A DNA stretch of 64,000 nt from contig JAFHKN010000002.1 in assembly GCA_016937575.1 (NCBI GenBank), positions 1,798,001 to 1,862,000 on the forward strand. Reading direction: 5' to 3'. The translations under genes were made by a program, and so were the position numbers. Within the stretch, counting starts at the first letter, position 1. Every line of letters starts with the position of its first letter. The DNA is from Roseomonas aeriglobus. Its GTDB lineage: Bacteria > Pseudomonadota > Alphaproteobacteria > Sphingomonadales > Sphingomonadaceae. Under the pieces are notes generated by a model, which was not told the DNA's origin, made no database searches, and saw only the letters and a list, made by a program, of their open reading frames with translations. This document shows, in pieces, positions 1 to 64,000 of this stretch.

Positions 1-331
1 CATCCTTGATCGCGCGGATCGCGCGGCACATCAGATTGTCGCGGTTGAACGCCTCCGCCCCGTCATCGCTGCGCAGGTGCGGCGGCGTATTCGGAAACAG
101 GGCGATGCACGGGATGCCGAGCGCCGAAGCCTCCTTCGCCCGCTCCGCAATCTTCGCGAGCGACCAGCGCGAGACGCCCGGCAGGCTTGCGATCGGCTCT
201 TCGTCGGCACCCTCGGTCACGAACAACGGCCAGATCAGATCGGCCGGGGTCAGCACGGTTTCGGCGTGAAGACGCCGGCTCCAGGTGGAGGCACGGGTGC
301 GGCGCAGGCGAAGCGCGGGATAGTGCGACAT
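1..331 (-). CDS. hemB: Delta-aminolevulinic acid dehydratase (porphobilinogen synthase), N-terminal part
   Basis: Condenses two 5-aminolevulinate molecules to porphobilinogen in haem biosynthesis, in the cytoplasm. Only the first 110 residues are inside the window; the gene runs off its left edge. Reading inward from ATG at 331, the protein starts MSHYPALRLRRTR and shows the family's N-terminal signatures: the Arg-rich lead, LIWPLFVTEG (about residues 36-45), SLPGVSRWSL (about 52-61) and IALFPNTPP (about 80-88). The zinc and Schiff-base lysine region is not visible. An AAGG stretch lies about 9 nt before the start. It is divergent from the lipid kinase at 411, with an 80 bp gap. Confidence 0.9.
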   Translation of the reverse strand, partial: MSHYPALRLRRTRASTWSRRLHAETVLTPADLIWPLFVTEGADEEPIASLPGVSRWSLAKIAERAKEASALGIPCIALFPNTPPHLRSDDGAEAFNRDNLMCRAIRAIKD

Positions 332-410
332 GGTGCGTGCCTTGCGCCATCGCACCCTCGGCATCAAGCGTTACGCATCCGAAATCGGGATCGAAGCGTT
401 GTAGCGGCTC

Positions 411-1292
411 ATGACCCGATTCCAGTCCGCCGCCCTGATCGTCAACGCCAAGTCCCGAAGGGGGCAGGCTCTGTTCGATCAGGCTTGCCAGGCGTTGCAG
501 GACGTCGACTTTACGGTCGATGCTCATGCGGTCGAGGACCCGAACGATCTGGAAGGGACGGTCGAACGCGCGCTGGCGAAAAAGCCGCAGCTCGTCATCT
601 TCGGCGGTGGCGACGGGACGATCAGCGGCCTGGTCGACCTGCTGGTCGGCGAGGACGTGGTGTTGGGCGTCCTGCCGCTCGGCACCGCGAACAGCTTCTG
701 CCGGACGCTCGGCATCCCGCTCGACATCCCCTCCGCCGTCCGCGTCCTGAGCGAGGGACGAGCGAAGCGGATCGACCTCGGCATGATCGACGACGATTAT
801 TTCGCCAACGCCGCGACGATGGGGATCGCACCCAAGATCGCGGAGACTGTACCGCACGACCTGAAGAAATGGCTGGGCCGCGCCGGCTATCTCAGCTGGG
901 CGGCGCTGCAATATGCCAAGTTCCGCCCCTTTCCGATCACCATCGACGACGGCAACGGTCACCCGCGCGTGATGCGCGCGGTCGAGGTGCGGATCGCCAA
1001 CGGACGCTACCACGGTGGCCAGGAAATGATGGAAGACGCGGCCATCGACAATGGCGAGATCCTGGTGGAGGTCGTTCGCGGCCACCTACGCAGCCGCCTG
1101 CTCTATAACTGGGCGGCGAATGTCTTGCGCCTGCCGCAGCGGCGCGAAAAGGTCACCGTCTTTCGCGGACAATCGATCCGCATCGACAGCGACAAACCGC
1201 GGCCGATCTCGATCGATGGCGAGGTGCTGGCGAAGACGCCGGTGACGGCCAAGGTTGCACCGGGGATCATCGAGGTGATGGTTCCGGCGTAG
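411..1292 (+). CDS. Diacylglycerol/lipid kinase family protein
   Basis: 293 aa, YegS/DgkB-like soluble lipid kinase that would phosphorylate a diacylglycerol-type lipid (substrate not deducible). The N-terminal DAGK catalytic domain opens with LIVNAKSRRGQ (residues 9-19), followed by the nucleotide-binding GGGDGT loop (65-70) and the LPLGTANSF motif just over 20 residues later. The C-terminal beta-rich part (EVRIANGRYHGG, SIDGEVL) matches the family's second domain. There is no signal peptide or membrane segment. It stops 48 bp from the convergent MATE gene and no clear terminator lies between them. Confidence 0.88.
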   Translation: MTRFQSAALIVNAKSRRGQALFDQACQALQDVDFTVDAHAVEDPNDLEGTVERALAKKPQLVIFGGGDGTISGLVDLLVGEDVVLGVLPLGTANSFCRTLGIPLDIPSAVRVLSEGRAKRIDLGMIDDDYFANAATMGIAPKIAETVPHDLKKWLGRAGYLSWAALQYAKFRPFPITIDDGNGHPRVMRAVEVRIANGRYHGGQEMMEDAAIDNGEILVEVVRGHLRSRLLYNWAANVLRLPQRREKVTVFRGQSIRIDSDKPRPISIDGEVLAKTPVTAKVAPGIIEVMVPA

Positions 1293-1340
1293 TATCGGGT
1301 GCTGCCGCAAAAGTCCGGGCGTGAGCGCGGATTGTTGCGA

Positions 1341-2822
1341 TCACCCCGTCGGATGCGACCGCCCCGCCGGCTCGGCATCGGCGTGACTCTGCTCCTCGCA
1401 ATGCTCGGGCTCGGGCGTCAGCAGCGCCCCACGCCGCCAGTTGCCGAACCGGTAATAGGCCACCGCCATCACCAGGTTCGCCGCCGACCCGGCCGGGAAG
1501 CTCCACCAGAGCGCATCCGCACCCCATGCCGGCAAGAACAGCGCGGCGAAGCCCAGGCGGACCGGGTACATGGACACGAACAGCATGATCAGCGGCGCGA
1601 TCACGGCGCCGTTCGCGCGGACGGTGGAAAACAGCACCATCGTCGCGCCAAACAGGACGAAACCCCAGGCGGCGACCAGCTGGATATGCTCGGCGATCGG
1701 CATCGCCGGGCTGTCCTGGCCCAGAAACAGCCCCAGCACCGCGCGGTCGAACACTGTCGTCACCGCAACCATCGCGCCCGTCAGCGCGACGTTGGTCAAA
1801 AGCCCCGCGCGCGTGATTTGATCGACCCGGTCCCATCGCCCCGCGCCGATGTTCTGCGCGGCCATCGCGCTGACCGCGGCGCCGATCGCCAGTGCGGGCA
1901 TCTGGATATAGGTCCACAATTGCTGCGCGACGCCATATGCCGCGACGGTATCGACCCCCTGCCGGTTGATCAGCCCCGCCATCGCCAGTCCCGCCGACGA
2001 CATGACCAGCATCTGCGCGCCCATCGGCAGCCCCTTGGTGGCGATGGTGCGTGCCAGCGGCCCATGCGGCTTCAGATAGCCAAGCTCGCCTCCACGCAAC
2101 CTGAGCGGCAGGTCCTTGGCATAGACGTACAGGATCAGGCAGGCGAGCGAGACGTGGTTGGCGATCAGCGTCGCCGTCGCAGACCCGGCGATGCCCATCC
2201 TGGGAAACGGGCCGATCCCGGCGATGAAGAAGGGATTGAGCCCGGCATCGATCACGACGCTCAGCGCCATGAACCAGAAGGGCGTCGTGGAATCGCCTGT
2301 CCCGCGCAACCCCATCATCACCAGCACGACCATCATTGATGCCGGCAGACCGAGGAAGATGACGCGCAGATAAGCCAGCGCGAGCGGGAAGGCGCCGCCC
2401 GGCGTGGCGAGCCACGTCAGGATCTGCGGTGCGAACAGCCACCCGAGCGCCGCAATGATCACCGCGCCGCCCAGTACCAGCCCGACTGCGGTCCCGAACG
2501 CCCGCCGCGCCGCCTCGATATCGCCCCGCCCGATCGCCTGACCGACCAGAATGGTCGCCGCCATACCGAAACCGAACACCGCGCCGAACATCAGGAACAT
2601 GATGATATTGGCGTTCGATGTCGCCGCCAGCGCCGCCTCGCCCAGGAAGTGCCCGACCCAGATCGTGTTGATCGATCCGTTCAGCGACTGGAGAATGTTG
2701 CTGCCGAGCGTCGGAAGGGCAAAGGCAAGCAACGTGCCGGCGATCGGGCCTGACGTCAGGTCGCGGCCGTTGCCGCGGCCCGGCGAAGGCGACGATGTCG
2801 GTACAGCTTCGACCTCGGTCAC
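1341..2822 (-). CDS. MATE family efflux transporter
   Basis: About 493 aa inner-membrane antiporter of the multidrug and toxin extrusion family, with about 12 hydrophobic segments in two homologous halves (for example LLAFALPTLGSNILQSLNG and MIVVGQAIG-like turns). I placed the start at GTG 2822, because AAGGAA sits 8 nt upstream. An in-frame TTG at 2855 lies inside a repeat element and would add 11 unlikely residues. The C-terminus ends in a charged tail (EPEHCEEQSHADAEP). Substrate unknown. It is downstream of valS, but 145 bp and an inverted repeat pair separate them, so cotranscription is doubtful. Confidence 0.9.
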   Translation of the reverse strand: MTEVEAVPTSSPSPGRGNGRDLTSGPIAGTLLAFALPTLGSNILQSLNGSINTIWVGHFLGEAALAATSNANIIMFLMFGAVFGFGMAATILVGQAIGRGDIEAARRAFGTAVGLVLGGAVIIAALGWLFAPQILTWLATPGGAFPLALAYLRVIFLGLPASMMVVLVMMGLRGTGDSTTPFWFMALSVVIDAGLNPFFIAGIGPFPRMGIAGSATATLIANHVSLACLILYVYAKDLPLRLRGGELGYLKPHGPLARTIATKGLPMGAQMLVMSSAGLAMAGLINRQGVDTVAAYGVAQQLWTYIQMPALAIGAAVSAMAAQNIGAGRWDRVDQITRAGLLTNVALTGAMVAVTTVFDRAVLGLFLGQDSPAMPIAEHIQLVAAWGFVLFGATMVLFSTVRANGAVIAPLIMLFVSMYPVRLGFAALFLPAWGADALWWSFPAGSAANLVMAVAYYRFGNWRRGALLTPEPEHCEEQSHADAEPAGRSHPTG

Positions 2823-2841
2823 GACACGCCGTTCCTTTTCG

Positions 2842-2962
2842 ATCCTCCCCTGCAAGGGGAGGTGGCAGGCCGAAGGCCTGACGGAGGGGTGTTACGCTTT
2901 CCGGATAGCGGGACACCCCTCCACCATCCTTCGGATGGTCCCCCTCCCCTTGCAGGGGAGGA
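2842..2962. repeat. Inverted pair of REP-like elements (gene-less copy of the DUF559-flanking repeat)
   Basis: Two about 49 bp units in opposite orientation (2842-2891 and 2914-2962), 22 bp apart. Each has a CCTCCCC-TGCA-type hairpin closed by GGGGAGG, then a second hairpin with a GAA loop (stem CAGGCC/GGCCTG in one, ACCATCC/GGATGGT in the other), then GGAGGGGTG. The stems differ but pair perfectly, so structure is conserved over sequence. The same element brackets the DUF559 gene at 55195-55664. Lies between valS and the MATE gene. Confidence 0.8.
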
Positions 2963-2967
2963 CGTAT

Positions 2968-5643
2968 TTAGCCCAACCGCCCCAGCGCTGCCGTCAGCCG
3001 CTCGGCCTCCGCCGATTTCTCGGCATGATCGGCCTTGGCCTTCTCGACCGCCTCGGGCTTCGCGCGTTCGACGAAGCTCGGGTTGCCGAGACGCCCGGCC
3101 AGCGCATCGCGTTCCTTCTCCGCCGCCGCGATCGCCTTCGTCAGGCGCGCGCGTTCGGCAGCGAGGTCGATGACGTCGCCCAGCGGAAGGACGAACGTCG
3201 CCTCGTCGACGACGATCTGAAGCGCACCGCCTTCGGGTGCGGCCCCCTCCGCCCGGTCAATCCGCGCGAGCCGCGCGATGACCGCGGCCTGCGACGTCAA
3301 TCGCGTCTCGGTCGCCGCCGAAGCGTCGCGGACATGCACCGGCAGGCGCGCGCCCGGCGGTACGTTGAGTTCGGTACGAGCCGCGCGGACTTCGCTCACC
3401 AGCCGGATCAGCCATTCGATTTCCGCCGCGGCTTCGGGATCGAGTGCCCGCGCGTCCGCCATCGGCCATTTCGCGACGATCAGGTCGTAGTCGCGTGCCC
3501 CCATCGCATGCCACAGTTCTTCGGTGATGAAGGGCATGAACGGATGGAGCAGCACCAGGATCTGGTCGAGCACCCAGCCCGCCACCGCGCGCGTCTCATC
3601 GACGCCGGCGACGCCCTCGCCCTGCAGGACCGGCTTGATGAGTTCGAGATACCAGTCGCAGAAGCGGCTCCAGACGAACTGGTAGATCGCATCCGCCGCG
3701 CCGTCGAAACGGTAATCGGCCAGCGCCAGGTCGACCGCCTGGATCGTCTGCACCGTCTCCGCGACGATCCACTTGTTGACTGCCAGCGTCGCGACCGGCG
3801 GCTCCAGCGTCGTCGATGCGACGATCCCGTTCGACTGGCAGAAGCGGCTGGCATTCCACAGCTTGGTCGCGAAATTGCGGTATCCCTCGACCCGCTTCTC
3901 ATCCATCTTGATGTCGCGGCCCTGGCTTTCCATCGCCGCCATGAAGAAGCGCAGCGCGTCGGCGCCGTAACTGTCGATCAACCCCAGCGGGTTGACGACA
4001 TTGCCCTTCGACTTCGACATCTTCGCGCCATCGGCGGCGCGGACAAGACCGTGCAGGTAGAGCGTGCGGAACGGCACGTCCTTCAGGAAATGCATCCCCT
4101 GCATCATCATCCGCGCGTCCCAAAAGAACAGGATGTCGAAGCCGGAGATTAGCACGTCGTTAGGATAGCGGCGCTCCCACTCGCCCGTCGCATCCGGCCA
4201 CCCCATCGTCGCGAACGGCCACAGCGCGGACGAGAACCAGGTGTCGAGCACGTCCGGGTCGCGGGTCAATGCGACGCCCTCACCCGCCTGCGCCTGCGCC
4301 TCTTCCTCGGTTTCCGCGACATAGGCCTTACCATCGGCGTCGAACCACGCCGGGATCTGGTGCCCCCACCACAGCTGGCGGCTGACGCACCACGGCTGGA
4401 TGTTCTCCATCCAGTTGAAGAAGGTCTTTTCCCACGTCTTGGGCACGATCTGGATGCGTCCGTCGCGCACCGCCTCGACCGGGCCCTTGGCCAGCGTCGC
4501 GGCATCGACATACCATTGGTCGGTCAGCCACGGTTCGATGACCACGCCCGATCGGTCGCCATAGGGCGTCTGGATCGTCCGCGGTTCGGCGTCATGCTCG
4601 GCGCCGTCCTTGTCGGTGTGCGGGATCAGGACGCCGTCGTCCTTCAGCCGCGCAACGACCGCCTTGCGCGCGTCTGCGGTCGACAGGCCCAGGAACTCGG
4701 TCGGGATCAGCCCATCCGCGGTCTGGACGATGCGCGCCTTGGCATCGAGCATGTTGAGCATGTCGCGCGCGGCGATCCCGGCGCGCTTGCCGACCTCGAA
4801 ATCGTTGAAGTCGTGACCCGGCGTGATCTTCACCGCACCCGACCCCAGTTCCGGATCGGCATGTTCGTCGGCGACGATCGGGATCAGGCGCCCGGTGATC
4901 GGCAGGCGCACCTGGCGACCGATCAGCGCGGTGTAGCGCGCGTCCTCGGGATGCACCGCGACCGCCATGTCGGCCAGCATCGTCTCCGGCCGGGTCGTCG
5001 CAACCTCGATATGCCCCGACCCGTCGGCGAGCGGATAGCGCAGGCGCCAGAAGCTGCCCTTCACTTCGCGCGTCTCGACCTCCAGATCGCTGATCGCGGT
5101 GCCCAGACCCGGGTCCCAGTTCACGAGGCGCTTGTCGCGGTAGAGCAGGCCCTGGCGGTGCAGCTCGACGAAGACCTTCAGCACGGCCTTCGAAAAGCCG
5201 GGGTCCATCGTGAACCGCTCGTTCTCCCAGTCCATCGAGCAGCCCAGGCGCCGCAGCTGCGACGTGATCTCGCCGCCGCTCTCCGCCTTCCATTGCCACA
5301 CGCGGTCGATGAAGGCCTCGCGCGTGAAGTCGGTCCGCTTCTCGCCCGCGGCGTTCATCTGGCGTTCGACGACCATCTGAGTCGCGATGCCGGCGTGGTC
5401 GGTGCCGACCACCCACAGCGCATCCTTGCCCTTCAACCGTGCGTGACGGACCAGAATGTCCTGCAACGTGTTGTCGAGCGCGTGGCCGATGTGGAGGCTG
5501 CCCGTGACGTTGGGCGGCGGGTTGACGATCGTCCAGGGCTCGGCATTCGGGCGGTCGGGGCGGAACTGGCCGCTCCCCTCCCAATGCGCATACCATTTCG
5601 CCTCGATGGCGGCGGGATCGAAAGTCTTTGCGAGTTCGGTCAT
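2968..5643 (-). CDS. valS: Valyl-tRNA synthetase
   Basis: 891 aa class Ia synthetase charging tRNA-Val in the cytoplasm. The HIGH motif is at residues 51-54 (GSLHIGH) and KMSKS at 541-545. The CP1 editing domain lies between them, and the C-terminus (from about 820) is the Ala/Glu-rich coiled-coil arm of bacterial ValRS. I chose ATG 5643 ([10 protein letters not shown]), the usual family N-terminus; an ATG at 5655 and a TTG at 5661 are in frame, and none has a convincing ribosome site. In relatives valS commonly follows popZ; here a peptidase and a photoreceptor kinase lie between. Confidence 0.97.
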
Positions 5644-5686
5644 GCGAGGGCCCATAACCAAGGTAAGGGTCCTCGCACCACCCCCG

Positions 5687-7732
5687 TTATCGCGCGGTCT
5701 TCGCCGTCCACCGGTTCAGCCAGCCGAGCACCTCGCCATACCATTGGCGCGAGTTCTTGGCCTTCAGCACCCAGTGGTTCTCGTCAGGGAACACAACGAG
5801 CCGCGAGGGAATATTGCGGCGCTGGAGCGCGGTGAAGCTTGCCAGCCCCTGGGTGTAGGGGATGCGGAAGTCCTTTTCCCCGGTGATGACCAGCATCGGC
5901 GTCTGCCATTTGGCGACGTGGTTCACCGGGTTCCAGCGCTCGAACGCCTCGGGATCCTCGAAATACGCCTTGCCGCCGTGTTCCCATTCGTCGAACCAGA
6001 GTTCTTCGGTTTCATAGGCCATGGCGCGGGCATCGAAGACGCCGTCGTGCTGGACCAGGCACTTGAACCGGTCGGGCCACTGACCCGCGATCCAGTTCAT
6101 CATATAGCCGCCATAGGACGCGCCGAGCGCACAGGCGTTGTCCGCGTCGAGCCAGCTGAACCTGCTCGTCGCCGCGGCGAGCCCCTTCTGCAAGTCCTCC
6201 AGCGGCCAACCGCCCCAGTTGTTGCGGATCGCATCGGTGAAGGCCTGGCCGTAACCGGTCGAGCCATGGAAATCGACCGCCACCAGTCCGTAGCCCGCAC
6301 CCGCGAACACCGCCGGATTCCAGCGATAGGACCAGCTATTGTTGCTCGAACCCTGCGGACCGCCGTGCACCATATAGGCGATCGGCACCTTGCCGGAGCT
6401 GCCGGCGGGTTTCACCGCATAGCCCCACACGGTGTCGTTGTTCGCCCCTGCAAAGCTGAAGCGCGTGACGGTCGGCCAGTCGATGTCCTTCAGCTTGTCG
6501 GCATTGACGCTGGTCAGGCGCGTGGTGCGCCTGCCGTCGACACGGTAGAAGTCATCCGGCGCGACGAGGCTGTTCATCGCATAGACGAAACCCTTTGCGG
6601 TCGGCACCACGGCGGTCACATTGCCCTGCTGCGTCAGCCGCGTGACCTTGCCGCTTGCCGCGTCGACCGACCACACCGGATTCTCCTGCGTGTCCTGTGC
6701 GGTCACCAGAATACGCTTGCTGTCGGGTGTCCACGCGATCGATTCGACCGAGCGGTCCCAGCCGCTCGTCAGCGCGCGGACCTGCCCGGTCTGCAGGTCG
6801 CGAACCATCAGCGTCAGCTTGTCCGCCTCATAGGTCGGCCGTGCCATTGCCGCCCAGGCGAGCCAGCGACCATCGGGCGACACGCTCGGGAAATTGTCGG
6901 TCGCGTCGTTCGCATCGGTCAGGTTGGTCGGTGCGGCCGATCCGTCGGCAGGGGCCGAGAAGATGTCGAGGTTTGTCGAAGTCGCTTCAATCCGCCCCGC
7001 CTCTCGCAGCGCGAAATAGACGGTGCGCCCGTCCTGGCTCCACGCCACCTCCTCACCGCCGCCGAACGGCTTGGACGGCGTGTCGCCGAGCAACTTGCCC
7101 GTTATCGCAACGCCGTCGCCCGGCGCGCCATCGGCCCCCAGCGGCAGGACGAACAGCTGCGACCGGTTCCCATCGGCCCATGTATCCCAGTGACGCACGA
7201 ACAGCTGGTCATAGGTCCGCGCCGAGCCGGCGTTCGGGTCCTTCTTCTCCATCGCCGGCGCCAGACTCGGCGCGCCGGGCTTGCGATCGGCCCAGATCAG
7301 GATCTTGTCGCCGGTCGGCGCGACCTTGAACCCGCCGAAGCCACCCTGGAACCCGGTCAGCTTGCGTGCCTGGCCACCGCCGAGCGCGATCGCCCACACC
7401 GCATCGTCGCCGCCCTTGTCCGACTGGAAATAGACGGTGTCGCCGACGATCTGCGGGCTGGTCTCATTGACGTCCGCTTCTGCTGCCAGTTTCTCCGGCA
7501 CCGCGCCCTTGCGGGTCAGGTCGAGGCGCCAAAGGTCGAACCGGCCCCGATTGGCGGCGAGATCGGTTTCGCGCTGTTGCCAGACGAGCCAACGGCCGTC
7601 CTTCGACACGACGGGCGACGACACGCGCGACAGCATCGTCACGTCGTCGATCGTCAATTGGCGGGCGTGCGCCGGGGAGGATACGGCGGCGGCGGAAAGC
7701 AGCGCGGTAGCTGCGAGCAGGAAGTGCTTCAT
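5687..7732 (-). CDS. S9 family (acylaminoacyl-/dipeptidyl-peptidase-like) serine peptidase, exported
   Basis: 681 aa. Signal peptide [23 protein letters not shown] (1-23), then a WD40-like beta-propeller with repeated [13 protein letters not shown] blades, then a C-terminal alpha/beta hydrolase. The catalytic triad is visible: Ser539 in GASYGGYM, Asp621 in GEKDFRIP and His653 in DENHWVL. Prolyl-oligopeptidase-family enzymes of this form cleave short peptides in the periplasm. The start at 7732 is fixed by the signal peptide. It lies 28 nt after the LOV kinase and 43 nt before valS, so it probably belongs to the same transcript. Confidence 0.93.
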
Positions 7733-7760
7733 GGGCGGCAGGTGTACTCCAGCCGCCGCG

Positions 7761-9380
7761 TCAGACAACCCCGTTAGGCCCCTCCAGCAACGTCCTGATC
7801 CGCTGGGCAAGTTCTGCGCGGCGATAGGGCTTGCGCACCAGGTCGAACGCCTGGCTTTCGGCGTCGAGCGCGCGGTCGGAATAGCCGGTCGTCAGCAGGA
7901 TCGGCATGGCCGGCATGCGACGGCGCACTTCCTTCGCCAGTTCGACGCCGTTGATCCCGCCGGGCATGACGATGTCGGTAAAGATCAGGCGGAAGTCGCT
8001 GTCGTGGTCGAGCAGGTCGATCGCCTTGCTCGCGCTGGGGCAGTGGACGACGTCATAGCCGAGATCCTCAAGGATCGCGCGACCGAGCTGCGCGATCTCC
8101 TCCTGATCCTCGACCATCAGGATGCGCTCGCCCTGCCCGCGCGTCTGGCTGGCCTGCAGCTTCTCCGGTTCGACGATGCCGCGCGCGCGCGGGAAGAACA
8201 GCGCGACGCGGGCGCCCTTCCCCTCCACGTTTTCGGCATGGACGGCGCCGCCCGACTGGCGAACGAAGCCATAGACCATCGACAGGCCGAGCCCGGTGCC
8301 CTTGCCGACTTCCTTGGTCGAGAAAAACGGGTCGAAAATCCGGTCGATCTGGTCGACGTCGAACCCCTTGCCGTCGTCGGTCACCGCGATGCGAACATAT
8401 TCGCCCGGCTCCAACCCCGGCGCCAGTGGCTGGTCGGCGGTCGACACGACATTGTCGGTTTCGATCGTCACTTCACCCTTGCCGTCGACGGCATCGCGCG
8501 CGTTCGACACAAGGTTGAGCAGCGCCATTTCCGCCTGGACGGGATCGACGCGGGCGTTCCACAGCTCTTCCTGGAAATGGCGGCGAACATCGACGCCGTC
8601 GCCCACGTTGCGGTCGATGATCGTGCCGAAATCGCTGATCAGCGTATTCAGGTTGAGCAATCGGTCCCGCAGTTCCTGCTTGCGCGCGAACGCGAGCAGT
8701 TGCTGAGTCAGTGTCGCGCCGCGATTGGCTGCCATGCCGATCGCTTCGACGGCCCGGCGCGACGCCCGGTCGTTGGCGTCGATCCGGCCCTCCAGCATGT
8801 CGACATAGCCGAGCACGACCTGGAGCAGATTGTTGAAATCATGCGCGATCCCGCCGGTCAGCTTGCCGACGGCTTCCATCTTCTGCGCCTGATGAAGCGC
8901 GTCCTCCGCCTCCTTGCGGCGCGAGATGTCGAGCTGGCTGCCGAAGAAATACAGCAGCTTGCCGTCGTCGCCGAACACCGGCGATACGAACAACGCGTTC
9001 CAGAAGGTCGACCCGTTCTTGCGATAATTCAGAACCTCGACCGCGACTTCTTCGCGGTTGCGGATCGCCTCGCGAACCTGGTCGATCGCGTCGCAGTTGG
9101 TTTCCGGACCCTGCAGGAACCGGCAATTGCGGCCGATGATCTCGTCCAGCTGGTACCCGGTCATCCGCGAGAACGCGTTGTTGCAGAAGACGATCGGATT
9201 GTCGTCCTGGTTCGGATCGGTGACGATCATCGGCATCCGCGTCGTTTCGACCGCGGCGAAGAAGATGTCGTGCGACGAACTCTTGGTCGGCGTGCTCGGA
9301 TCGCTCAGCCGCGGCGCAGGCGGCATTCGACTGTGGGTGCTCGTCAGGTCTTTTTCGGGAGGTGACGGGGCGCCGGGCAT
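7761..9380 (-). CDS. LOV-domain hybrid histidine kinase (blue-light sensor)
   Basis: 539 aa soluble sensor. The LOV/PAS domain (about 38-150) has the flavin-binding GRNCRFLQG motif with photoactive Cys86. A HisKA dimerisation domain follows, with phosphoacceptor His180 in GGIAHDFNN. The HATPase domain carries the N-box (Asn293 in NLVSNARDA), DDGKGF and GTGLGLS. A C-terminal receiver (about 418-535) has VEDQ, Asp469 in FTDIVMPGG and Lys in VRKPY. LOV-HK-REC proteins are known blue-light photoreceptors that form a cysteinyl-flavin adduct. There are no membrane segments. It lies 38 nt downstream of popZ. No separate response regulator or Hpt is adjacent, so the output is unknown. Confidence 0.93.
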   Translation of the reverse strand: MPGAPSPPEKDLTSTHSRMPPAPRLSDPSTPTKSSSHDIFFAAVETTRMPMIVTDPNQDDNPIVFCNNAFSRMTGYQLDEIIGRNCRFLQGPETNCDAIDQVREAIRNREEVAVEVLNYRKNGSTFWNALFVSPVFGDDGKLLYFFGSQLDISRRKEAEDALHQAQKMEAVGKLTGGIAHDFNNLLQVVLGYVDMLEGRIDANDRASRRAVEAIGMAANRGATLTQQLLAFARKQELRDRLLNLNTLISDFGTIIDRNVGDGVDVRRHFQEELWNARVDPVQAEMALLNLVSNARDAVDGKGEVTIETDNVVSTADQPLAPGLEPGEYVRIAVTDDGKGFDVDQIDRIFDPFFSTKEVGKGTGLGLSMVYGFVRQSGGAVHAENVEGKGARVALFFPRARGIVEPEKLQASQTRGQGERILMVEDQEEIAQLGRAILEDLGYDVVHCPSASKAIDLLDHDSDFRLIFTDIVMPGGINGVELAKEVRRRMPAMPILLTTGYSDRALDAESQAFDLVRKPYRRAELAQRIRTLLEGPNGVV

Positions 9381-9418
9381 CCGGTTAGTAACTCACGTGT
9401 CTGTCAGGGGTTGCCCGC

Positions 9419-9958
9419 TTAAAGACCACGGCCGGAAATACGAGCGATTTCCTTGGCCACCATCGTTTCGACGATAGACGGCAGGTTGGTGTCGAGCCAT
9501 TCGCGCAGCATCGGGCGCAGCATCTCGCGCACCAGTCCTTCCAACGTGTCGCTGCCGGCGACGTCGGGCTTCACCACCAGGCGCGACAACGCCTCCAGGG
9601 GGCTGCGCGATGCCTCTACCGTGTCGGGGGACACGATCGAATCCGCCCGCGCCGTAGCGGCCGAGGATGGCATCGGGGTCGGCGCGGGGGTCGGATCGAC
9701 GGCAGGTGGCGTCCGCATCGGGCGAATGGTGTCGCGGCGGACCGTCGGCTCCGCGGTCGGAAAGGGCGCGCGTTCCGACAGCTCGAGAACCTCGTCCGAA
9801 TCGCCGTCGTCGTCGAGCGGATCGTCCTGCGCCACGATCGGTCGCGGTGCGGCGCGACGCGTCCGGCTGTTGCCGGCAGGCGTCTCGCTTTCCTCGATCA
9901 CCCGTTTGATCGAGGAAAGGATTTCCTCCATCGTCGGTTCGCTACTGACATCGCCCAT
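9419..9958 (-). CDS. popZ: PopZ-family (DUF2497) polar organising protein
   Basis: 179 aa. The N-terminal helix MEEILSSIKRVIEE (residues 10-23) and the C-terminal helical block (about 118-179; LEGLVREMLRPMLREWLDTNLPS) are the two conserved ends of the PopZ/DUF2497 family. They are joined by an acidic, Pro-rich disordered linker (about 35-115). In Caulobacter the protein self-assembles at the cell pole and anchors the centromere complex; that role is transferred here by family. Lies 26 nt after tolC and 38 nt before the LOV kinase. Confidence 0.88.
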   Translation of the reverse strand: MGDVSSEPTMEEILSSIKRVIEESETPAGNSRTRRAAPRPIVAQDDPLDDDGDSDEVLELSERAPFPTAEPTVRRDTIRPMRTPPAVDPTPAPTPMPSSAATARADSIVSPDTVEASRSPLEALSRLVVKPDVAGSDTLEGLVREMLRPMLREWLDTNLPSIVETMVAKEIARISGRGL

Positions 9959-9984
9959 GCCGACAGGCCCCCGACGGAACGTGG

Positions 9985-11583
9985 TTAACGCGCTGTTCCT
10001 GCGGGATTGGCCGGGGGTGTGTCAACCGATTGTCGACCAGTCCGGCCGGCCGGTGCCCCCTGGGGCGGCGTTCCGGGGTTCAGCGCAGCAGGATCGGTGC
10101 CCGGCGGCCGGGCGAGTGCGGGGTCGCCCAATTCCGGGTTCGGCCCCACCGTCGCGGTTTGCGGCGCCACATCCACCGTACGCGTCGCCACCGCCTCCGG
10201 CTCGGGATCGCTGCCCCAGTCGCTGATCTTCCTGCGCACGCGATCATAGTTCGCGATCGGGTTGTACAGCGGGCCGCCGTCTTCGAGATTCAAATCGTCG
10301 GCCTCTGCCCGCCCCATCGCTGCGAGCAGTGCGAACCCGGCAACATAAGCGTCACGCCGTGCGGAGACGAGCGTGACCTGTGAATTGAGCAGTTCCTGCT
10401 CGGCATTCAGGATGTCGAGGATCGTGCGGGTGCCGACGCTGTTTTCGGCGCGAACGCCCTCCAGGCTCAAGCGATTCGCCTGTACCGCGACTTCGCTGGA
10501 GGCAATGACCTGCTGAGCCGACTGCCAATTGGCATAGGCCGACCGTACCTGCGACACGACGCCGCGCTCGGTTGCGGTCACCTGTTCGATCGCCTGGCTT
10601 TCGCGCGCTTGCGCCTGACGCACCTGCGCGGCGGGTCGACCGCCCTGATAGATCGGCAGCGACAGGCCGAACCCGGCCGTCAGGCCGTAGTCGCTCTGCG
10701 GCGCCGCAGAGATCGGCGACGCCGATCCCAGCGTGTTGAGGAAGTTATAGTAGGTCCCGCCTGCTTGCGCGTTGATCCGCGGCAGGCGCGATGCCCGCGC
10801 AACCCGCGTGTCGAACCGCGTCGCATCGCGAGCCTTCTCGGCGGCCTGAAGCAGCGGATTTTCATCGAGCGCGGTCGATACCGCCGTCGTCGTGTCGGTC
10901 GGCAGGTTCGGCAGCGGCGGCGGCGACTGCAGCACGCCCGCCGGCGCACCGACGACGCGGATATAATTTTCGCGGCTGGCGATCAGCCGTGCTTCGGCCT
11001 GACGCAGCTGCCCCTCGGCCAGCGCGCGCCGCGCTTCCGACTGCGCGACGTCGGTGCGGGTCAGGTCGCCCACCTCGAACCGGTCGCGCGACGCCTGCAG
11101 GTTGACGCTCAGTGCGCGCACATTCTGCTGGTTGAGGGCGACGACCGCCTCGTCGCGGATCACGTCCATGTACGCCGCGACCACGTCGGTGAACAGGTTC
11201 GCTTCGGTGCCGCGCAGGTTCGCCCGGCCCGCCTCGATACGCGTCTCCGCAGCGCGGACCGAATTCTTCACCGCGCCGAACGCAATGATCGGATAGGCGA
11301 CCGTCGCCTGTGCGTTGATCTGACGCTTCGGTGCGAAGATGTTGTTGCCGGTCTGCCGCAGCGTCTCGGTATAGCTGCCCTGCAGATTGGACGACGGCAG
11401 CCCCGATGCACGCGCGATCGGCACATTTTCGTCCTGCGCGCGCAGATCGGCCCGCGCGCCGGTGATCGTCGGGTTGGTGCGATAGGCGCGGATCAGCGCT
11501 TCGCGCAGCGTTTCCGCCGAGCCCGCCCCCGCGCCTGCAACCGCCAGGACCGCGCCTGCGGTCGTCAGGAGAAAACGTCGCAT
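9985..11583 (-). CDS. tolC: TolC family outer membrane efflux/secretion channel
   Basis: 532 aa. Signal peptide MRRFLLTTAGAVLAVAGAGAGSA, then ETLREALIRAYRTNPTI, the classical start of TolC. Two repeats of long amphipathic helices follow (the two OEP domains). Residues after about 440 form a Pro/Ala-rich tail (PEAVATRTVDV, PPQGAPAGRTGRQ) longer than the E. coli protein's. It forms the trimeric outer-membrane exit duct for type I secretion and RND/MFS pumps. The start ATG 11583 is 3 nt after the methyltransferase stop, so the two are translationally close. Confidence 0.93.
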   Translation of the reverse strand: MRRFLLTTAGAVLAVAGAGAGSAETLREALIRAYRTNPTITGARADLRAQDENVPIARASGLPSSNLQGSYTETLRQTGNNIFAPKRQINAQATVAYPIIAFGAVKNSVRAAETRIEAGRANLRGTEANLFTDVVAAYMDVIRDEAVVALNQQNVRALSVNLQASRDRFEVGDLTRTDVAQSEARRALAEGQLRQAEARLIASRENYIRVVGAPAGVLQSPPPLPNLPTDTTTAVSTALDENPLLQAAEKARDATRFDTRVARASRLPRINAQAGGTYYNFLNTLGSASPISAAPQSDYGLTAGFGLSLPIYQGGRPAAQVRQAQARESQAIEQVTATERGVVSQVRSAYANWQSAQQVIASSEVAVQANRLSLEGVRAENSVGTRTILDILNAEQELLNSQVTLVSARRDAYVAGFALLAAMGRAEADDLNLEDGGPLYNPIANYDRVRRKISDWGSDPEPEAVATRTVDVAPQTATVGPNPELGDPALARPPGTDPAALNPGTPPQGAPAGRTGRQSVDTPPANPAGTAR

Positions 11584-11586
11584 CGA

Positions 11587-12255
11587 TTATCCCGGAAAAT
11601 GAAAGGCGCGCGGGCGTTCGAAACCCGGCAGCGTCACGCAATCGATGTCGGCAAAGGGCACGAGCGCGAAACCGTCCGACCTTACCCCGCTCGCCAGCCG
11701 AGCGACCCCGCCGTCGATCAGCCCGGCCAGCACGCGGCCGCCTGTCTTGACCTGCGCGACCAGTGCATCGGGCAATTGCTCGACCGCGCCGTCGACGATC
11801 AGCACGTCATAGGGAGCGTGATCGGCGGCACCTTCCGTCAGCGGGCCTTCCACAACCGTGACGTTCGCGACATCGGCAAGCGCCGTACGGGCGGCGGCAG
11901 CGAGCTCCGCCTCGCTCTCGACCGCGAGGACCTTTGCGACCAGCTGTGCGAGCACGGCGGCGGTATAGCCGCGGCCCGCGCCCACCAGCAGCACCGTATC
12001 GTGCGGCGACAGCTCTGCCGCCGTCAGCAGCCGGCCCGTCGCCAACGGCGCATTTTGTTCGCGGCCCGCGCCCAGCGGTACCGGGCGGTCGCGGTAGGCG
12101 AGCTCGGCCGCGTCGGTCGCCACGAACGCTGCGCGCGGCACGTCCGCCATCGCGGCAATCACGCGCGGATCGCTGACCGCAGTCGTCCGCAGCTGGCTCA
12201 CGACCATCGCGGCGCGCGCTGCGGCTTCGGTGCTGTTCCCCATCATCGTCGTCAT
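11587..12255 (-). CDS. Protein-L-isoaspartate O-methyltransferase family protein
   Basis: 222 aa SAM-dependent methyltransferase. The substrate-side N-terminus (DPRVIAAMADVPRAAFV; PLGAGREQNAP) and motif I (VLLVGAGRGYTAAVLA, with the acidic ESEAEL of post-I) match the PCMT family, which repairs isoaspartyl residues. The usual motif I GTGSGY reads GAGRGY here, and the usual IGQPY-I loop is replaced by GREQNAP, as in the divergent alphaproteobacterial branch beside tolC. Activity on isoaspartate is therefore uncertain. Start chosen at ATG 12255 (MTTMMGNSTE); ATG 12273 and 12243 are alternatives. First gene of the minus-strand block. Confidence 0.85.
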   Translation of the reverse strand: MTTMMGNSTEAAARAAMVVSQLRTTAVSDPRVIAAMADVPRAAFVATDAAELAYRDRPVPLGAGREQNAPLATGRLLTAAELSPHDTVLLVGAGRGYTAAVLAQLVAKVLAVESEAELAAAARTALADVANVTVVEGPLTEGAADHAPYDVLIVDGAVEQLPDALVAQVKTGGRVLAGLIDGGVARLASGVRSDGFALVPFADIDCVTLPGFERPRAFHFPG

Positions 12256-12416
12256 GTCCCCGCCATCGCACAACCGTGTTAGTCATGCAATACAGTTGTT
12301 GCTGTTCCGCCCGCTCTACTCCGCCGGCCCCGCCGCGCCAAGCGTCGCCCGCGCAACACAGGGCAGGATTCCGCTTAACCGCCCGGCTGGTGTCGCCAAC
12401 GTTACCGATCGTTCAC

Positions 12417-12445
12417 TTGAGATCGAACCGGATTGGACGTTTATT
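12417..12445 (+). promoter_or_regulatory. Candidate sigma-70-type promoter for the small secreted protein
   Basis: TTGAGA (12417-12422) and TTTATT (12440-12445) are separated by exactly 17 nt. They match the -35 consensus at 5 of 6 positions and the -10 consensus at 4 of 6. The start codon follows 34 nt after the -10 box with GAGG just before it. Confidence 0.4.
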
Positions 12446-12479
12446 CGGCCTCGCTGATTGTCAGCATGTGAGGAATGCC

Positions 12480-12674
12480 ATGCGCAAGATTGCTCTCTGC
12501 CTCGCCGCCTCGGCGCTGTTCGCCTCCGGCGCGGCCGATGCCGCCGGACCCTGTCGCGACGCGCAGAAACGCTTCGTCAAATGCCCCGCAAAGCCGGTCG
12601 CCAAGACGGCCCGTTGCAAGACCGCCGCCGGCAAGTTCGCGAAATGCGGCACGCCGGGCGCCAAGCCGATCTGA
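12480..12674 (+). CDS. Small Cys/Lys-rich secreted protein of unknown function
   Basis: 64 aa. Signal peptide MRKIALCLAASALFASGAADA (1-21, AxA-type cleavage), leaving a mature peptide of about 43 residues with two similar halves: CRDAQKRFVKCPAKPV and RCKTAAGKFAKCGTPG. Four mature cysteines are spaced as two C-x9-C units that could form disulfides. It is very basic. The start is supported by GAGGA about 8 nt upstream and by the signal peptide. It stands alone on plus between the methyltransferase (minus) and tRNA-Cys (minus). I do not recognise a characterised family. Confidence 0.7.
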   Translation: MRKIALCLAASALFASGAADAAGPCRDAQKRFVKCPAKPVAKTARCKTAAGKFAKCGTPGAKPI

Positions 12675-12725
12675 GCGCTGCTACCGTTCGGAAGAGCGGT
12701 TCGGCGCGATTTTCGCCCGAACCGC

Positions 12726-12799
12726 TGGAGGCGCGACCGGGAATCGAACCCGGGTGCAAGGATTTGCAGTCCTCTGCGTCACCACTCCGCCATCGCGCC
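12726..12799 (-). tRNA. tRNA-Cys (anticodon GCA)
   Basis: 74 nt cloverleaf. The acceptor stem GGCGCGA/TCGCGCC is perfect, the anticodon loop reads CTGCAAA with GCA, the T-arm is CCGGG-TTCGATT-CCCGG, the discriminator is U73 (a known cysteine identity base), and the 3' CCA is encoded. It lies about 100 bp from cysS on the opposite strand. Confidence 0.97.
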
Positions 12800-12901
12800 T
12801 CGATGCGGTGGAGGCGGGCAGATGCGGCGGGATCGCGCCCTTGTCAACAGCGGCCTTCAACCGGCTTGGCGCAAACCGGCGGCCCGGCTAGACGCGCGGG
12901 C

Positions 12902-14323
12902 ATGACGCTCAAGCTCTACAACAGCCTCACCCGCCAGACCGAAGTCTTCACGCCCATCCACGATGGAGAGGCGCGGGTCTACACCTGCGGGCCGACCGTC
13001 TATAACTATCAGCACATCGGCAACATGCGCGCGTTCCTGTTCGCCGACACGCTGGGCCGCGTGCTGAAGTGGAACGGCTATCAGCTGACCCACATCATCA
13101 ACATCACCGACGTCGGCCATCTGACGTCGGATGCCGATGCGGGCGAGGACAAGATGGAAAAGGCCGCGGTCGCGCAAGGGGCCTCGATCTGGGACATCGC
13201 CGCGCATTACACCCATGCCTTCAAGCGCGATATCCGCCGTCTGAACATCACCGACCCGGCCGAATGGACGGTCGCGACTGATTATGTCCCGCAGATGATC
13301 GAGTTCGCCAAGCGAATCGAGAAGGACTGCTATCGGATCGACGGCGGGCTGTACTTCGACGTGTCGAAGGTGCCGAATTACGGCAGCCTCGCCCGCGCCA
13401 CGACCGAGGATGGCGAAAGCCGGATCGAACCTGTCGACGGCAAGCGCAACCCGCAGGACTTTGCGATCTGGCGCACGTCTCCACCGGGCGAGCAGCGGCA
13501 GATGGAATGGGATTCGCCTTGGGGCAAGGGCGCACCGGGCTGGCATCTCGAATGCTCGGTAATGAGCCACGCCAAGCTCGGCCATCCGTTCGACATCCAC
13601 ACCGGCGGCATCGATCACCGCGAGATCCACCACCCGAACGAGATTGCGCAGAACCAGGCGTATTGCGAATGCAGCGATCCGGGCGCGCGGATCTGGATGC
13701 ACAATAATTTCCTGATCGATCGCGGCGGCAAGATGTCGAAGTCGACGGGGCAGTTTCTGACGTTGCAGGTGCTGGTGGACGCCGGCTTCCACCCACTCGC
13801 TTATCGTATGCTCTGCCTTCAGGCGCATTACCGCAGCGAACTCGAATTCTCGTGGGAGAACCTCGCCGCTGCCTCGACGCGGTTGAAGCGGTTGGTTCAG
13901 ACGGTCGAGAAACTGCGTGACCGGTTCGACAAGGAGCCGCGGGGCACGCTCGAGACGCCGGAAGTCGACGAGGCGAAGGCCGCGGTCGGCGACGACCTGA
14001 ACACCGCGCGCGCGCTGGTGCTGCTCGAATCGGTCGCGGGCGGCAAGGGCCATGCCGGTGATCGCTACATCGCGGTGCGCAAGATCGACCGCGCGCTTGG
14101 CCTGCGCCTCGCGTTCATCACGCGCGACGAACTGCGCGTTCGTCCGGCGCATGCGACGCTCGACGAGGAAGCGATCGAGGCACGGCTGGTCGAACGCCGC
14201 GAAGCGCGCGCGGCAAAGGACTTCGCCAGAAGCGACGCGATCCGCGACGAATTGGCCGCAGCCGGAGTCGAGGTGATGGATGGCGACCCGCTGGGATGGG
14301 ATTGGAAGGTCGTTCTTCCCTAA
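12902..14323 (+). CDS. cysS: Cysteinyl-tRNA synthetase
   Basis: 473 aa class I synthetase. Visible are the N-terminal YTCGPTVYNYQHIGN (zinc Cys plus HIGH-type motif HIGN), WHLECSVM and HHPNE (remaining zinc ligands), and KMSKS in RGGKMSKSTGQFL. The C-terminal DALR-like helical domain is followed by the family ending (AAGVEVMDGDPLGWDW). Start ATG 12902 gives the usual MTLKLYNSLTRQ N-terminus. The gene sits next to its cognate tRNA-Cys. A strong hairpin overlaps its stop codon. Confidence 0.97.
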   Translation: MTLKLYNSLTRQTEVFTPIHDGEARVYTCGPTVYNYQHIGNMRAFLFADTLGRVLKWNGYQLTHIINITDVGHLTSDADAGEDKMEKAAVAQGASIWDIAAHYTHAFKRDIRRLNITDPAEWTVATDYVPQMIEFAKRIEKDCYRIDGGLYFDVSKVPNYGSLARATTEDGESRIEPVDGKRNPQDFAIWRTSPPGEQRQMEWDSPWGKGAPGWHLECSVMSHAKLGHPFDIHTGGIDHREIHHPNEIAQNQAYCECSDPGARIWMHNNFLIDRGGKMSKSTGQFLTLQVLVDAGFHPLAYRMLCLQAHYRSELEFSWENLAAASTRLKRLVQTVEKLRDRFDKEPRGTLETPEVDEAKAAVGDDLNTARALVLLESVAGGKGHAGDRYIAVRKIDRALGLRLAFITRDELRVRPAHATLDEEAIEARLVERREARAAKDFARSDAIRDELAAAGVEVMDGDPLGWDWKVVLP

Positions 14324-14348
14324 ATCCTCCCCGTGCCGGGGAGGATTT
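14322..14348 (+). terminator. Intrinsic-terminator-like hairpin after cysS
   Basis: Perfect 11 bp arms AAATCCTCCCC / GGGGAGGATTT around a GTGCC loop, beginning inside the cysS stop codon and ending in TTT-GTT. The symmetric A/T flanks suit termination in either direction. The CCTCCCC/GGGGAGG core is also the first hairpin of the REP-like elements at 2842-2962 and 55195-55664, so it may be a domesticated repeat half. Confidence 0.55.
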
Positions 14349-14362
14349 GTTAGCGTGCCGCC

Positions 14363-15298
14363 ATGAAAGCCGTCCTCCCCGCCCTCGCCCGCCCGCTGCT
14401 CGAGCCGCACCTTCCCGCCGGGCTGGACATTGCGTGGTTCGCCTCGCCCGATGAGGCACGCGCGATGATCGTCGACGCCGACATCGCCTGGGTCGACATG
14501 CAACCGCCGAGCGAGACCGCCGCCGCCATCGCCGCGGGTCGGGGGCTCAAGTGGGTTTCCACCATCTACGCCGGCATCGACGCCTTCGACCTGCCGCGGC
14601 TGAAGGCGATGGGGACGCGGCTCACCAACGGCGTCGGCATCAACGCGGTCGCGGTGGCGGAATATGCCGTGATGGGCATGCTCGTCGCGGCCAAGCGCTT
14701 CGACCAGGTCGTTCGCCTTGCCGACCGGCAAGAATGGACCAGCGCCCCGCCGGGCGTGCTGGAACTGGAGGATACGTCCGCACTCATCATCGGCTACGGC
14801 ACGATCGGCCGGCTGATCGGCGACCGCCTCCGCGCCTTCGGAGTCGCGGTCACCGGCGTCACGCGCTCGGGTCGCGACGGCACGTTGACGCCCCACCAGT
14901 GGCGCGACCGGCTCGGCGATTTCGACTGGATCGTCCTCGCCGCACCCGCGACGACCGATACCCGGGCACTGATCGGCGCCAACGAACTGGCGGCGATGAA
15001 GCCCGGCGCCTGGCTGATCAACATGGCCCGCGGCGACATGGTCGATCAGGATGCGCTGATCGCAGCGCTGACCGCGCGGCGAATCGGCGGCGCGTTCCTC
15101 GACACGGTGACCCCCGAACCGCTCCCCGCGGGGCATCCGCTATGGGCCACACCCAACGCGATCCATTCGATGCACCTGTCCGGACGCAGCCAGACGCGCA
15201 TGTTCCGGCGCGGCGCGGAGCTGTTTCTGAAGAACCTCTCGGCCTTTCTCGCAGGTAATCCGCTGCAAAATCAGGTCGATCTCGACGCGGGATATTGA
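14363..15298 (+). CDS. D-2-hydroxyacid dehydrogenase (NAD-binding)
   Basis: 311 aa. It has the Rossmann dinucleotide motif GYGTIG (about 145-150), the substrate-side Arg region LINMARGDMVDQDAL, and the C-terminal catalytic His in HSMHLSGRSQ. The N-terminal domain is short and the GxGxxG loop is followed by no clear acidic residue, with TRSGR instead, which hints at NADP preference. It would interconvert a 2-keto acid and a D-2-hydroxy acid; the substrate cannot be told. It starts 39 nt after cysS, just beyond the hairpin. Confidence 0.85.
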   Translation: MKAVLPALARPLLEPHLPAGLDIAWFASPDEARAMIVDADIAWVDMQPPSETAAAIAAGRGLKWVSTIYAGIDAFDLPRLKAMGTRLTNGVGINAVAVAEYAVMGMLVAAKRFDQVVRLADRQEWTSAPPGVLELEDTSALIIGYGTIGRLIGDRLRAFGVAVTGVTRSGRDGTLTPHQWRDRLGDFDWIVLAAPATTDTRALIGANELAAMKPGAWLINMARGDMVDQDALIAALTARRIGGAFLDTVTPEPLPAGHPLWATPNAIHSMHLSGRSQTRMFRRGAELFLKNLSAFLAGNPLQNQVDLDAGY

Positions 15299-15347
15299 CG
15301 AACCGACCCCTTCCCCGCCACCTGCCGACGGGATTTGGGGGAGCAGC

Positions 15348-15812
15348 ATGCGCGGACAGGTTTTGGGTGTCGATCGGACGACGGGGGACGGTCAGATCGC
15401 AGGCGACGACGGCCGCCGCTATCGCTTCCGGCCCGAGGACTGGAGCGACAAGATCGGCCCGTCGGTCGGCGCGACGGTCGATTTCGACGTCAACGACACC
15501 CGCGCTCTCAGCATTTATCACGTTCCCGGCAGCGTACCCGCGCATGTCGCCCATGCCGTCCAGGCCGGCGAACGCCCCCGCCGCCGCACCAACCGCAACA
15601 AGATCGTCGCCGCGCTGCTCGCCTTCTTTCTCGGCACGCTCGGCATTCACCGCTTCTACCTCGGCCGCACGGGCAGCGGCGTGGTGATGTTGATTCTGAC
15701 CTGCACGCTCGTCGGCCTGCTCGTCACCGGCATCTGGGCCTTCGTCGACTTCATCCGCTACCTCATCATCGACGAAGCGGAATTCGATCATCGCTACAAC
15801 AGCGTTTTCTGA
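15348..15812 (+). CDS. TM2 domain protein with cold-shock-like N-terminus
   Basis: 154 aa. Residues 1-55 (MRGQVLGVDRTTGDGQIAGDDGRRYRF... GATVDFDV) look like a small cold-shock/S1-type beta-barrel. A basic linker (RPRRRTNRNK) is followed by a TM2 domain with two membrane segments (KIVAALLAFFLGTLGIHRFYLG and VVMLILTCTLVGLLVTGIWAFVDFIRYL), containing the family's G-x-H-R-F-Y-L-G and D-x-x-R motifs. Function unknown. The start has a strong GGGGGAG site. Its TGA stop is the last base before the first operator-like dyad of the DAHP synthase gene. Confidence 0.82.
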   Translation: MRGQVLGVDRTTGDGQIAGDDGRRYRFRPEDWSDKIGPSVGATVDFDVNDTRALSIYHVPGSVPAHVAHAVQAGERPRRRTNRNKIVAALLAFFLGTLGIHRFYLGRTGSGVVMLILTCTLVGLLVTGIWAFVDFIRYLIIDEAEFDHRYNSVF

Positions 15813-15866
15813 TTTACGCTGACGGCGTAAATAGAACTTGCGCAGATTTACGCCGTCAGCGTAAAC
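15812..15866. promoter_or_regulatory. Twin operator-like dyads upstream of the HTH-DAHP synthase gene
   Basis: Dyad 1 (15812-15832) is ATTTACGC-TGACG-GCGTAAAT with perfect 8 bp arms. Dyad 2 (15846-15866) is ATTTACGC-CGTCA-GCGTAAAC, with only the outermost pair mismatched. Dyad 2 is the reverse complement of dyad 1 at 20 of 21 positions, and the centres are 34 bp apart. Dyad 2 ends 7 nt before the start codon. This is the geometry of a dimeric HTH regulator's operator pair; that the adjacent fused HTH binds it is inference. Confidence 0.75.
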
Positions 15867-15873
15867 GCCGCGC

Positions 15874-17478
15874 ATGACGACCCTTGCCGGCACCAAGATC
15901 CGTAAGTTCCGTGAAGAACGTGGTCTGAGCCGCGCCGCCTTCGGCGCGTGGTTCGGCGCGGCCGGATCGACCGTTCAGGGTTGGGAAGAGGACGGCAAGC
16001 GCGCCGGCGCGAAGATCGCCAACCAGATCGCCAGCAACGGTATCGCCCATCACGCCGACTGGGCGATCCCCCATCGTATCTCGGAGACCGACATGGCCGC
16101 GACCTGGACCCCTGACAGCTGGACGCGTGCCGAGGCGCGCCAGATGCCGACCTACCCCGATGCCGCCGCTCTGGACGCTGCGACCGACCAGCTGGCAAGC
16201 TTCCCCCCGCTCGTCTTCGCCGGTGAGGCGCGCAACCTGACCGCCGACCTGGCCGAGGTCGCGGCGGGCAAGGCGTTTTTGCTGCAAGGCGGCGATTGCG
16301 CCGAAAGCTTTGCCGAGTTCCATCCGAACAACATCCGCGACACCTTTCGTGTCATCCTGCAGATGGCGGTCGTCCTGACGTTCGCCTCCAAGCTGCCGGT
16401 GGTGAAGCTCGGCCGCATGGCCGGGCAGTTCGCCAAGCCCCGATCCGCCGATATGGAGGAGATCGGCGGCGTCTCGCTCCCCAGCTATCGCGGCGACATC
16501 GTCAACGACATCGCCTTCACTCCCGAAAGCCGCGCGCCTGATCCGCAGCGGCTGATCCGAGCGTATTCGCAGTCGGCGGCGACGCTCAACCTGCTGCGTG
16601 CCTTCGCCAGCGGGGGGTACGCGAACCTGCACCAGGTCCACCGCTGGACCCACGACTTCATGGGCCGCAGCCCGTGGGCGAAAAAATATGCCGAGATGGC
16701 CGACCGGATCGGCGAAGCGCTGGAGTTCATGGCCGCCTGCGGCATCGACGCCGAGCGCGTGCCGCAGCTGAAGGCGACGAGCTTCTACACCAGCCACGAA
16801 GCCCTGCTGCTGCGCTACGAACAGGCGCTGACCCGGCAGGATTCGCTGACCGGCGACTGGTACGATACCTCCGCCCATTTCCTGTGGATCGGCGACCGCA
16901 CGCGTTTCGAGAATTCGGCGCATGTCGAATATCTTCGCGGCATCGGCAACCCGATCGGCATGAAGTGCGGGCCAAGCCTGGAGCCCGACGCACTGCTCCG
17001 CCTGCTCGACACGCTCAACCCGGGTCGCGTGCCCGGCCGGATGACACTCATCACCCGTTACGGCCATGACAAGATCGAGGCCGGCCTGCCCAAGCTGGTC
17101 CGCGCGGTGCAGCGCGAGGGCCATCCGGTGGTGTGGAGTTGCGACCCGATGCACGGCAACGTCGTGAAGGCGGCCAACGGCTACAAGACGCGGCCGTTCG
17201 AGCGCATCCTGGCCGAAGTCCGCGGCTTCTTCGCCGTCCACCGCGCGGAGGGGTCGTTTGCCGGCGGCATCCACTGCGAAATGACCGGGCAGAACGTGAC
17301 CGAATGCACCGGCGGCGCGGTCGACGTGACCGAACAGTCGCTCGCGGATCGCTACCACACCCATTGCGACCCGCGGTTGAACGCGGGGCAGAGCCTGGAG
17401 CTGGCGTTCCTGCTCGCGGAAATGCTCAACAACGAAATGAAGCACCGCCGCCCGGCGGAGGCTGTACAGGCGGCGTAA
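15874..17478 (+). CDS. XRE-type HTH domain fused to class II 3-deoxy-7-phosphoheptulonate (DAHP) synthase
   Basis: 534 aa single open frame. Residues 1-65 are an XRE-like HTH ([18 protein letters not shown], then [11 protein letters not shown] as the recognition-helix region). From Met74 onward (461 aa) it is a full class II (plant-type) DAHP synthase, the first shikimate step joining PEP and erythrose-4-phosphate: [36 protein letters not shown] and [11 protein letters not shown] are all intact. An in-frame stop at 15862 fixes ATG 15874 as the only upstream start; it has no Shine-Dalgarno site. The internal Met74 (16093) does have one. So both a fused and a plain enzyme may be made. The standalone enzyme in relatives starts near Met74, so the HTH is an addition. 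Confidence 0.9.
16083..16095 (+). promoter_or_regulatory. Internal ribosome binding site and start for plain DAHP synthase
   Basis: GGAGA at 16083-16087 lies 5 nt before ATG 16093, the position where the conserved class II DAHP synthase sequence begins ([10 protein letters not shown]). The upstream ATG 15874 has no such site. This supports internal initiation, giving about 460 aa. Confidence 0.5.
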
Positions 17479-17486
17479 CCGGCTTG

Positions 17487-17510
17487 CTGCTCCCGCCGGC
17501 GCGGGAGCAG
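17487..17510. terminator. Hairpin between convergent genes (REP-like / bidirectional terminator)
   Basis: Perfect 10 bp arms CTGCTCCCGC / GCGGGAGCAG around CGGC, in the 41 bp between the DAHP synthase and the convergent M16 protease gene. There is no U-tract. The core resembles the CTCCCGC/GCGGGAG repeats at 50165 and 58151. Confidence 0.45.
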
Positions 17511-17519
17511 CGCCGGACC

Positions 17520-20429
17520 TTACGGCTTGACCGGCGCCGCCGCCGGCGGTGTGACCGAAATCACCGGCACCGCGCCCGGCGCGGCGGGCCGCACCTCGAT
17601 GACCAGCGGCTTGCCGTTCGCCAGATATTTTCGGATCACGTCGCGTACGTCTGTGGCGGTGATCGCCTTGCGCCCGCTGATGTAGGTCCGCATCGATTCG
17701 ATCCGCCGCGGATCGTCGAGGTCGCCGGCAAGGATCGCGCCCCAATAGGCATTGCTCGCCAGGTTGCGCTGCGCCGCGCCGACCGCGGTTTCCTTGGCGC
17801 GCAACAGGTCATCGGCACTCGGGCCGTTCGCGGCAAGATCGGTGACGATCCTGTCCAGCGTCTCGCGGAACGCGGCGATCCGGTCCGGCGTCAGCTGGGC
17901 GCCTGCCATCAGCATCCCGAAATCGTCGAATCCGCGCACTTCGTCCTGGCTGACGAAGGGCGAATAGGTGCCGCCCTGTTTCTCGCGGAAGTCGTCGGTC
18001 AGCCGGTCGCGGATGATCGCGGTTGCGATGTTGAGCGCGCGACTGCCCTGCAGGTCGCTCATTCCGCCGAACGTCCGCCAGTTGACCGCGACGATCGCCT
18101 GGTTCGGGTCGCCTCGGTGGGTCAGCACCAGCGGCTTGGCATTGGGCAGCGGCGGGATCGGCTGCACGGCAAGCGGGGGTGCGGTGCGCGCGGGCAACGC
18201 ACCGAAGGTCGCCGCGACCGCACGAATGACCGTATCGCGGTCGAAATCGCCGACCACCGACACCCGTACCGGCCCTTCGCCCAGCGCGCGGGTCCAATAG
18301 GATTTGATCGCGGCGGCATCGATGCCGTTGACCTCGTTCGCCGGCGGCAGGACCTGGAAACGCTTGTCGTTGCCATAGGCAACGGGCAGGCCGAATACCG
18401 CCAGCACCGATTGCGGCTGGCCGAAGATCGAGCGTACCGACGCGGCATAGGATGCGCGGAACCGCTCGACTGCGATCGGATCGACGGTGGGCTTCGTCGC
18501 ACCGGCCAGCATCATCCGCAGCATGTCGCCGACGTCGCGCGGGTTGGTCCCGCCCGACAGCACCGTCGCATCGCTGCGCGTGGCGAGCGAAAATCCGATC
18601 TGCCGTCCCGCCGCCAGCCGCGCAAGCTCGGGCGGGGTCGCGTCGCCGATTCCGCTCGCCAGCAAGACGCCACTGCTCCAGTCGGGCGCGCGCGTGTTGA
18701 CCGGCCGCCCTGCCTGACCGTTGCCGATGCGGACCTCGACGCCGATCGATTCCCGCGCGAAGTCGGTTTTCTTCATGACCAGTTCGACGCCATTGGCGAA
18801 GGTGACGCGGTCGATGCCGAATTCCGCGATCGGCCGTTTGCGGGACACTGTGCCGGGCGTCAGCGGCGGGCTGACCATGTCGATCGTCACCGTCCGCACC
18901 GCTGCGATCGCCCCACCTTCTGCCTTGCGCGCCGTCTCCAGCGCCGCCGCGACGGCCGCCTCGCCGCCCTCGATCGGCTGCGGCGAAATGATCAGGAAGC
19001 GCGGACGCGGCGCGAACATCGCCTTCAGCGCGGCATTGACCGCGGCCGGGGTCAGCGCCGGCTTTTGCGCGGCGAACAGATCGGCATAATATTGACGCGT
19101 TGCCGACACGTCGTTGGTATCCACGTCATTGACGATGGCGTTGGCGAGCGTCGCCGACGGCCAGGTCTTGCTTGCCTCGATACTGCGGCGCAGGCCGTCG
19201 GTGATGCTGGCGACCTGCTGGTCGATCTCCGCCCGCTCGATCGGACCGGCAAGTGCTCGATTGAGCACACCATAGGCTTCCGCCAGCGCCTCCTGCCATT
19301 GTTTGCCGCGGACATTGACGCCCAGCGAGACGGTATCGGACAGGCTGCGCTGTCGCGAGACGCTGGCCCCCGCCGACAGCATCGCCCCGCCCTTGCGCGC
19401 CTGGTCGGCGAACCGCTGGTTCAGGATCGCGAGGGCCAGGCCATCGAGATATTCGGCGCGCTGTCGCTCGGCGGTCGTCTTGCCGGCGACATGCGGCGTG
19501 ATCCACGCCAGCTGCATTCCTGCCGAAGCATTGGGATCGCTGACCATCGCGATCCGCGATGTCGGCTCGATCGGACTGCCATAGGCCGGCTCGCTGGGCG
19601 GCGTGCCGACGCCCTTCCATCCGCCGAACTGCGCCTGGATACGATCGACCATCGCCGCCGGATCCATGTCCCCGGCGACAACGACGACCGCGCGTTCGGG
19701 GCGATACCAGCGACGGTGGAAGGCGCGCAGCCGGTCCGCGCTTGCCCCGGCCAGGGTCGCCTCGGTACCGGCTAGCTCGCGCTTCGACGCCAAGAGCCCG
19801 GCTTGCATGACGTCACGGGTCGCGTCGCGGACCTTGACGACGATCGGCGTCAGTCGTGCCGCACGCTCGGCCATCACGACCTTGCGCTCGATATCGAGCA
19901 GCTTCGGGTTGATCGCGGCATTCTGCATCATGTCGGCGAGCGTACCCACGGCTTCGTCGAGCGACTTGGCGTCGTTACGCGGCAGGTCGAGCATGTATGT
20001 CGTCGCACGATAGGTGGTAGACGCGTTGCTGTCCGACCCGAACGACGCGCCCAGCCGCTGCCACAGCTTGACCGCTTCCCCATCCGGCCGCGTCGGCGTG
20101 CCGCGGAACGCCATGTGCTCGAGCAGGTGCGCCCATCCCTGTTCATCCTCGGCCTCCATCAGGGCGCCCGCGTCGATGCGGATGCGGATCGAAACCGTGC
20201 CCGGCGGTGTCCCGTTCTTGCGCACCGCATAGCGCAGGCCGTTAGGCAGCGTGCCCATCGTCCATGCCGGATCGGCCGGAATGTCGCTGCCCTGATGCAA
20301 CCAGCTTTCGAGCGGAACGGGTGCGGAGCGTGCCGGTGGCGGCGGGACCGTCTGTGCCGTCAGCGACGGGGCGGTTAGGGCGAGGAGCGGCAGCCAGGCC
20401 ACCGAACGAAAGCGCTTGGTCGCGGTCAC
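17520..20429 (-). CDS. M16 family zinc metallopeptidase, exported, two-domain
   Basis: About 969 aa. The N-terminal signal segment (KRFRSVAWLPLLALTAPSLTA) is followed by an active M16 domain with the inverted zinc motif HLLEH (His101, Glu104, His105), then a second, inactive M16 half without HxxEH. Pitrilysin/PqqL-like enzymes degrade peptides in the periplasm. GTG 20429 is taken as the start because it puts the signal segment at the N-terminus; GTG 20486 is also in frame. It faces the DAHP synthase gene. The C-terminus is Pro/Ala-rich. Confidence 0.92.
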   Translation of the reverse strand: MTATKRFRSVAWLPLLALTAPSLTAQTVPPPPARSAPVPLESWLHQGSDIPADPAWTMGTLPNGLRYAVRKNGTPPGTVSIRIRIDAGALMEAEDEQGWAHLLEHMAFRGTPTRPDGEAVKLWQRLGASFGSDSNASTTYRATTYMLDLPRNDAKSLDEAVGTLADMMQNAAINPKLLDIERKVVMAERAARLTPIVVKVRDATRDVMQAGLLASKRELAGTEATLAGASADRLRAFHRRWYRPERAVVVVAGDMDPAAMVDRIQAQFGGWKGVGTPPSEPAYGSPIEPTSRIAMVSDPNASAGMQLAWITPHVAGKTTAERQRAEYLDGLALAILNQRFADQARKGGAMLSAGASVSRQRSLSDTVSLGVNVRGKQWQEALAEAYGVLNRALAGPIERAEIDQQVASITDGLRRSIEASKTWPSATLANAIVNDVDTNDVSATRQYYADLFAAQKPALTPAAVNAALKAMFAPRPRFLIISPQPIEGGEAAVAAALETARKAEGGAIAAVRTVTIDMVSPPLTPGTVSRKRPIAEFGIDRVTFANGVELVMKKTDFARESIGVEVRIGNGQAGRPVNTRAPDWSSGVLLASGIGDATPPELARLAAGRQIGFSLATRSDATVLSGGTNPRDVGDMLRMMLAGATKPTVDPIAVERFRASYAASVRSIFGQPQSVLAVFGLPVAYGNDKRFQVLPPANEVNGIDAAAIKSYWTRALGEGPVRVSVVGDFDRDTVIRAVAATFGALPARTAPPLAVQPIPPLPNAKPLVLTHRGDPNQAIVAVNWRTFGGMSDLQGSRALNIATAIIRDRLTDDFREKQGGTYSPFVSQDEVRGFDDFGMLMAGAQLTPDRIAAFRETLDRIVTDLAANGPSADDLLRAKETAVGAAQRNLASNAYWGAILAGDLDDPRRIESMRTYISGRKAITATDVRDVIRKYLANGKPLVIEVRPAAPGAVPVISVTPPAAAPVKP

Positions 20430-20642
20430 GATCGATCCGAATGAGGGGCGCCGCCGGGACGGAGCCACAAGACAGGAAACGCCCACCCGACTCGTCGCCG
20501 GACCGGCCCCCCTACCTTAGGAGGCGAAACTCGCGCCGCCCAGCCCTTGGCACAATCGTCCGCGCAGAGAGACCGTAGCCGCCGGTACACGCCAGCTTGA
20601 CGGAGCCGCCGCCACCCCGTAGACGCCCGCCTCTCGCTACAC

Positions 20643-20717
20643 GGCCCCTTCGTCTAGCGGTTAGGACGCGGCCCTCTCACGGCTGAAACGCGGGTTCGAT
20701 TCCCGCAGGGGTCACCA
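20643..20717 (+). tRNA. tRNA-Glu (anticodon CUC)
   Basis: 75 nt. The acceptor GGCCCCT pairs with AGGGGTC (one G-U), the anticodon loop CTCTCAC gives CUC, the T-arm is GCGGG-TTCGATT-CCCGC, and CCA is encoded. It reads GAG, expected to be the common Glu codon in this GC-rich genome. It stands alone between the M16 gene and the hydrolase. Confidence 0.96.
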
Positions 20718-20761
20718 GGCGCTCTCCAACATAGTAGCTGATCCGGCTCCTTGCGACCCGG

Positions 20762-21820
20762 CTACCGGCTTTGCCGTGTCCGGCCGTCACGCGCCATCCG
20801 CACGACGTCTGTGATCGCGTCAGCGACGGCGGACGGTTGATCGAGCTGTACCAGATGCCGCGCGTTCGCGACGACCCGCCGCTCACCGCGCCGCGACAAG
20901 GCTGCGAGCGCATGATGGCTGTCGGCCCAGTCGGCGATCAGGGCGGGCCATTCCGCCTTCGCCTCCTCGGCCCACAATCCGGGGTCCGCCGCGCTCAGCA
21001 CGATCAGCGGCAGGTCACCGTAGATACGGTCGGCTTTCGCGATCCGCTCGCCATTGGCCTCATATTCCTCATAGGCCGATGCCTGGGTCCGCAGGCGCGC
21101 CGGATCCGCATCGAGGCGGGCGAGCACCTCTATCGCCCGACGTGGTATCTCGGGGTAGTAACGAAAGCAGGGCTCCGCCGGGGCACCCGTCGTGATTTTC
21201 CCGGCGGCGACGCCCGCAGCGCAGTCGCGCAGTCGCCGCGATTCGGCCGCGAAGAAGGCGCGGTCTGCCGCAGCCGCCTTGGGCCCCGCCGCCGCTTCGC
21301 GCGCCAGGTCGTGAGGGCGAGCGGGATCGACCAGCACTATCCCGACGACATCGCCGCGGCGGCGATCGGTGAATGACAAGACCTCCTGCACGCCGGCGGA
21401 ATGACCGACCAGTATGTAGGGCCCCGGAATCCCGCCCGCCTTCAGCGTTCGCTCCAGGTCGGTCGTCGTGCGATCGACCGTCTGTGGCACCTCCGCGTCG
21501 GGATCACTCAGGCCGAACCCCGCCCGATCCCACGCACAGGTGCGCGTAACGGGCGCGACGAGAGGTTGAACCCTGGCCCAGGTGCCGGACCATGACCCCA
21601 GCCCGGCGGTCAGGACGACGGTCGGTGTTCCTCGGCCGGCACAATGCAGATGGATCCGACGCTGCCTGTCGATCGCAACGGTATCGCCGGGTGCGACGTA
21701 GGACGTCATCGCCTCCACCACCGGCACGTCCGCGACCACTTGTGCCCCGGCCCCCCTACCCGCGCCCGCGCCCCCGATAACCAAACAACCCAAAAGGATC
21801 GCCGCGCGTCGTCTATGCAT
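20762..21820 (-). CDS. Exported alpha/beta hydrolase
   Basis: 352 aa. The signal-like N-terminus (RRRAAILLGCLVIGGAGAGRGAGA) precedes an alpha/beta hydrolase fold: oxyanion segment VVLTAGLGSWSGTW, AWDRAGFGLSD, nucleophile Ser in VGHSAGVQEV, acid in VLSAADPGLW, and His in VANARHLVQLDQP. Substrate unknown. Two extra Cys (RLRDCAAG and EPCFRYY) may form a disulfide in the cap. A perfect palindrome lies 38 bp upstream of the start. Confidence 0.85.
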   Translation of the reverse strand: MHRRRAAILLGCLVIGGAGAGRGAGAQVVADVPVVEAMTSYVAPGDTVAIDRQRRIHLHCAGRGTPTVVLTAGLGSWSGTWARVQPLVAPVTRTCAWDRAGFGLSDPDAEVPQTVDRTTTDLERTLKAGGIPGPYILVGHSAGVQEVLSFTDRRRGDVVGIVLVDPARPHDLAREAAAGPKAAAADRAFFAAESRRLRDCAAGVAAGKITTGAPAEPCFRYYPEIPRRAIEVLARLDADPARLRTQASAYEEYEANGERIAKADRIYGDLPLIVLSAADPGLWAEEAKAEWPALIADWADSHHALAALSRRGERRVVANARHLVQLDQPSAVADAITDVVRMARDGRTRQSR

Positions 21821-22367
21821 TCGAAGCCCTTTCCGGTCCGCTTGTTTCGTAGTCGTAATGACAGGGTCCTGTCATGCTTGTCACGGCCGGATCGCGCATG
21901 CGCCGATGTGCGGGCCGAAGAGCAGCAAGCGCCAGGTGCTCGCCTTGAGCGCGCGTGCCGCGCGGCGGACGGACGTAGGCTGCTGGGCACCTCGTCCCCG
22001 GGATGGGGCGCGATTCGCGCTACCTTTAGCAACGACGCAACATTTTTTCGTCGTCTGCGCCTTGTGAGTATCCGCCATTATCGCACGAGAAGGTCTAAAC
22101 TTTTCTCCCGCCTTCATCGCCTCACCCTGGCACATTCAGATCAAGATGGCGGTAAGCTTAACGCATGTTTTACTGATCGTAATCAAGAACCCAAAGCGAG
22201 GAACGGCGACGTGAGGCCGTCGGTACGGCCGACGAACATACGCCGGGCCGGCCTAGCCGGTCACCCTTGCAGACCTGTGCAGCCGACCGGCTGACCGGGC
22301 GGACGTAGGCGTGTTCGACGTCGCGGCGATCCGTCGCGACGCAGAGATTATCGGAGGAAAATCAGGG
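21821..22367. other. 547 bp non-coding region before the chemotaxis cluster
   Basis: It holds the palindrome at 21858-21875 near the divergent hydrolase. It also has an AT-richer stretch (about 22020-22190) that is the likely promoter zone of the chemotaxis operon, and overlapping dyads around 22215-22234 (CGTCGG/CCGACG). I could not find a convincing -24/-12 or flagellar-sigma promoter. The short open frames here have no ribosome site or recognisable product. Confidence 0.5.
21858..21875. promoter_or_regulatory. Operator-like palindrome upstream of the hydrolase
   Basis: ATGACAGG-GT-CCTGTCAT: perfect 8 bp arms around two bases, 38 bp upstream of the minus-strand hydrolase start at 21820. 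It could be a regulator site or a 5' leader hairpin. No regulator gene is adjacent. Confidence 0.4.
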
Positions 22368-22682
22368 ATGTCGATCACTACGGTGACCGCAGCAGGAGAC
22401 ACGTGCCTGCCGAACATCGGCCTGCTGGCTTCGGATGTGTCGGAGGCGCTGGGCCACGGCGGCCCGGTGCAGCTCGACTTGTCGTTGGTCGCGGCGCCGG
22501 ACCTGAGCGTGCTGCAAGTCGTCCAGTCGGCGCGCGCGACGGCGGCGCTGGCGGGACAGGATATCTCGCTTGCGGCGCCTGCCGACGGGGCCCTTGCCGC
22601 GCTGCTGGAGCGTGCCGGCTTCACCACCCGCCTTTCGAGCGAAGACCGCAATTTCTGGTTCCACGGAGACACCGCGCAATGA
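22368..22682 (+). CDS. STAS-domain protein of the chemotaxis cluster
   Basis: 104 aa. It shows a single STAS-like fold (VQLDLSLVAAPDLSVLQVVQSARATAALAGQDISL) with the anti-sigma-antagonist pattern of a beta strand, then D-L-S at the usual phospho-Ser position, then a helix. GGAGG lies 13 nt upstream of the ATG. Its ATGA stop overlaps the cheY start by 4 nt, so it is co-translated. In similar clusters such proteins open the che operon; the partner is unknown. Confidence 0.75.
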   Translation: MSITTVTAAGDTCLPNIGLLASDVSEALGHGGPVQLDLSLVAAPDLSVLQVVQSARATAALAGQDISLAAPADGALAALLERAGFTTRLSSEDRNFWFHGDTAQ

Positions 22683-23047
22683 CCGCTTCCATTCTGACCG
22701 TTGATGACAGCGCAAGCCTGCGCATGGCGATCCGCATCGCCCTGACCGGTGCGGGCTATGCCGTCACCGAAGCCGCCGACGGGGCGGAGGGCTTGGCCAA
22801 GGCGACCGAGAGCCGGTACGACCTGATCGTCACCGACCTGAACATGCCCAACATGGACGGGCTGGAGATGATCAAGGCGTTGCGTCAGCAGCCTGCGCAA
22901 GCCGGCGTGCCGATCATCTTCCTGACCACCGAATCGGACGATTCGATGAAGGCGCAGGCCAAGGCCGCGGGCGCCACCGGCTGGCTGGTCAAGCCGTTCC
23001 AGGCCGACCAGCTGATCCGCGTCGCGCAGAAGGTGCTGGCGCGGTGA
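22679..23047 (+). CDS. cheY: CheY-type single-domain response regulator
   Basis: 122 aa receiver domain only. It has acidic pair Asp9/Asp10, phosphoacceptor Asp53 in VTDLNMPNMDG, Thr84 and Lys105 (VKPF). It receives phosphate from CheA and would act on the flagellar motor. It overlaps the STAS gene (ATGA) and the cheA start (GTGA). This is the only CheY in the cluster, so there is no obvious second CheY to act as a phosphate sink. Confidence 0.93.
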   Translation: MTASILTVDDSASLRMAIRIALTGAGYAVTEAADGAEGLAKATESRYDLIVTDLNMPNMDGLEMIKALRQQPAQAGVPIIFLTTESDDSMKAQAKAAGATGWLVKPFQADQLIRVAQKVLAR

Positions 23048-25005
23048 GCGAGGATCCGACAGCAGCCTTCCGCATCGAGGCCGGCGAGCTGCTCGAACAG
23101 GTCGAACAGGGCCTGCTCGACCTGCGCGCGAACCTCGGTGACATGGGCCTCGTCAACGCGGTCTTCCGCGGTCTGCACACGCTGAAGGGCTCGGGCGCGA
23201 TGTTCGGCTTCGACGCGCTGGCAGGCTTCACCCACCACTGCGAAAGCGCGTTCGACCGCGTCCGCAAGGGCGACGTGACGGCGACTCCGGAGCTTGTCGA
23301 CGTCATCCTGTCGGCCGGCGACCATATGCGCGCGCTGGTCGAGGGCGATGCGCCGGAAGCCACCGGCAACGCGATCCTTGCGCGCCTGGCCGCCGCGGTC
23401 GACGCCGCTGCCGGTGGCGATGCCCCCGCGGCGTCCATGCCGGCAAAGCAGGGCTGGACGCTGTCGTTCCGCCTGCCGGCCGACGCCATGGCCAATGGCA
23501 CCAACCCGCTCGCCCTGCTCGACGAGCTGCGCGCCCTGGGTGAGGCCACCATCGTCGCCCGTACCGACACCGTGCCGCCGCTCGACGCGCTCATCCCCAA
23601 CCATTGCTACATCGGCTGGGACTGCACGCTGATCGGCGACATCGCGCGCGATGCGATCGAAGACGTGTTCCTGTTCGTCATGGACGACATGGAGATCACG
23701 ATCGAGCCGTTGACGACCGACGCCGACGCGCCGGCCGCCGAGGCCGCCGCCGATCCGGTCATCACGACCGCAAGCCCGCCGGTCGCGGCCAACGACCAGC
23801 CCGAGCGGCGCACCGCGGCGCGCACCGCTCAGGGCGAGCACGTTCGCGTGCCGGCCGAGCGGCTGGACGAACTGATGGACCGCGTCGGCGAGCTCGTGAT
23901 CGCACAGAGCCGGCTGTCGCAGCTCGCCCACCACGGCAACGACCTGTCGCTGCGCTCGGTGTCGGAGGAGATCGAGCGCCTGGCCGGTGAAATGCGCGAC
24001 ACCATGATGGTCCTGCGCATGGTGCCCGTCTCGACGCTGTTCGGCCGCTTCCGCCGCCTGATCCTCGACCTGGCGAACGAGACCGGCAAGGCGATCGAGC
24101 TGGTGACCGAGGGCGAGCATACCGAAGTCGACAAGACGGTGATCGAACGCCTGTTCGACCCATTGGTCCACATCATCCGCAATTCGTGCGACCATGGCCT
24201 GGAAAAGGCCGAGGACCGCATTGCGGCCGGTAAACCCGCCAGCGGCCTCATCCGCCTGAGCGCGCACCAGGCCGGTGGCGAAGTGCTGATCACCATCACC
24301 GACGACGGTCGCGGCATCGACCGCGAGCGGGTCCGGGCCAAGGCGGAAGCCAACGGCCTGATCCAGCCGGGCCAGGTGGTAAGCGAGGACGAGCTGCTCG
24401 GCCTCATCTTCCACCCCGGCTTCTCGACCGCCGCTCAGGTCACCAACCTGTCCGGCCGCGGTGTCGGCATGGACGTGGTCAAGCGGACGATCGAAAGCCT
24501 GCGCGGATCGATCGACGTGAAGAGCGTTGCCGGTGAAGGCTCGACCATCACCCTGCGCATCCCGCTGACGCTGGCGATCATCGAGGGCCTGCTCGTGCGG
24601 GTCGGCGAAGGCCGTTACGTCATCCCGCTCGCCGCGGTCGAGGAATGCCTGGAGCTGTCGCTCGAGGAGGATCTGCGGTCGCGCGGTCGCAGCATCATCA
24701 CCCTTCGAGAACGCCTGATCCCGTTCCTGCGTCTGCGCGACCTGTTCGCCACCGGGACGAAGCCCGACACCTATCAGAAGATCGTGGTGGTCGGCACCGG
24801 TAGCGAGCGGGTCGGCCTGGTCGTCGATCAGATCATCGGCAATCACCAGACCGTCATCAAGGCGATGTCGCCCCTGCACCGCGGCGTCGCATCCTTCGCC
24901 GGCGCAACCATCCTGGGTGACGGGTCGGTCGCGCTGATCCTCGACATCGCCCAGCTCGTCGCGCTCGGCCAGCCCAGGGAGGAGCGGCGTATCGCCGCTG
25001 CGTGA
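23044..25005 (+). CDS. cheA: Chemotaxis histidine kinase CheA
   Basis: 653 aa with a GTG start overlapping cheY. Domains: HPt P1 (1-105, phospho-His45 in LHTLKGSGAMFGF); a P2-like segment (about 138-230, GWTLSFRL ... DVFLFVMDDMEI); acidic/Pro linker (about 232-262); P3 dimerisation (about 265-330, AERLDELMDRVGELV); P4 ATPase (HIIRNSCDHGLE N-box, DDGRGID, GRGVGMDVVK); and CheW-like P5 (from about 515). All catalytic motifs are intact. Confidence 0.96.
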   Translation: MSEDPTAAFRIEAGELLEQVEQGLLDLRANLGDMGLVNAVFRGLHTLKGSGAMFGFDALAGFTHHCESAFDRVRKGDVTATPELVDVILSAGDHMRALVEGDAPEATGNAILARLAAAVDAAAGGDAPAASMPAKQGWTLSFRLPADAMANGTNPLALLDELRALGEATIVARTDTVPPLDALIPNHCYIGWDCTLIGDIARDAIEDVFLFVMDDMEITIEPLTTDADAPAAEAAADPVITTASPPVAANDQPERRTAARTAQGEHVRVPAERLDELMDRVGELVIAQSRLSQLAHHGNDLSLRSVSEEIERLAGEMRDTMMVLRMVPVSTLFGRFRRLILDLANETGKAIELVTEGEHTEVDKTVIERLFDPLVHIIRNSCDHGLEKAEDRIAAGKPASGLIRLSAHQAGGEVLITITDDGRGIDRERVRAKAEANGLIQPGQVVSEDELLGLIFHPGFSTAAQVTNLSGRGVGMDVVKRTIESLRGSIDVKSVAGEGSTITLRIPLTLAIIEGLLVRVGEGRYVIPLAAVEECLELSLEEDLRSRGRSIITLRERLIPFLRLRDLFATGTKPDTYQKIVVVGTGSERVGLVVDQIIGNHQTVIKAMSPLHRGVASFAGATILGDGSVALILDIAQLVALGQPREERRIAAA

Positions 25006-25009
25006 GCCC

Positions 25010-25513
25010 ATGCTAAATCACACTATCCCGCACTGGACGCCCGACCACGGCCTGGAGGTTCTGACCTTCGGCCTGGGTGGTGAGACCTTCGCACTGGAAG
25101 CGGGCATCGTCCGCGAAATCCTGGACGTGATGCCGCTCACCAGAGTGCCCGGCGCCGACCCGATGGCCGCTGCCGTCATCAACTTCCGCGGCCGGATCGT
25201 ACCGCTCGCCGACCTGCGGATTTCGTTCGGTATGGAAGCCGCCGCCAATACGGCCGACAGCCGGATTATCGTCATCGAGCTCGAACTCGACGGCAACGCG
25301 ACGCTGATCGGCCTGGCCGCCGACCGCGTCAACGAAGTGACCGTGCTGGATGTGCTCGACGCGGAGGAACCGCCGATCATCGGCATCCGCTGGCCGCGCG
25401 AGCAAATCCACTGCCTGGTCCGGCGCGAGGGTGACGTGGTCGTCCTGCCCGATCTGCCCAACCTCTTCGCACGCCTCATCGCGCAGGGTGCCGAGACTGC
25501 CACGCTTCACTGA
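25010..25513 (+). CDS. cheW: CheW coupling protein 1
   Basis: 167 aa CheW domain: [22 protein letters not shown], then [15 protein letters not shown], then [15 protein letters not shown]. It links receptors to CheA. It starts 4 nt after cheA. A second CheW gene follows the MCP, so the operon encodes two paralogues that differ clearly in sequence. Confidence 0.93.
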
Positions 25514-25599
25514 TCCATTCCGTCGTCGCGTCGGTCCGCCGTCCGCGTCGACCATCCTCTTCCACTCATCATTCCAACGTCGTTTTGGGGAACCTAGCC

Positions 25600-27405
25600 A
25601 TGCGAGCTACCATCAAGATGAAACTGGGGGCGACCTTCACCGTCCTCGTCGTCCTTCTCGCCGTCGTCATCGGCATCGGGATCAGCAAGATGAGCGTGCT
25701 GAACAGCGCGATCACCGACGTCATCGCCAGTCCGGCGCGCACGCTGTCGATCGCCCAGTCGATCGATACCGTGCAGAGCCAGGCGCTTGCCGACCAGCAG
25801 TCGCTGGCTCTCAATACCGACCAGACAACAATGAAGCTGTACTATGACAAGGTCGTGGAGGGCGAGAACACCCTCGGCAAGCGCGTGGCCGAAGGGCTGG
25901 CCGCGTCGTCGGCCGAGAGCAAGCCTCTGTGGGAAGCGGTACGCTCCGACTGGAACGAGCTGAAGCCGACGTTCGATCGCGTTCGGGATCTCGCCTATGC
26001 CAACCGCAACGACGAAGCGGCGAAGATGACCAACGAAGTCCAGACGCCGCTGATGAACAAATTGTCGGCCAGCATCAGCAAGCTCGGCGAAAGTCAGCGC
26101 GCGGCAATGAAGCAGGCCGACTCCGACACCAACGCCCTCTACGCCGAAAGCCGCAACATTCTGCTGACCTGTGGCGTGATCGCGCTGATCGTCGCGATCG
26201 GCGGAGCGATCTGGATCTCCTTCATCGTGTCGCGTGGCCTGAAGACTGCGGGGGTCGCGATCGCGGCCGTCGCCATCGGCGATCTCGATCAGGACGTGAA
26301 GGTCACGACCAATGACGAGATCAAGGATCTGGTCGACACCGTCAATCGCATGACCGCGAACCTGCGCCAGACCGCGCAGCTCGCCGACACGATCGCCTCG
26401 GGCGACCTGACCGTCGACCATCAGCCGCTGTCCGACAAGGACACGCTGGGCCTGGCCCTGGTCGCGATGGTCGAGCGTCTGCGGGGCGTCGTCGGCGACA
26501 CCACGATCGCGGCGCAGAATGTCGCGGCGGGCAGCCAGCAGCTGTCGTCGTCGTCGGAGCAGGTCTCGCAGGGCGCGACCGAGCAGGCCGCGGCGGCCGA
26601 AGAGGCGTCGGCGTCGATGGAGCAGATGGCGGCCAACATCAAACAGAATGCCGACAATGCGACGCAGACCGAAAAGATTGCGCGCCAGTCGTCGCAGGAC
26701 GCCGAAGTCAGCGGCCAGGCCGTGCAGAAGGCGGTCGTCGCGATGCGCACCATCGCCGAAAAGATCGGCATCGTGCAGGAAATCGCCCGTCAGACCGACC
26801 TGCTGGCGCTGAACGCCGCGGTCGAGGCTGCGCGCGCCGGCGAACATGGCAAGGGCTTCGCGGTCGTCGCCGCCGAAGTGCGCAAGCTCGCCGAGCGCAG
26901 CCAGACTGCCGCGGCCGAGATCAGCGGCATGTCGTCGGACACCGTGTCGGCCGCGACCGAAGCGGGCGAGATGCTGACCAAGCTGGTCCCCGACATCCGC
27001 CGTACCGCCGAACTGGTCGCCGAGATCAGCGCAGCGTGCCGCGAACAGGACATCGGCGCGGTGCAGATCAACGAAGCGATCCAGCAGCTCGACAAGGTGA
27101 CACAGCAGAACGCCAGCGCGTCCGAGCAGATCTCGGCGACGTCGGAAGAGCTGTCGAGCCAGGCCGAGGAACTGCAGGCAAGCATCGCCTACTTCCGCGT
27201 CGACGACGCTGGTCACAAGGCACCGGCCAAGTCGGCCACGCGCAAGCCGGCGGCACGCCCGGCAGCGGCCAAGCCGCAGGCCAGGAAGGCGGCTGTGAAG
27301 CCCAATTCGGTGGCCGACCAGCAGGCGCGCGCGCGCGGCTTCGCGCTCGACCTGGCCACCGGCGGTCCGGACGGCGAGGATGCCGAGTTCGGACGCGCGG
27401 CATGA
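25600..27405 (+). CDS. Methyl-accepting chemotaxis protein
   Basis: 601 aa. TM1 (about 13-35, [17 protein letters not shown]), a helical periplasmic sensor of about 150 residues (four-helix-bundle type), TM2 (about 185-210, [24 protein letters not shown]), a HAMP domain, then a long signalling coiled coil. The tip [41 protein letters not shown] region is canonical. The C-terminal tail (about 535-601) is Lys/Ala/Pro-rich and lacks a CheR/CheB-binding pentapeptide. ATG 25600 is chosen over an in-frame TTG at 25585. Ligand unknown. Confidence 0.95.
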
Positions 27406-27890
27406 TCGCGACCGGCCAGGACGTCCAGGTCGTGGTCTTCGGTCTCGGGGAGGAGGAGTTCGGCCTCCCCGTCACCTCGGTCCGCGAAATCCTGGACCAC
27501 CGCACCGCCTATCGGGTGCCGAACGCACCCGCCTGGTTCCTGGGGCTGACCGACGTCCGCGGCCAGTCGGTGCCGATGGTGGACCTGCGCGTCCGCCTGG
27601 GGCTTGCCGCGGTCGAACCGACGCTGGCGACCCGCATCCTGGTCGTCGAGGTCGCTGTCGCAGGGCGTGAGCCGCTGCTGCTCGGGCTGGTCGTCGACCG
27701 GGTGCTGGACGTCAGCACCTTCGCTGCCGATGCGGTGGAAGCGTCGCCCGATATCGGCGGTCGCTGGCGGTCGGAACAGATCGAGGCGATCCTGCGCCGC
27801 GGCGGGGGCTTCGTCGCCCTGCTGGACGCCGCCCGACTGTTCGGAGCCGACGGGTCCGAGGCGCTGGCCTCGCTCGTCCTCGCCGCCTGA
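27402..27890 (+). CDS. CheW coupling protein 2
   Basis: 162 aa CheW domain: [60 protein letters not shown]. Its ATG overlaps the MCP stop (ATGA), so it is coupled to the receptor rather than to CheA. This suggests it is the partner of this MCP, though that is inference. Confidence 0.92.
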
Positions 27891-27902
27891 ACCCACACGA
27901 GA

Positions 27903-27936
27903 TTCCGGCCGTCACGATCCCTGGCGGCGGCCGGAA
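27903..27936 (+). repeat. Hairpin in the cheW2-cheR gap
   Basis: Perfect 8 bp arms TTCCGGCC / GGCCGGAA with an 18 nt loop, in the 102 bp between cheW2 and cheR. There is no U-tract. It may attenuate or stabilise the polycistronic mRNA. Confidence 0.35.
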
Positions 27937-27992
27937 ACCCGCCCCTGCCCACAAGCCGACGTCAACACGACGGCACGATTAGGAGAGCTTCG

Positions 27993-28844
27993 TTGAGCAA
28001 CGCGGCCCCCCTGGCCCTTACCGGCGATACGCTGCAGAAGCGCGATTTCGATCGGCTCGCGGCCTATATCTACGAAAAGGCCGGCATCCGCCTCGTCCCG
28101 GCCAAGATCACGATGATCGAGGGCCGCTTGCGCCGCCGCGTTCGCGCCAAGGGCCTGTCGAGCCTGAGCGACTATTGCAGCTGGCTGTTCCAGGACGACA
28201 ATCTCGATCTCGAGAACGAGCATCTGTTGAACGCGGTCACGACGAACAAGACCGATTTCTTCCGCGAGCCCAAGCACTTCGAATATCTGATGCAGCATGC
28301 CTTGCCCGCGATGCGCGACGCCGGCATTCGGCGATTGCGGGTCTGGAGTGCGGCCGCCTCGACCGGGGCCGAGGCCTATACGCTGGCGATGCTGCTCGAT
28401 TCCTACGCCGCCGATCACGGCGGGCCGGACTATGGGATCTTGGCGACCGATCTCGACACCGAAGTGCTGCGTATCGCGCGGCGCGGCGTCTTTCCGGCCG
28501 ACATGCTCTCCCCCGTGCCGCCGGCGCTGCGGGCCCGCTATGCGCTGCGGGCAAGCGACCCGAAACGCAACGAGATGCGCATCGTGCCCGAACTGCGTGC
28601 GGCCGTCGGCTTCGCTCAGCTGAACCTCATGGATGCACGCTATCCGGTCGGCGACCCGATGGACATCATCTTCTGCCGCAACGTGCTGATCTATTTCGAC
28701 AAGCCCACGCAGGAACGCGTCGTTCGCCGGCTGACGGACTGCCTGCGTCCGGGCGGGCTGCTGTTCCTCGGCCATTCGGAATCGATCACCGGCTTCGACC
28801 TTCCCCTCACCGCGGTGTCGAACACCGTCTTCAAACGGGTCTGA
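27993..28844 (+). CDS. cheR: CheR chemoreceptor glutamate methyltransferase
   Basis: 283 aa SAM-dependent enzyme that methylates MCP glutamates. It starts at TTG 27993 with a good AGGAG site. The N-terminal helical domain ([42 protein letters not shown]) and the C-terminal Rossmann domain ([30 protein letters not shown]) are typical. The SAM loop reads [15 protein letters not shown] where the common form is SAGCSTGEEPYSLA. It lies 4 nt before cheB. Confidence 0.94.
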
Positions 28845-28848
28845 TCCC

Positions 28849-29925
28849 ATGCCGAACCCGATCCGCGTCCTGGTCATCGACGACAGCGCCAGCGTCCGCC
28901 AGGCGATGACCGCCATCCTGTCCGCCGACCCGGAAATCGAAGTGATCGCCGCCGCCGCCGATCCCTTCGCCGCCGCGCGCTACATCGGCAACGAAATCCC
29001 CGACGTCATCACATTGGACGTCGAAATGCCGCGGATGGACGGCATCACGTTCCTGCGCAAGCTGATGGCGCAGCGCCCGATCCCGGTCGTGATGTGCTCG
29101 TCGCTGGTCGAGGAAGGCTCCGAAACGCTGCTCCAGGCGCTGGAGGCCGGCGCGGTCGACGTCATCCTGAAGCCACGGGTCGGCGTCGCCGACCATCTGG
29201 CCGAAGCGCATCTGATGATCCGCGAAACGGTGAAGGGCGCAGCGAAGGCACGGCTCGGCGCGCGGCGCACCGCCCGCCCCACCGAGCCGGCGAAGAAGCT
29301 CACGGCCGATGCCGTCCTGCCGCCACCCACCGGCAAGGCGATGAGCCGCACCACCGAGATGGTCGTCTGCATCGGTGCTTCGACCGGCGGGACCGAAGCG
29401 CTGCGCGAGGTACTCGAAGCCCTGCCGGCCAATTCGCCGGGCATCGTCATCGTTCAGCACATGCCCGAAAGCTTCACACGCGCCTTTGCCAAGCGCCTAG
29501 ACGGCCTGTGTCAGATCGACGTGAAGGAAGCGGAAGACGGTGATACCGTCATGCGCGGCCGCGCGTTGATCGCGCCGGGCGGCCTGCGCCACACGATGCT
29601 CGAACGCCAGGGCGCGCGCTATGTCGTCGCTGTCCGCGAAGGTCCGCTCGTCTCGCGGCACCGCCCGTCGGTCGATGTGCTGTTCCGCTCGGCCGCCCGC
29701 AACGCCGGCGCCAATGCGGTCGGCATCATCCTGACCGGCATGGGCGACGACGGTGCGCGCGGGCTGCTCGAGATGAAGCAGGCCGGCGCACGCACCTTTG
29801 CCCAGGACGAAGCGACCTCCGTCGTCTTCGGCATGCCCAAGGAGGCAATCGCGCGCGGCGCCGCCGACAAGGTCATCCCGCTCGGCCACGTCGCCCGCGA
29901 ACTCCTCCACGCTACCGCCCGCTGA
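28849..29925 (+). CDS. cheB: CheB methylesterase/glutamine deamidase
   Basis: 358 aa. N-terminal receiver (Asp11/12, Asp57 in [11 protein letters not shown], Lys109), linker (about 125-168), and C-terminal esterase with the triad Ser178 (GASTGG), His204 (VQHMPESFT) and Asp301 (GMGDDGARG). It removes MCP methyl groups when phosphorylated by CheA. It follows cheR immediately. Confidence 0.95.
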
Positions 29926-29938
29926 AAGGACCATCATC

Positions 29939-31636
29939 ATGGACATGACCAAACTCACCGGGCTGGACAGCGCCACGCCGCTGGCGCCGCACAGCGATGC
30001 CGCGGCCGTGCTGCAAGCCAGCATGGGCGGGCTGGAGGCGTGTTTTCGCGACGTCGGCGAGGCACTGGCCGCAGCGATCGGCACGATCGACCGGATGGCA
30101 ACGGGGCTGGAGGATATCCGCCGCTCGCTGTCGCCTGAAACCGCGGGTGCGGCGGTCGACCGCTTGCGCGCCGTCGCGCGGCGCCTGAGTACGCTGCCCA
30201 CGCAACAGCGCCGCCGTGCGGTGGAAGTCGAGACGCTGACCGGCCGCACGCGCGAGCTGCGCAACATGCTGGCGGAGATCGGCACGATCCTCGACCTGCT
30301 CGGCATCTACGGCATCAACATCAAGATCGCGTCGTCGGGCGAGACCGCCTTCTTTGACTTCGTGACCGGCATGGACCGCAAGCTCGACAGCGGCCGGCGC
30401 GAGGTCGCGCACATCACCCGCGAGCTCGACCAGTTCGGCCGGGTCGTCGGTGTCGTCCGCCAGGCCGACCGCTCGCTGTCGGAAGCGCTTGCCCAGACCG
30501 GCAGCAGCGTGCCCGCCGAGCTGATCGACAATGCGAGCGCTCTCCAGAATCACGTCGAAGCGGTCATGCGCATGACCGATCAGGTCGCCGGCATCGTCCG
30601 CACGGTGCAGGGCGAGGTCGCCCGCATCCTGGGCGCGATCCAGATCGGCGACAGCGTGCGCCAGCGCGCCGAGCACTGTATCACGATCCTCGCCCGCATC
30701 CACGCGGGCGACGCCGCCGTCCCGCCCGGCGCACTCGCCCATCTCGAACGGCTGGTCGATGCCCAGCTGCGCGCAATGGCGGACGACTTCCAGCGCGAAG
30801 TCAATGCCATCGTCCTGTCGCTCGACCGGCTGAGCCCGCTGGCCGAGGAACTGTGCCTGCTGATCGCGAACCAGGGCGGCGGCGACGACGGCCAGATCCT
30901 GATAAGACTGGAACAGGGTATTGCGAAGCTGGACACGGTGACCCGCCAGCTGCGCGAGGCGGATACCCACCTCGCTTCGCTGACGAGCTTCGTCGGCGAG
31001 ACGCTGGGCGAACTCGCGAGTGGCCTGTCGCGGATCAAGAACATTGCGGTCGACGTGCAGGACATCTCGACCAACACGCGCCTGCTGTCGCGCCGCCACG
31101 GCGAGAACGGGCGCGCGGTAGCGGTCATCGCAAAAGAGGTCGCGCCCTGCGCTACTCGACTGGACCAGCTGGGTTCGGCGATCAGCCGGCATATCGATGC
31201 GCTGATGGGCATCGACCTGGTCCAGGAAGGCAGCACCGGCGACACCGGCCCGGCGCTGAGCGACGCGCTGACCATCATCCGCTACGCCTGTGCAACCTCG
31301 AGCGAAGCGATGTCCCGCGGCGGCGGCGAAGCGGAGGATATCATCGCCTCGCTGCGGTCGAGCGCCAGCAACCTGAACGACCAGACGGCGTTCACCCAGA
31401 CGCTGCTCGCGGTCGGCGATACGCTCTCGCTGCACGCCCAGACCGCGCGCCCGATCGACGACGAGATCGCGGATGCCGACCGCGACGCCCTGCTCGACTT
31501 GCTGCCGTGGATCGCCGGCCTCTACACCATGGCCTGCGAACGCGAGATCCACGCTGCCTTCCTGCTTCCCGGCATGACCCCGCCACCCGTCGCCGCGCCC
31601 GTCACGTTCGACGACGATGACGATGGTCTGTTCTGA
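29939..31636 (+). CDS. Cytoplasmic all-helical chemotaxis-associated protein (degenerate MCP-like tip, CheZ-like motif)
   Basis: 565 aa, soluble and almost wholly helical, with no membrane segment. I do not recognise a named family. Two things stand out. Residues 235-246 (IQIGDSVRQRAE) contain Asp238-x3-Gln242, the spacing of the catalytic D-x3-Q of CheZ phosphatase. Residues about 366-405 (IKNIAVDVQDISTNTRLLSRRHGENGRAVAVIAKEV) resemble an MCP signalling tip in degraded form. The C-terminus ends in an acidic DDDDDGLF tail, suggestive of a docking peptide. It follows cheB by 13 nt with an AAGGA site. A role as receptor-like scaffold or CheY-P phosphatase is inference. Confidence 0.8.
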   Translation: MDMTKLTGLDSATPLAPHSDAAAVLQASMGGLEACFRDVGEALAAAIGTIDRMATGLEDIRRSLSPETAGAAVDRLRAVARRLSTLPTQQRRRAVEVETLTGRTRELRNMLAEIGTILDLLGIYGINIKIASSGETAFFDFVTGMDRKLDSGRREVAHITRELDQFGRVVGVVRQADRSLSEALAQTGSSVPAELIDNASALQNHVEAVMRMTDQVAGIVRTVQGEVARILGAIQIGDSVRQRAEHCITILARIHAGDAAVPPGALAHLERLVDAQLRAMADDFQREVNAIVLSLDRLSPLAEELCLLIANQGGGDDGQILIRLEQGIAKLDTVTRQLREADTHLASLTSFVGETLGELASGLSRIKNIAVDVQDISTNTRLLSRRHGENGRAVAVIAKEVAPCATRLDQLGSAISRHIDALMGIDLVQEGSTGDTGPALSDALTIIRYACATSSEAMSRGGGEAEDIIASLRSSASNLNDQTAFTQTLLAVGDTLSLHAQTARPIDDEIADADRDALLDLLPWIAGLYTMACEREIHAAFLLPGMTPPPVAAPVTFDDDDDGLF

Positions 31637-31795
31637 ACCCTGACGAGCCCGAGGGACCGACACCCATGTCTCGCCGCTGCTCGCCGATCCTGCTGCTCCT
31701 GCTGGTACCGGCCGGCCTGCCGGATACGGGGGCGCCGGCGGCGGCGAGGTTCGCCGGTGTTGAGTCCGGTCACGGCGTCGCGTCGGCCCGTCAAC

Positions 31796-33304
31796 TCACC
31801 GCACATAGATCGGGTTGCCGATCAGCCATAGCCGACCGTCGGGATGGAGCACATCGACGCGGAACCAGCGTTTGACCTTGCTGCCCACCCGCATCGTCAC
31901 ATCGGCGCTTGCGGCGCGGATGTCCGGGCTGGCGACCGATCGCGCGACACCGTCGACCGTCAGGGCCAGCCGCCCACCGGCCACGCCTTCGACATGAGCG
32001 GTGGCGGTGATCGCCCCGCCCGCCCGGGGGAGCATCCCGCCCATTGCGGCCCCGGCCTGGCCACGCCGCGCGGTCAGGTCGAGAACGCGGCCCCGCCCCT
32101 CGCCCAGATCGACGAACACCCGTCCCGATCGCAGCCCGCGCAGGATCGCGCCCTGCGACAGGTCGTCGGCACGCACGACGGTCGCAAGACTGCCGACCGC
32201 GGCCTGCGCCCCGATCGGTGAATTGCCGCGATACTGAAGCGCGTCATGATTGTCGGAGCCTGCGACGCCGACCAGCCGATAACCTTGGTCGAGCAGCGCC
32301 TCCCAGTAGCGAACTTGCTTGCGCACCGCCGCCTCCCGATCACCCGGCGTTTCCAAGGTGCTGCCGCCGTTGACGACCTCGATCGCGTCGACCTGCGCGA
32401 AATCGGTGTCGCGCGCCGCCCAGCCGCACCCCAGGCAATCCTCGCCGGTCGGACGCGACGGATGGTTGATCGTCAGGAAGCCGCCGGTGTCGCGCGCCGA
32501 GGCGAGCAACGCGGCGACCGTCTCGGCACCGGGCCGGCCGATCTCGGTCTCCAGCGCCCCCATATAGCCGAGCAGATTGGCGTGACCGTCCCGCGTCGTC
32601 AGCTCTCGCCCCGGCATCAGCAGCAAGGTGTCGAAATGCGGTTGGAGATAGCCCATTTCGATGAAGTGCGACGTCACGTTGTGATCGGTCAGCGCGACGA
32701 AATCGAGGCCGTGCGCAACGGCCTCCTGGAATGTGTAAAACGGCGGGCACCCCGCCTCACGTCCGGCGAGGCTGCGGCAGCGGGCGTCGCTTTGCCCGCT
32801 GTGGGTATGCAGGTCGCCGCGATACCAGCCGGGACCGGGGCGGAGCGGCGCCGATGCGAACGCGACCGCATCGAGATCACGCGTGCGCGAGAACCAGATG
32901 CGCGCTGTCCATGTCGCGGTGTCGCCATCGCGGATCGACGGCACGGTCATCACCAGCCGCCACCGCCCGGCCGGGATCGGTCCCGGCAGGAACGACGGCG
33001 TCGCAAACGCCTCGCCGATGGTGAAGGCATATTTGGTGCCCCCGCCCCAGCCCCGCACCCGCTCGGGATCGGCGACGCCCAGCGTGATCGTCACGCCCCG
33101 CTCGCGTCCGTCATAGGTGAAGGCGACCCGCACTTGCGCCGTACCCGGCGGCACGTCGAAGACGAGGTCGCGGGTCGTGGCGCGGTCGGTGCCGCGGACG
33201 GCCCCTTCAAGGACCACGTCCGCGGCGCGCGTCTGGGCATGTGCCGGCGCCATCGTCAGCGCGAGCATCAGGCCCAGCAGCCACCGCACCACGACCCGGC
33301 CCAT
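31796..33304 (-). CDS. CehA/McbA-type PHP-domain metallohydrolase, exported
   Basis: 502 aa. Signal peptide (RWLLGLMLALTMAPAHA), a beta-sandwich N-terminal region (about 25-170), then a PHP-like metal domain: RGDLHTHSGQSD, VALTDHNVTSH, MPGRELTTRDGHANLLGY, LTINHPSR and VAGSDNHD carry the metal-binding His/Asp set. CehA/McbA relatives hydrolyse carbamate or phosphoester bonds; the substrate here is unknown. The ATG overlaps the TonB-receptor stop (TGATG), so the two are translationally coupled, which suggests the receptor imports the enzyme's substrate or product. Confidence 0.88.
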   Translation of the reverse strand: MGRVVVRWLLGLMLALTMAPAHAQTRAADVVLEGAVRGTDRATTRDLVFDVPPGTAQVRVAFTYDGRERGVTITLGVADPERVRGWGGGTKYAFTIGEAFATPSFLPGPIPAGRWRLVMTVPSIRDGDTATWTARIWFSRTRDLDAVAFASAPLRPGPGWYRGDLHTHSGQSDARCRSLAGREAGCPPFYTFQEAVAHGLDFVALTDHNVTSHFIEMGYLQPHFDTLLLMPGRELTTRDGHANLLGYMGALETEIGRPGAETVAALLASARDTGGFLTINHPSRPTGEDCLGCGWAARDTDFAQVDAIEVVNGGSTLETPGDREAAVRKQVRYWEALLDQGYRLVGVAGSDNHDALQYRGNSPIGAQAAVGSLATVVRADDLSQGAILRGLRSGRVFVDLGEGRGRVLDLTARRGQAGAAMGGMLPRAGGAITATAHVEGVAGGRLALTVDGVARSVASPDIRAASADVTMRVGSKVKRWFRVDVLHPDGRLWLIGNPIYVR

Positions 33305-36078
33305 CACATCTTCATCGTCAGGCTGAACTGGAACACGCGGCCGGTCTTCATGTAGCCGCCGTTCCGGTCGTTGGAGATATATGTCTGTTCCTTGCCGACC
33401 GTCGCCCAATAGGTGTGCTGGTTCAGCAGATTACGCACCGATGTGCCGATTTCGAGATTGTCGGTGACTTCCCACGCCGCACCAAAGTTCAGCTCGCCGA
33501 CCGGCTGGACGTAGATGTCGGGTTGGCTGTCCTGTACCGATGCCAGGAAGCGGCCGGTATGGTTGTACCACAGGTTCGCCCGCAGCCCGCCGCCGGCATA
33601 GAACAGCTCGGCATTGTAGATCACGTCCGGCGCCTGCGGCAGCGTCGATTGACGGACGGTCAGCACGCCGTTCACCGGGATGCGATATTCCGCCGTCGTG
33701 CGCTGATAGGTCACGTTTCCGCCGACACCGAAATTGCCGAGGAAGCGGCTGCCGACCATGTCGCCGACGGTAAAGCGGCCCGACAGCTCGATGCCCTTCG
33801 CGGTGCCATCGCCGCCGTTGACCGGGCGGACCAGGTTGGTCGTCCCCGTCCGCTCGCCGAAGCTGCGCGATGCGGTCGACACGATGAAGTCGCTCAAGTC
33901 CTTGTAATAGACCGCAACCTGCAGATAGCGGCCGACGCCTGCGTAGAAATCGACCCCCGCGTCATAGCTCCAGGCCGACACCGGCTTCAGGTCGGGATTT
34001 GGCTGGCTGATGGTGACGGTGCCGTCGCTGGCCGGCTCGCCGATACGGGTCGGACCGGCGATCAGATCGAAGGACGGACGCGCATAGCTCGACCGGGCGG
34101 CAGCGCGGACGACGATCCGGTCGGTCGGCTTCCAGGCAGCGAGCAGGCTCGGATCGAGGTGATCATAGTCTCGCCCCGCCTCGACGAAGCGCGCGCCGCC
34201 GACGTCGTTCAGGAAATAGCGACCTCTAAAGCCGTTGTCCTCGTATCGGATGCCCGGCACTACTTCCAGCGTGCCCGCCTTCAGCGTTGCCGTCGCATAG
34301 ACCGCCTTGCGCGTCTCCCGCCCATCGAGCAGCCCCTGGTTGATCGTGTTGGCCGGCACCGCCGCGATGTTGACATACTGACTGACCTGCGCGTCGAGCT
34401 GGCTGCGCGACAGCACCTTGATCGGCCGCGCCGGATAATAGCTCAGGAAATCGGTCAGGACATCGCCCAGATATTCGGCGATCGTTGGCCCCTGCACCGT
34501 CCCGGCCTGCAGCGGCGTCAGGAAACGGTAACGGGTATTGTCCGGTGCCAGGCTGCGACCCGTGCGGTGTGACGTCTCGTACAGACCGCCGACCGAGATG
34601 CTGTCGAGCAGCCCGCCGCCGTTCCAGCCGAGAGCACCGCGCACGGTCTTCTTGTCCTCCGATAGATAGTCAAAGCCCTGCTGCACATAGAGCTGGGTCG
34701 GCCTGTCGAGCGACGAGACATAGGCGACCGCGCGCGGCGTCAGCACCGGCCGCGGCGATCGCGGGTCGGACAGGTCGACGACGACGCCTTCGCTCGCCGC
34801 GCCCAGATTATCGGCCGCACCGTTATAGGCGATGCCACGGAATGCCGCTTCGATGCGGGTCGGCTGGTCGAACCGCCCATCGGCATAGGCGCCCTGCAGT
34901 TCGGCGAAAAAGCCGTTGCCGAACTTGAGCGTGCCGCCGACCTGCGCCGAAAACAGCTCCTGCTCGACATCTTCGGTCCGGAAATAGCTCGCCGGATTGA
35001 TGCCGAGCGGCGTGTAGACGCCAGCCGCGTTATACGCCTGCGTCGTGCCGCCGGCCGACAGCGTGCGCACCGGGTTGCTATTGGTCTGGCCGCGGGTCAG
35101 CTCGTTGCGCAGACCCGTCTGGTTCATCGTGTTGGTGTTCAGATAGGTCGCGTAATTGACGTGCGCGAACAGCGTGACGGCATCACTGCGGAAATCGAGC
35201 GACGCGGTCGCGCCGTAGCGCTTGATCTTGTTGTTGTAGAAATTCCACTGCACGCCGTCCGCCGACAGCGCATTGCCATTGTCGCGAGCGGTGCCGACGT
35301 CGAAACGCGTCGTCTTGTAGTCGTTCTGGACGGCAGTCGATTCCGCGGTATTGCCGCGCTCCTCGTAATAGCCCGCCAGATAGATACCGAACTGGCGATC
35401 GGCACCGAAGCGCATGCCGGTGTCGAGGCCCATCGCGCCCCCGAAGCCTTCCTGACGGCGATCGACCGCCAGTTGGGCCATCTGGCCCAGCGTGCGCGCG
35501 CGGATGAAGTCGGTCGAGAAGTCGAACGCGGTCGGCGTGCGCAGGTCGATGATGCCGGCGATCGCATCGGCATCCTTGGCGGCGCCCGGCGTCTTGTCGG
35601 CCGCAATCCCGCCGATTGCGAACGGCGAGAACAGGTTCAGCGAGATCGCGCGCGACGATCCCGACGTCTGCGGCAGGCGCAGGCCGTCGAGCGTGTAGGC
35701 GTTGTATCCCGTATCGAAACCGCGGATCGTTGCGAACTGCGCTTCGCCGGTGGCGCTCTGGTTGCGCCCCTGGTCGCGGCTTGCCGATACGCCGGGCAGC
35801 GCCTTTGCCAGGTCGGCGATACTGGTCTGCGAATTGATCGCGACGTCGCCGGTCGTGACGATGTCGATCGTCGCCACCGCGTTCCGCTCCTCGTCCAGCG
35901 CGGTGCGCTGGCGCTTGCCGTTGACGACGATATCGCTGGTCAGCGCTTCGCTGACGGTCTGTGCGTCCCCGGTCGCCCGTGCCTCCGCCTCCTGCGCCGC
36001 GGCCGGCGTCGAAAATCCCGCAAAGGCAAACAGCACGGCGCCCGAAAGAAGGCGCGCCGCTACGGCACGGTTTCGCAT
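33304..36078 (-). CDS. TonB-dependent receptor (Caulobacter/sphingomonad type)
   Basis: 924 aa outer-membrane importer. Signal peptide ending STPAAAQ, TonB-box-like IVVNGKRQR, plug domain (about 60-175: ADLAKALPGVSASRDQGRNQ, ATIRGFDTGYNAYTLDGLRLP), then a 22-strand barrel ending in the aromatic FQFSLTMKM. GGGGA lies 5 nt before ATG 36078; an ATG at 36090 is in frame but has no site. The ligand is unknown. It is coupled to the PHP metallohydrolase downstream. A TATAAT on the minus strand at 36182-36177 is a possible -10 box. Confidence 0.94.
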   Translation of the reverse strand: MRNRAVAARLLSGAVLFAFAGFSTPAAAQEAEARATGDAQTVSEALTSDIVVNGKRQRTALDEERNAVATIDIVTTGDVAINSQTSIADLAKALPGVSASRDQGRNQSATGEAQFATIRGFDTGYNAYTLDGLRLPQTSGSSRAISLNLFSPFAIGGIAADKTPGAAKDADAIAGIIDLRTPTAFDFSTDFIRARTLGQMAQLAVDRRQEGFGGAMGLDTGMRFGADRQFGIYLAGYYEERGNTAESTAVQNDYKTTRFDVGTARDNGNALSADGVQWNFYNNKIKRYGATASLDFRSDAVTLFAHVNYATYLNTNTMNQTGLRNELTRGQTNSNPVRTLSAGGTTQAYNAAGVYTPLGINPASYFRTEDVEQELFSAQVGGTLKFGNGFFAELQGAYADGRFDQPTRIEAAFRGIAYNGAADNLGAASEGVVVDLSDPRSPRPVLTPRAVAYVSSLDRPTQLYVQQGFDYLSEDKKTVRGALGWNGGGLLDSISVGGLYETSHRTGRSLAPDNTRYRFLTPLQAGTVQGPTIAEYLGDVLTDFLSYYPARPIKVLSRSQLDAQVSQYVNIAAVPANTINQGLLDGRETRKAVYATATLKAGTLEVVPGIRYEDNGFRGRYFLNDVGGARFVEAGRDYDHLDPSLLAAWKPTDRIVVRAAARSSYARPSFDLIAGPTRIGEPASDGTVTISQPNPDLKPVSAWSYDAGVDFYAGVGRYLQVAVYYKDLSDFIVSTASRSFGERTGTTNLVRPVNGGDGTAKGIELSGRFTVGDMVGSRFLGNFGVGGNVTYQRTTAEYRIPVNGVLTVRQSTLPQAPDVIYNAELFYAGGGLRANLWYNHTGRFLASVQDSQPDIYVQPVGELNFGAAWEVTDNLEIGTSVRNLLNQHTYWATVGKEQTYISNDRNGGYMKTGRVFQFSLTMKM

Positions 36079-36176
36079 GTAAATCCCCATTTGGCTTGTC
36101 GAGACGCCTTTTGCCGGTCGTCTTCGGGCCGGGCGGCTACTGTCCTAATGCGGCAGTTTTATTTCAAGGTTTGGAA

Positions 36177-36182
36177 ATTATA
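36177..36182 (-). promoter_or_regulatory. Possible -10 element for the TonB receptor operon
   Basis: Perfect TATAAT on the minus strand in an AT-rich pocket, leaving a leader of about 98 nt. No good -35 hexamer is found at 16-18 nt, so an activator or another sigma factor would be needed. Confidence 0.3.
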
Positions 36183-36333
36183 TTGGATCGACGCAACTCG
36201 CGATCCCGATGTTCTGGTCAAACGCTCGCCCAGACTGAATCATGACCGATCACGCCGGACATAATAACGAGGAATTTCATTGGCTTTCCCGGGATGCTTG
36301 CCAGGGCCGATCGGCTTCGGGCATGCGTCGGCG

Positions 36334-36918
36334 ATGAGGACCGACGCTGCCACCCCTCGACCGCCCCGCGCGCCGCGCCAAGATGCTCGGCGCCGCCGCG
36401 ACGCATTGCTGGCGGCCGCGGCCGATGCGTTTCGCGCCGAAGGCTATGGCGTACCGCTCGAGTCGATCGCCGAGCGGGCGGGAGTCGGTCGCGCGACGCT
36501 CTATCGGAACTTCAAGGATCGCAGCGCTCTCGCCATCGCGATCTTCGCAGCAGAGGTGGAGGCGCTGACCGGCACGATCGATGCCGCCGCCCCCATTCGC
36601 GAGACCATCGCGGCGATGATCCGCAGGGGTGCGTCCGCCCTCACGCTCTTTGCCCGCATCGCCGCGGAGCTTGGCGAAGACGAAGCGAACATCATCGCGT
36701 TCCGCGCGCTCGGCGATCGGCTCGAGGCGTTGCTGGCGCCCGCGGTCGAGGCGGCGCGAGCCCGCGGCGAACTGGCCGCGGACACGACCGCGCATCACAT
36801 CGTGCTGATCGTCCGCATGGTCGGCGGGCTGATCCTGCCGCACATGACGCCCGACGAGCTGAGCGACTGCCTCAGCGAGGCGCTGGACCTGCTGTTTTCC
36901 GGTCTGCGCCCCCGCTGA
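36334..36918 (+). CDS. TetR/AcrR family transcriptional regulator
   Basis: 194 aa. The N-terminal HTH (RRDALLAAAADAFRAEGYGVPLESIAERAGVGRATLYRNFKDRSALAIAIF) is a textbook TetR domain. The C-terminal helical ligand domain is unspecific. The start ATG 36334 lacks a clear ribosome site. Its last 47 bp overlap the 3' end of the convergent outer-membrane lipoprotein gene, and it is the natural candidate repressor of that efflux operon, whose upstream palindrome is at 41098-41118. Confidence 0.88.
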   Translation: MRTDAATPRPPRAPRQDARRRRDALLAAAADAFRAEGYGVPLESIAERAGVGRATLYRNFKDRSALAIAIFAAEVEALTGTIDAAAPIRETIAAMIRRGASALTLFARIAAELGEDEANIIAFRALGDRLEALLAPAVEAARARGELAADTTAHHIVLIVRMVGGLILPHMTPDELSDCLSEALDLLFSGLRPR

Positions 36919-38335
36919 TCGCCGCCGCATCCGACGCGCGCCAGCCAAGCCCCAACGCCTTGTTCACGCCGATATAGCTGGTGCTCAGCCCCGCCTTGGC
37001 CTGGGCGACCGCAATCCGCGCCGCGATCTGCTGGCGTTCGATATCGAGCTGGTCGATCAGCCGGCTGGTACCCGCCGCGACGCGCTGACGGTTGAGCGCG
37101 GCGGCACGAGTTGCGGTCGCCTCCGCCTGGGCCAGTTGCCCGAGTTGCAGGCGCGTATTGGCAAAGCGGGACAGCTGCGTTTCGGCATCCTGCAACGCTT
37201 CCAATACCGTGCGGCGATAGGTCGCGTCGGCCTGGTCGCGCTGCGCCTCGGATGCCCGCGTCGCCGCCTTCGCTCGGCCGAAGTCGAGGAACGACCAACT
37301 TAGGGACGGCGCGGCCAGCGTCGTGAGGTTGCCGAGATCGAACACCGCCCCGGGGTTTGTCCCGCCCAGGCCCAGCAGCCCGAGGAAGCGGACCGTGGGC
37401 AGTTCCTTCGCCTTGTTGACGCCGACACCCGCCGTCGCTGCCGCCAGCTGCCGCTCTGCCGCGCGCACGTCGGGCCGTCGCGCGATCAGCTGCGCCGGAT
37501 CGCCGACCGCGACCTGCGCCGGTGGCAACGGCACCGGCGTCACCGTACTGAGCGTCGCATCGAGCGCACCGGGCGCGCGGCCGGTCAGGACCGCGAGCTG
37601 GTTGAGATACTCGTCGCGCTGGGCGGCCAGCGGGATCGCCTGCGCCTGCGTCTGCTCCAGCTGCCCCTGCAAGCGTTCGAGATCGAGCTTCGACGCGGTG
37701 CCCTGCGCATAGCGCTGGCGCGTCAACGCGATCTGACGTTGCTGGAGGTCGGTCGATTGCGCGTTCAGTCGAATGCGTTCCTGCACGTCGCGCAGCGCCA
37801 CATAGGCCTGTGCGACCCCGGCGGTAAGCGACACCTGCGCATCCGCCAGATCGGCGATCCGCGCGCCGACGGACGCGTTAGCCTGCTCGTTCGCGCGTCG
37901 CCCGCCGCCGAACAGGTCGAGTTCCCACGCGGCATTCAGCCCCAGGTTGTAGAAGGTCAGGTCGGTGCCCGCCCCCTGCCCGCCGGTCGGCGGCAGGTCG
38001 GCGCGGATGACCGTGCCGTTGGCGCTGACGCTGGGCAGCTGGCTCGTCTTCTGCTGCCGCGCCTGCGCCTGCGCCTCGCGCACCCGCGCGGTGACCTGAT
38101 CGATCGTCGGGCTGTGCGCCAGCGCGTCGGCGACGAGTCTGTTGAGCAGCGGGTCGTCGAACCCTTCCCACCAGTTCGACAACGCGGGCGCGTCGGCGGT
38201 CGTCTGCGGCGTCGCCCGAGCGAAGCTGCCACGCGCGACGGCGTCGGACGCGGTCGCCGGCGGACCGGCATAGTTCGGACCGACCGTGCAGCCCGGCAGC
38301 AGCACCGGGAAGACGAGAAACAGGGACTTTCGCAT
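36872..38335 (-). CDS. NodT-family RND/MFS efflux outer membrane lipoprotein
   Basis: 487 aa. Lipoprotein signal with lipobox LLPGC (Cys16) followed by TVGPNY, the family hallmark. Two OEP (TolC-like) repeats of long helices follow, including the GGGRRANEQANASVG region. It is the outer-membrane channel of the tripartite pump whose transporter and fusion protein lie just upstream. Its ATG overlaps the transporter's stop (ATGA). Its 3' end overlaps the convergent tetR gene by 47 bp. Confidence 0.92.
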   Translation of the reverse strand: MRKSLFLVFPVLLPGCTVGPNYAGPPATASDAVARGSFARATPQTTADAPALSNWWEGFDDPLLNRLVADALAHSPTIDQVTARVREAQAQARQQKTSQLPSVSANGTVIRADLPPTGGQGAGTDLTFYNLGLNAAWELDLFGGGRRANEQANASVGARIADLADAQVSLTAGVAQAYVALRDVQERIRLNAQSTDLQQRQIALTRQRYAQGTASKLDLERLQGQLEQTQAQAIPLAAQRDEYLNQLAVLTGRAPGALDATLSTVTPVPLPPAQVAVGDPAQLIARRPDVRAAERQLAAATAGVGVNKAKELPTVRFLGLLGLGGTNPGAVFDLGNLTTLAAPSLSWSFLDFGRAKAATRASEAQRDQADATYRRTVLEALQDAETQLSRFANTRLQLGQLAQAEATATRAAALNRQRVAAGTSRLIDQLDIERQQIAARIAVAQAKAGLSTSYIGVNKALGLGWRASDAAAISGGADRKTAGPAPR

Positions 38336-39897
38336 CAATGCACCATCGCCGGGCCGGCGCCCTTGGGCAGCGGCCGAAGGAAGAGGACGAGCGGCAGCAC
38401 GGCCAGGGTGCCCACGCCCATGATCCAGAAGATGTCGTTGTAGGTCATCGTCAGTGCCTGCAGCTGGATCTGCTGGCTGAGCAGCCGCAGGCCGGCGGCC
38501 TGGTCGCCGACCGCCGCACCGAGCCCGCCGACATAGGCCTGAACATCGGCGCTGTTGGCGTTCAGCGTCTCCTCCAGCCGGCGCGAGTGAAACCACATCC
38601 GTTGGTCCTGCAGGACCGAAATGCCGGCCAGTGCGAAGCTGCCGCCCAGATTGCGCGCCGCGTTGAACAGGCCGGACGCGTCGCCCGCTTCCTCCGGCGG
38701 TACCGACCGCACGACCGCCTGGCTGAGGAACAACATGCCCAGGATCTGCCCGACGCCTCGCAGCAGCTGCGATTCGGTGAAGTCGCCGCCTGCGGATCCG
38801 GCGGTCAGGGTCGCATCGAGCAGCGCGCTGAACCCCATGATGAACAGACCCGCCGCGACCGCGATCCGGATGTCGACCCGCTTCAGCAAGATGGGCACGA
38901 TCGCCATCATGAACAGGCTGGGGATGCCTGACAGCAAAACGACCTTGCCTGCCTGCAACGCATTATAGCCTGCGATCGCCGCCAGGAACTGGGGGATGGC
39001 ATAGCTGGTGCCATAAAGGACGACGCCCAGCACGATTCCCATCAAGATGACTGCGCCGAACTGACGATCGCGTAGCAGCTTCAACTTCACGATCGGGCTC
39101 TTGGCGAAGACCTGTCCCCAGGCGATCATGCCGAAGCCGATGATCGTGATCGCGAACATCCAGCGGATCAGCTCGGACGAGAACCACTGCTCGCGCTGAC
39201 CGTCTTCCAGGAACACGGTGAGACCGCCCAGGCCGAGCGCGAGCCCGGCGATGCCGATCCAGTCCGCCTCACCCAACAGCTCCGGCTTCGCCTTTTCATG
39301 CGGCAGGCCGACCAGCAGCAGCGTGATCAGGATCGCGCAGATCGGCACGTTGATGAAAAAGGCATAGTGCCAGCTGATATTCTCGGTCAGCCACCCACCG
39401 ACCAGAGGCCCCAGCACCGGGCCCATGATCGCGGTCACGCCGAATGCGGCGATGCCGACCGGTTGCTGCGCCGGGGGCAGGCGCTGGGCGATGATTGTCT
39501 GCGCGGTCGGGATCATCGCGCCACCGGTGAACCCCTGCCCGATCCGACCGATGATCATCATCGTCAGGTTGGTCGAAATGCCGCAGAGAACGGAGAACGC
39601 CGTGAACAGCCCGGCGGCGATCAACAGGAAGGTGCGCAGGCCGAGCAGCCGCTGCAGCCAGGCGGCCATCGGGATGATGACGATCTCGGCCACCAGATAG
39701 GCGGTGGCGATCCACGTCCCCTCCGTCCCGCTCGCGCCGATTTCGCCCTGGATGGTCGGCAGGGCGGAATTGACGATCGAGATGTCGAGCGTCGCCATCA
39801 GCGCGCCGAGCGTGCCGGCAGCGACCGCGAGCCAGGCGGTCAGGTCCGCGCGTTCGCCCGGTGCCGGGCGGCCGGTGGCCAGGGCGGCGCTGGCCAT
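38335..39897 (-). CDS. DHA2-family (EmrB/QacA-type) drug:H+ antiporter
   Basis: 520 aa with about 14 membrane segments. It contains the MFS motif region LDISIVNSALPTIQGEIGASGTEGTWIATAYL (motif D1), motif A-like RLLGLRTFLL and motif C GPVLGPLVGGWLTE. EmrB-type pumps export hydrophobic drugs using the proton gradient. It begins 1 nt after the fusion-protein stop and overlaps the channel gene, so the three genes are tightly coupled. Confidence 0.93.
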   Translation of the reverse strand: MASAALATGRPAPGERADLTAWLAVAAGTLGALMATLDISIVNSALPTIQGEIGASGTEGTWIATAYLVAEIVIIPMAAWLQRLLGLRTFLLIAAGLFTAFSVLCGISTNLTMMIIGRIGQGFTGGAMIPTAQTIIAQRLPPAQQPVGIAAFGVTAIMGPVLGPLVGGWLTENISWHYAFFINVPICAILITLLLVGLPHEKAKPELLGEADWIGIAGLALGLGGLTVFLEDGQREQWFSSELIRWMFAITIIGFGMIAWGQVFAKSPIVKLKLLRDRQFGAVILMGIVLGVVLYGTSYAIPQFLAAIAGYNALQAGKVVLLSGIPSLFMMAIVPILLKRVDIRIAVAAGLFIMGFSALLDATLTAGSAGGDFTESQLLRGVGQILGMLFLSQAVVRSVPPEEAGDASGLFNAARNLGGSFALAGISVLQDQRMWFHSRRLEETLNANSADVQAYVGGLGAAVGDQAAGLRLLSQQIQLQALTMTYNDIFWIMGVGTLAVLPLVLFLRPLPKGAGPAMVH

Positions 39898-39898
39898 G

Positions 39899-41053
39899 TC
39901 AGCGCGCCTTTTCCTGCTGCTCGCGAACGCGCTTGATGTCGTCCTTGGCCGAAATCGTATCGACCGTGACCGTCACCGACAGGCCCGGAACCAGCAGGCG
40001 CCGTGCGGCAGGCGTCGCCTCGATCGAGACGCGCACGGGCACGCGCTGCGTGATCTTGGTGAAATTGCCCGTCGCATTCTGCGGCGGCAGCAGCGAGAAT
40101 TGCGCGCCCGTGCCCGGCGCCAGGCTCTCGACCCGACCCTTCAGCACCATACCGTCCAGCGCATCGACCTTGATATCGACCGGCTGCCCCGGCCGCATCA
40201 GCGCCAGCTGCGTTTCCTTGAAATTGGCGGTGACGTAGATCTTGTCGAGCGGGACGATCGACATCAGCCGGGTGCCGGCCTGGACGAACTGACCGAGCGT
40301 TACCGTCTTGTCGCCCACGCGCCCGCCGATCGCGGCGGTCAGCGTCGTCGCGCCGACATCGACATTCGCCGCGGCCAGCTGCGCGCGCGCAGCCTGTCCC
40401 TGCGCTTCCCCCTGGCGGATCTGGGTCTGGATCGTGCCGACGCGGCGGTCCTGCGCGGCCAGCGTTGCGGCGGACGAGCGCACATTCTCGGCCGATTGGC
40501 GCGCCGTCGCCTCGAGGCGGGCGAGCTGTTCGCGCGTTTCCGCACCCGATGCCGCGAGCGGGCGATACCGCGCGACTTCCTGGGCGTCGAACGCGGCCTT
40601 TACCCGCGCGGCGGCCAGCTGGGCGCGGGCCTGCTCGATCGCGGCATATTGCTCGCGCACCTGCGCGCGGGCGGCGTCGGCCTGAGCGCCGGCGAGTGCG
40701 ATCTGGGCTTCCGCCTGCGCGGCCTGGGCACGCGCATTACGCGGATCGATCCGGACGAGCGGCTGCCCGGCGCGGACGTCCTGGTTCTCGTTCACCAGCA
40801 CCGCCGAGACATAGCCGGCAACCCGCGGCGCGACCGTGACCATGTCGGCCTGGATCGTCGCGTCGTTGGTTTCCTCCAGATATTTGCCGTGCGTCTGGTA
40901 GTTCATGAACCAGATGCCGCCTGCGACAAGCACGGCGACGGCGAGAACCAGCAAAATCAGCTTGGCGCGCCCGCTCAGACGCTTCTTGTTCGCCGCGCCT
41001 TCGTCGTCGGTCGTCGCATCGGGCCGGTCCCCACCTGTCGGCATGTCGCTCAT
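39899..41053 (-). CDS. HlyD/EmrA-family membrane fusion protein
   Basis: 384 aa. One N-terminal TM (about 30-50, AKLILLVLAVAVLVAGGIWFM), a lipoyl/biotinyl half-motif (VTVAPRVAGYVSAVLVNENQDVRAGQPL), a long helical hairpin of Ala/Gln-rich coiled coil (about 105-220), then beta-barrel segments. It is the periplasmic adaptor of the tripartite efflux pump and the first gene of the operon; the palindrome at 41098-41118 lies 45 bp upstream. Confidence 0.93.
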   Translation of the reverse strand: MSDMPTGGDRPDATTDDEGAANKKRLSGRAKLILLVLAVAVLVAGGIWFMNYQTHGKYLEETNDATIQADMVTVAPRVAGYVSAVLVNENQDVRAGQPLVRIDPRNARAQAAQAEAQIALAGAQADAARAQVREQYAAIEQARAQLAAARVKAAFDAQEVARYRPLAASGAETREQLARLEATARQSAENVRSSAATLAAQDRRVGTIQTQIRQGEAQGQAARAQLAAANVDVGATTLTAAIGGRVGDKTVTLGQFVQAGTRLMSIVPLDKIYVTANFKETQLALMRPGQPVDIKVDALDGMVLKGRVESLAPGTGAQFSLLPPQNATGNFTKITQRVPVRVSIEATPAARRLLVPGLSVTVTVDTISAKDDIKRVREQQEKAR

Positions 41054-41097
41054 GAAACGGACTTTCGTTTGAACGGTCGTCTATCGAACGCGCAGTT

Positions 41098-41118
41098 AAG
41101 CGGACACAGTGTCCACTT
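41098..41118. promoter_or_regulatory. TetR-type operator upstream of the efflux operon
   Basis: AAG-c-GGACAC-a-GTGTCC-a-CTT: an inner 13 bp perfect palindrome (GGACAC/GTGTCC) extended by matched AAG/CTT, 45 bp upstream of the fusion-protein start. Length and symmetry fit a TetR dimer, most simply the product of 36334-36918. Confidence 0.65.
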
Positions 41119-41244
41119 CAAGGCCGATCACGTGCAATTCGCGGCTTGTCGATTGCCGAACATGCAAGCGTCCAGACCACATCGGCACCAAGTCGCGCGT
41201 CATGCGTCTGTGACGGACACTTTCGAGTTCTACGGTGCCCGACC

Positions 41245-41442
41245 ATGACCATCCCCACGTCCACCCGCCCGACCCTGATCGCTTTCGCTGCAACGCTTGC
41301 CGTCGCGGCGATCGGTGCAGCGGGGATGATGGTGTGGCGCCGCCGCGACGCGACACGTGACGACAGCATCGAGCCACGACACATGCCAGGGTCTGCGGCA
41401 AATATTCACGTGGCCGGTGGTGTACCACTGGAGAGGCGCTGA
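41245..41442 (+). CDS. Possible small single-pass membrane protein
   Basis: 65 aa: one hydrophobic segment (LIAFAATLAVAAIGAAGMMVW, about 11-31) followed by basic RRRDATR and a polar tail. There is a weak ribosome site and no recognisable family. It is the only plausible frame in the otherwise gene-free 41119-41562 stretch, in which I see no other signal. Codon usage is unremarkable, so it may be spurious. Confidence 0.3.
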   Translation: MTIPTSTRPTLIAFAATLAVAAIGAAGMMVWRRRDATRDDSIEPRHMPGSAANIHVAGGVPLERR

Positions 41443-41562
41443 GTCCGTCCACCGTCCGCGCCGGGCAGTCACCGACAACGAACTCCGACAAACCCAGGGC
41501 GCGCGGGGGTGGCTTGCGCGTCCGCCCAACCCGCTCCTCCCGAACACCCAGCAAATCAGGCG

Positions 41563-41886
41563 CTACTGCTGCGCGGAAACCAACGCCGCGATCAGCGCCG
41601 GCTCGTCGCCCTTGGCGATCTGTGCGCCGTACACCGTCCGCATCTTGTCGATCGTCGCCGCCCACTTCTCGGCCGGCAGCTTGGGCTGGGTGGTGATCAT
41701 CTCCACCGAATGACACGCGAGACACGACCGCTCGATCAATGCCGGGTCCGTGCCACCCAAGGTGGTCGCCGGATCATCGGGCAGCGAGATGCGAACCATC
41801 TCATCCACCTTGGGCGCAGCCGGCGCGTCGGCTTGACCGCCACAGGCGGCAAGCGCGACGGGCAAAAGGAGAGCGATCCGCCTCAT
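41563..41886 (-). CDS. Lipoprotein c-type cytochrome (sulfite dehydrogenase subunit B-like)
   Basis: 107 aa. Lipobox LAAC (Cys15) and one haem site CLACH (Cys55-Cys58-His59); a downstream Met, such as Met81, may be the sixth ligand. Its ATG overlaps the stop of the molybdopterin enzyme (ATGA), the arrangement of sorA-sorB pairs in which the cytochrome accepts electrons from sulfite oxidation. It is anchored in the periplasm through its lipid. Confidence 0.85.
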   Translation of the reverse strand: MRRIALLLPVALAACGGQADAPAAPKVDEMVRISLPDDPATTLGGTDPALIERSCLACHSVEMITTQPKLPAEKWAATIDKMRTVYGAQIAKGDEPALIAALVSAQQ

Positions 41887-43091
41887 GCCGCCCGCACTCC
41901 GATCGTCTCGATCCGATTATGCATATAGCCGGCCGGGTTCCAGATCGGATCGCTGGTCTGCACGACCCCGTCGCTATTGGTGCACCGGACCGCCAGCCGG
42001 TAGTTCCCCGGCGCCACCCCGCCCCCGGTTAGGTCCCACCGCCGGAAGCCGTAGGTGCCCATGTCCGGCCCCAATCGCGCGGCATGCCAGCTGCGCCCGC
42101 CGTCCATCGACAGCTCGACCGACCGCACGCCGGTCGCCCCGCCAAAGGCGATCCCGCGCACCGCAAACGGCGACCGCGCGACGATCGTATCGCCATCGGC
42201 CATGTTGGTGATGAACGCGCGCGGGTTCATGACGCTGATGGGCTCGGTCGGAAAATCCTTTGCCCCGGGCGCCACGCTCGCACGCGCCGCGGTCGGGATG
42301 CGATAGGCCTTGTCCATCCAGTAATTCGTATCGGGCGCGTCGAGCACCTCGATGCTGCTCAGCGCCTTGATCCAATAGGTCGAATACCAGCCCGGCACGA
42401 TCAGACGCAGCGGATATCCGTTCAGCATCGGCAACCGCTCGCCGTTCATCAGGAAGGCGAGCATGACCTCCCCGTCGCGGGCATGATCGATGCCGAGCGA
42501 CTTCAGGAACGGGGGCGCCCCGGACGGCGGCCGATCGAGCCCGCCGAAGCGCACCGCGACGGCCCCCGGTGCGACGCCGGCGCGGTCGAGCACGTCGCGC
42601 AGGCGTACCCCGCCCCAACGCGCATTGCCCATCGCGCCGTGGCCCCATTGCGCGCCCGGCACGCGTGGCACGAAGTGGCCGCGCGAATTGCCCGAACATT
42701 GGTTGACCGCCGCGATCTCGAACCGTGGCATCGCCATCAGGTCGGCCAGCGACAGGCTCAACCGCTGCCGTACCGCGCCGCTCACCGCCACGCGGTGCTT
42801 CGCCCCGTCGATCGCCGTCGGAATATCGGCATAATGCCAACGGACGAAGAACCGGTCGTTGGGCGTGAACACCCCGTCGTCGAACACCGTCATCGGCGTT
42901 TCGAGCAGCGGCGCGCGGGTCCGCTGCAGGATCATCGACCCCTTTTCGGGAAAGGCACTCGTCATCGGTCGGCCCGCATTGCCGCCGGGCAGCTTCAGGT
43001 CGAACAGCGCCTGCGCAAATGCAGGCGTCCCAGCGGCCGCGCCACCGGCGGCGAGCACCCTCAAGGCATGGCGTCGATCGATCGCGGTCAT
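41883..43091 (-). CDS. Sulfite-oxidase-family molybdopterin enzyme (SorA-like)
   Basis: 402 aa. A twin-arginine-like signal (DRRHALRVLAAGGAAAGTPAFA) precedes the Mo-pterin domain with the Mo-ligand Cys132 in VNQCSGNSRG, and PGWYSTYWIKAL. The C-terminal dimerisation domain carries GVRSVELSMDGGRSW. The family oxidises sulfite to sulfate; other substrates (reductive repair, as in MsrP) are less likely given the cytochrome partner. Start ATG 43091; ATG 43100 is also possible. It lies 166 bp from mobA, a pterin-cofactor gene. Confidence 0.88.
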   Translation of the reverse strand: MTAIDRRHALRVLAAGGAAAGTPAFAQALFDLKLPGGNAGRPMTSAFPEKGSMILQRTRAPLLETPMTVFDDGVFTPNDRFFVRWHYADIPTAIDGAKHRVAVSGAVRQRLSLSLADLMAMPRFEIAAVNQCSGNSRGHFVPRVPGAQWGHGAMGNARWGGVRLRDVLDRAGVAPGAVAVRFGGLDRPPSGAPPFLKSLGIDHARDGEVMLAFLMNGERLPMLNGYPLRLIVPGWYSTYWIKALSSIEVLDAPDTNYWMDKAYRIPTAARASVAPGAKDFPTEPISVMNPRAFITNMADGDTIVARSPFAVRGIAFGGATGVRSVELSMDGGRSWHAARLGPDMGTYGFRRWDLTGGGVAPGNYRLAVRCTNSDGVVQTSDPIWNPAGYMHNRIETIGVRAA

Positions 43092-43257
43092 AAGCGCCAT
43101 TGGACCAGAGGCGGTGCGGCTAGGCAAGCGTTCGTGGTGTGCAGCTATCGCACCATCCCCCCTTCAGGGATGGGCCCATCCAGGCGCGCCTCGCGGGGAG
43201 CACGCCCCCCGCCCCCGCCCCGCCCTCCGCCAGGGTTGGGCTTGGAACATGCGGACC

Positions 43258-43776
43258 TCAGCGGGCGAGATAGTCGGCCAAATCCTCGGGCCGGTTGATA
43301 TTCGCCAGCCCCAGCGCCGGCGCGGGCCGAGCGCCGCAGTCCCGCGCCCAGGCCCGTAGCGAGCGGTCATCGCTCCCGGCCAGAAAGGTGTCGATCCGAT
43401 CCGCCAGCACCGCGGGCCAAAGCCCGATCACCGGGCAATCTTCGGCGAAGCCGGGCGCCTCACCCAATCGTGCCACCAGATTTGCCGGTACGTCGGGAAC
43501 ATCGCACGGCACGGTCAGCACCCGCGCGTAGCCACCGTCCGCCGCCGCCCGCAGCGCAGCGGCAAGCCCACCGAGCGGCCCCAGTCCCGCCGCCGGGCGA
43601 TCCGGCACCGACCGAAATCCCTCCAGCGTCCGCCCGCACAGGATCACCGCATCGCACTGCTCCACCAGACGCGCGGCAATCCGATCGATCATCCGCTGGC
43701 CCGCAACGTCGGCGAGCGCCTTGTCGCTACCGAACCGCCGCGCCTGCCCGCCAGCCAGGATCGCACCGAGGATCAT
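43258..43776 (-). CDS. mobA: Molybdenum cofactor guanylyltransferase
   Basis: 172 aa. Nucleotidyltransferase signature ILAGGQARRFGSDKAL at the N-terminus, the GPLGGLAAALRAA helix and the metal-binding LTVPCDVPDVP. It attaches GMP to molybdopterin to give the bis-MGD cofactor of DMSO-reductase-type enzymes, including formate dehydrogenase. The start overlaps the fdhD stop (ATGA). Sulfite-oxidase enzymes do not need this form, so it serves some other enzyme outside the window. Confidence 0.93.
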   Translation of the reverse strand: MILGAILAGGQARRFGSDKALADVAGQRMIDRIAARLVEQCDAVILCGRTLEGFRSVPDRPAAGLGPLGGLAAALRAAADGGYARVLTVPCDVPDVPANLVARLGEAPGFAEDCPVIGLWPAVLADRIDTFLAGSDDRSLRAWARDCGARPAPALGLANINRPEDLADYLAR

Positions 43777-44531
43777 GGCACCAGCATCGCGTCGGCACGC
43801 ACGAGCACGCGCAGCGGCAGGCCGGCATCGTCCGCGCGCGTCACGGCCAGGCGCGTCGGGGCGGAGACGGTCGCAAGCATCGGACAGCCGCCGAGCACCG
43901 CCTTCTCGACCAGTTCGTAAGAGCAGCGCGACGTCAGCAGCGCGAAGCCGCCGTCCCAGCCAAGGCCGCCGCGGCGCATCGCCCCGATCAGCTTGTCGAA
44001 CGCGTTGTGCCGTCCGACATCCTCGCGCACCAGGCGGATGGTGCCGTCGGCAGCACAGAGCGCCGCCGCATGTACCGCGCCGGTCTGCGCATTCAGCGGT
44101 TGATGCGCGCGCAAATGCGCCTGCGCGCGAAACACCGCCGCATCGTCGGCGCGGCACCGGGCGGCTACCCGCGGCAGGGGGCGCATAGCCTGTTCGAGGT
44201 TCTCGACCCCGCACAGACCGCACGACGATTCCGAGGTGCGATGACGCACCCGCGCCGCCAATGTCGCCGCCGCCTCGGCATCCAGCGTCAGCCGGACGAT
44301 CCACCCCCCGAGCGTCGCTGCATCATGGACATCGACATCGACCGGCGCGCCGGGGGTCAGCAATCGTTCCGACACGGCAAACCCGACCGCGAGATCCGCA
44401 AGATCGGCCGGCGTCGCCATCAGCACGGCATAACCGACGCCGTTCACTTCGATCGCGATCGGCACTTCGTCGGCGAGTGCGCGATCGACTTTGGTCCGCG
44501 TGCCGTCCGCCGCGACGCGGGTCAGCGTCAT
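43773..44531 (-). CDS. fdhD: Formate dehydrogenase accessory sulfurtransferase
   Basis: 252 aa. FdhD delivers sulfur to the Mo-bis-MGD cofactor of formate dehydrogenase. The swinging-loop CxxC is Cys104-Gly-Leu-Cys107 (SSCGLCG), and GAVHAAAL, REDVGRHNAFDKLIGA and LTSRCSYELV are family signatures. It overlaps by 4 nt both mobA downstream and the sensor kinase upstream. Confidence 0.95.
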   Translation of the reverse strand: MTLTRVAADGTRTKVDRALADEVPIAIEVNGVGYAVLMATPADLADLAVGFAVSERLLTPGAPVDVDVHDAATLGGWIVRLTLDAEAAATLAARVRHRTSESSCGLCGVENLEQAMRPLPRVAARCRADDAAVFRAQAHLRAHQPLNAQTGAVHAAALCAADGTIRLVREDVGRHNAFDKLIGAMRRGGLGWDGGFALLTSRCSYELVEKAVLGGCPMLATVSAPTRLAVTRADDAGLPLRVLVRADAMLVP

Positions 44532-47152
44532 GCGATCAGCAGGGTCGCGACGCGGGACGTCAGCGTGTCGAGCGCAAAGGGCTTGGTGACCAGCGCCATA
44601 TTCTCGGGCAGCTGTTCCGACCCTAGCACCGCCTGTTCGGCATAACCGGTGACGAAGACGACCTTCAGCCCCGGCCGCCGCTTCAATGCCGCCTCCGCCA
44701 CCTGTCTGCCGTTCATTCCGCCGGTCAGCCCAACGTCGGTCAACACCAGGTCGACCGTATCGCCATGGGCGTCGAGCAGGCCCAGAGCCTCGGCGCCGTC
44801 ACGTGCCGTCAGCACGCGATGCCCCTGGTCCGTCATCGCCTCCGCCATCAGCGTCCGCACCGCCACCTCGTCATCGACGACCAAGATCGTGTGCGCCGAC
44901 GTCGCCACCGGCGCTTCGCGTTCGACCGACGCGTCGGCCACCGGCGCGGCATCGGTGCGCGGCAGGTACAAGGTGACGCATGTGCCCTGCCCCTCCGCGC
45001 TGTCGATCCACACCTGTCCGCCCGACTGGCGAACGAAGCCATAGACCATCGACAGGCCCAGCCCCGTGCCGACGCCCAGCGGCTTGGTCGTGTAGAAGGG
45101 GTCGAACGCCCGCCGGCGCACTTCGTCCGACATGCCGACGCCGGTGTCGGTCACGCTGATCGCCAGATATTCGCCCGGCACCATCTGACGGCTACCGGCA
45201 ACGGCGTCGTCGATCGCATGATTGGCCGATTCGATGCGGATCGCACCACCGGCCGGCATCGCGTCACGCGCGTTGATGCACAGATTCAGCAAAGCGTTTT
45301 CGAGCTGATTGGAATCGACCAGGATCGGCCAGCATCCGTCCCGCAGGACGAAATCGATCGGATGCGCCGGCCCGATCGTGCGGCACAAAAGGTCCGAAAT
45401 CCCATCGATCAGCCGGTTGCCGTCGGTCGGCTTGGGATCCAGCGTCTGGCGTCGGGAAAAGGCGAGCAGGCGGTGGGTCAGCGCGGCCGCCCGCGTCACG
45501 CTTTCGCTGGCGATGCTCAGGTACCGACCCAGGGCGTCCGTCCGTCCCTGCGCGATCCGCAGGCCCATCATCTCGACCGCGCCGGATACGCCGGTCAGCA
45601 GATTGTTGAGATCGTGGGCGAGGCCCCCGGTCAGCTGGCCGACCGCCTCCATCTTGGCCGACTGGCGAAGATTTTCCTCGGCGACCAGCAATTCGCGCGT
45701 CCGCGCCTCGACCTCGGCCTCAAGCGAGGCGTTCAGCTGGGCGAGCTCGGTCTCGGTCCGCCGCCGCTCGACCGCGTTACGCGTCCGATCGGCGACTTCC
45801 TTGACGAACGCGACGTCGGCATCGCTCCATGACCGCGGGGCATTGTCATTGACGACCAGCAACGCGACGAACTGGCCGTCCTCGACGATCGGCATGTTGA
45901 TCAATGCGTAGACGCCCAGCGCGTTGATCGCTTCGGCATGATCGGCAGTGCGCGGATCGCGCGACACGTCGGCGAGCGTCACCGTCTCGCCCCGCTTCAG
46001 ATCGTCGATGAAACTGCCGTAATCGCGGAAATGCAGCAGCGGCGGCAGCGGCGCGACGCCCTTCGAACACCAATGCGGCCCCATGTCGATCGTCTCGGCG
46101 ACGGCGTCGATCCGGCCATAGCCGGCACGCGCGACCTCCAGCGTGCGACCGAGAATTTCGGAAGCCGCCTGGGCTAGGTCGCCGGCGTCGCCCGGCTCGC
46201 GCAGCCGATCGTTCAGCTCGACCAGCGCCGCCAGCCGCATCTCCTGCCGCCGACGCGCGTCGATGTCGAAGATCGCGCCGGGAAAATAGTGGGGACGCCC
46301 GTCGGGCGTGCGCACCACCCGCCCCTGAGCCAGTACCCAGATATAACGCCCGTCGGCCAGCCGCAACCGATATTCACACGAATAGGGCGCGCGCCCGGCC
46401 ACCGTATCCTCGATCGCCCGGCGCATCCGGGCCCGGTCATCGGGATGGATATGCTCGATCGCGCGGTCATTCGGCAGGCCGAGGGCGCCTTCCGCGGGGT
46501 CGACGCCCGTCATTCGGGCAAGCCGCGCATCGAGGGTCAGGCGACCGCTTTCCAGATCCCATCCCCAGCTACCGGCGCTGAACGGCATCGCCGCTTCGCT
46601 CTCCAGCACACCGGTGGCATTGCGTTCGATCTCGATCGCGGCCTGCCGCGCCATCGCCTCCAGCGCGATCACCTGGGCCGGAGTCAGGTCCTCGAGCCGC
46701 GGTTTGGTGTCGATCGCGCAAACGCTGCCCACCGCCACCCCGTCGTTGGTGATGATCGGGAAGCCCGCATAATAGCGCAGGTGCGCCTCGCCGGTGACCA
46801 ACGACATCTCGCGCGTCCGCGGATCGTTCGACAGGTCGTGGATGACGAATAGCCGCGGCTGGCGAATGGCAAGCGCGCAGACCGAGGTGTCGATCGGCGT
46901 TTCCTTCAGATCGACGCCGTCGCGTGCCTTGAACCACTGGCGCTCGCGATCGATCAGGCTGACGAGTGCGATCGGCACGTCGAGCAGCGCCTTCACCGCC
47001 GCGACGATGGCGTCGAAGCGCGGTTCGGGCGCGGTGTCGAGAATGCCGGTGCGCTGCAGCGCGTTCAGGCGCGACATTTCGTCCGACGCCGCAGGAACGG
47101 CGAGCGTCATCGCTGCGCTCGGGCGCGGGTCGGTGCGGCGATCGGATGCCAT
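44528..47152 (-). CDS. Hybrid sensor histidine kinase, GAF-PAS-GAF-HK-REC
   Basis: 874 aa cytoplasmic sensor. GAF1 (about 30-180), PAS (about 195-300, typical HPDDR and EYRLRLADGRYIWV), GAF2 (about 310-465), a coiled coil, HisKA with phospho-His513 (GGLAHDLNN), HATPase (NLCINARDAM, DTGVGM, GTGLGLS) and receiver with Asp806 (LTDVGLTGG) and Lys in VTKPF. The input is unknown. There are no membrane segments. Its stop overlaps the fdhD start (ATGA). ATG 47152 is taken as the start; ATG 47110 is possible. Confidence 0.92.
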   Translation of the reverse strand: MASDRRTDPRPSAAMTLAVPAASDEMSRLNALQRTGILDTAPEPRFDAIVAAVKALLDVPIALVSLIDRERQWFKARDGVDLKETPIDTSVCALAIRQPRLFVIHDLSNDPRTREMSLVTGEAHLRYYAGFPIITNDGVAVGSVCAIDTKPRLEDLTPAQVIALEAMARQAAIEIERNATGVLESEAAMPFSAGSWGWDLESGRLTLDARLARMTGVDPAEGALGLPNDRAIEHIHPDDRARMRRAIEDTVAGRAPYSCEYRLRLADGRYIWVLAQGRVVRTPDGRPHYFPGAIFDIDARRRQEMRLAALVELNDRLREPGDAGDLAQAASEILGRTLEVARAGYGRIDAVAETIDMGPHWCSKGVAPLPPLLHFRDYGSFIDDLKRGETVTLADVSRDPRTADHAEAINALGVYALINMPIVEDGQFVALLVVNDNAPRSWSDADVAFVKEVADRTRNAVERRRTETELAQLNASLEAEVEARTRELLVAEENLRQSAKMEAVGQLTGGLAHDLNNLLTGVSGAVEMMGLRIAQGRTDALGRYLSIASESVTRAAALTHRLLAFSRRQTLDPKPTDGNRLIDGISDLLCRTIGPAHPIDFVLRDGCWPILVDSNQLENALLNLCINARDAMPAGGAIRIESANHAIDDAVAGSRQMVPGEYLAISVTDTGVGMSDEVRRRAFDPFYTTKPLGVGTGLGLSMVYGFVRQSGGQVWIDSAEGQGTCVTLYLPRTDAAPVADASVEREAPVATSAHTILVVDDEVAVRTLMAEAMTDQGHRVLTARDGAEALGLLDAHGDTVDLVLTDVGLTGGMNGRQVAEAALKRRPGLKVVFVTGYAEQAVLGSEQLPENMALVTKPFALDTLTSRVATLLIA

Positions 47153-47244
47153 TCTTGACGAAAATCAATCACAACGTGGGCTTGCCGCGCGAACGATCCT
47201 ACCGCAAGCGGGTTGCAACAAAATGAGTTTTTGAGGAGAGTTTC

Positions 47245-48402
47245 ATGGACGCGACGCTCGATTTCGGGCTCGGCGAGAACGCGGATATGATCCGCGACAC
47301 GACCCGGCGATACGCCAGCGACCGCATCGCCCCGATCGCTGCAGAGGTCGACGAGACCAACCGCTTCCCCCAGGAGCTTTGGCCTGAAATGGGCGAACTC
47401 GGCCTGCACGGGATCACCGTGGAAGAGGAATATGGCGGTCTCGGCCTCGGCTATCTCGAACATTGCGTGGCGATGGAGGAGGTCAGCCGCGCGTCGGCGT
47501 CGGTGGGTCTCAGCTACGGCGCCCACTCCAATCTGTGCATCAATCAGATCCGCCGCTGGGGCACGCCCGAGCAGAAGCAGCGCTACCTCCCCAAGCTGAT
47601 CTCGGGCGAGCATGTCGGCAGCCTCGCCATGTCCGAAGCCGGTTCGGGCAGCGACGTCGTGTCGATGAAGCTGAAAGCGGAGGCCAAGGGCAACGATCGC
47701 TACGTGCTGAACGGCACGAAGTTCTGGATCACCAATTCGCCGACCGCCTCGACCCTGGTCGTCTATGCCAAGACCGATCCGGCGGCGGGGCCCAAAGGCA
47801 TCACCGCCTTCCTGATCGAGCGCGGCATGCCGGGTTTTTCGGTCAGCAAGAAGCTCGACAAGATGGGCATGCGCGGATCGGACACCGCCGAGCTGGTGTT
47901 CGAGGATTGCGAAGTCCCGGTCGAAAACGTCCTGGGCACGGTCGGCGAAGGCGCCAAGGTGCTGATGTCGGGCCTGGATTACGAACGCGCGGTGCTCGCC
48001 GCGGGCCCGATCGGCATCATGCAGGCGTGCCTCGACGTCGTGCTGCCCTATGTGCGCGACCGCAAGCAGTTCGGCCAGCCGATCGGCCATTTCCAGCTGA
48101 TCCAGGCCAAGATCGCCGATATGTACGTCGCGCTCAACTCGGCCCGCGCCTATGTCTATGCCGTTGCCCGCGCTTGCGATGCCGGCAAGACGACGCGCTT
48201 CGACGCGGCCGGCGCGATCCTGCTGGCGAGCGAAAATGCGGTGAAGACATCGCTCGAGGCGATCCAGGCGCTGGGCGGTGCGGGCTATACCAGGGAATGG
48301 CCGGTCGAACGCTTCCTGCGGGATGCCAAGCTCTATGACATCGGTGCCGGCACGAACGAAATCCGCCGCTATCTGATTGGCCGGGAGCTTGTCGGGGAGT
48401 AA
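47245..48402 (+). CDS. liuA: Isovaleryl-CoA dehydrogenase
   Basis: 385 aa FAD-dependent acyl-CoA dehydrogenase of leucine catabolism, converting isovaleryl-CoA to 3-methylcrotonyl-CoA. The catalytic Glu247 is in LDYERAVL, the position characteristic of isovaleryl-CoA enzymes rather than the C-terminal Glu of most relatives. [11 protein letters not shown] and [22 protein letters not shown] are family motifs. A strong GAGGAG ribosome site precedes ATG 47245. It is divergent from the sensor kinase across 92 bp. The next steps (liuB, liuD) are encoded 5-9 kb downstream. Confidence 0.94.
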
Positions 48403-48415
48403 GGCGGCCCGCGCT

Positions 48416-49108
48416 ATGACGATCCGCCTCATCTGCCTCGATGCCGACGACACGCTTTGGCACAATATGCGCCACTTCAATGCGACCGAAGCGGCGCTCT
48501 ACGATCTGATCGCGCCGTTCGCGGACCGGCAGATCACGCATCAGGCGCTGACGGCGTGCGAGACGCGGAACCTGAAGCTCTATGGCTATGGCGCCAAGGG
48601 CTTCACGCTGTCGATGATCGAGACTGCGGTCGAACTGGTCGGCGATCCCCTGCCCGCAGGGCTGATCGCCGACATTCTCGCCGCCGGCCGGGCCCTGCTG
48701 TCGCACCCGGTCGAGCTGTTCGACGGCATCGCCGATACGCTGGATGCGCTGGCCGAGCGTGGCCGCGTCGTGCTGGTGACGAAGGGCGACCTGCTGCACC
48801 AGGAAGCGAAGCTCGCCGCGTCGGGCCTCGGCGACCGCTTCCACGGCATCGAGATCGTCAGCGACAAGACCGCCGACACCTTCCGCCGCCTGTTCGCACG
48901 CGAAGGCGTGGCACCGGACGAAGCGGTGATGGCGGGCGATTCGCTCCGCTCCGACATCCACCCCGCGCTGGAGGTCGGCGCATGGGCGGCCTATGTCCCG
49001 CAACCCGGCGCGTGGAGTCACGAGGTCGCCGCGGTGCCCGGCGACCATCCGCGTTTTCGCCAGCTCGACCGGCTCGGTGACCTGCCGGCGTGGATCGATA
49101 CGCTCTGA
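48416..49108 (+). CDS. HAD-superfamily hydrolase
   Basis: 230 aa. Motif I DADDTLW (nucleophile Asp9), motif II VLVTKGD and motif IV GDSLRSDIHPALEVG show a complete HAD phosphatase with a helical cap (about 20-90). The substrate is unknown. It follows liuA by 13 nt and is probably cotranscribed. Confidence 0.85.
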   Translation: MTIRLICLDADDTLWHNMRHFNATEAALYDLIAPFADRQITHQALTACETRNLKLYGYGAKGFTLSMIETAVELVGDPLPAGLIADILAAGRALLSHPVELFDGIADTLDALAERGRVVLVTKGDLLHQEAKLAASGLGDRFHGIEIVSDKTADTFRRLFAREGVAPDEAVMAGDSLRSDIHPALEVGAWAAYVPQPGAWSHEVAAVPGDHPRFRQLDRLGDLPAWIDTL

Positions 49109-50164
49109 TTACAGCCCGCTTTGTGGCGATGGAGCGGTGCCGGGGCGCACGCACTCCCCGTCCCGCACTCCGCTGACACTCCCTACGCCCAGCACGATCT
49201 TCGCACGGCGGGAGAAGGTCAGCGCCTGCCACCGGCCGCTGTTGCCGGTCGCGGTGCGGCTGCGCAGGAAGGTCAGGTGGAGCAGGTCGACTTGCTCCGG
49301 ATCGATGCGCCCCGTGTCGATCAGGCAGCCCCAGCGATCGACGTTCCACGCCCAGTCCTTCGCGACGCCATCTTGGTCCGCGGACAGAGCCAGGCCGCGA
49401 TACCAGTCGAGCATCGCGTGCAGCCGCGCACGGCGTTCGTCCTCGCCCATCACGTTGAGCTTGGCGCGGACACGGGCGACATCCTCGTCCTTCGGGAAGC
49501 TTTTCTGCTGCACCCGCGTGTCGATCGCCCAGCGGACCTTGCGCGGCGTGATCGGCATCGCGGGGAACAACCGCAGCACTTCCGTCCGCACCTCGCCCAG
49601 CAGGGCGACATAGGCGTCGGTCTGGACCTGAAGCATCGCGTCGCTTTCGAACAGCGCGGTCAGTTCGGCCTGGAGCGTCGCGTTGATCCGGCCATTCTCA
49701 TGCGCGGCCAATATGCCGTCGCGGCAGCGGTCGCCGACCGGCACCTTCAGGCAATCCTTCGAGAAGAACAGCCTGCCATAGGTCGGCGCGAGCGCCCTGA
49801 GCGTCCGCTTGAACCGCCGCCGCGAATGGAAGCTCTCGCGCCACGCGACCAGCAACGGCTGCAAGCTGCCGGTGCCGTAATTCCACTGCGACATGCCGAC
49901 CGAGATCAGCTGGCTGTCGAAATTCCCGACCGGCATCGCCCAGCAGCCCATCGTCTCGGGGATCGACGTACCGCGCATCCGTTCGAAGATTTCGGCGCGG
50001 TCGAGGCCGATCTCGGCGAGTTCGGCGGCCTTCGCCGGGTCGATGCGGATGAAGCCGGGTTGGCCGGTGGTGCTCGGCACATCGCCGACCTCGCGACACG
50101 GCGGGCGGGCGGGGGCTTGGGCGAAGGCGGGCGTGGCTAAAACCAGCGCAAGCACCACGCCCAC
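49109..50164 (-). CDS. Secreted protein of unknown function
   Basis: 351 aa. N-terminal signal (VVLALVLATPAFAQA) after a GTG start, then a globular region with a distinctive segment NFDSQLISVGMSQWNYGTGSLQPLL that I cannot assign. The C-terminus holds GRWQALTFSRRAKIVLG. Six to seven cysteines (for example CWAM, DCLKV, DRCRDG) may form disulfides in the periplasm. The start's GGGAG ribosome site is part of a repeat element (50165-50192). No function is claimed. Confidence 0.72.
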   Translation of the reverse strand: MGVVLALVLATPAFAQAPARPPCREVGDVPSTTGQPGFIRIDPAKAAELAEIGLDRAEIFERMRGTSIPETMGCWAMPVGNFDSQLISVGMSQWNYGTGSLQPLLVAWRESFHSRRRFKRTLRALAPTYGRLFFSKDCLKVPVGDRCRDGILAAHENGRINATLQAELTALFESDAMLQVQTDAYVALLGEVRTEVLRLFPAMPITPRKVRWAIDTRVQQKSFPKDEDVARVRAKLNVMGEDERRARLHAMLDWYRGLALSADQDGVAKDWAWNVDRWGCLIDTGRIDPEQVDLLHLTFLRSRTATGNSGRWQALTFSRRAKIVLGVGSVSGVRDGECVRPGTAPSPQSGL

Positions 50165-50245
50165 CGTGCTCCCGCGCAGGCGGGAGCCCAGGGTTACCGC
50201 GGACGTCGCTTGCAGCCTTGGGCTCCCGCCTGCGCGGGAGCACGG
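50165..50245. repeat. Inverted pair of GCTCCCGC-type extragenic repeats
   Basis: Two about 28 bp units in opposite orientation (50165-50192 and 50216-50245). Each contains GCTCCCGC...GCGGGAGC with the CGCCTGCG core and flanking CCTTGGG/CCCAGGG. The same pair, in the same arrangement, recurs at 58151-58225. It lies between the SGNH gene and the unknown secreted protein and supplies the latter's Shine-Dalgarno GGGAG. Confidence 0.75.
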
Positions 50246-50259
50246 CGTGCCCTGAACAC

Positions 50260-51426
50260 TCAGCGGAAAATCCCCAACGGCACGGCCTCGCCCATCGCCG
50301 TCTCCCCCGCGCCGTTCGGGTGCAGGTTATCCCCACCCTGCATCGCATCGGCCAGCCGCAGCGGGTCCTTGGGATCGGCAACCGGCCGCTCCAGGTCGAC
50401 CACCCCGTCGAACGCGCCTGACGTGCGGATCCAGCGATTGACCTCGCTGCGCACCGCCTCCCCTTCCGCGGTGTAATATTTCGCGCCTTTGTACGGCAGG
50501 ATCGGCGAGGCGTAGATCTTGATGCCCCGCTCATGCGCCCGCGCGATCAGTTGGCGGAAGGCGCCGATCAGGTCGGCCGCAGTCACCGGCACCTGCGCGG
50601 TCGCATTGCCGATGTCGTTCACGCCTTCCAGCAGCAGGACATGGCTGACCCCCGGCACCGCCAGCACATCGCGGTCGAACCGGGCGAGTGCACTCGGCCC
50701 GGCGCCCGGCGTCAGCACGCGATTACCCGAGATCGCCTGCGTCACCACGACATGCGGCTTCCCCGCGGCTGCCAGCCGCCGCCCGAGCACGTCGCCCCAG
50801 CGGCAGATAACGGGCGCATCGTTGCGGCACCCGGTGTTGTCGGTGATCGAATCGCCATAGGCCACCACGACCGGCCGCGCCCGCGGCGTGAGTACGTCGA
50901 GTCCCGCAATGAACGGCCGCAGCACCAGGCTGCTCGCCGGCGCAAAGCTCGCCGCGCCGGTCATATCGCCCGGCGCCGACACCGATGTCCGCGCCCCGCC
51001 TGCACCATGGACGCTGGTCAGCGCGGTGCGGTCGGGCAGGAAAAGCGACACTTCGACCAGCTCGAACGGCTTCACCGCCAGCTTGACCGCGTCGCTGACC
51101 AGGGGCGCCCCGGCGCGCATCGTCGCGGTCGCAGCGCCATTGTCGAAGGTCACGCGGACGATCCGCCCGTCGGCCGCCTTGATGCTCGCCGAGCCGATGC
51201 GGACGGGCACGTCGCCATGCTCGTTCGACAACCGCAGCCGCAGCGCCTCACCGCCTGCGCCGACGCGGATCTGTGCGCGCAGCGTGACGTTCTCGACCGT
51301 CTGCAGATTGCCGCCGGTCGCTTGCCAGGGGCTAGCGGTCCACGCCCGCGTCCAGCTGCCGCGCTGCTGTGCCGCGGCCGGGGTAGCGGCGAGGGCCAGC
51401 GCGAGCGGAAGGAACAGCGCGCGCAT
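50260..51426 (-). CDS. SGNH/GDSL hydrolase family protein, exported
   Basis: 388 aa. Signal peptide (FLPLALALAATPAAAQ). The N-terminal beta-sandwich (about 25-165) is followed by the SGNH domain: Ser193 in YGDSITDN, Gly in ISGNR, Asn in GVNDIG and Asp366-x-x-His369 in DNLHPNG. Probably an esterase or carbohydrate esterase. Its ATG overlaps the M13 protease stop (TGATG), so the two are translationally coupled. Confidence 0.9.
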   Translation of the reverse strand: MRALFLPLALALAATPAAAQQRGSWTRAWTASPWQATGGNLQTVENVTLRAQIRVGAGGEALRLRLSNEHGDVPVRIGSASIKAADGRIVRVTFDNGAATATMRAGAPLVSDAVKLAVKPFELVEVSLFLPDRTALTSVHGAGGARTSVSAPGDMTGAASFAPASSLVLRPFIAGLDVLTPRARPVVVAYGDSITDNTGCRNDAPVICRWGDVLGRRLAAAGKPHVVVTQAISGNRVLTPGAGPSALARFDRDVLAVPGVSHVLLLEGVNDIGNATAQVPVTAADLIGAFRQLIARAHERGIKIYASPILPYKGAKYYTAEGEAVRSEVNRWIRTSGAFDGVVDLERPVADPKDPLRLADAMQGGDNLHPNGAGETAMGEAVPLGIFR

Positions 51427-53471
51427 CACCACACCTTCACCCGCTGTTCGGGCGCGAGGTAGAGCTTGTCGCCCGGCTTGATCCCGAACGCGTCGTACCA
51501 GGCGTCGATATTGCGCACCGTCAGCGCGCGATATTGGCCGGGCGCATGGCCGTCGGTCGCGATCCGTGCGCGCAGCGTCGCGTCACGCATCTTGGTCGCC
51601 CAGGTCTGGGCGAACGCCAGGAAGAAGCGCTGGTCGCCGGTCATCCCGTCGATCACCGGCGCCGGCTTGCCGCCGAGCGAGGCGTGATACGCGTCGTACG
51701 CCGCCTGCAGCCCCGCCACGTCGGCGATGTTCTCGCCCAGCGTCAGCTTGCCGTTGACCGCCAGGTCCGGGAACGGGCGATACGTGTCATACTGGTCGGC
51801 CAGCGCCCTGCCCGCCGCGTTGAACCGCTGGAGGTCGGCCGGCGTCCACCAATTCCGGAGCGTGCCCGACGCGTCGAACGCCGCGCCATTATTGTCGAAG
51901 CTGTGGCTGATCTCATGCCCGATCACCGCGCCGATCGCGCCGTAATTATAGGCCGGGTCGGCCGCGGGATCGAAGAACGGCGGCTGCAGGATCGCGGCCG
52001 GGAAGTTCAGCGCATTCTGCACCGGCAGGTTGACCGCATTGATCGTCTGCGGCGTCATCCACCATTCGTTCCGGTCGAGCGGCTTGCCGATCTTGGCGAG
52101 CTGGTGGCGATACTCCGCCCGCTCGCCATTCACCGCATTGGCATAGGCGTCGGTCGGGCTGACGGTGTATCCGGCATAGCTGCGCCACCTCTCCGGGTAT
52201 CCCACCCCGACGACGATGCCGCGGACCTTCTTCAGCGCCTCCGCCTTGGTCGCCGGTGCCATCCAGTCGAGCCGCTGCACGCGGTTGGCGAATGCGGTCT
52301 TGATATTGTCGACCATCGCCTGAACCTCCGACTTGGCGCTGGCCGGGAAATATTGCGCAGCATAGAGCCGCCCGACGTCGTCGCCCAGTTCGCGGTTCAG
52401 CGCCGCTAGCGCGCGCTTGCTCCGCGACTGCTGCTGCGGGGTGCCCGACAGCGTCGTGCCGTAGAAGGCGAAATGCGCGGCATCGATCGCGCTCGGCAGG
52501 ACGTCCGCATGGCTGTTGATCTGGTGGAACGCCAGCCAGTCCTTCCACGCCTCCAGCGGTTCGGACGCGACCAGCGCCGACAATCCGGTGATCGCGCTTG
52601 CATGGTACGCGCCGAACATGTTCTGCCGCGCGAGATCGGCGCCTGCCAGGAACGCCGGCCAGTCGATCCCGGGCGCCTTCGCCTGCAGGTCGGCCCGCGA
52701 CCAGACAGCCGCCGACTTGGTGAAATCCTCGCTCTCCTCACGCGTCACATGGGCACGCGCGATCTTCATCTCCAGGTCGAAGATCCGCTGGGCCTTCGCA
52801 TCCGCGTCCGCGATGCCCGGGGTCTTCAGCAGCTTGGCGATATAGGCGCGGTACGCCGTACGAATTTCCGCCATCTTCGGATCCGCCGACAGATAATATT
52901 CGCGCTCCGGCAGCCCCAACCCGCCTTGCAGGATGTAGGGGATCACCTTGCCCGGCGTTGCGAGCCCCTGCGTCACGAAGATGCCGAACAGATTCTCGGT
53001 CTGGAAATTGGTCGCGTTCAGCGGGTCGACATCGGCGCGGATCGTCGTGCCGATCGCGCGTGACAGAGCGGCCTTGTCACGGATTGCCGCAAAGCGCGCC
53101 AGGTCGGCGGCGATCGGCTTCATTCCCGCCGCATCGATCGCGCGGGTGTCGGTGTAGGCCTTGTAATAATTCGCGATTCGCGCCTCGGGCGACCCCGGCT
53201 TCGGCGTACCGCGGACGATCTGGTCGACCATGCCGGTCGTGCGCTGCTCGGTCGTCGCGAAGGCTTCGTAGAACGATCCCGTGCTCGACCGGTCGGCCGG
53301 GATCTGCGTCGCCTTCTGCCAGCCGCCATTGGCGTAGAGGTAGAAATCGTCACCCGGCTTCACGCTCGCATCCATCGACGATCGCTCGACTCCCGCCTGG
53401 GGGGCAGTCTGCGGTCCGGCAGCGGCGGTGGTGGCGAGCAGGGCGAGGACGATCAGCGAACGACGCAACAT
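51426..53471 (-). CDS. M13 (neprilysin/PepO) family zinc endopeptidase, exported
   Basis: 681 aa. Signal peptide ([15 protein letters not shown]); the mature chain starts near [19 protein letters not shown], typical of the family. Zinc site HEISH (His519, Glu520, His523) with third ligand Glu580 in [10 protein letters not shown], and the conserved [23 protein letters not shown] before it. It cleaves peptides in the periplasm. It is divergent from liuB across 100 bp and coupled to the SGNH hydrolase. Confidence 0.94.
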
Positions 53472-53571
53472 TCTGGGACGACTCCGTAGGATGTGGATGC
53501 ACGCTACGCCCGTCGCCTTTCGTCCGCCAGACCCGCTTCCCATCGTTGCAACGGAACGCTACCCACGCGGC

Positions 53572-55173
53572 ATGAGTGCACCGGTTCTCGATACAAAAGC
53601 CTCGCCCGACAGCGAAATCTTCCGCACAAATGCCGCGCACAACCGCGCACTGGTCGACCGCCTGCGCGCCGATGTGGCTGCCGCCGCTCGCGGTGGCAAC
53701 GACGCCAGCCGTGACCGCCACACCGCGCGCGGCAAGCTGCTGCCCCGCGACCGTGTCGAACGCCTGCTCGACCCCGGATCGCCGTTCCTCGAGATCGGCC
53801 AGCTCGCCGCGAACGGCCTGTACGGCGACGAGGTCCCCGGTGCTGGCATCATCGCCGGCATCGGCCGCGTGTCGGGTCGGCAGGTGATGATCGCCTGCAA
53901 CGACGCGACCGTGAAGGGCGGCACTTACTACCCGCTGACGGTCAAGAAGCATCTGCGCGCGCAGGAAATCGCACTCGAGAACCATTTGCCCTGCGTCTAT
54001 CTGGTCGACTCGGGCGGCGCCAACCTGCCCCACCAGGCCGATGTCTTCCCCGACCGCGAGCATTTCGGCCGCATCTTCTTCAACCAGGCGCAGATGAGCG
54101 CGAAGGGCATTCCCCAGATCGCCTGCGTCATGGGCAGCTGCACCGCCGGCGGCGCCTATGTCCCCGCCATGTCCGACGAAACGGTGATCGTCCGCAACCA
54201 GGGCACCATCTTCCTCGCCGGCCCGCCGCTGGTGAAGGCGGCAACCGGCGAAGTCATCTCCGCCGAGGAACTGGGCGGCGCGGAAACGCATGGCCGCAAG
54301 TCGGGCGTCGTCGACCACGTCGCCGAAAACGACGACCATGCGCTGACGATCGTCCGCGACATCGTCTCGACCCTCGCCCCGCAGACCGGCGCCGGCGTCA
54401 ACCTGCGCGACCCGCGCGCGCCGAAATATGATCCGGCGGAACTCTACGGCCTGATCCCGCAGGACGTCCGCGCGCCCTATGACGTCCACGACGTCATCGC
54501 GCGGATCGTCGACGCATCCGAGTTCCACGAATTCAAGGCGCTCTACGGCAGCAGCCTCGTCTGCGGCTTCGCCCACATCTGGGGCATGCCGGTCGCGATC
54601 CTCGCCAACAACGGCGTGCTGTTTTCGGAAAGCGCGCAGAAGGGCGCGCACTTCATCGAACTCGCCTGCCAGCGCAAAATCCCGCTGCTGTTCCTCCAGA
54701 ATATCTCGGGCTTCATGGTCGGCGGCAAATATGAGGCGGAAGGTATCGCCAAGCACGGCGCCAAGCTGGTCACCGCCGTCGCGACTGCCAACGTGCCCAA
54801 GGTGACCGTCCTGATCGGCGGCAGCTTCGGCGCGGGCAACTACGGCATGTGTGGCCGCGCCTATAGCCCACGGTTCCTGTTCACCTGGCCGAACAGCCGG
54901 ATCTCCGTGATGGGCGGCGAACAGGCAGCGTCCGTGCTGGCCACGGTCCACCGCGACGCGGACAGCTGGGATGCGGACCAGGCGGAAGCCTTCAAGGCCC
55001 CGATCCGCCAGAAATACGAAGATGAGGGCAACCCCTGGTACGCGTCGGCGCGCCTGTGGGACGACGGCATCATCGACCCGGCACAAACCCGCGACGTCCT
55101 GGGCCTGGCATTTGCGGCAACGCTGAACGCCCCCATCCCCGACCGCCCCAGCTTCGGTATCTTCCGGATGTGA
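53572..55173 (+). CDS. liuB: 3-methylcrotonyl-CoA carboxylase beta subunit (carboxyltransferase)
   Basis: 533 aa. Acyl-CoA carboxyltransferase fold with [30 protein letters not shown] lead, [53 protein letters not shown] and [16 protein letters not shown], all diagnostic of the methylcrotonyl-CoA enzyme rather than propionyl. It works with the biotinylated alpha subunit encoded at 56279-58123. Start ATG 53572 ([10 protein letters not shown]). Confidence 0.94.
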
Positions 55174-55194
55174 CCGAAGGGGAGGACCCACAAG

Positions 55195-55249
55195 ATCCTC
55201 CCCAGAATGGGGAGGGGGACCGCGCGAAGCGCGGTGGAGGGGCTGGTCG
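55195..55249 (+). repeat. REP-like element, upstream copy flanking the DUF559 gene
   Basis: It contains ATCCTCCCC-AGAAT-GGGGAGG, then GGGACC, then the hairpin CGCG-CGAAG-CGCG, then GGTGGAGGGGCTGGTCG. The copy at 55598-55664 is the same element in the opposite orientation, and both match the pair at 2842-2962. It lies directly after liuB. Confidence 0.85.
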
Positions 55250-55304
55250 CAGGCTAACCGGGCCAAGACAAACCGTCCTCCGCAGCCGTCAACTCCGCCG
55301 CGAG

Positions 55305-55667
55305 ATGAGCCTCCCCGAAGTCCTCCTCTGGCGCACTCTAAAGACCCGCCCGAACGGCCTTAAATTCCGCAAACAGCACCCGGCCGGCGTCTACATCCTC
55401 GACTTCTACTGCCCGGCCGCCAAGCTCGCGATTGAAGTCGATGGGGCGCACCACGGGCTCAAGCACCAAGCCACAAAGGACGCCGCCCGCGACCACTGGC
55501 TCGCCAGCTGGAACGTTCGCACCCTCCGCATTCCCGCCACAGCGATCCTTGACGACGTAGCCGCGGTGGTCGCACACATCGTGGCACACGCCTCGCCCGA
55601 CCAGCCCCTCCACCGCCCGGCTGCGCCGGGCGGTCCCCCTCCCCGAGACGAGCTCGGGGAGGATTGA
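55305..55667 (+). CDS. DUF559 endonuclease-like protein
   Basis: 120 aa Vsr-like PD-(D/E)xK fold. Asp33 in YILDFYCPAAKLAIEVDG with Glu44 and Asp46 form the predicted metal site, and HH49/50 follow. ATG 55305 is the first start in frame, though the related sequence (RSRQLRREM) continues upstream, so the N-terminus may be trimmed. Residues after about 97 (PDQPLHRPAAPGG...) are encoded by the downstream repeat element. The gene is bracketed by inverted REP-like elements. No restriction partner is nearby. Confidence 0.8.
   Translation: MSLPEVLLWRTLKTRPNGLKFRKQHPAGVYILDFYCPAAKLAIEVDGAHHGLKHQATKDAARDHWLASWNVRTLRIPATAILDDVAAVVAHIVAHASPDQPLHRPAAPGGPPPRDELGED
55598..55664 (-). repeat. REP-like element, downstream inverted copy flanking the DUF559 gene
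   Basis: Read on the minus strand it is AATCCTCCCC-hairpin-GGGGAGGGGGACC, a longer hairpin (CGCCCGGC-GCA-GCCGGGCG), then GGTGGAGGGGCTGGTCG, identical in its conserved parts to the upstream copy at 55195-55249. It encodes the last part of the DUF559 protein. Confidence 0.85.
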
Positions 55668-55680
55668 GAAAGGCCCGCCT

Positions 55681-56160
55681 ATGCCCCTCCTCCTCCTTGC
55701 CCTCGCCCTTCAGGTCACGCCGGTCCAGCCCCTTCCCAAGGCCGTCCCGCTGCCGCCCCCCGACGCGGAAACCGCCGCGGTCCTCGCCCCCATCGACCGC
55801 CTCTTCGCCGCGGTCACGGCCAAGGACCCCGCGGCCATCCTCGCCCAGGTCCGCACCGACGGCCGCAACAGCGCGATCGTCGCGATGCCCGACGGGTCGA
55901 GCGAAGTCCGCACCCGCAGCTGGGCCGACTTCGCCGGCGGGCTGAGCGATGGCCCCAGCCTGCTGCAGGAACGCCTCGTCAACCCGGTCGTCGACATCGA
56001 CGGCAACCTGGCGATGGTGTGGTCCAGCTACATCTTCCGCGCCGACGGCCGCGTCACCCACTGCGGCACCGACCAGTTCACGATGGTGCGCGATGCTGCG
56101 GGCTGGAAGGTGCAGCATCTGACCTACACCCAACGCCAGACCGACTGCCCGGCCGGCTGA
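55681..56160 (+). CDS. NTF2/DUF4440-like exported protein
   Basis: 159 aa. A short hydrophobic N-terminus (MPLLLLALALQVTPV) may be a signal. The body (about 30-155; LFAAVTAKDPAAILAQVRTDG, LAMVWSSYIFRADGRVTHCGTDQFTMVRDAAGWKVQHLTYTQR) has the SnoaL/NTF2-like cone pattern with a C-terminal DGRVTHCG turn. The role is unknown. It lies between the DUF559 gene and liuD. Confidence 0.7.
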   Translation: MPLLLLALALQVTPVQPLPKAVPLPPPDAETAAVLAPIDRLFAAVTAKDPAAILAQVRTDGRNSAIVAMPDGSSEVRTRSWADFAGGLSDGPSLLQERLVNPVVDIDGNLAMVWSSYIFRADGRVTHCGTDQFTMVRDAAGWKVQHLTYTQRQTDCPAG

Positions 56161-56278
56161 TTCCATTTTCCTACTTGGCGGCGACGCGCTAGTCCCGGCC
56201 CATGCAAAGCTCACACGCAGTTTCCAGAAGTTTTCGCGCCATTTGGGCAATGATCGTGAAGTTTGGTGGAGGCGCGCG

Positions 56279-58123
56279 ATGATCGGTTCGCTCCTGATCG
56301 CCAACCGCGGCGAGATCGCCTGCCGCATCATCCGCACCGCTCGCGCACTCGGCGTGCGGACGGTCGCGGTCTATTCGGATGCCGACGCAAATGCGCTCCA
56401 CGTCCGCGAAGCCGATGAGGCCGTCCATATCGGCCCGTCCCCGGCACGCGAAAGCTACCTCGTCGGCGACACGATCATCGCCGCCGCCCAACAGACCGGC
56501 GCGGAGGCGATCCACCCCGGTTACGGTTTCCTGAGCGAAAACGCCGACTTCGCCCAAGCCGTGATCGACGCCGGCCTGGTTTGGGTCGGCCCCAAGCCCG
56601 ACAGCATCCGCGCGATGGGGCTGAAGGACGCGGCCAAGGCGCGCATGATCGCAGCCGGCGTGCCGGTGACGCCCGGCTATCTCGGCGAAGACCAGGCGCC
56701 CGAACGCCTGCAGGCCGAGGCCGATGCGATCGGCTATCCCGTGCTGATCAAGGCGGTCGCCGGCGGTGGCGGCAAGGGCATGCGCCGGGTCGAGAGCGCC
56801 GCCGACTTCGCCGACATGCTCGCCAGCTGCCAGCGCGAAGCCGCTTCGTCGTTCGGCGATGACAGGGTGCTTTTGGAGAAATACATCCTCTCCCCGCGCC
56901 ATATCGAGGTGCAAGTCTTCGGCGACTCGCACGGAAACGTCGTCCATCTGTTCGAACGCGACTGCTCGCTCCAGCGCCGTCACCAGAAGGTGATCGAGGA
57001 AGCCCCCGCGCCGGGCATGTCGGCGGACACTCGCGACGCGATCTGCGCCGCCGCCGTGCGTGCGGCACAGGCGGTCGATTACGTCGGCGCCGGCACGATC
57101 GAGTTTATCGCCGACGCTTCCGAAGGCCTCCGCGCCGACCGCATCTGGTTCATGGAAATGAACACCCGCCTGCAGGTCGAACATCCGGTGACCGAGGAGA
57201 TTACCGGCGTCGACCTGGTCGAGTGGCAGCTGCGCGTGGCGAGCGGCGAACCGCTGCCCAAGCGTCAGGAGCAGTTGGCCATCGACGGGTGGGCGATCGA
57301 AGCGCGGCTCTATGCCGAGGACCCCGCCAAGGGCTTCCTGCCGAGCGTCGGACGGCTCGAGGCGTTCGATCTGGGCGACGCCGCGCGGATCGAGACGGGC
57401 GTCGAGGAAGGCGCGGACGTGTCGCCCTTCTACGACCCGATGATCGCCAAGGTGATCACCTGGGGCGAAACCCGCGACGACGCGCGTGAGGGGCTGATCG
57501 ACGCGCTCGATACTGCGGTCGTGTGGCCGATCCGTTCGAACGCAGGGTTCCTGGTCAAGGCGCTGGAGCATCCCGCCTTCGTCACCGCCGAACTCGACAC
57601 CGGCTTGATCGCCCGCGAAGGCGACGCGCTCCTGCCCGATGCGCTGCCGAGCGAGGACGCGTTGGCCGAAGCCGCCGGGCGCATCGTCGGTGACGCTGCG
57701 CTGTCGGGCTTCCGCCTGAATGGCCCGGCCAACCGCACCGTCCGCCTGCTGGTCGATGGCGAAGCGGTCGAAGTCGAGGCAGGCAGCGGCGGCGGCGACG
57801 AGATCGAAGACGACGGCCTACTCCTGACCGAAGCCGGCCAGACCTGGTCCGTCACGCCGTTCCGTACCGGCGGTGTGGCCGCCGGCGGTGCGGCAGACGG
57901 CGCGATCCTGTCGCCGATGCCCGGCCGCATCACCGCGGTAGAGGTGGCGGCAGGCCAGTCGGTCGCGAAGGGGCAAAAGCTCGTCACCTTGGAAGCGATG
58001 AAGATGGAACACGGCCTGGTCGCGCCGTTCGACGGTACGGTCGCGGAACTGGATGCCGAGGCCGGGGCGCAGGTTGCCGAGGGACGCATGCTCGTGCGGA
58101 TCGAGCGGACCGAGGCGGCGTGA
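56279..58123 (+). CDS. liuD: 3-methylcrotonyl-CoA carboxylase alpha subunit (biotin carboxylase/BCCP)
   Basis: 614 aa. Biotin carboxylase (1-450: LLIANRGEIACRI, KAVAGGGGKGMR, MNTRLQVEHPVTEEITG). A shortened linker/BT region (about 460-545) ends in the biotinyl domain with biotinylated Lys575 (LEAMKMEHG). It carboxylates biotin for LiuB to add to 3-methylcrotonyl-CoA. GGAGG precedes ATG 56279. At 614 aa it is somewhat shorter than the better-known alpha subunits of about 650 aa; the BT part is the reduced one. Confidence 0.93.
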   Translation: MIGSLLIANRGEIACRIIRTARALGVRTVAVYSDADANALHVREADEAVHIGPSPARESYLVGDTIIAAAQQTGAEAIHPGYGFLSENADFAQAVIDAGLVWVGPKPDSIRAMGLKDAAKARMIAAGVPVTPGYLGEDQAPERLQAEADAIGYPVLIKAVAGGGGKGMRRVESAADFADMLASCQREAASSFGDDRVLLEKYILSPRHIEVQVFGDSHGNVVHLFERDCSLQRRHQKVIEEAPAPGMSADTRDAICAAAVRAAQAVDYVGAGTIEFIADASEGLRADRIWFMEMNTRLQVEHPVTEEITGVDLVEWQLRVASGEPLPKRQEQLAIDGWAIEARLYAEDPAKGFLPSVGRLEAFDLGDAARIETGVEEGADVSPFYDPMIAKVITWGETRDDAREGLIDALDTAVVWPIRSNAGFLVKALEHPAFVTAELDTGLIAREGDALLPDALPSEDALAEAAGRIVGDAALSGFRLNGPANRTVRLLVDGEAVEVEAGSGGGDEIEDDGLLLTEAGQTWSVTPFRTGGVAAGGAADGAILSPMPGRITAVEVAAGQSVAKGQKLVTLEAMKMEHGLVAPFDGTVAELDAEAGAQVAEGRMLVRIERTEAA

Positions 58124-58150
58124 GCCCCGCCCCCACCTCCGCCCACCCGC

Positions 58151-58225
58151 GCTCCCGCGCAGGCGGGAGCCTAAGGCCACAAGCGATACGCCCCGACAAG
58201 TCTGGGCTCCCGCCTGCGCGGGAGC
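58151..58225. repeat. Second inverted pair of GCTCCCGC-type repeats
   Basis: 58151-58170 reads GCTCCCGCGCAGGCGGGAGC and 58206-58225 reads GCTCCCGCCTGCGCGGGAGC, its reverse complement. It has the same arrangement as 50165-50245 and lies between liuD and the GNAT gene. Its right arm ends 19 nt before the GNAT start. Confidence 0.75.
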
Positions 58226-58244
58226 ACGAAGGGTGGTTGAACGC

Positions 58245-58712
58245 ATGACCCTCGCCATCCGTCCCGCCACCCTTGCCGATGTCCCCGCGATCGTCGCCCT
58301 CATGGCCGATGACCACAACGGCGCGACCCGCGAGGACCCGCGCCTGCCTCTCGACCCGGCCTACGAGACCGCCTTTCACCAAGTGGACACCGACCCGCAC
58401 CAGACGCTTGCCGTCGCCGAACGGGACGGTCGGATCGTTGGCACGCTTCAGGTCACGCTCATCCCCGGCCTGGCGTTCAAGGGCGCGCTACGCGGCCAGA
58501 TTGAATCCGTCCGCATAGCTTCGGATCTGCGCGGCCAGGGGCTCGGCAGGCAGCTCATCGACTGGGCGGTCGAGCATTGCCGCACCGCCGGCTGCCGCTT
58601 CGTCCAGCTGACGTCGCAAGCGAACCGGCCCGACGCGCATCGCTTCTACGAACGGCTCGGCTGGGAGCAGAGCCACCTTGGCTTCAAACTGCATTTCGAG
58701 GACAATCACTGA
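58245..58712 (+). CDS. GNAT-family N-acetyltransferase
   Basis: 155 aa. Acetyl-CoA binding RIASDLRGQGLGRQLIDWAVE (motif A) and FYERLGWEQSHLGFKL at the C-terminus. The substrate is unknown. Its TGA overlaps the MaoC ATG by one base. The ribosome site AAGGGTGG follows the repeat pair. Confidence 0.88.
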   Translation: MTLAIRPATLADVPAIVALMADDHNGATREDPRLPLDPAYETAFHQVDTDPHQTLAVAERDGRIVGTLQVTLIPGLAFKGALRGQIESVRIASDLRGQGLGRQLIDWAVEHCRTAGCRFVQLTSQANRPDAHRFYERLGWEQSHLGFKLHFEDNH

Positions 58713-59161
58713 TGGCCGGACGCCACTTCGACGAATGGCAGGTCGGCGACCGCATCGTCCACGACCTGCGCCGCACGGTGACCGAGACGGACAACCTGCT
58801 GTTCTCGACGATGACGCACAATCCGCAGCCGCTGCACCTGGATGCCGAAGCCGCCAAGGCTTCCGAGTTCGGCCGCATCCTCGTGAACGGCACCTTCACT
58901 TTCGCCCTGATGGTCGGGGTTTCGGTCGGCGACACGACGCTTGGCACGCTCGTCGCGAACCTCGGCTACGACAAGGTCGTGATGCCGAACCCGGTGTTTA
59001 TCGGCGACACGCTGCGCGGCGAAACCGAAGTCGTCGAGCTGCGCCCGTCGAAGTCGCGCCCCGGCCAGGGCATCGTCACCTTCCGCCACCGCATGCTCAA
59101 CCAGCGCGACGACGTCGTGTGCGAATGCCTGCGCAGCGCGCTGCTCAAATCGCGTGGCTGA
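58712..59161 (+). CDS. MaoC-family (hotdog) acyl-CoA hydratase/dehydratase
   Basis: 149 aa single hotdog domain. The R-hydratase-2 core is THNPQPLHLDAEAAKASEFGRILVNGTFTFALMVGVS. Near the leucine catabolic genes it could act on an enoyl-CoA, but that is inference. It overlaps the GNAT gene upstream by 1 nt and the amine oxidase downstream by 8 nt. Confidence 0.88.
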   Translation: MAGRHFDEWQVGDRIVHDLRRTVTETDNLLFSTMTHNPQPLHLDAEAAKASEFGRILVNGTFTFALMVGVSVGDTTLGTLVANLGYDKVVMPNPVFIGDTLRGETEVVELRPSKSRPGQGIVTFRHRMLNQRDDVVCECLRSALLKSRG

Positions 59162-60401
59162 GTATGACGTCGTCATAATCGGGGCCGGTGCGGCCGGCGT
59201 CGGTGCCGCGCGACGACTGGCAGGCAGCGGGCGGTCGGTCGCGATCGTCGAGGCGAGCGCCCGTGTCGGCGGCCGGGCCTGGACGCTGGGCGTGGCTGAT
59301 ATGCCGCTCGATCTCGGCTGCGGCTGGCTGCATTCGGCCGAGCGCAATCCGTGGGTTGGCATAGCCGAAGATGCGGGCTTCGCGATCGATCGCAGCCCGA
59401 CCAGCTGGGGTGAACAATACCGCAACCTCGGCTTCTCCGAAGCGGACCAGAATGCCGCGGGCGAAGCCTATGACGCGTTCGACCGCACGTTGCGTGAAAG
59501 CCCACCGCCCAGCGACCGCGCCGCCGACGCCCTGCCGGCCGGAGGCCAATGGAACGGCTTCATCGAAGCGTTGTCCGGCTACATCAACGGCGCTGGCCTC
59601 GGCACGCTCTCGGTCGAGGACTACCTCGCCTATGACGACGCCGCGAGCGAAGTGAACTGGCGCGTGCCTGCCGGCTACGGCACGCTCGTCTCTGCCAGCC
59701 TGCCGCCCGTTCCGCTCCACCTGTCAACGCCGGTCGAGCGAATCGATGACGGCGGTACGACGCTGAAGCTCGTGACGCCCCGCGGCGACGTCCGCGCCCG
59801 ATCCGTCATCGTCACCGTCGCGACCAACGTCTTCGCGAAAGGCGGCCTCCGCCTGCCCGCCACGCTCGATGACCATGCCCATGCCGCCGCCTGCCTGCCG
59901 CTGGGCGTCGCCGACAAGCTGTTCCTCGCCTTCGACGACGCCGACGTGCCGCCCGACAGCCATCTGCTGGGCAATCCGAAGAGCGCGTGCACGGGCAGCT
60001 ACTATCTGCGTCCCTTCGGCCGCCCGGTGGTCGAGGTCTTTCTCGGCGGCGCAGGCGCGATGGCGCTGGAGGATGTCGGCCTGAACGGCGCCGCCGACTT
60101 CGCGATCGACGAACTCGCAGGCCTGCTGGGCAATGACGTGCGCGGCAAGCTTCGCCTCATCGCCGGCTCGGCCTGGGCGCGCACCGACGGCTTCGGCGGC
60201 TCGTACAGCCATGCGCTCCCCGGTCATCACGCCGCCCGCGCGACGCTGGCGACAGCGTGGCAGGATCGGCTGTTCTTCGCCGGCGAGGCCTGCTCGCCGA
60301 CCGACTTCTCCACCGCCCACGGGGCGCTGGCCACGGGTATCGCCGCGGCCGACGCTGTGCTCGCTCAGTGGAACTCCATCTCGTCGTCGACCGGCCCGTA
60401 G
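59154..60401 (+). CDS. FAD-dependent amine oxidase-like protein
   Basis: 415 aa. GTG start inside the MaoC gene. FAD-binding dinucleotide motif VVIIGAGAAGVGAARRL, GGRAWT after the second strand, and C-terminal FAD motif FFAGEACSPTDFSTAHGALATGIAAA resemble flavin monoamine oxidases. The substrate is unknown and no exporter signal is seen. Its 3' end overlaps the convergent monooxygenase by 37 bp. Confidence 0.88.
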   Translation: MAEYDVVIIGAGAAGVGAARRLAGSGRSVAIVEASARVGGRAWTLGVADMPLDLGCGWLHSAERNPWVGIAEDAGFAIDRSPTSWGEQYRNLGFSEADQNAAGEAYDAFDRTLRESPPPSDRAADALPAGGQWNGFIEALSGYINGAGLGTLSVEDYLAYDDAASEVNWRVPAGYGTLVSASLPPVPLHLSTPVERIDDGGTTLKLVTPRGDVRARSVIVTVATNVFAKGGLRLPATLDDHAHAAACLPLGVADKLFLAFDDADVPPDSHLLGNPKSACTGSYYLRPFGRPVVEVFLGGAGAMALEDVGLNGAADFAIDELAGLLGNDVRGKLRLIAGSAWARTDGFGGSYSHALPGHHAARATLATAWQDRLFFAGEACSPTDFSTAHGALATGIAAADAVLAQWNSISSSTGP

Positions 60402-61813
60402 CGCAGCGTCCGCACGTCCTTCAGATAGTTCTGGTCGAGCCGCCACGGCGCCCGTGTCCCCTGCTGCGGCAATATGTCCTTCGCGCGCTGGACATAGCCC
60501 GAGGTGAAGTCGAGGAACGCCTCGCGCTCGACCGGCCGCGGCCCCACCCGCGGCGTCGCCTGCCGCGTGCCCGTCGTGCGCATGTGGTTGAGCAGGCGGC
60601 AGACATAGGCGCTCGTCAGGTCCGCCTTCAGCGTCCACGACGCATTGGTATAACCGAACGCGATGGCGAGATTGGGCACATCGGAGAACATCATGCCCTT
60701 GTAGGTCAGCGCCTGCGCCGGATCGACGATCCGCCCATCGACCGTCAGCATGATGCCGCCGAGCATCTTCAGCTTCAGCCCCGTCGCGGTGACGATGATG
60801 TCGGCGGGCACCGTGTCGCCTGACGTCAGACGGATACCGTCTTCGGTAAACGTCTCGATCGTGTCGGTGACGACGCTCGCCCGTCCCGTCTTGATCGCCT
60901 CGAACAGGTCGCCGTCGGGCACCAGGCACAGCCGTTGGTCCCACGGCGCGTAGCGCGGGGTAAAGTGCCGATCGACGTCCGCGGCGTCGCCCAGCCGGCC
61001 GCGGACCCAACCGACCAATCGCATCTTCGCCGCATCCGGGTGTTTGCGCATCTGGCGGTAGAAGAATTGACCGAGCAGCACATTCTTCCACCGCGTCAGC
61101 CGATACGCCGTGCGCTCGGGCAGCACCCGCCGCAACGCATTGGCAACCGCATCCTTGCCCGGCCGCGCAACGATATAGGTCGGCGAGCGCTGGAGCATCG
61201 TCACGTGCGCGGCGGTCTTGGCCAGTTCCGGCACCAGAGTCACCGCGGTCGCCCCGCTGCCGATCACGACGACGCGCTTGCCCGCGGTGTCGAGGTCTTG
61301 GGGCCAGAATTGCGGATGGACGGTCCGCCCGCCGAACCGGTCGGCACCCGGGAAGACGGGGGCGTGGCCTGCTTCATAATCATAATAGCCCGCGCAGACG
61401 TAAAGGAAGTTGCACCGGAAGATCGCGCGCTCGCCATCGCGATCGACCGTCAATTTCCACGCCGCGTTCACGCTCGACCACTCCGCCGCGACGACGCGGT
61501 GGCGATAGCGGATGCGCTCGGCAATCCCCTTCTCCGCCGCCGTCTCGCGCAGATAGTTCAGGATCGAACCGCCATCCGCGATCGCCTTCGCCTGCCGCCA
61601 CGGTTTGAAGCGAAAGCCGAGGGTATGCATGTCCGAATCCGAGCGGATGCCGGGATAGCGGAACAGGTCCCACGTGCCGCCGAGATCGCCGCGCGCCTCA
61701 AGAATGACGTGGCTCAGGTCCGGGCATTCGGCAGCCAGATGCCAACTCGCGCCGATGCCGGACAGGCCGGCACCGATCACGATCACGTCATACTGCTCCA
61801 CCGCGCCCTCCAT
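60365..61813 (-). CDS. Flavin-binding Baeyer-Villiger-type monooxygenase
   Basis: 482 aa. FAD motif GAGLSG near residues 15-20, the fingerprint FGGRTVHPQFW (FxGxxxHxxxW) at about 165-180, and the NADPH motif VVVIGSGATAVTL. The family oxidises ketones or aldehydes to esters, or trimethylamine-type substrates. ATG 61813 is taken as the start; a TTG at 61825 is in frame. It faces the amine oxidase. Confidence 0.9.
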   Translation of the reverse strand: MEGAVEQYDVIVIGAGLSGIGASWHLAAECPDLSHVILEARGDLGGTWDLFRYPGIRSDSDMHTLGFRFKPWRQAKAIADGGSILNYLRETAAEKGIAERIRYRHRVVAAEWSSVNAAWKLTVDRDGERAIFRCNFLYVCAGYYDYEAGHAPVFPGADRFGGRTVHPQFWPQDLDTAGKRVVVIGSGATAVTLVPELAKTAAHVTMLQRSPTYIVARPGKDAVANALRRVLPERTAYRLTRWKNVLLGQFFYRQMRKHPDAAKMRLVGWVRGRLGDAADVDRHFTPRYAPWDQRLCLVPDGDLFEAIKTGRASVVTDTIETFTEDGIRLTSGDTVPADIIVTATGLKLKMLGGIMLTVDGRIVDPAQALTYKGMMFSDVPNLAIAFGYTNASWTLKADLTSAYVCRLLNHMRTTGTRQATPRVGPRPVEREAFLDFTSGYVQRAKDILPQQGTRAPWRLDQNYLKDVRTLRYGPVDDEMEFH

Positions 61814-61849
61814 CGATACTGACAAAGGTGTAAGCGCGGGGCTCGAGCG

Positions 61850-64000
61850 TCAATAGTCCTTCGAATAGCGCAGGTTCACATTCGATCCGCCGAACGATCC
61901 CGTTGCGGACAGCAGGCTGAGCGCGCGGTTGAGCGCAATCTCAAGCTGGGTCGCGGTGAAGCCGCGCGCATCGGTGATGATCTCGATATAAATGTCGTCG
62001 GTCAGATACTGCCCGGCCGCCAGCGCGGTCCCCCGCCCGGTCGCCTGATCGGCACCGAGGATGCGGAGCCGGTCGATACCGGTGACGCTCCGCAGCTTGC
62101 CGAGCGGATTAAGTCCGCCGCCGCCCGATCCGCGCAGCGAGTTGAGCGCCGCGGCCAGCTGGATCGCCTCCGTCGCCGAGAGGTTCGTCACCGAACTACC
62201 GAAGAGCAGGCGCGACAGCACTTCGTCCTGTGGCAGGTTCGGCGTCGAGGCGAACGTCAGCTGTGGCTGCTGCGCCGATCCGCCGATCGCGATCGTCGCG
62301 GTAATGCCCTGCGTCGTCGTGGTAGCAGCGATGTCGAGTTCCGGATCGCCTATCGGCCCGCCGCGGAAGCGGACGATACCGCGAGTCAGGTCGAAGCGCT
62401 TGCCCGCAAAGCTATACGTGCCCCGCACGACTCGCGCCTCGCCCGTCACATTCGGTGCCGCGGACGTGCCGCCGACGCGGATATCGGCTTCCCATTCGGA
62501 CTCGAGGCCCATGCCCGACACATACAGCCGGTTGTCTGCCCGCACGCGCAGCGCGAGTTTGAACAGCCCCGGCGGCGCGGCGGCCGGCTGATCGCGCCGG
62601 GCGGCGCCGGCGCGCGCGAGGTCGCTCTTGCGCCGTACCCCGGTCAATTCCGGCACTTCGGCTGCGCCCTGACGGACGATCTGATAGCGCGCCTCCGGAA
62701 TGCTCAGTTCGCCCTGGATCAACCCGCCATTCTGCGCCGAGTTGGTCACCCGGATCGTTCCGGTCGCCGTCGCGCCCAGCGCATTGCTGCGGGCAAGACG
62801 CGCGTCGTTCAGCGTCGCGCGCACGTCGATCGGGAAGCCGGCATCCGATGCCAGTCCAATGGTGCCTTGCGCGCTGACCGTTCCCTCGCCCGCCTGCGCC
62901 GCCATATCGGTCAGCTCGAACCGGTCGTTGGTGAAGCGGCCGTTGATCCGCATGTTGGTCAGGCGCGTGCCATAGACCTCGTTATCGTAGGTGAGGTTGC
63001 TCGCCCGCACGACGCCGGTCAGTTGCGGCGACGACACACGCCCGCCAAAGTCCGCTGCGACGCCGATCGGCCCGCTGAGCTGCTGCCCCGACAAGCCAGC
63101 GAAGGAGAACAGCACGCCCGCGGGGCCATTGTAGCGGATTCCGCCCGACAGGGGTGCTGCCATCAGCCGGGTCGTCCAGCTGCCGCTGCCGGGCGGCAGG
63201 GGACGCAGCGTCGCGACGAGCCGGCCCACGGTCGTCGTCCCTCGTTGGATGATCGCCCGCGCATTGCCACCGTCCGGCACCAATTGCCCGGCAAACACGA
63301 TGTTGACCGGCGTGGACACCGACGCAAGGCTCGAACGGGTGAAGTTGGTGATCCGCAGCTTGGCGTCGGCCTGAGGGAAGCTGGCGCCGGTCGGTTGACG
63401 GAAGTCCAGGCTGCCGCTCGCCTGTCCACCGAGCCCGATGTCGGGGACGAAGGCGTTGGCGATCGACAGGTCCATCCGGTCGAGCCGCGACTGTAGCTCG
63501 ATCCCGTTGCCATAGCGCCCGGCGAGACGCAGCGAGCCCTGGTCGAAATCGATCCGCGTCGGCTGCAGCTGATAGCTCCCCTTGCCGGGGATGATCCGCG
63601 CCGGTTGCGCCGTCCGGAAGTTGATCCCGTTCGCCTGACCCTGCACCGCCGCCAGCCAAAGCTGCGGCGAGAAGCGCGCGTTGAGGCCGATACGGAACGG
63701 CACGCCCGATGACCCTTCGGCGAATGCCTGCGCAGTTCCGCTGCCGCCGCGATAGTCGAGTTTCACTCGCGACGTGCGCAGCAGGAAGTCGCCCATCTTC
63801 AGATTTGCGATCTGCGCGTCGCCGGTGATCGCCGGCTGGTTCGGATAGAGGATCGCGGTGCCGACGATGATCGCCCGGCCGATCGTCAGCCCGGCGCTGC
63901 CCGGAATGACCGCGTTCAGCGCGCGTGCATTCACGTCGGCACGTTGGACATTGCCTTGCGCGGCCAGTCGCAGGGATCCGTTGACGCCCGATCCGTTGAA
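61850..64000 (-). CDS. tamB: TamB (DUF490) translocation and assembly module, C-terminal part
   Basis: At least 716 residues, cut by the right edge of the window (N-terminus missing). Repeating beta-strand segments of the AsmA/TamB groove are followed by the conserved C-terminal DUF490 domain: LTRGIVRFRGG, TPNLPQDEVLSRLLFGSS, AALNSLRGSGGGG, GQYLTDDIYIEI and ending in NVNLRYSKDY. Large periplasm-spanning protein implicated with TamA in outer-membrane lipid or protein insertion. Nearest upstream partner (tamA) is outside the window. Confidence 0.92.
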   Translation of the reverse strand, partial: FNGSGVNGSLRLAAQGNVQRADVNARALNAVIPGSAGLTIGRAIIVGTAILYPNQPAITGDAQIANLKMGDFLLRTSRVKLDYRGGSGTAQAFAEGSSGVPFRIGLNARFSPQLWLAAVQGQANGINFRTAQPARIIPGKGSYQLQPTRIDFDQGSLRLAGRYGNGIELQSRLDRMDLSIANAFVPDIGLGGQASGSLDFRQPTGASFPQADAKLRITNFTRSSLASVSTPVNIVFAGQLVPDGGNARAIIQRGTTTVGRLVATLRPLPPGSGSWTTRLMAAPLSGGIRYNGPAGVLFSFAGLSGQQLSGPIGVAADFGGRVSSPQLTGVVRASNLTYDNEVYGTRLTNMRINGRFTNDRFELTDMAAQAGEGTVSAQGTIGLASDAGFPIDVRATLNDARLARSNALGATATGTIRVTNSAQNGGLIQGELSIPEARYQIVRQGAAEVPELTGVRRKSDLARAGAARRDQPAAAPPGLFKLALRVRADNRLYVSGMGLESEWEADIRVGGTSAAPNVTGEARVVRGTYSFAGKRFDLTRGIVRFRGGPIGDPELDIAATTTTQGITATIAIGGSAQQPQLTFASTPNLPQDEVLSRLLFGSSVTNLSATEAIQLAAALNSLRGSGGGGLNPLGKLRSVTGIDRLRILGADQATGRGTALAAGQYLTDDIYIEIITDARGFTATQLEIALNRALSLLSATGSFGGSNVNLRYSKDY

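Follow-up and report, generated by a model that had tools for sequence, protein, structure and literature searches.

A DUF559 nuclease gene inside a doublet of structured repeats, and the recurrence of this pairing across bacterial genomes

The DUF559 nuclease gene described here lies inside a doublet of inverted, structured repeats. This architecture recurs across genomes: the repeat hairpins covary, nuclease clade and repeat type are inherited together, and repeat number is linked to the nuclease. The pairing is more general than the original prediction, made on this locus from its letters, had supposed. At a probability of roughly 0.6, we read the locus as a REPIN-like doublet in which the nuclease's own gene replaces a spacer of ~30 bp, the nuclease cutting its cognate repeat, the host copying it and the gene passing mostly vertically. 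Such a system would resemble REPIN/RAYT with a Vsr-like nuclease in place of the HUH transposase, and this nuclease, linked to its repeats, would also mobilise them. Two old puzzles meet at this point: what DUF559, an abundant nuclease family, does, and what mobilises a very common bacterial repeat. A cognate nuclease makes both testable, and suggests that REPIN-like systems have evolved on enzymes unrelated to one another.

The window locus and its repeat family

The window, a stretch of 64,000 nucleotides of Roseomonas aeriglobus, belongs to a genome of 4.28 Mb in which a profile search finds seven DUF559 genes. Its nuclease frame (Table 1) matches DUF559 (PF04480) at E = 1e-23 and 83.7 bits, against a curated cut-off of 20.6, and is included among 20 aligned domains that share 15 invariant columns. 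The modelled nuclease shares its fold with the catalytic domain of the homing nuclease I-Bth0305I (3r3p) and with Vsr (1cw0/1vsr), as judged over 1,000 Foldseek-ranked chains. Across 55000–55900, Rfam gave no match above a gathering threshold, and PADLOC returned nothing beyond partial matches (DpdF, mREase_II).

Table 1 Features of the DUF559 locus and a related doublet (positions in the window)
Feature	Position	Strand	Remarks
DUF559 (Vsr-like, EDxHD) nuclease frame	55269..55667	+	Frame as analysed; conserved core 55275–55586
Left half-element	55195..55249	+	Outer hairpin, GGG, inner hairpin, tail
Right half-element, inverted	55598..55664	-	GCA-loop inner hairpin; also codes for protein C terminus
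Upstream flank, acyl-CoA carboxylase (mccB-like) gene	53428..55173	+	Named by eye; 3′ end is the insertion site
Downstream flank, small ORF	55681..56160	+	By eye resembles the gene directly after mccB in empty-site relatives
Gene-less inverted doublet, same repeat family	2843..2962		Divergent left half, typical right half (G000:C2:1800916–1800949); near window start

The original prediction had set the gene between inverted copies of one element with covarying stems, the downstream copy encoding the C terminus of the protein, and all three features are borne out. The arm GCGGTGGAGGGGCTGGTCG (55231–55249) and its complement (55598–55616) agree at 19/19 positions, and a second pair (55209–55226 and 55627–55644) is 94% identical over 18. 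The stop codon (55665–55667) stands immediately beyond the right repeat, so the last ~22 residues of the nuclease are repeat-encoded; this C terminus has low confidence in the structure model. Two alternative starts come into consideration: an ATG at 55305, which lies inside the conserved domain and would remove part of the conserved first helix, and an in-frame GTG at 55170. Because the latter shares bases with the upstream gene's stop codon, translation of the nuclease may be coupled to that gene; the left repeat may then be translated too, with both repeats read as protein.

The half-elements share one plan: an outer hairpin (CCTCCCC..GGGGAGG) comes first, then GGGACC, then an inner hairpin whose loop is GAA or GCA, and last the tail GGTGGAGGGGC. 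In the left half, the outer hairpin CCTCCCCA-GAA-TGGGGAGG (55197–55215) is followed by GGG, the inner hairpin ACCGCGC-GAA-GCGCGGT (55219–55235) and the tail GGAGGGGCTGGTCG. Folded as single-stranded DNA, the halves each form two consecutive hairpins (z = −4.16 and −4.25; 0/200 shuffles as good), and a gene-less doublet adopts a long inner pairing flanked by outer hairpins (z = −6.67). Among 51 distinct inserts of the inner hairpin, 267 of 271 stem cells pair, compared with 77% on average (maximum 83%) when 3′ halves are re-dealt among inserts of the same length; the first six stem positions each use two to five standard pair types. C(GNA)G loops are exceptionally stable in DNA. Inserts of odd length have a C–G closing pair in 46/47 cases and a C(GNA)G loop in 38/47, and this prevalence, taken with the stability of such loops, suggests that the repeats work as single-stranded DNA.

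The window repeats are one family among several. The window genome has 67 matches to their half-element pattern (31 + 36), with none in the backwards control, which excludes chance; the 11-mer tail has 17 + 13 copies genome-wide, against 3 + 3 backwards. The contig that holds the window (C2) carries 66 exact half-elements, forming 22 head-to-head pairs. Spacers measure 28–32 bp in 21 of these, and 362 bp in the one pair that encloses the window's DUF559 gene. Other halves on this contig lie less than 600 bp apart in two neighbour relations only (one four-copy cluster, 2030573–2030970). Among the sites listed for the genomes G001, G005, G009 and G018, and in part for G016, gene-less pairs have spacers of 17–65 bp. 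Long-spacer pairs (347–371 bp) enclose a DUF559 gene in 5/5 cases (the window and four others; six genomes, G016 in part).

Bracketing of DUF559 genes and cognate repeat types

The window genome and 40 relatives yielded 102 DUF559 matches in 32 of the 41 genomes, with 0–10 divergent copies per genome. From these we took 89 loci (leaving out 13 weak or partial rows), 87 of them with enough flank. Requiring a local inverted repeat that spans the domain and scores at least 34, we find that structured inverted repeats bracket 75/87 genes, compared with 1/339 windows shifted by 800–1,000 bp in the same loci. Shifted windows were used since flanks of different loci share repeats, making a mismatched-flank control uninformative. 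ParE toxin genes (30 loci listed, 25 same-genus genomes) are bracketed in 0/30 cases, and the excess over random genes implied by the original prediction is therefore present.

The association extends beyond these relatives. An even, class-wide sample gave a DUF559 match in 54/144 genomes, and among new loci, taken from the best matches, 14/29 are bracketed versus 0/116 shifted windows. Named loci from many phyla were the best 80 of 581, ranked by similarity to an alignment drawn mostly from sphingomonads; 75 had sufficient length and one N-run artefact was dropped, and 53 of the resulting 74 are bracketed versus 1/569 shifted windows. These include loci from Chloroflexi, Nitrospirae, Gastranaerophilales, FCPU426, Rickettsiales, Xanthomonas and Caulobacter. 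Several of the sub-threshold genes (12/87, 15/29 and 21/74) carry decayed arms of the same kind, as seen by eye and uncounted.

On plasmids and chromids 5/13 loci are bracketed, five of the 13 being one Azospirillum site. A bracketed gene on a Sphingomonas parapaucimobilis plasmid (L244) sits inside the suf operon, between sufB and sufC and 2 nt before sufC. On Sinorhizobium meliloti pSymB (L238:2349–3038) the DUF559 gene lies within 114 bp arms, pieces of which (~45–50 bp) recur in many of 152 matching plasmid records, others matching via an IS element; these arms might correspond to RIME elements. The DUF559 loci of N. gonorrhoeae and P. aeruginosa have no inverted bracket by score; by eye, the former has a triplex-like repeat on both sides, in direct order.

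Repeat type agrees with the phylogeny of the nuclease. With arms sorted into five classes by simple patterns, class changes 10 times (minimum 4) on the tree built from the 75 bracketed domains, against a shuffled mean of 41.2 (0/200 as low); these tree counts keep loci L091 and L101, whose class labels derive from nearby context and which were left out of the class lists used for copy number. Orthologous sites inflate such agreement, so we also kept one locus per site (29 groups), and the relation persists with 7 changes versus a shuffled mean of 17.0 (0/200 as low). At this level class C1 alone is not clustered (129/500 shuffles as low) and class B is only weakly so (30/500). Classes coexist in one genome (A, C and D in G010), and genome composition is therefore not the explanation of the match.

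Copy number tracks the nuclease as well. Among the 14 genomes that have a class-A gene, class-A repeats number 12–107; the 11 that lack one have 0–20 (Mann–Whitney p = 1.3e-4, ignoring kinship among genomes). For class C1, the comparison with the matching nuclease gives p = 0.009. The two crossed comparisons, of repeats of one class with the nuclease of the other, give 0.38 and 0.07, kinship again ignored. As exceptions, class-A repeats occur without a class-A gene in G024 (20 copies; this genome has the sister class D), G023 (15), G022 (5) and G011 (4).

Movement, mechanism and competing explanations

Gene movement is rare, since the DUF559 genes most alike usually occupy orthologous sites, where in most cases the flanks are more conserved than the gene itself. 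Pairs without flank homology reach nucleotide identities of 77% (L090/L103), 76% (L095/L099) and 76% (L063/L070), 77% being the best among the 89 loci. At the mccB 3′ site, we compared the 30 best-matching loci, the window included, a sample enriched for filled sites because the query contains the element. DUF559 is present in 14 (nine forward, five reverse), and the forward ones lie to either side of a 97% branch, so the site has probably been filled more than once. Among the 16 sites without DUF559, the next start codon follows the mccB stop by 4 nt at eight; five have no half, two keep a half-element (L125 and L128) and one (L146) a lone outer hairpin; by pattern, both halves of a gene-less doublet are found in 0/16, and neither half nor remnant hairpin in 13/16. 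A GIY-YIG gene occupies the gap in L125 (G021), L128 (G001) and L145 (G006), so that two kinds of nuclease element share this site.

The original prediction had looked to empty sites in sister strains, and here it stands in part: gene-less mccB sites exist in relatives, but no clean empty site turned up at strain level. All 7 records covering at least 80% of the query have a filled Azospirillum site, the S. meliloti stretch is complete in one record, and the two E. coli strains inspected that lack ycjD, a DUF559 gene of K-12, have efflux genes there and no clean empty site. The junctions compared gave no clear target-site duplication, and no exact empty/filled junction was readable at the loci compared.

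The proposed parallel to REP elements and their RAYT transposases survives these comparisons. As for REPIN/RAYT in the available parts of PMC3116915 and PMC3733652, inverted hairpin repeats stand beside an enzyme gene, gene-less doublets have conserved spacing, repeat types are matched to enzymes, and the enzyme genes are single-copy and mostly vertical. The parallel also holds in the near-fixed spacing of the dispersed doublets, in repeat types co-inherited with the enzyme, in copy number that tracks its presence and in occasional moves of the gene. The enzyme is a Vsr-like EDxHD nuclease rather than an HUH Y1 transposase, the halves consist of two hairpins and a G-rich tail instead of a GTAG-tagged single hairpin, and the gene sits inside the doublet, unlike in REPIN/RAYT. 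Compared with Vsr and EDxHD homing endonucleases (1cw0/1vsr; 3r3p, I-Bth0305I), it is a free-standing gene within a repeat doublet. A RAYT is unlikely as the mover of these repeats in most genomes; Y1_Tnp is matched in 3/25, the window genome among the three.

We propose that the DUF559 nuclease would recognise its cognate repeat through the folded halves, as single strands or extruded, and nick or cut there. Host replication or repair could then copy gene-less doublets to new intergenic sites and, rarely, copy the gene-bearing doublet likewise, with the nuclease gene, like RAYT genes, presumably inherited mostly vertically.

The main rival, and a serious one, is homing, whereby the nuclease would cut gene-less doublets at the spacer and be copied in by double-strand-break repair, the repeats serving as target and homology arms and spreading by other means. 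The gene does stand in place of a doublet spacer, and homing may operate at once with the REPIN-like reading. The gene-less mccB sites count against it, lacking a complete doublet throughout and mostly any trace of a half, and homing alone does not account for the way in which the repeats follow the nuclease in number and type; we consider it rather unlikely. A host repair role is improbable as the general answer. DUF559 would then be a Vsr-type mismatch endonuclease serving a solitary cytosine methylase, with repeats incidental or protective. Loss of the solitary methylase ScmA in Caulobacter leads to an SOS response caused by VsrA, a DUF559 protein (PMC12907096, available part), and Vsr is a close structural match to our nuclease model, but repair predicts neither cognate repeats, nor 0–10 divergent copies per genome, nor copy-number tracking. 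It may be true of some domesticated copies, and DUF559/Vsr-like genes such as Caulobacter vsrA are possible domesticated members of the group. That short accessory genes and repeats simply gather in tolerant intergenic gaps, the repeats being placed by another activity, would suit an mccB gap whose content varies among genomes (DUF559, GIY-YIG or repeat remnants), but this very improbable account is already weakened by the ParE control, the symmetry of bracketing, the agreement of repeat type with the protein tree even at one locus per site, and the 22/25 genomes with no Y1 transposase match.

Orphan repeats of E. coli and the GIY-YIG parallel

The REPIN-like reading suggests that a widespread type of bacterial repeat has its long-sought partner in the DUF559 family. 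The part of PMC4666352 available describes 23 intrastrand triplex repeats in MG1655, including five inverted pairs that are always A + B, and states that mobility genes or activity were never found around them. One repeat type flanking DUF559 genes is this published orphan. Many DUF559 flanks carry CCCTCTCCC-hairpin-GGGAGAGGG-TTA-GGGTGAGGG, like the PIT or TM_ECO repeats of that work, and likewise form inverted A + B pairs, intergenic and in many genomes; unlike PIT there, for which no mobility gene is reported, the class here is linked to DUF559 genes. At many DUF559 loci the arms read as a polypurine hairpin with a mirror third strand. The window class (GGGACC and a second hairpin), with a G-rich tail only, is related to PIT by architecture alone. 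The pattern GGGAGAGGG-N2-5-GGTGAGGG is dispersed in 17/20 genomes of named loci, at up to 60 copies, these 20 having been picked for mostly triplex-like arms (pattern control 0 in 19, 1 in one).

In E. coli K-12, ycjD (DUF559; 1351407–1351760) lies 168 bp from repeat no. 9 of the published table (1351204–1351239). A second similar hairpin overlaps the ycjD 3′ end, and the 5′ side is an unrelated AT-rich hairpin; with a triplex repeat on one side only, the gene has at best half a bracket. The stretch from repeat to ycjD is at least 80% covered in 3365/5426 E. coli genomes. Our control-panel E. coli gave no PF04480 match, though K-12 ycjD is annotated as DUF559. At two other E. coli doublets, the alleles fit slippage between direct repeats, not excision.

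We lean slightly towards a broader proposal, in which triplex/PIT orphans would descend, without the gene, from DUF559 nucleases, and CGTC-REPs likewise from GIY-YIG nucleases. Nuclease–REPIN alliances would then have arisen on three or more occasions, from enzymes unrelated to one another (HUH, Vsr-like and GIY-YIG), with ycjD a decaying example. In open-licence PMC full texts (including the available parts of PMC12907096 and PMC9403480) we found no published link of DUF559 with such repeats, and in open-licence PMC full texts none of GIY-YIG with extragenic palindromic repeats.

GIY-YIG genes, meant as a control, proved to be bracketed by inverted copies of other repeats in 17/30 listed loci (L245–L274, 25 same-genus genomes), with the types CGTCATCCCCGCGAAGGCGGGGATCC, CGTCATGCTGAAC..GTTCAGCATCC and CCGTTCGCCCTGAGCTTGTCGAAGGGC. 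Four of the 30, with frames of 644–734 aa, are presumably UvrC. CGTC-REPs are described, in the available part of PMC3733652, as mostly alphaproteobacterial head-to-head palindromic doublets, apparently without a transposase of their own. In being head-to-head and palindromic with no dedicated transposase they resemble the window doublets; they differ from them in sequence, and similar repeats flank GIY-YIG genes, not DUF559. Some of the repeats that flank GIY-YIG genes look like CGTC-REPs.
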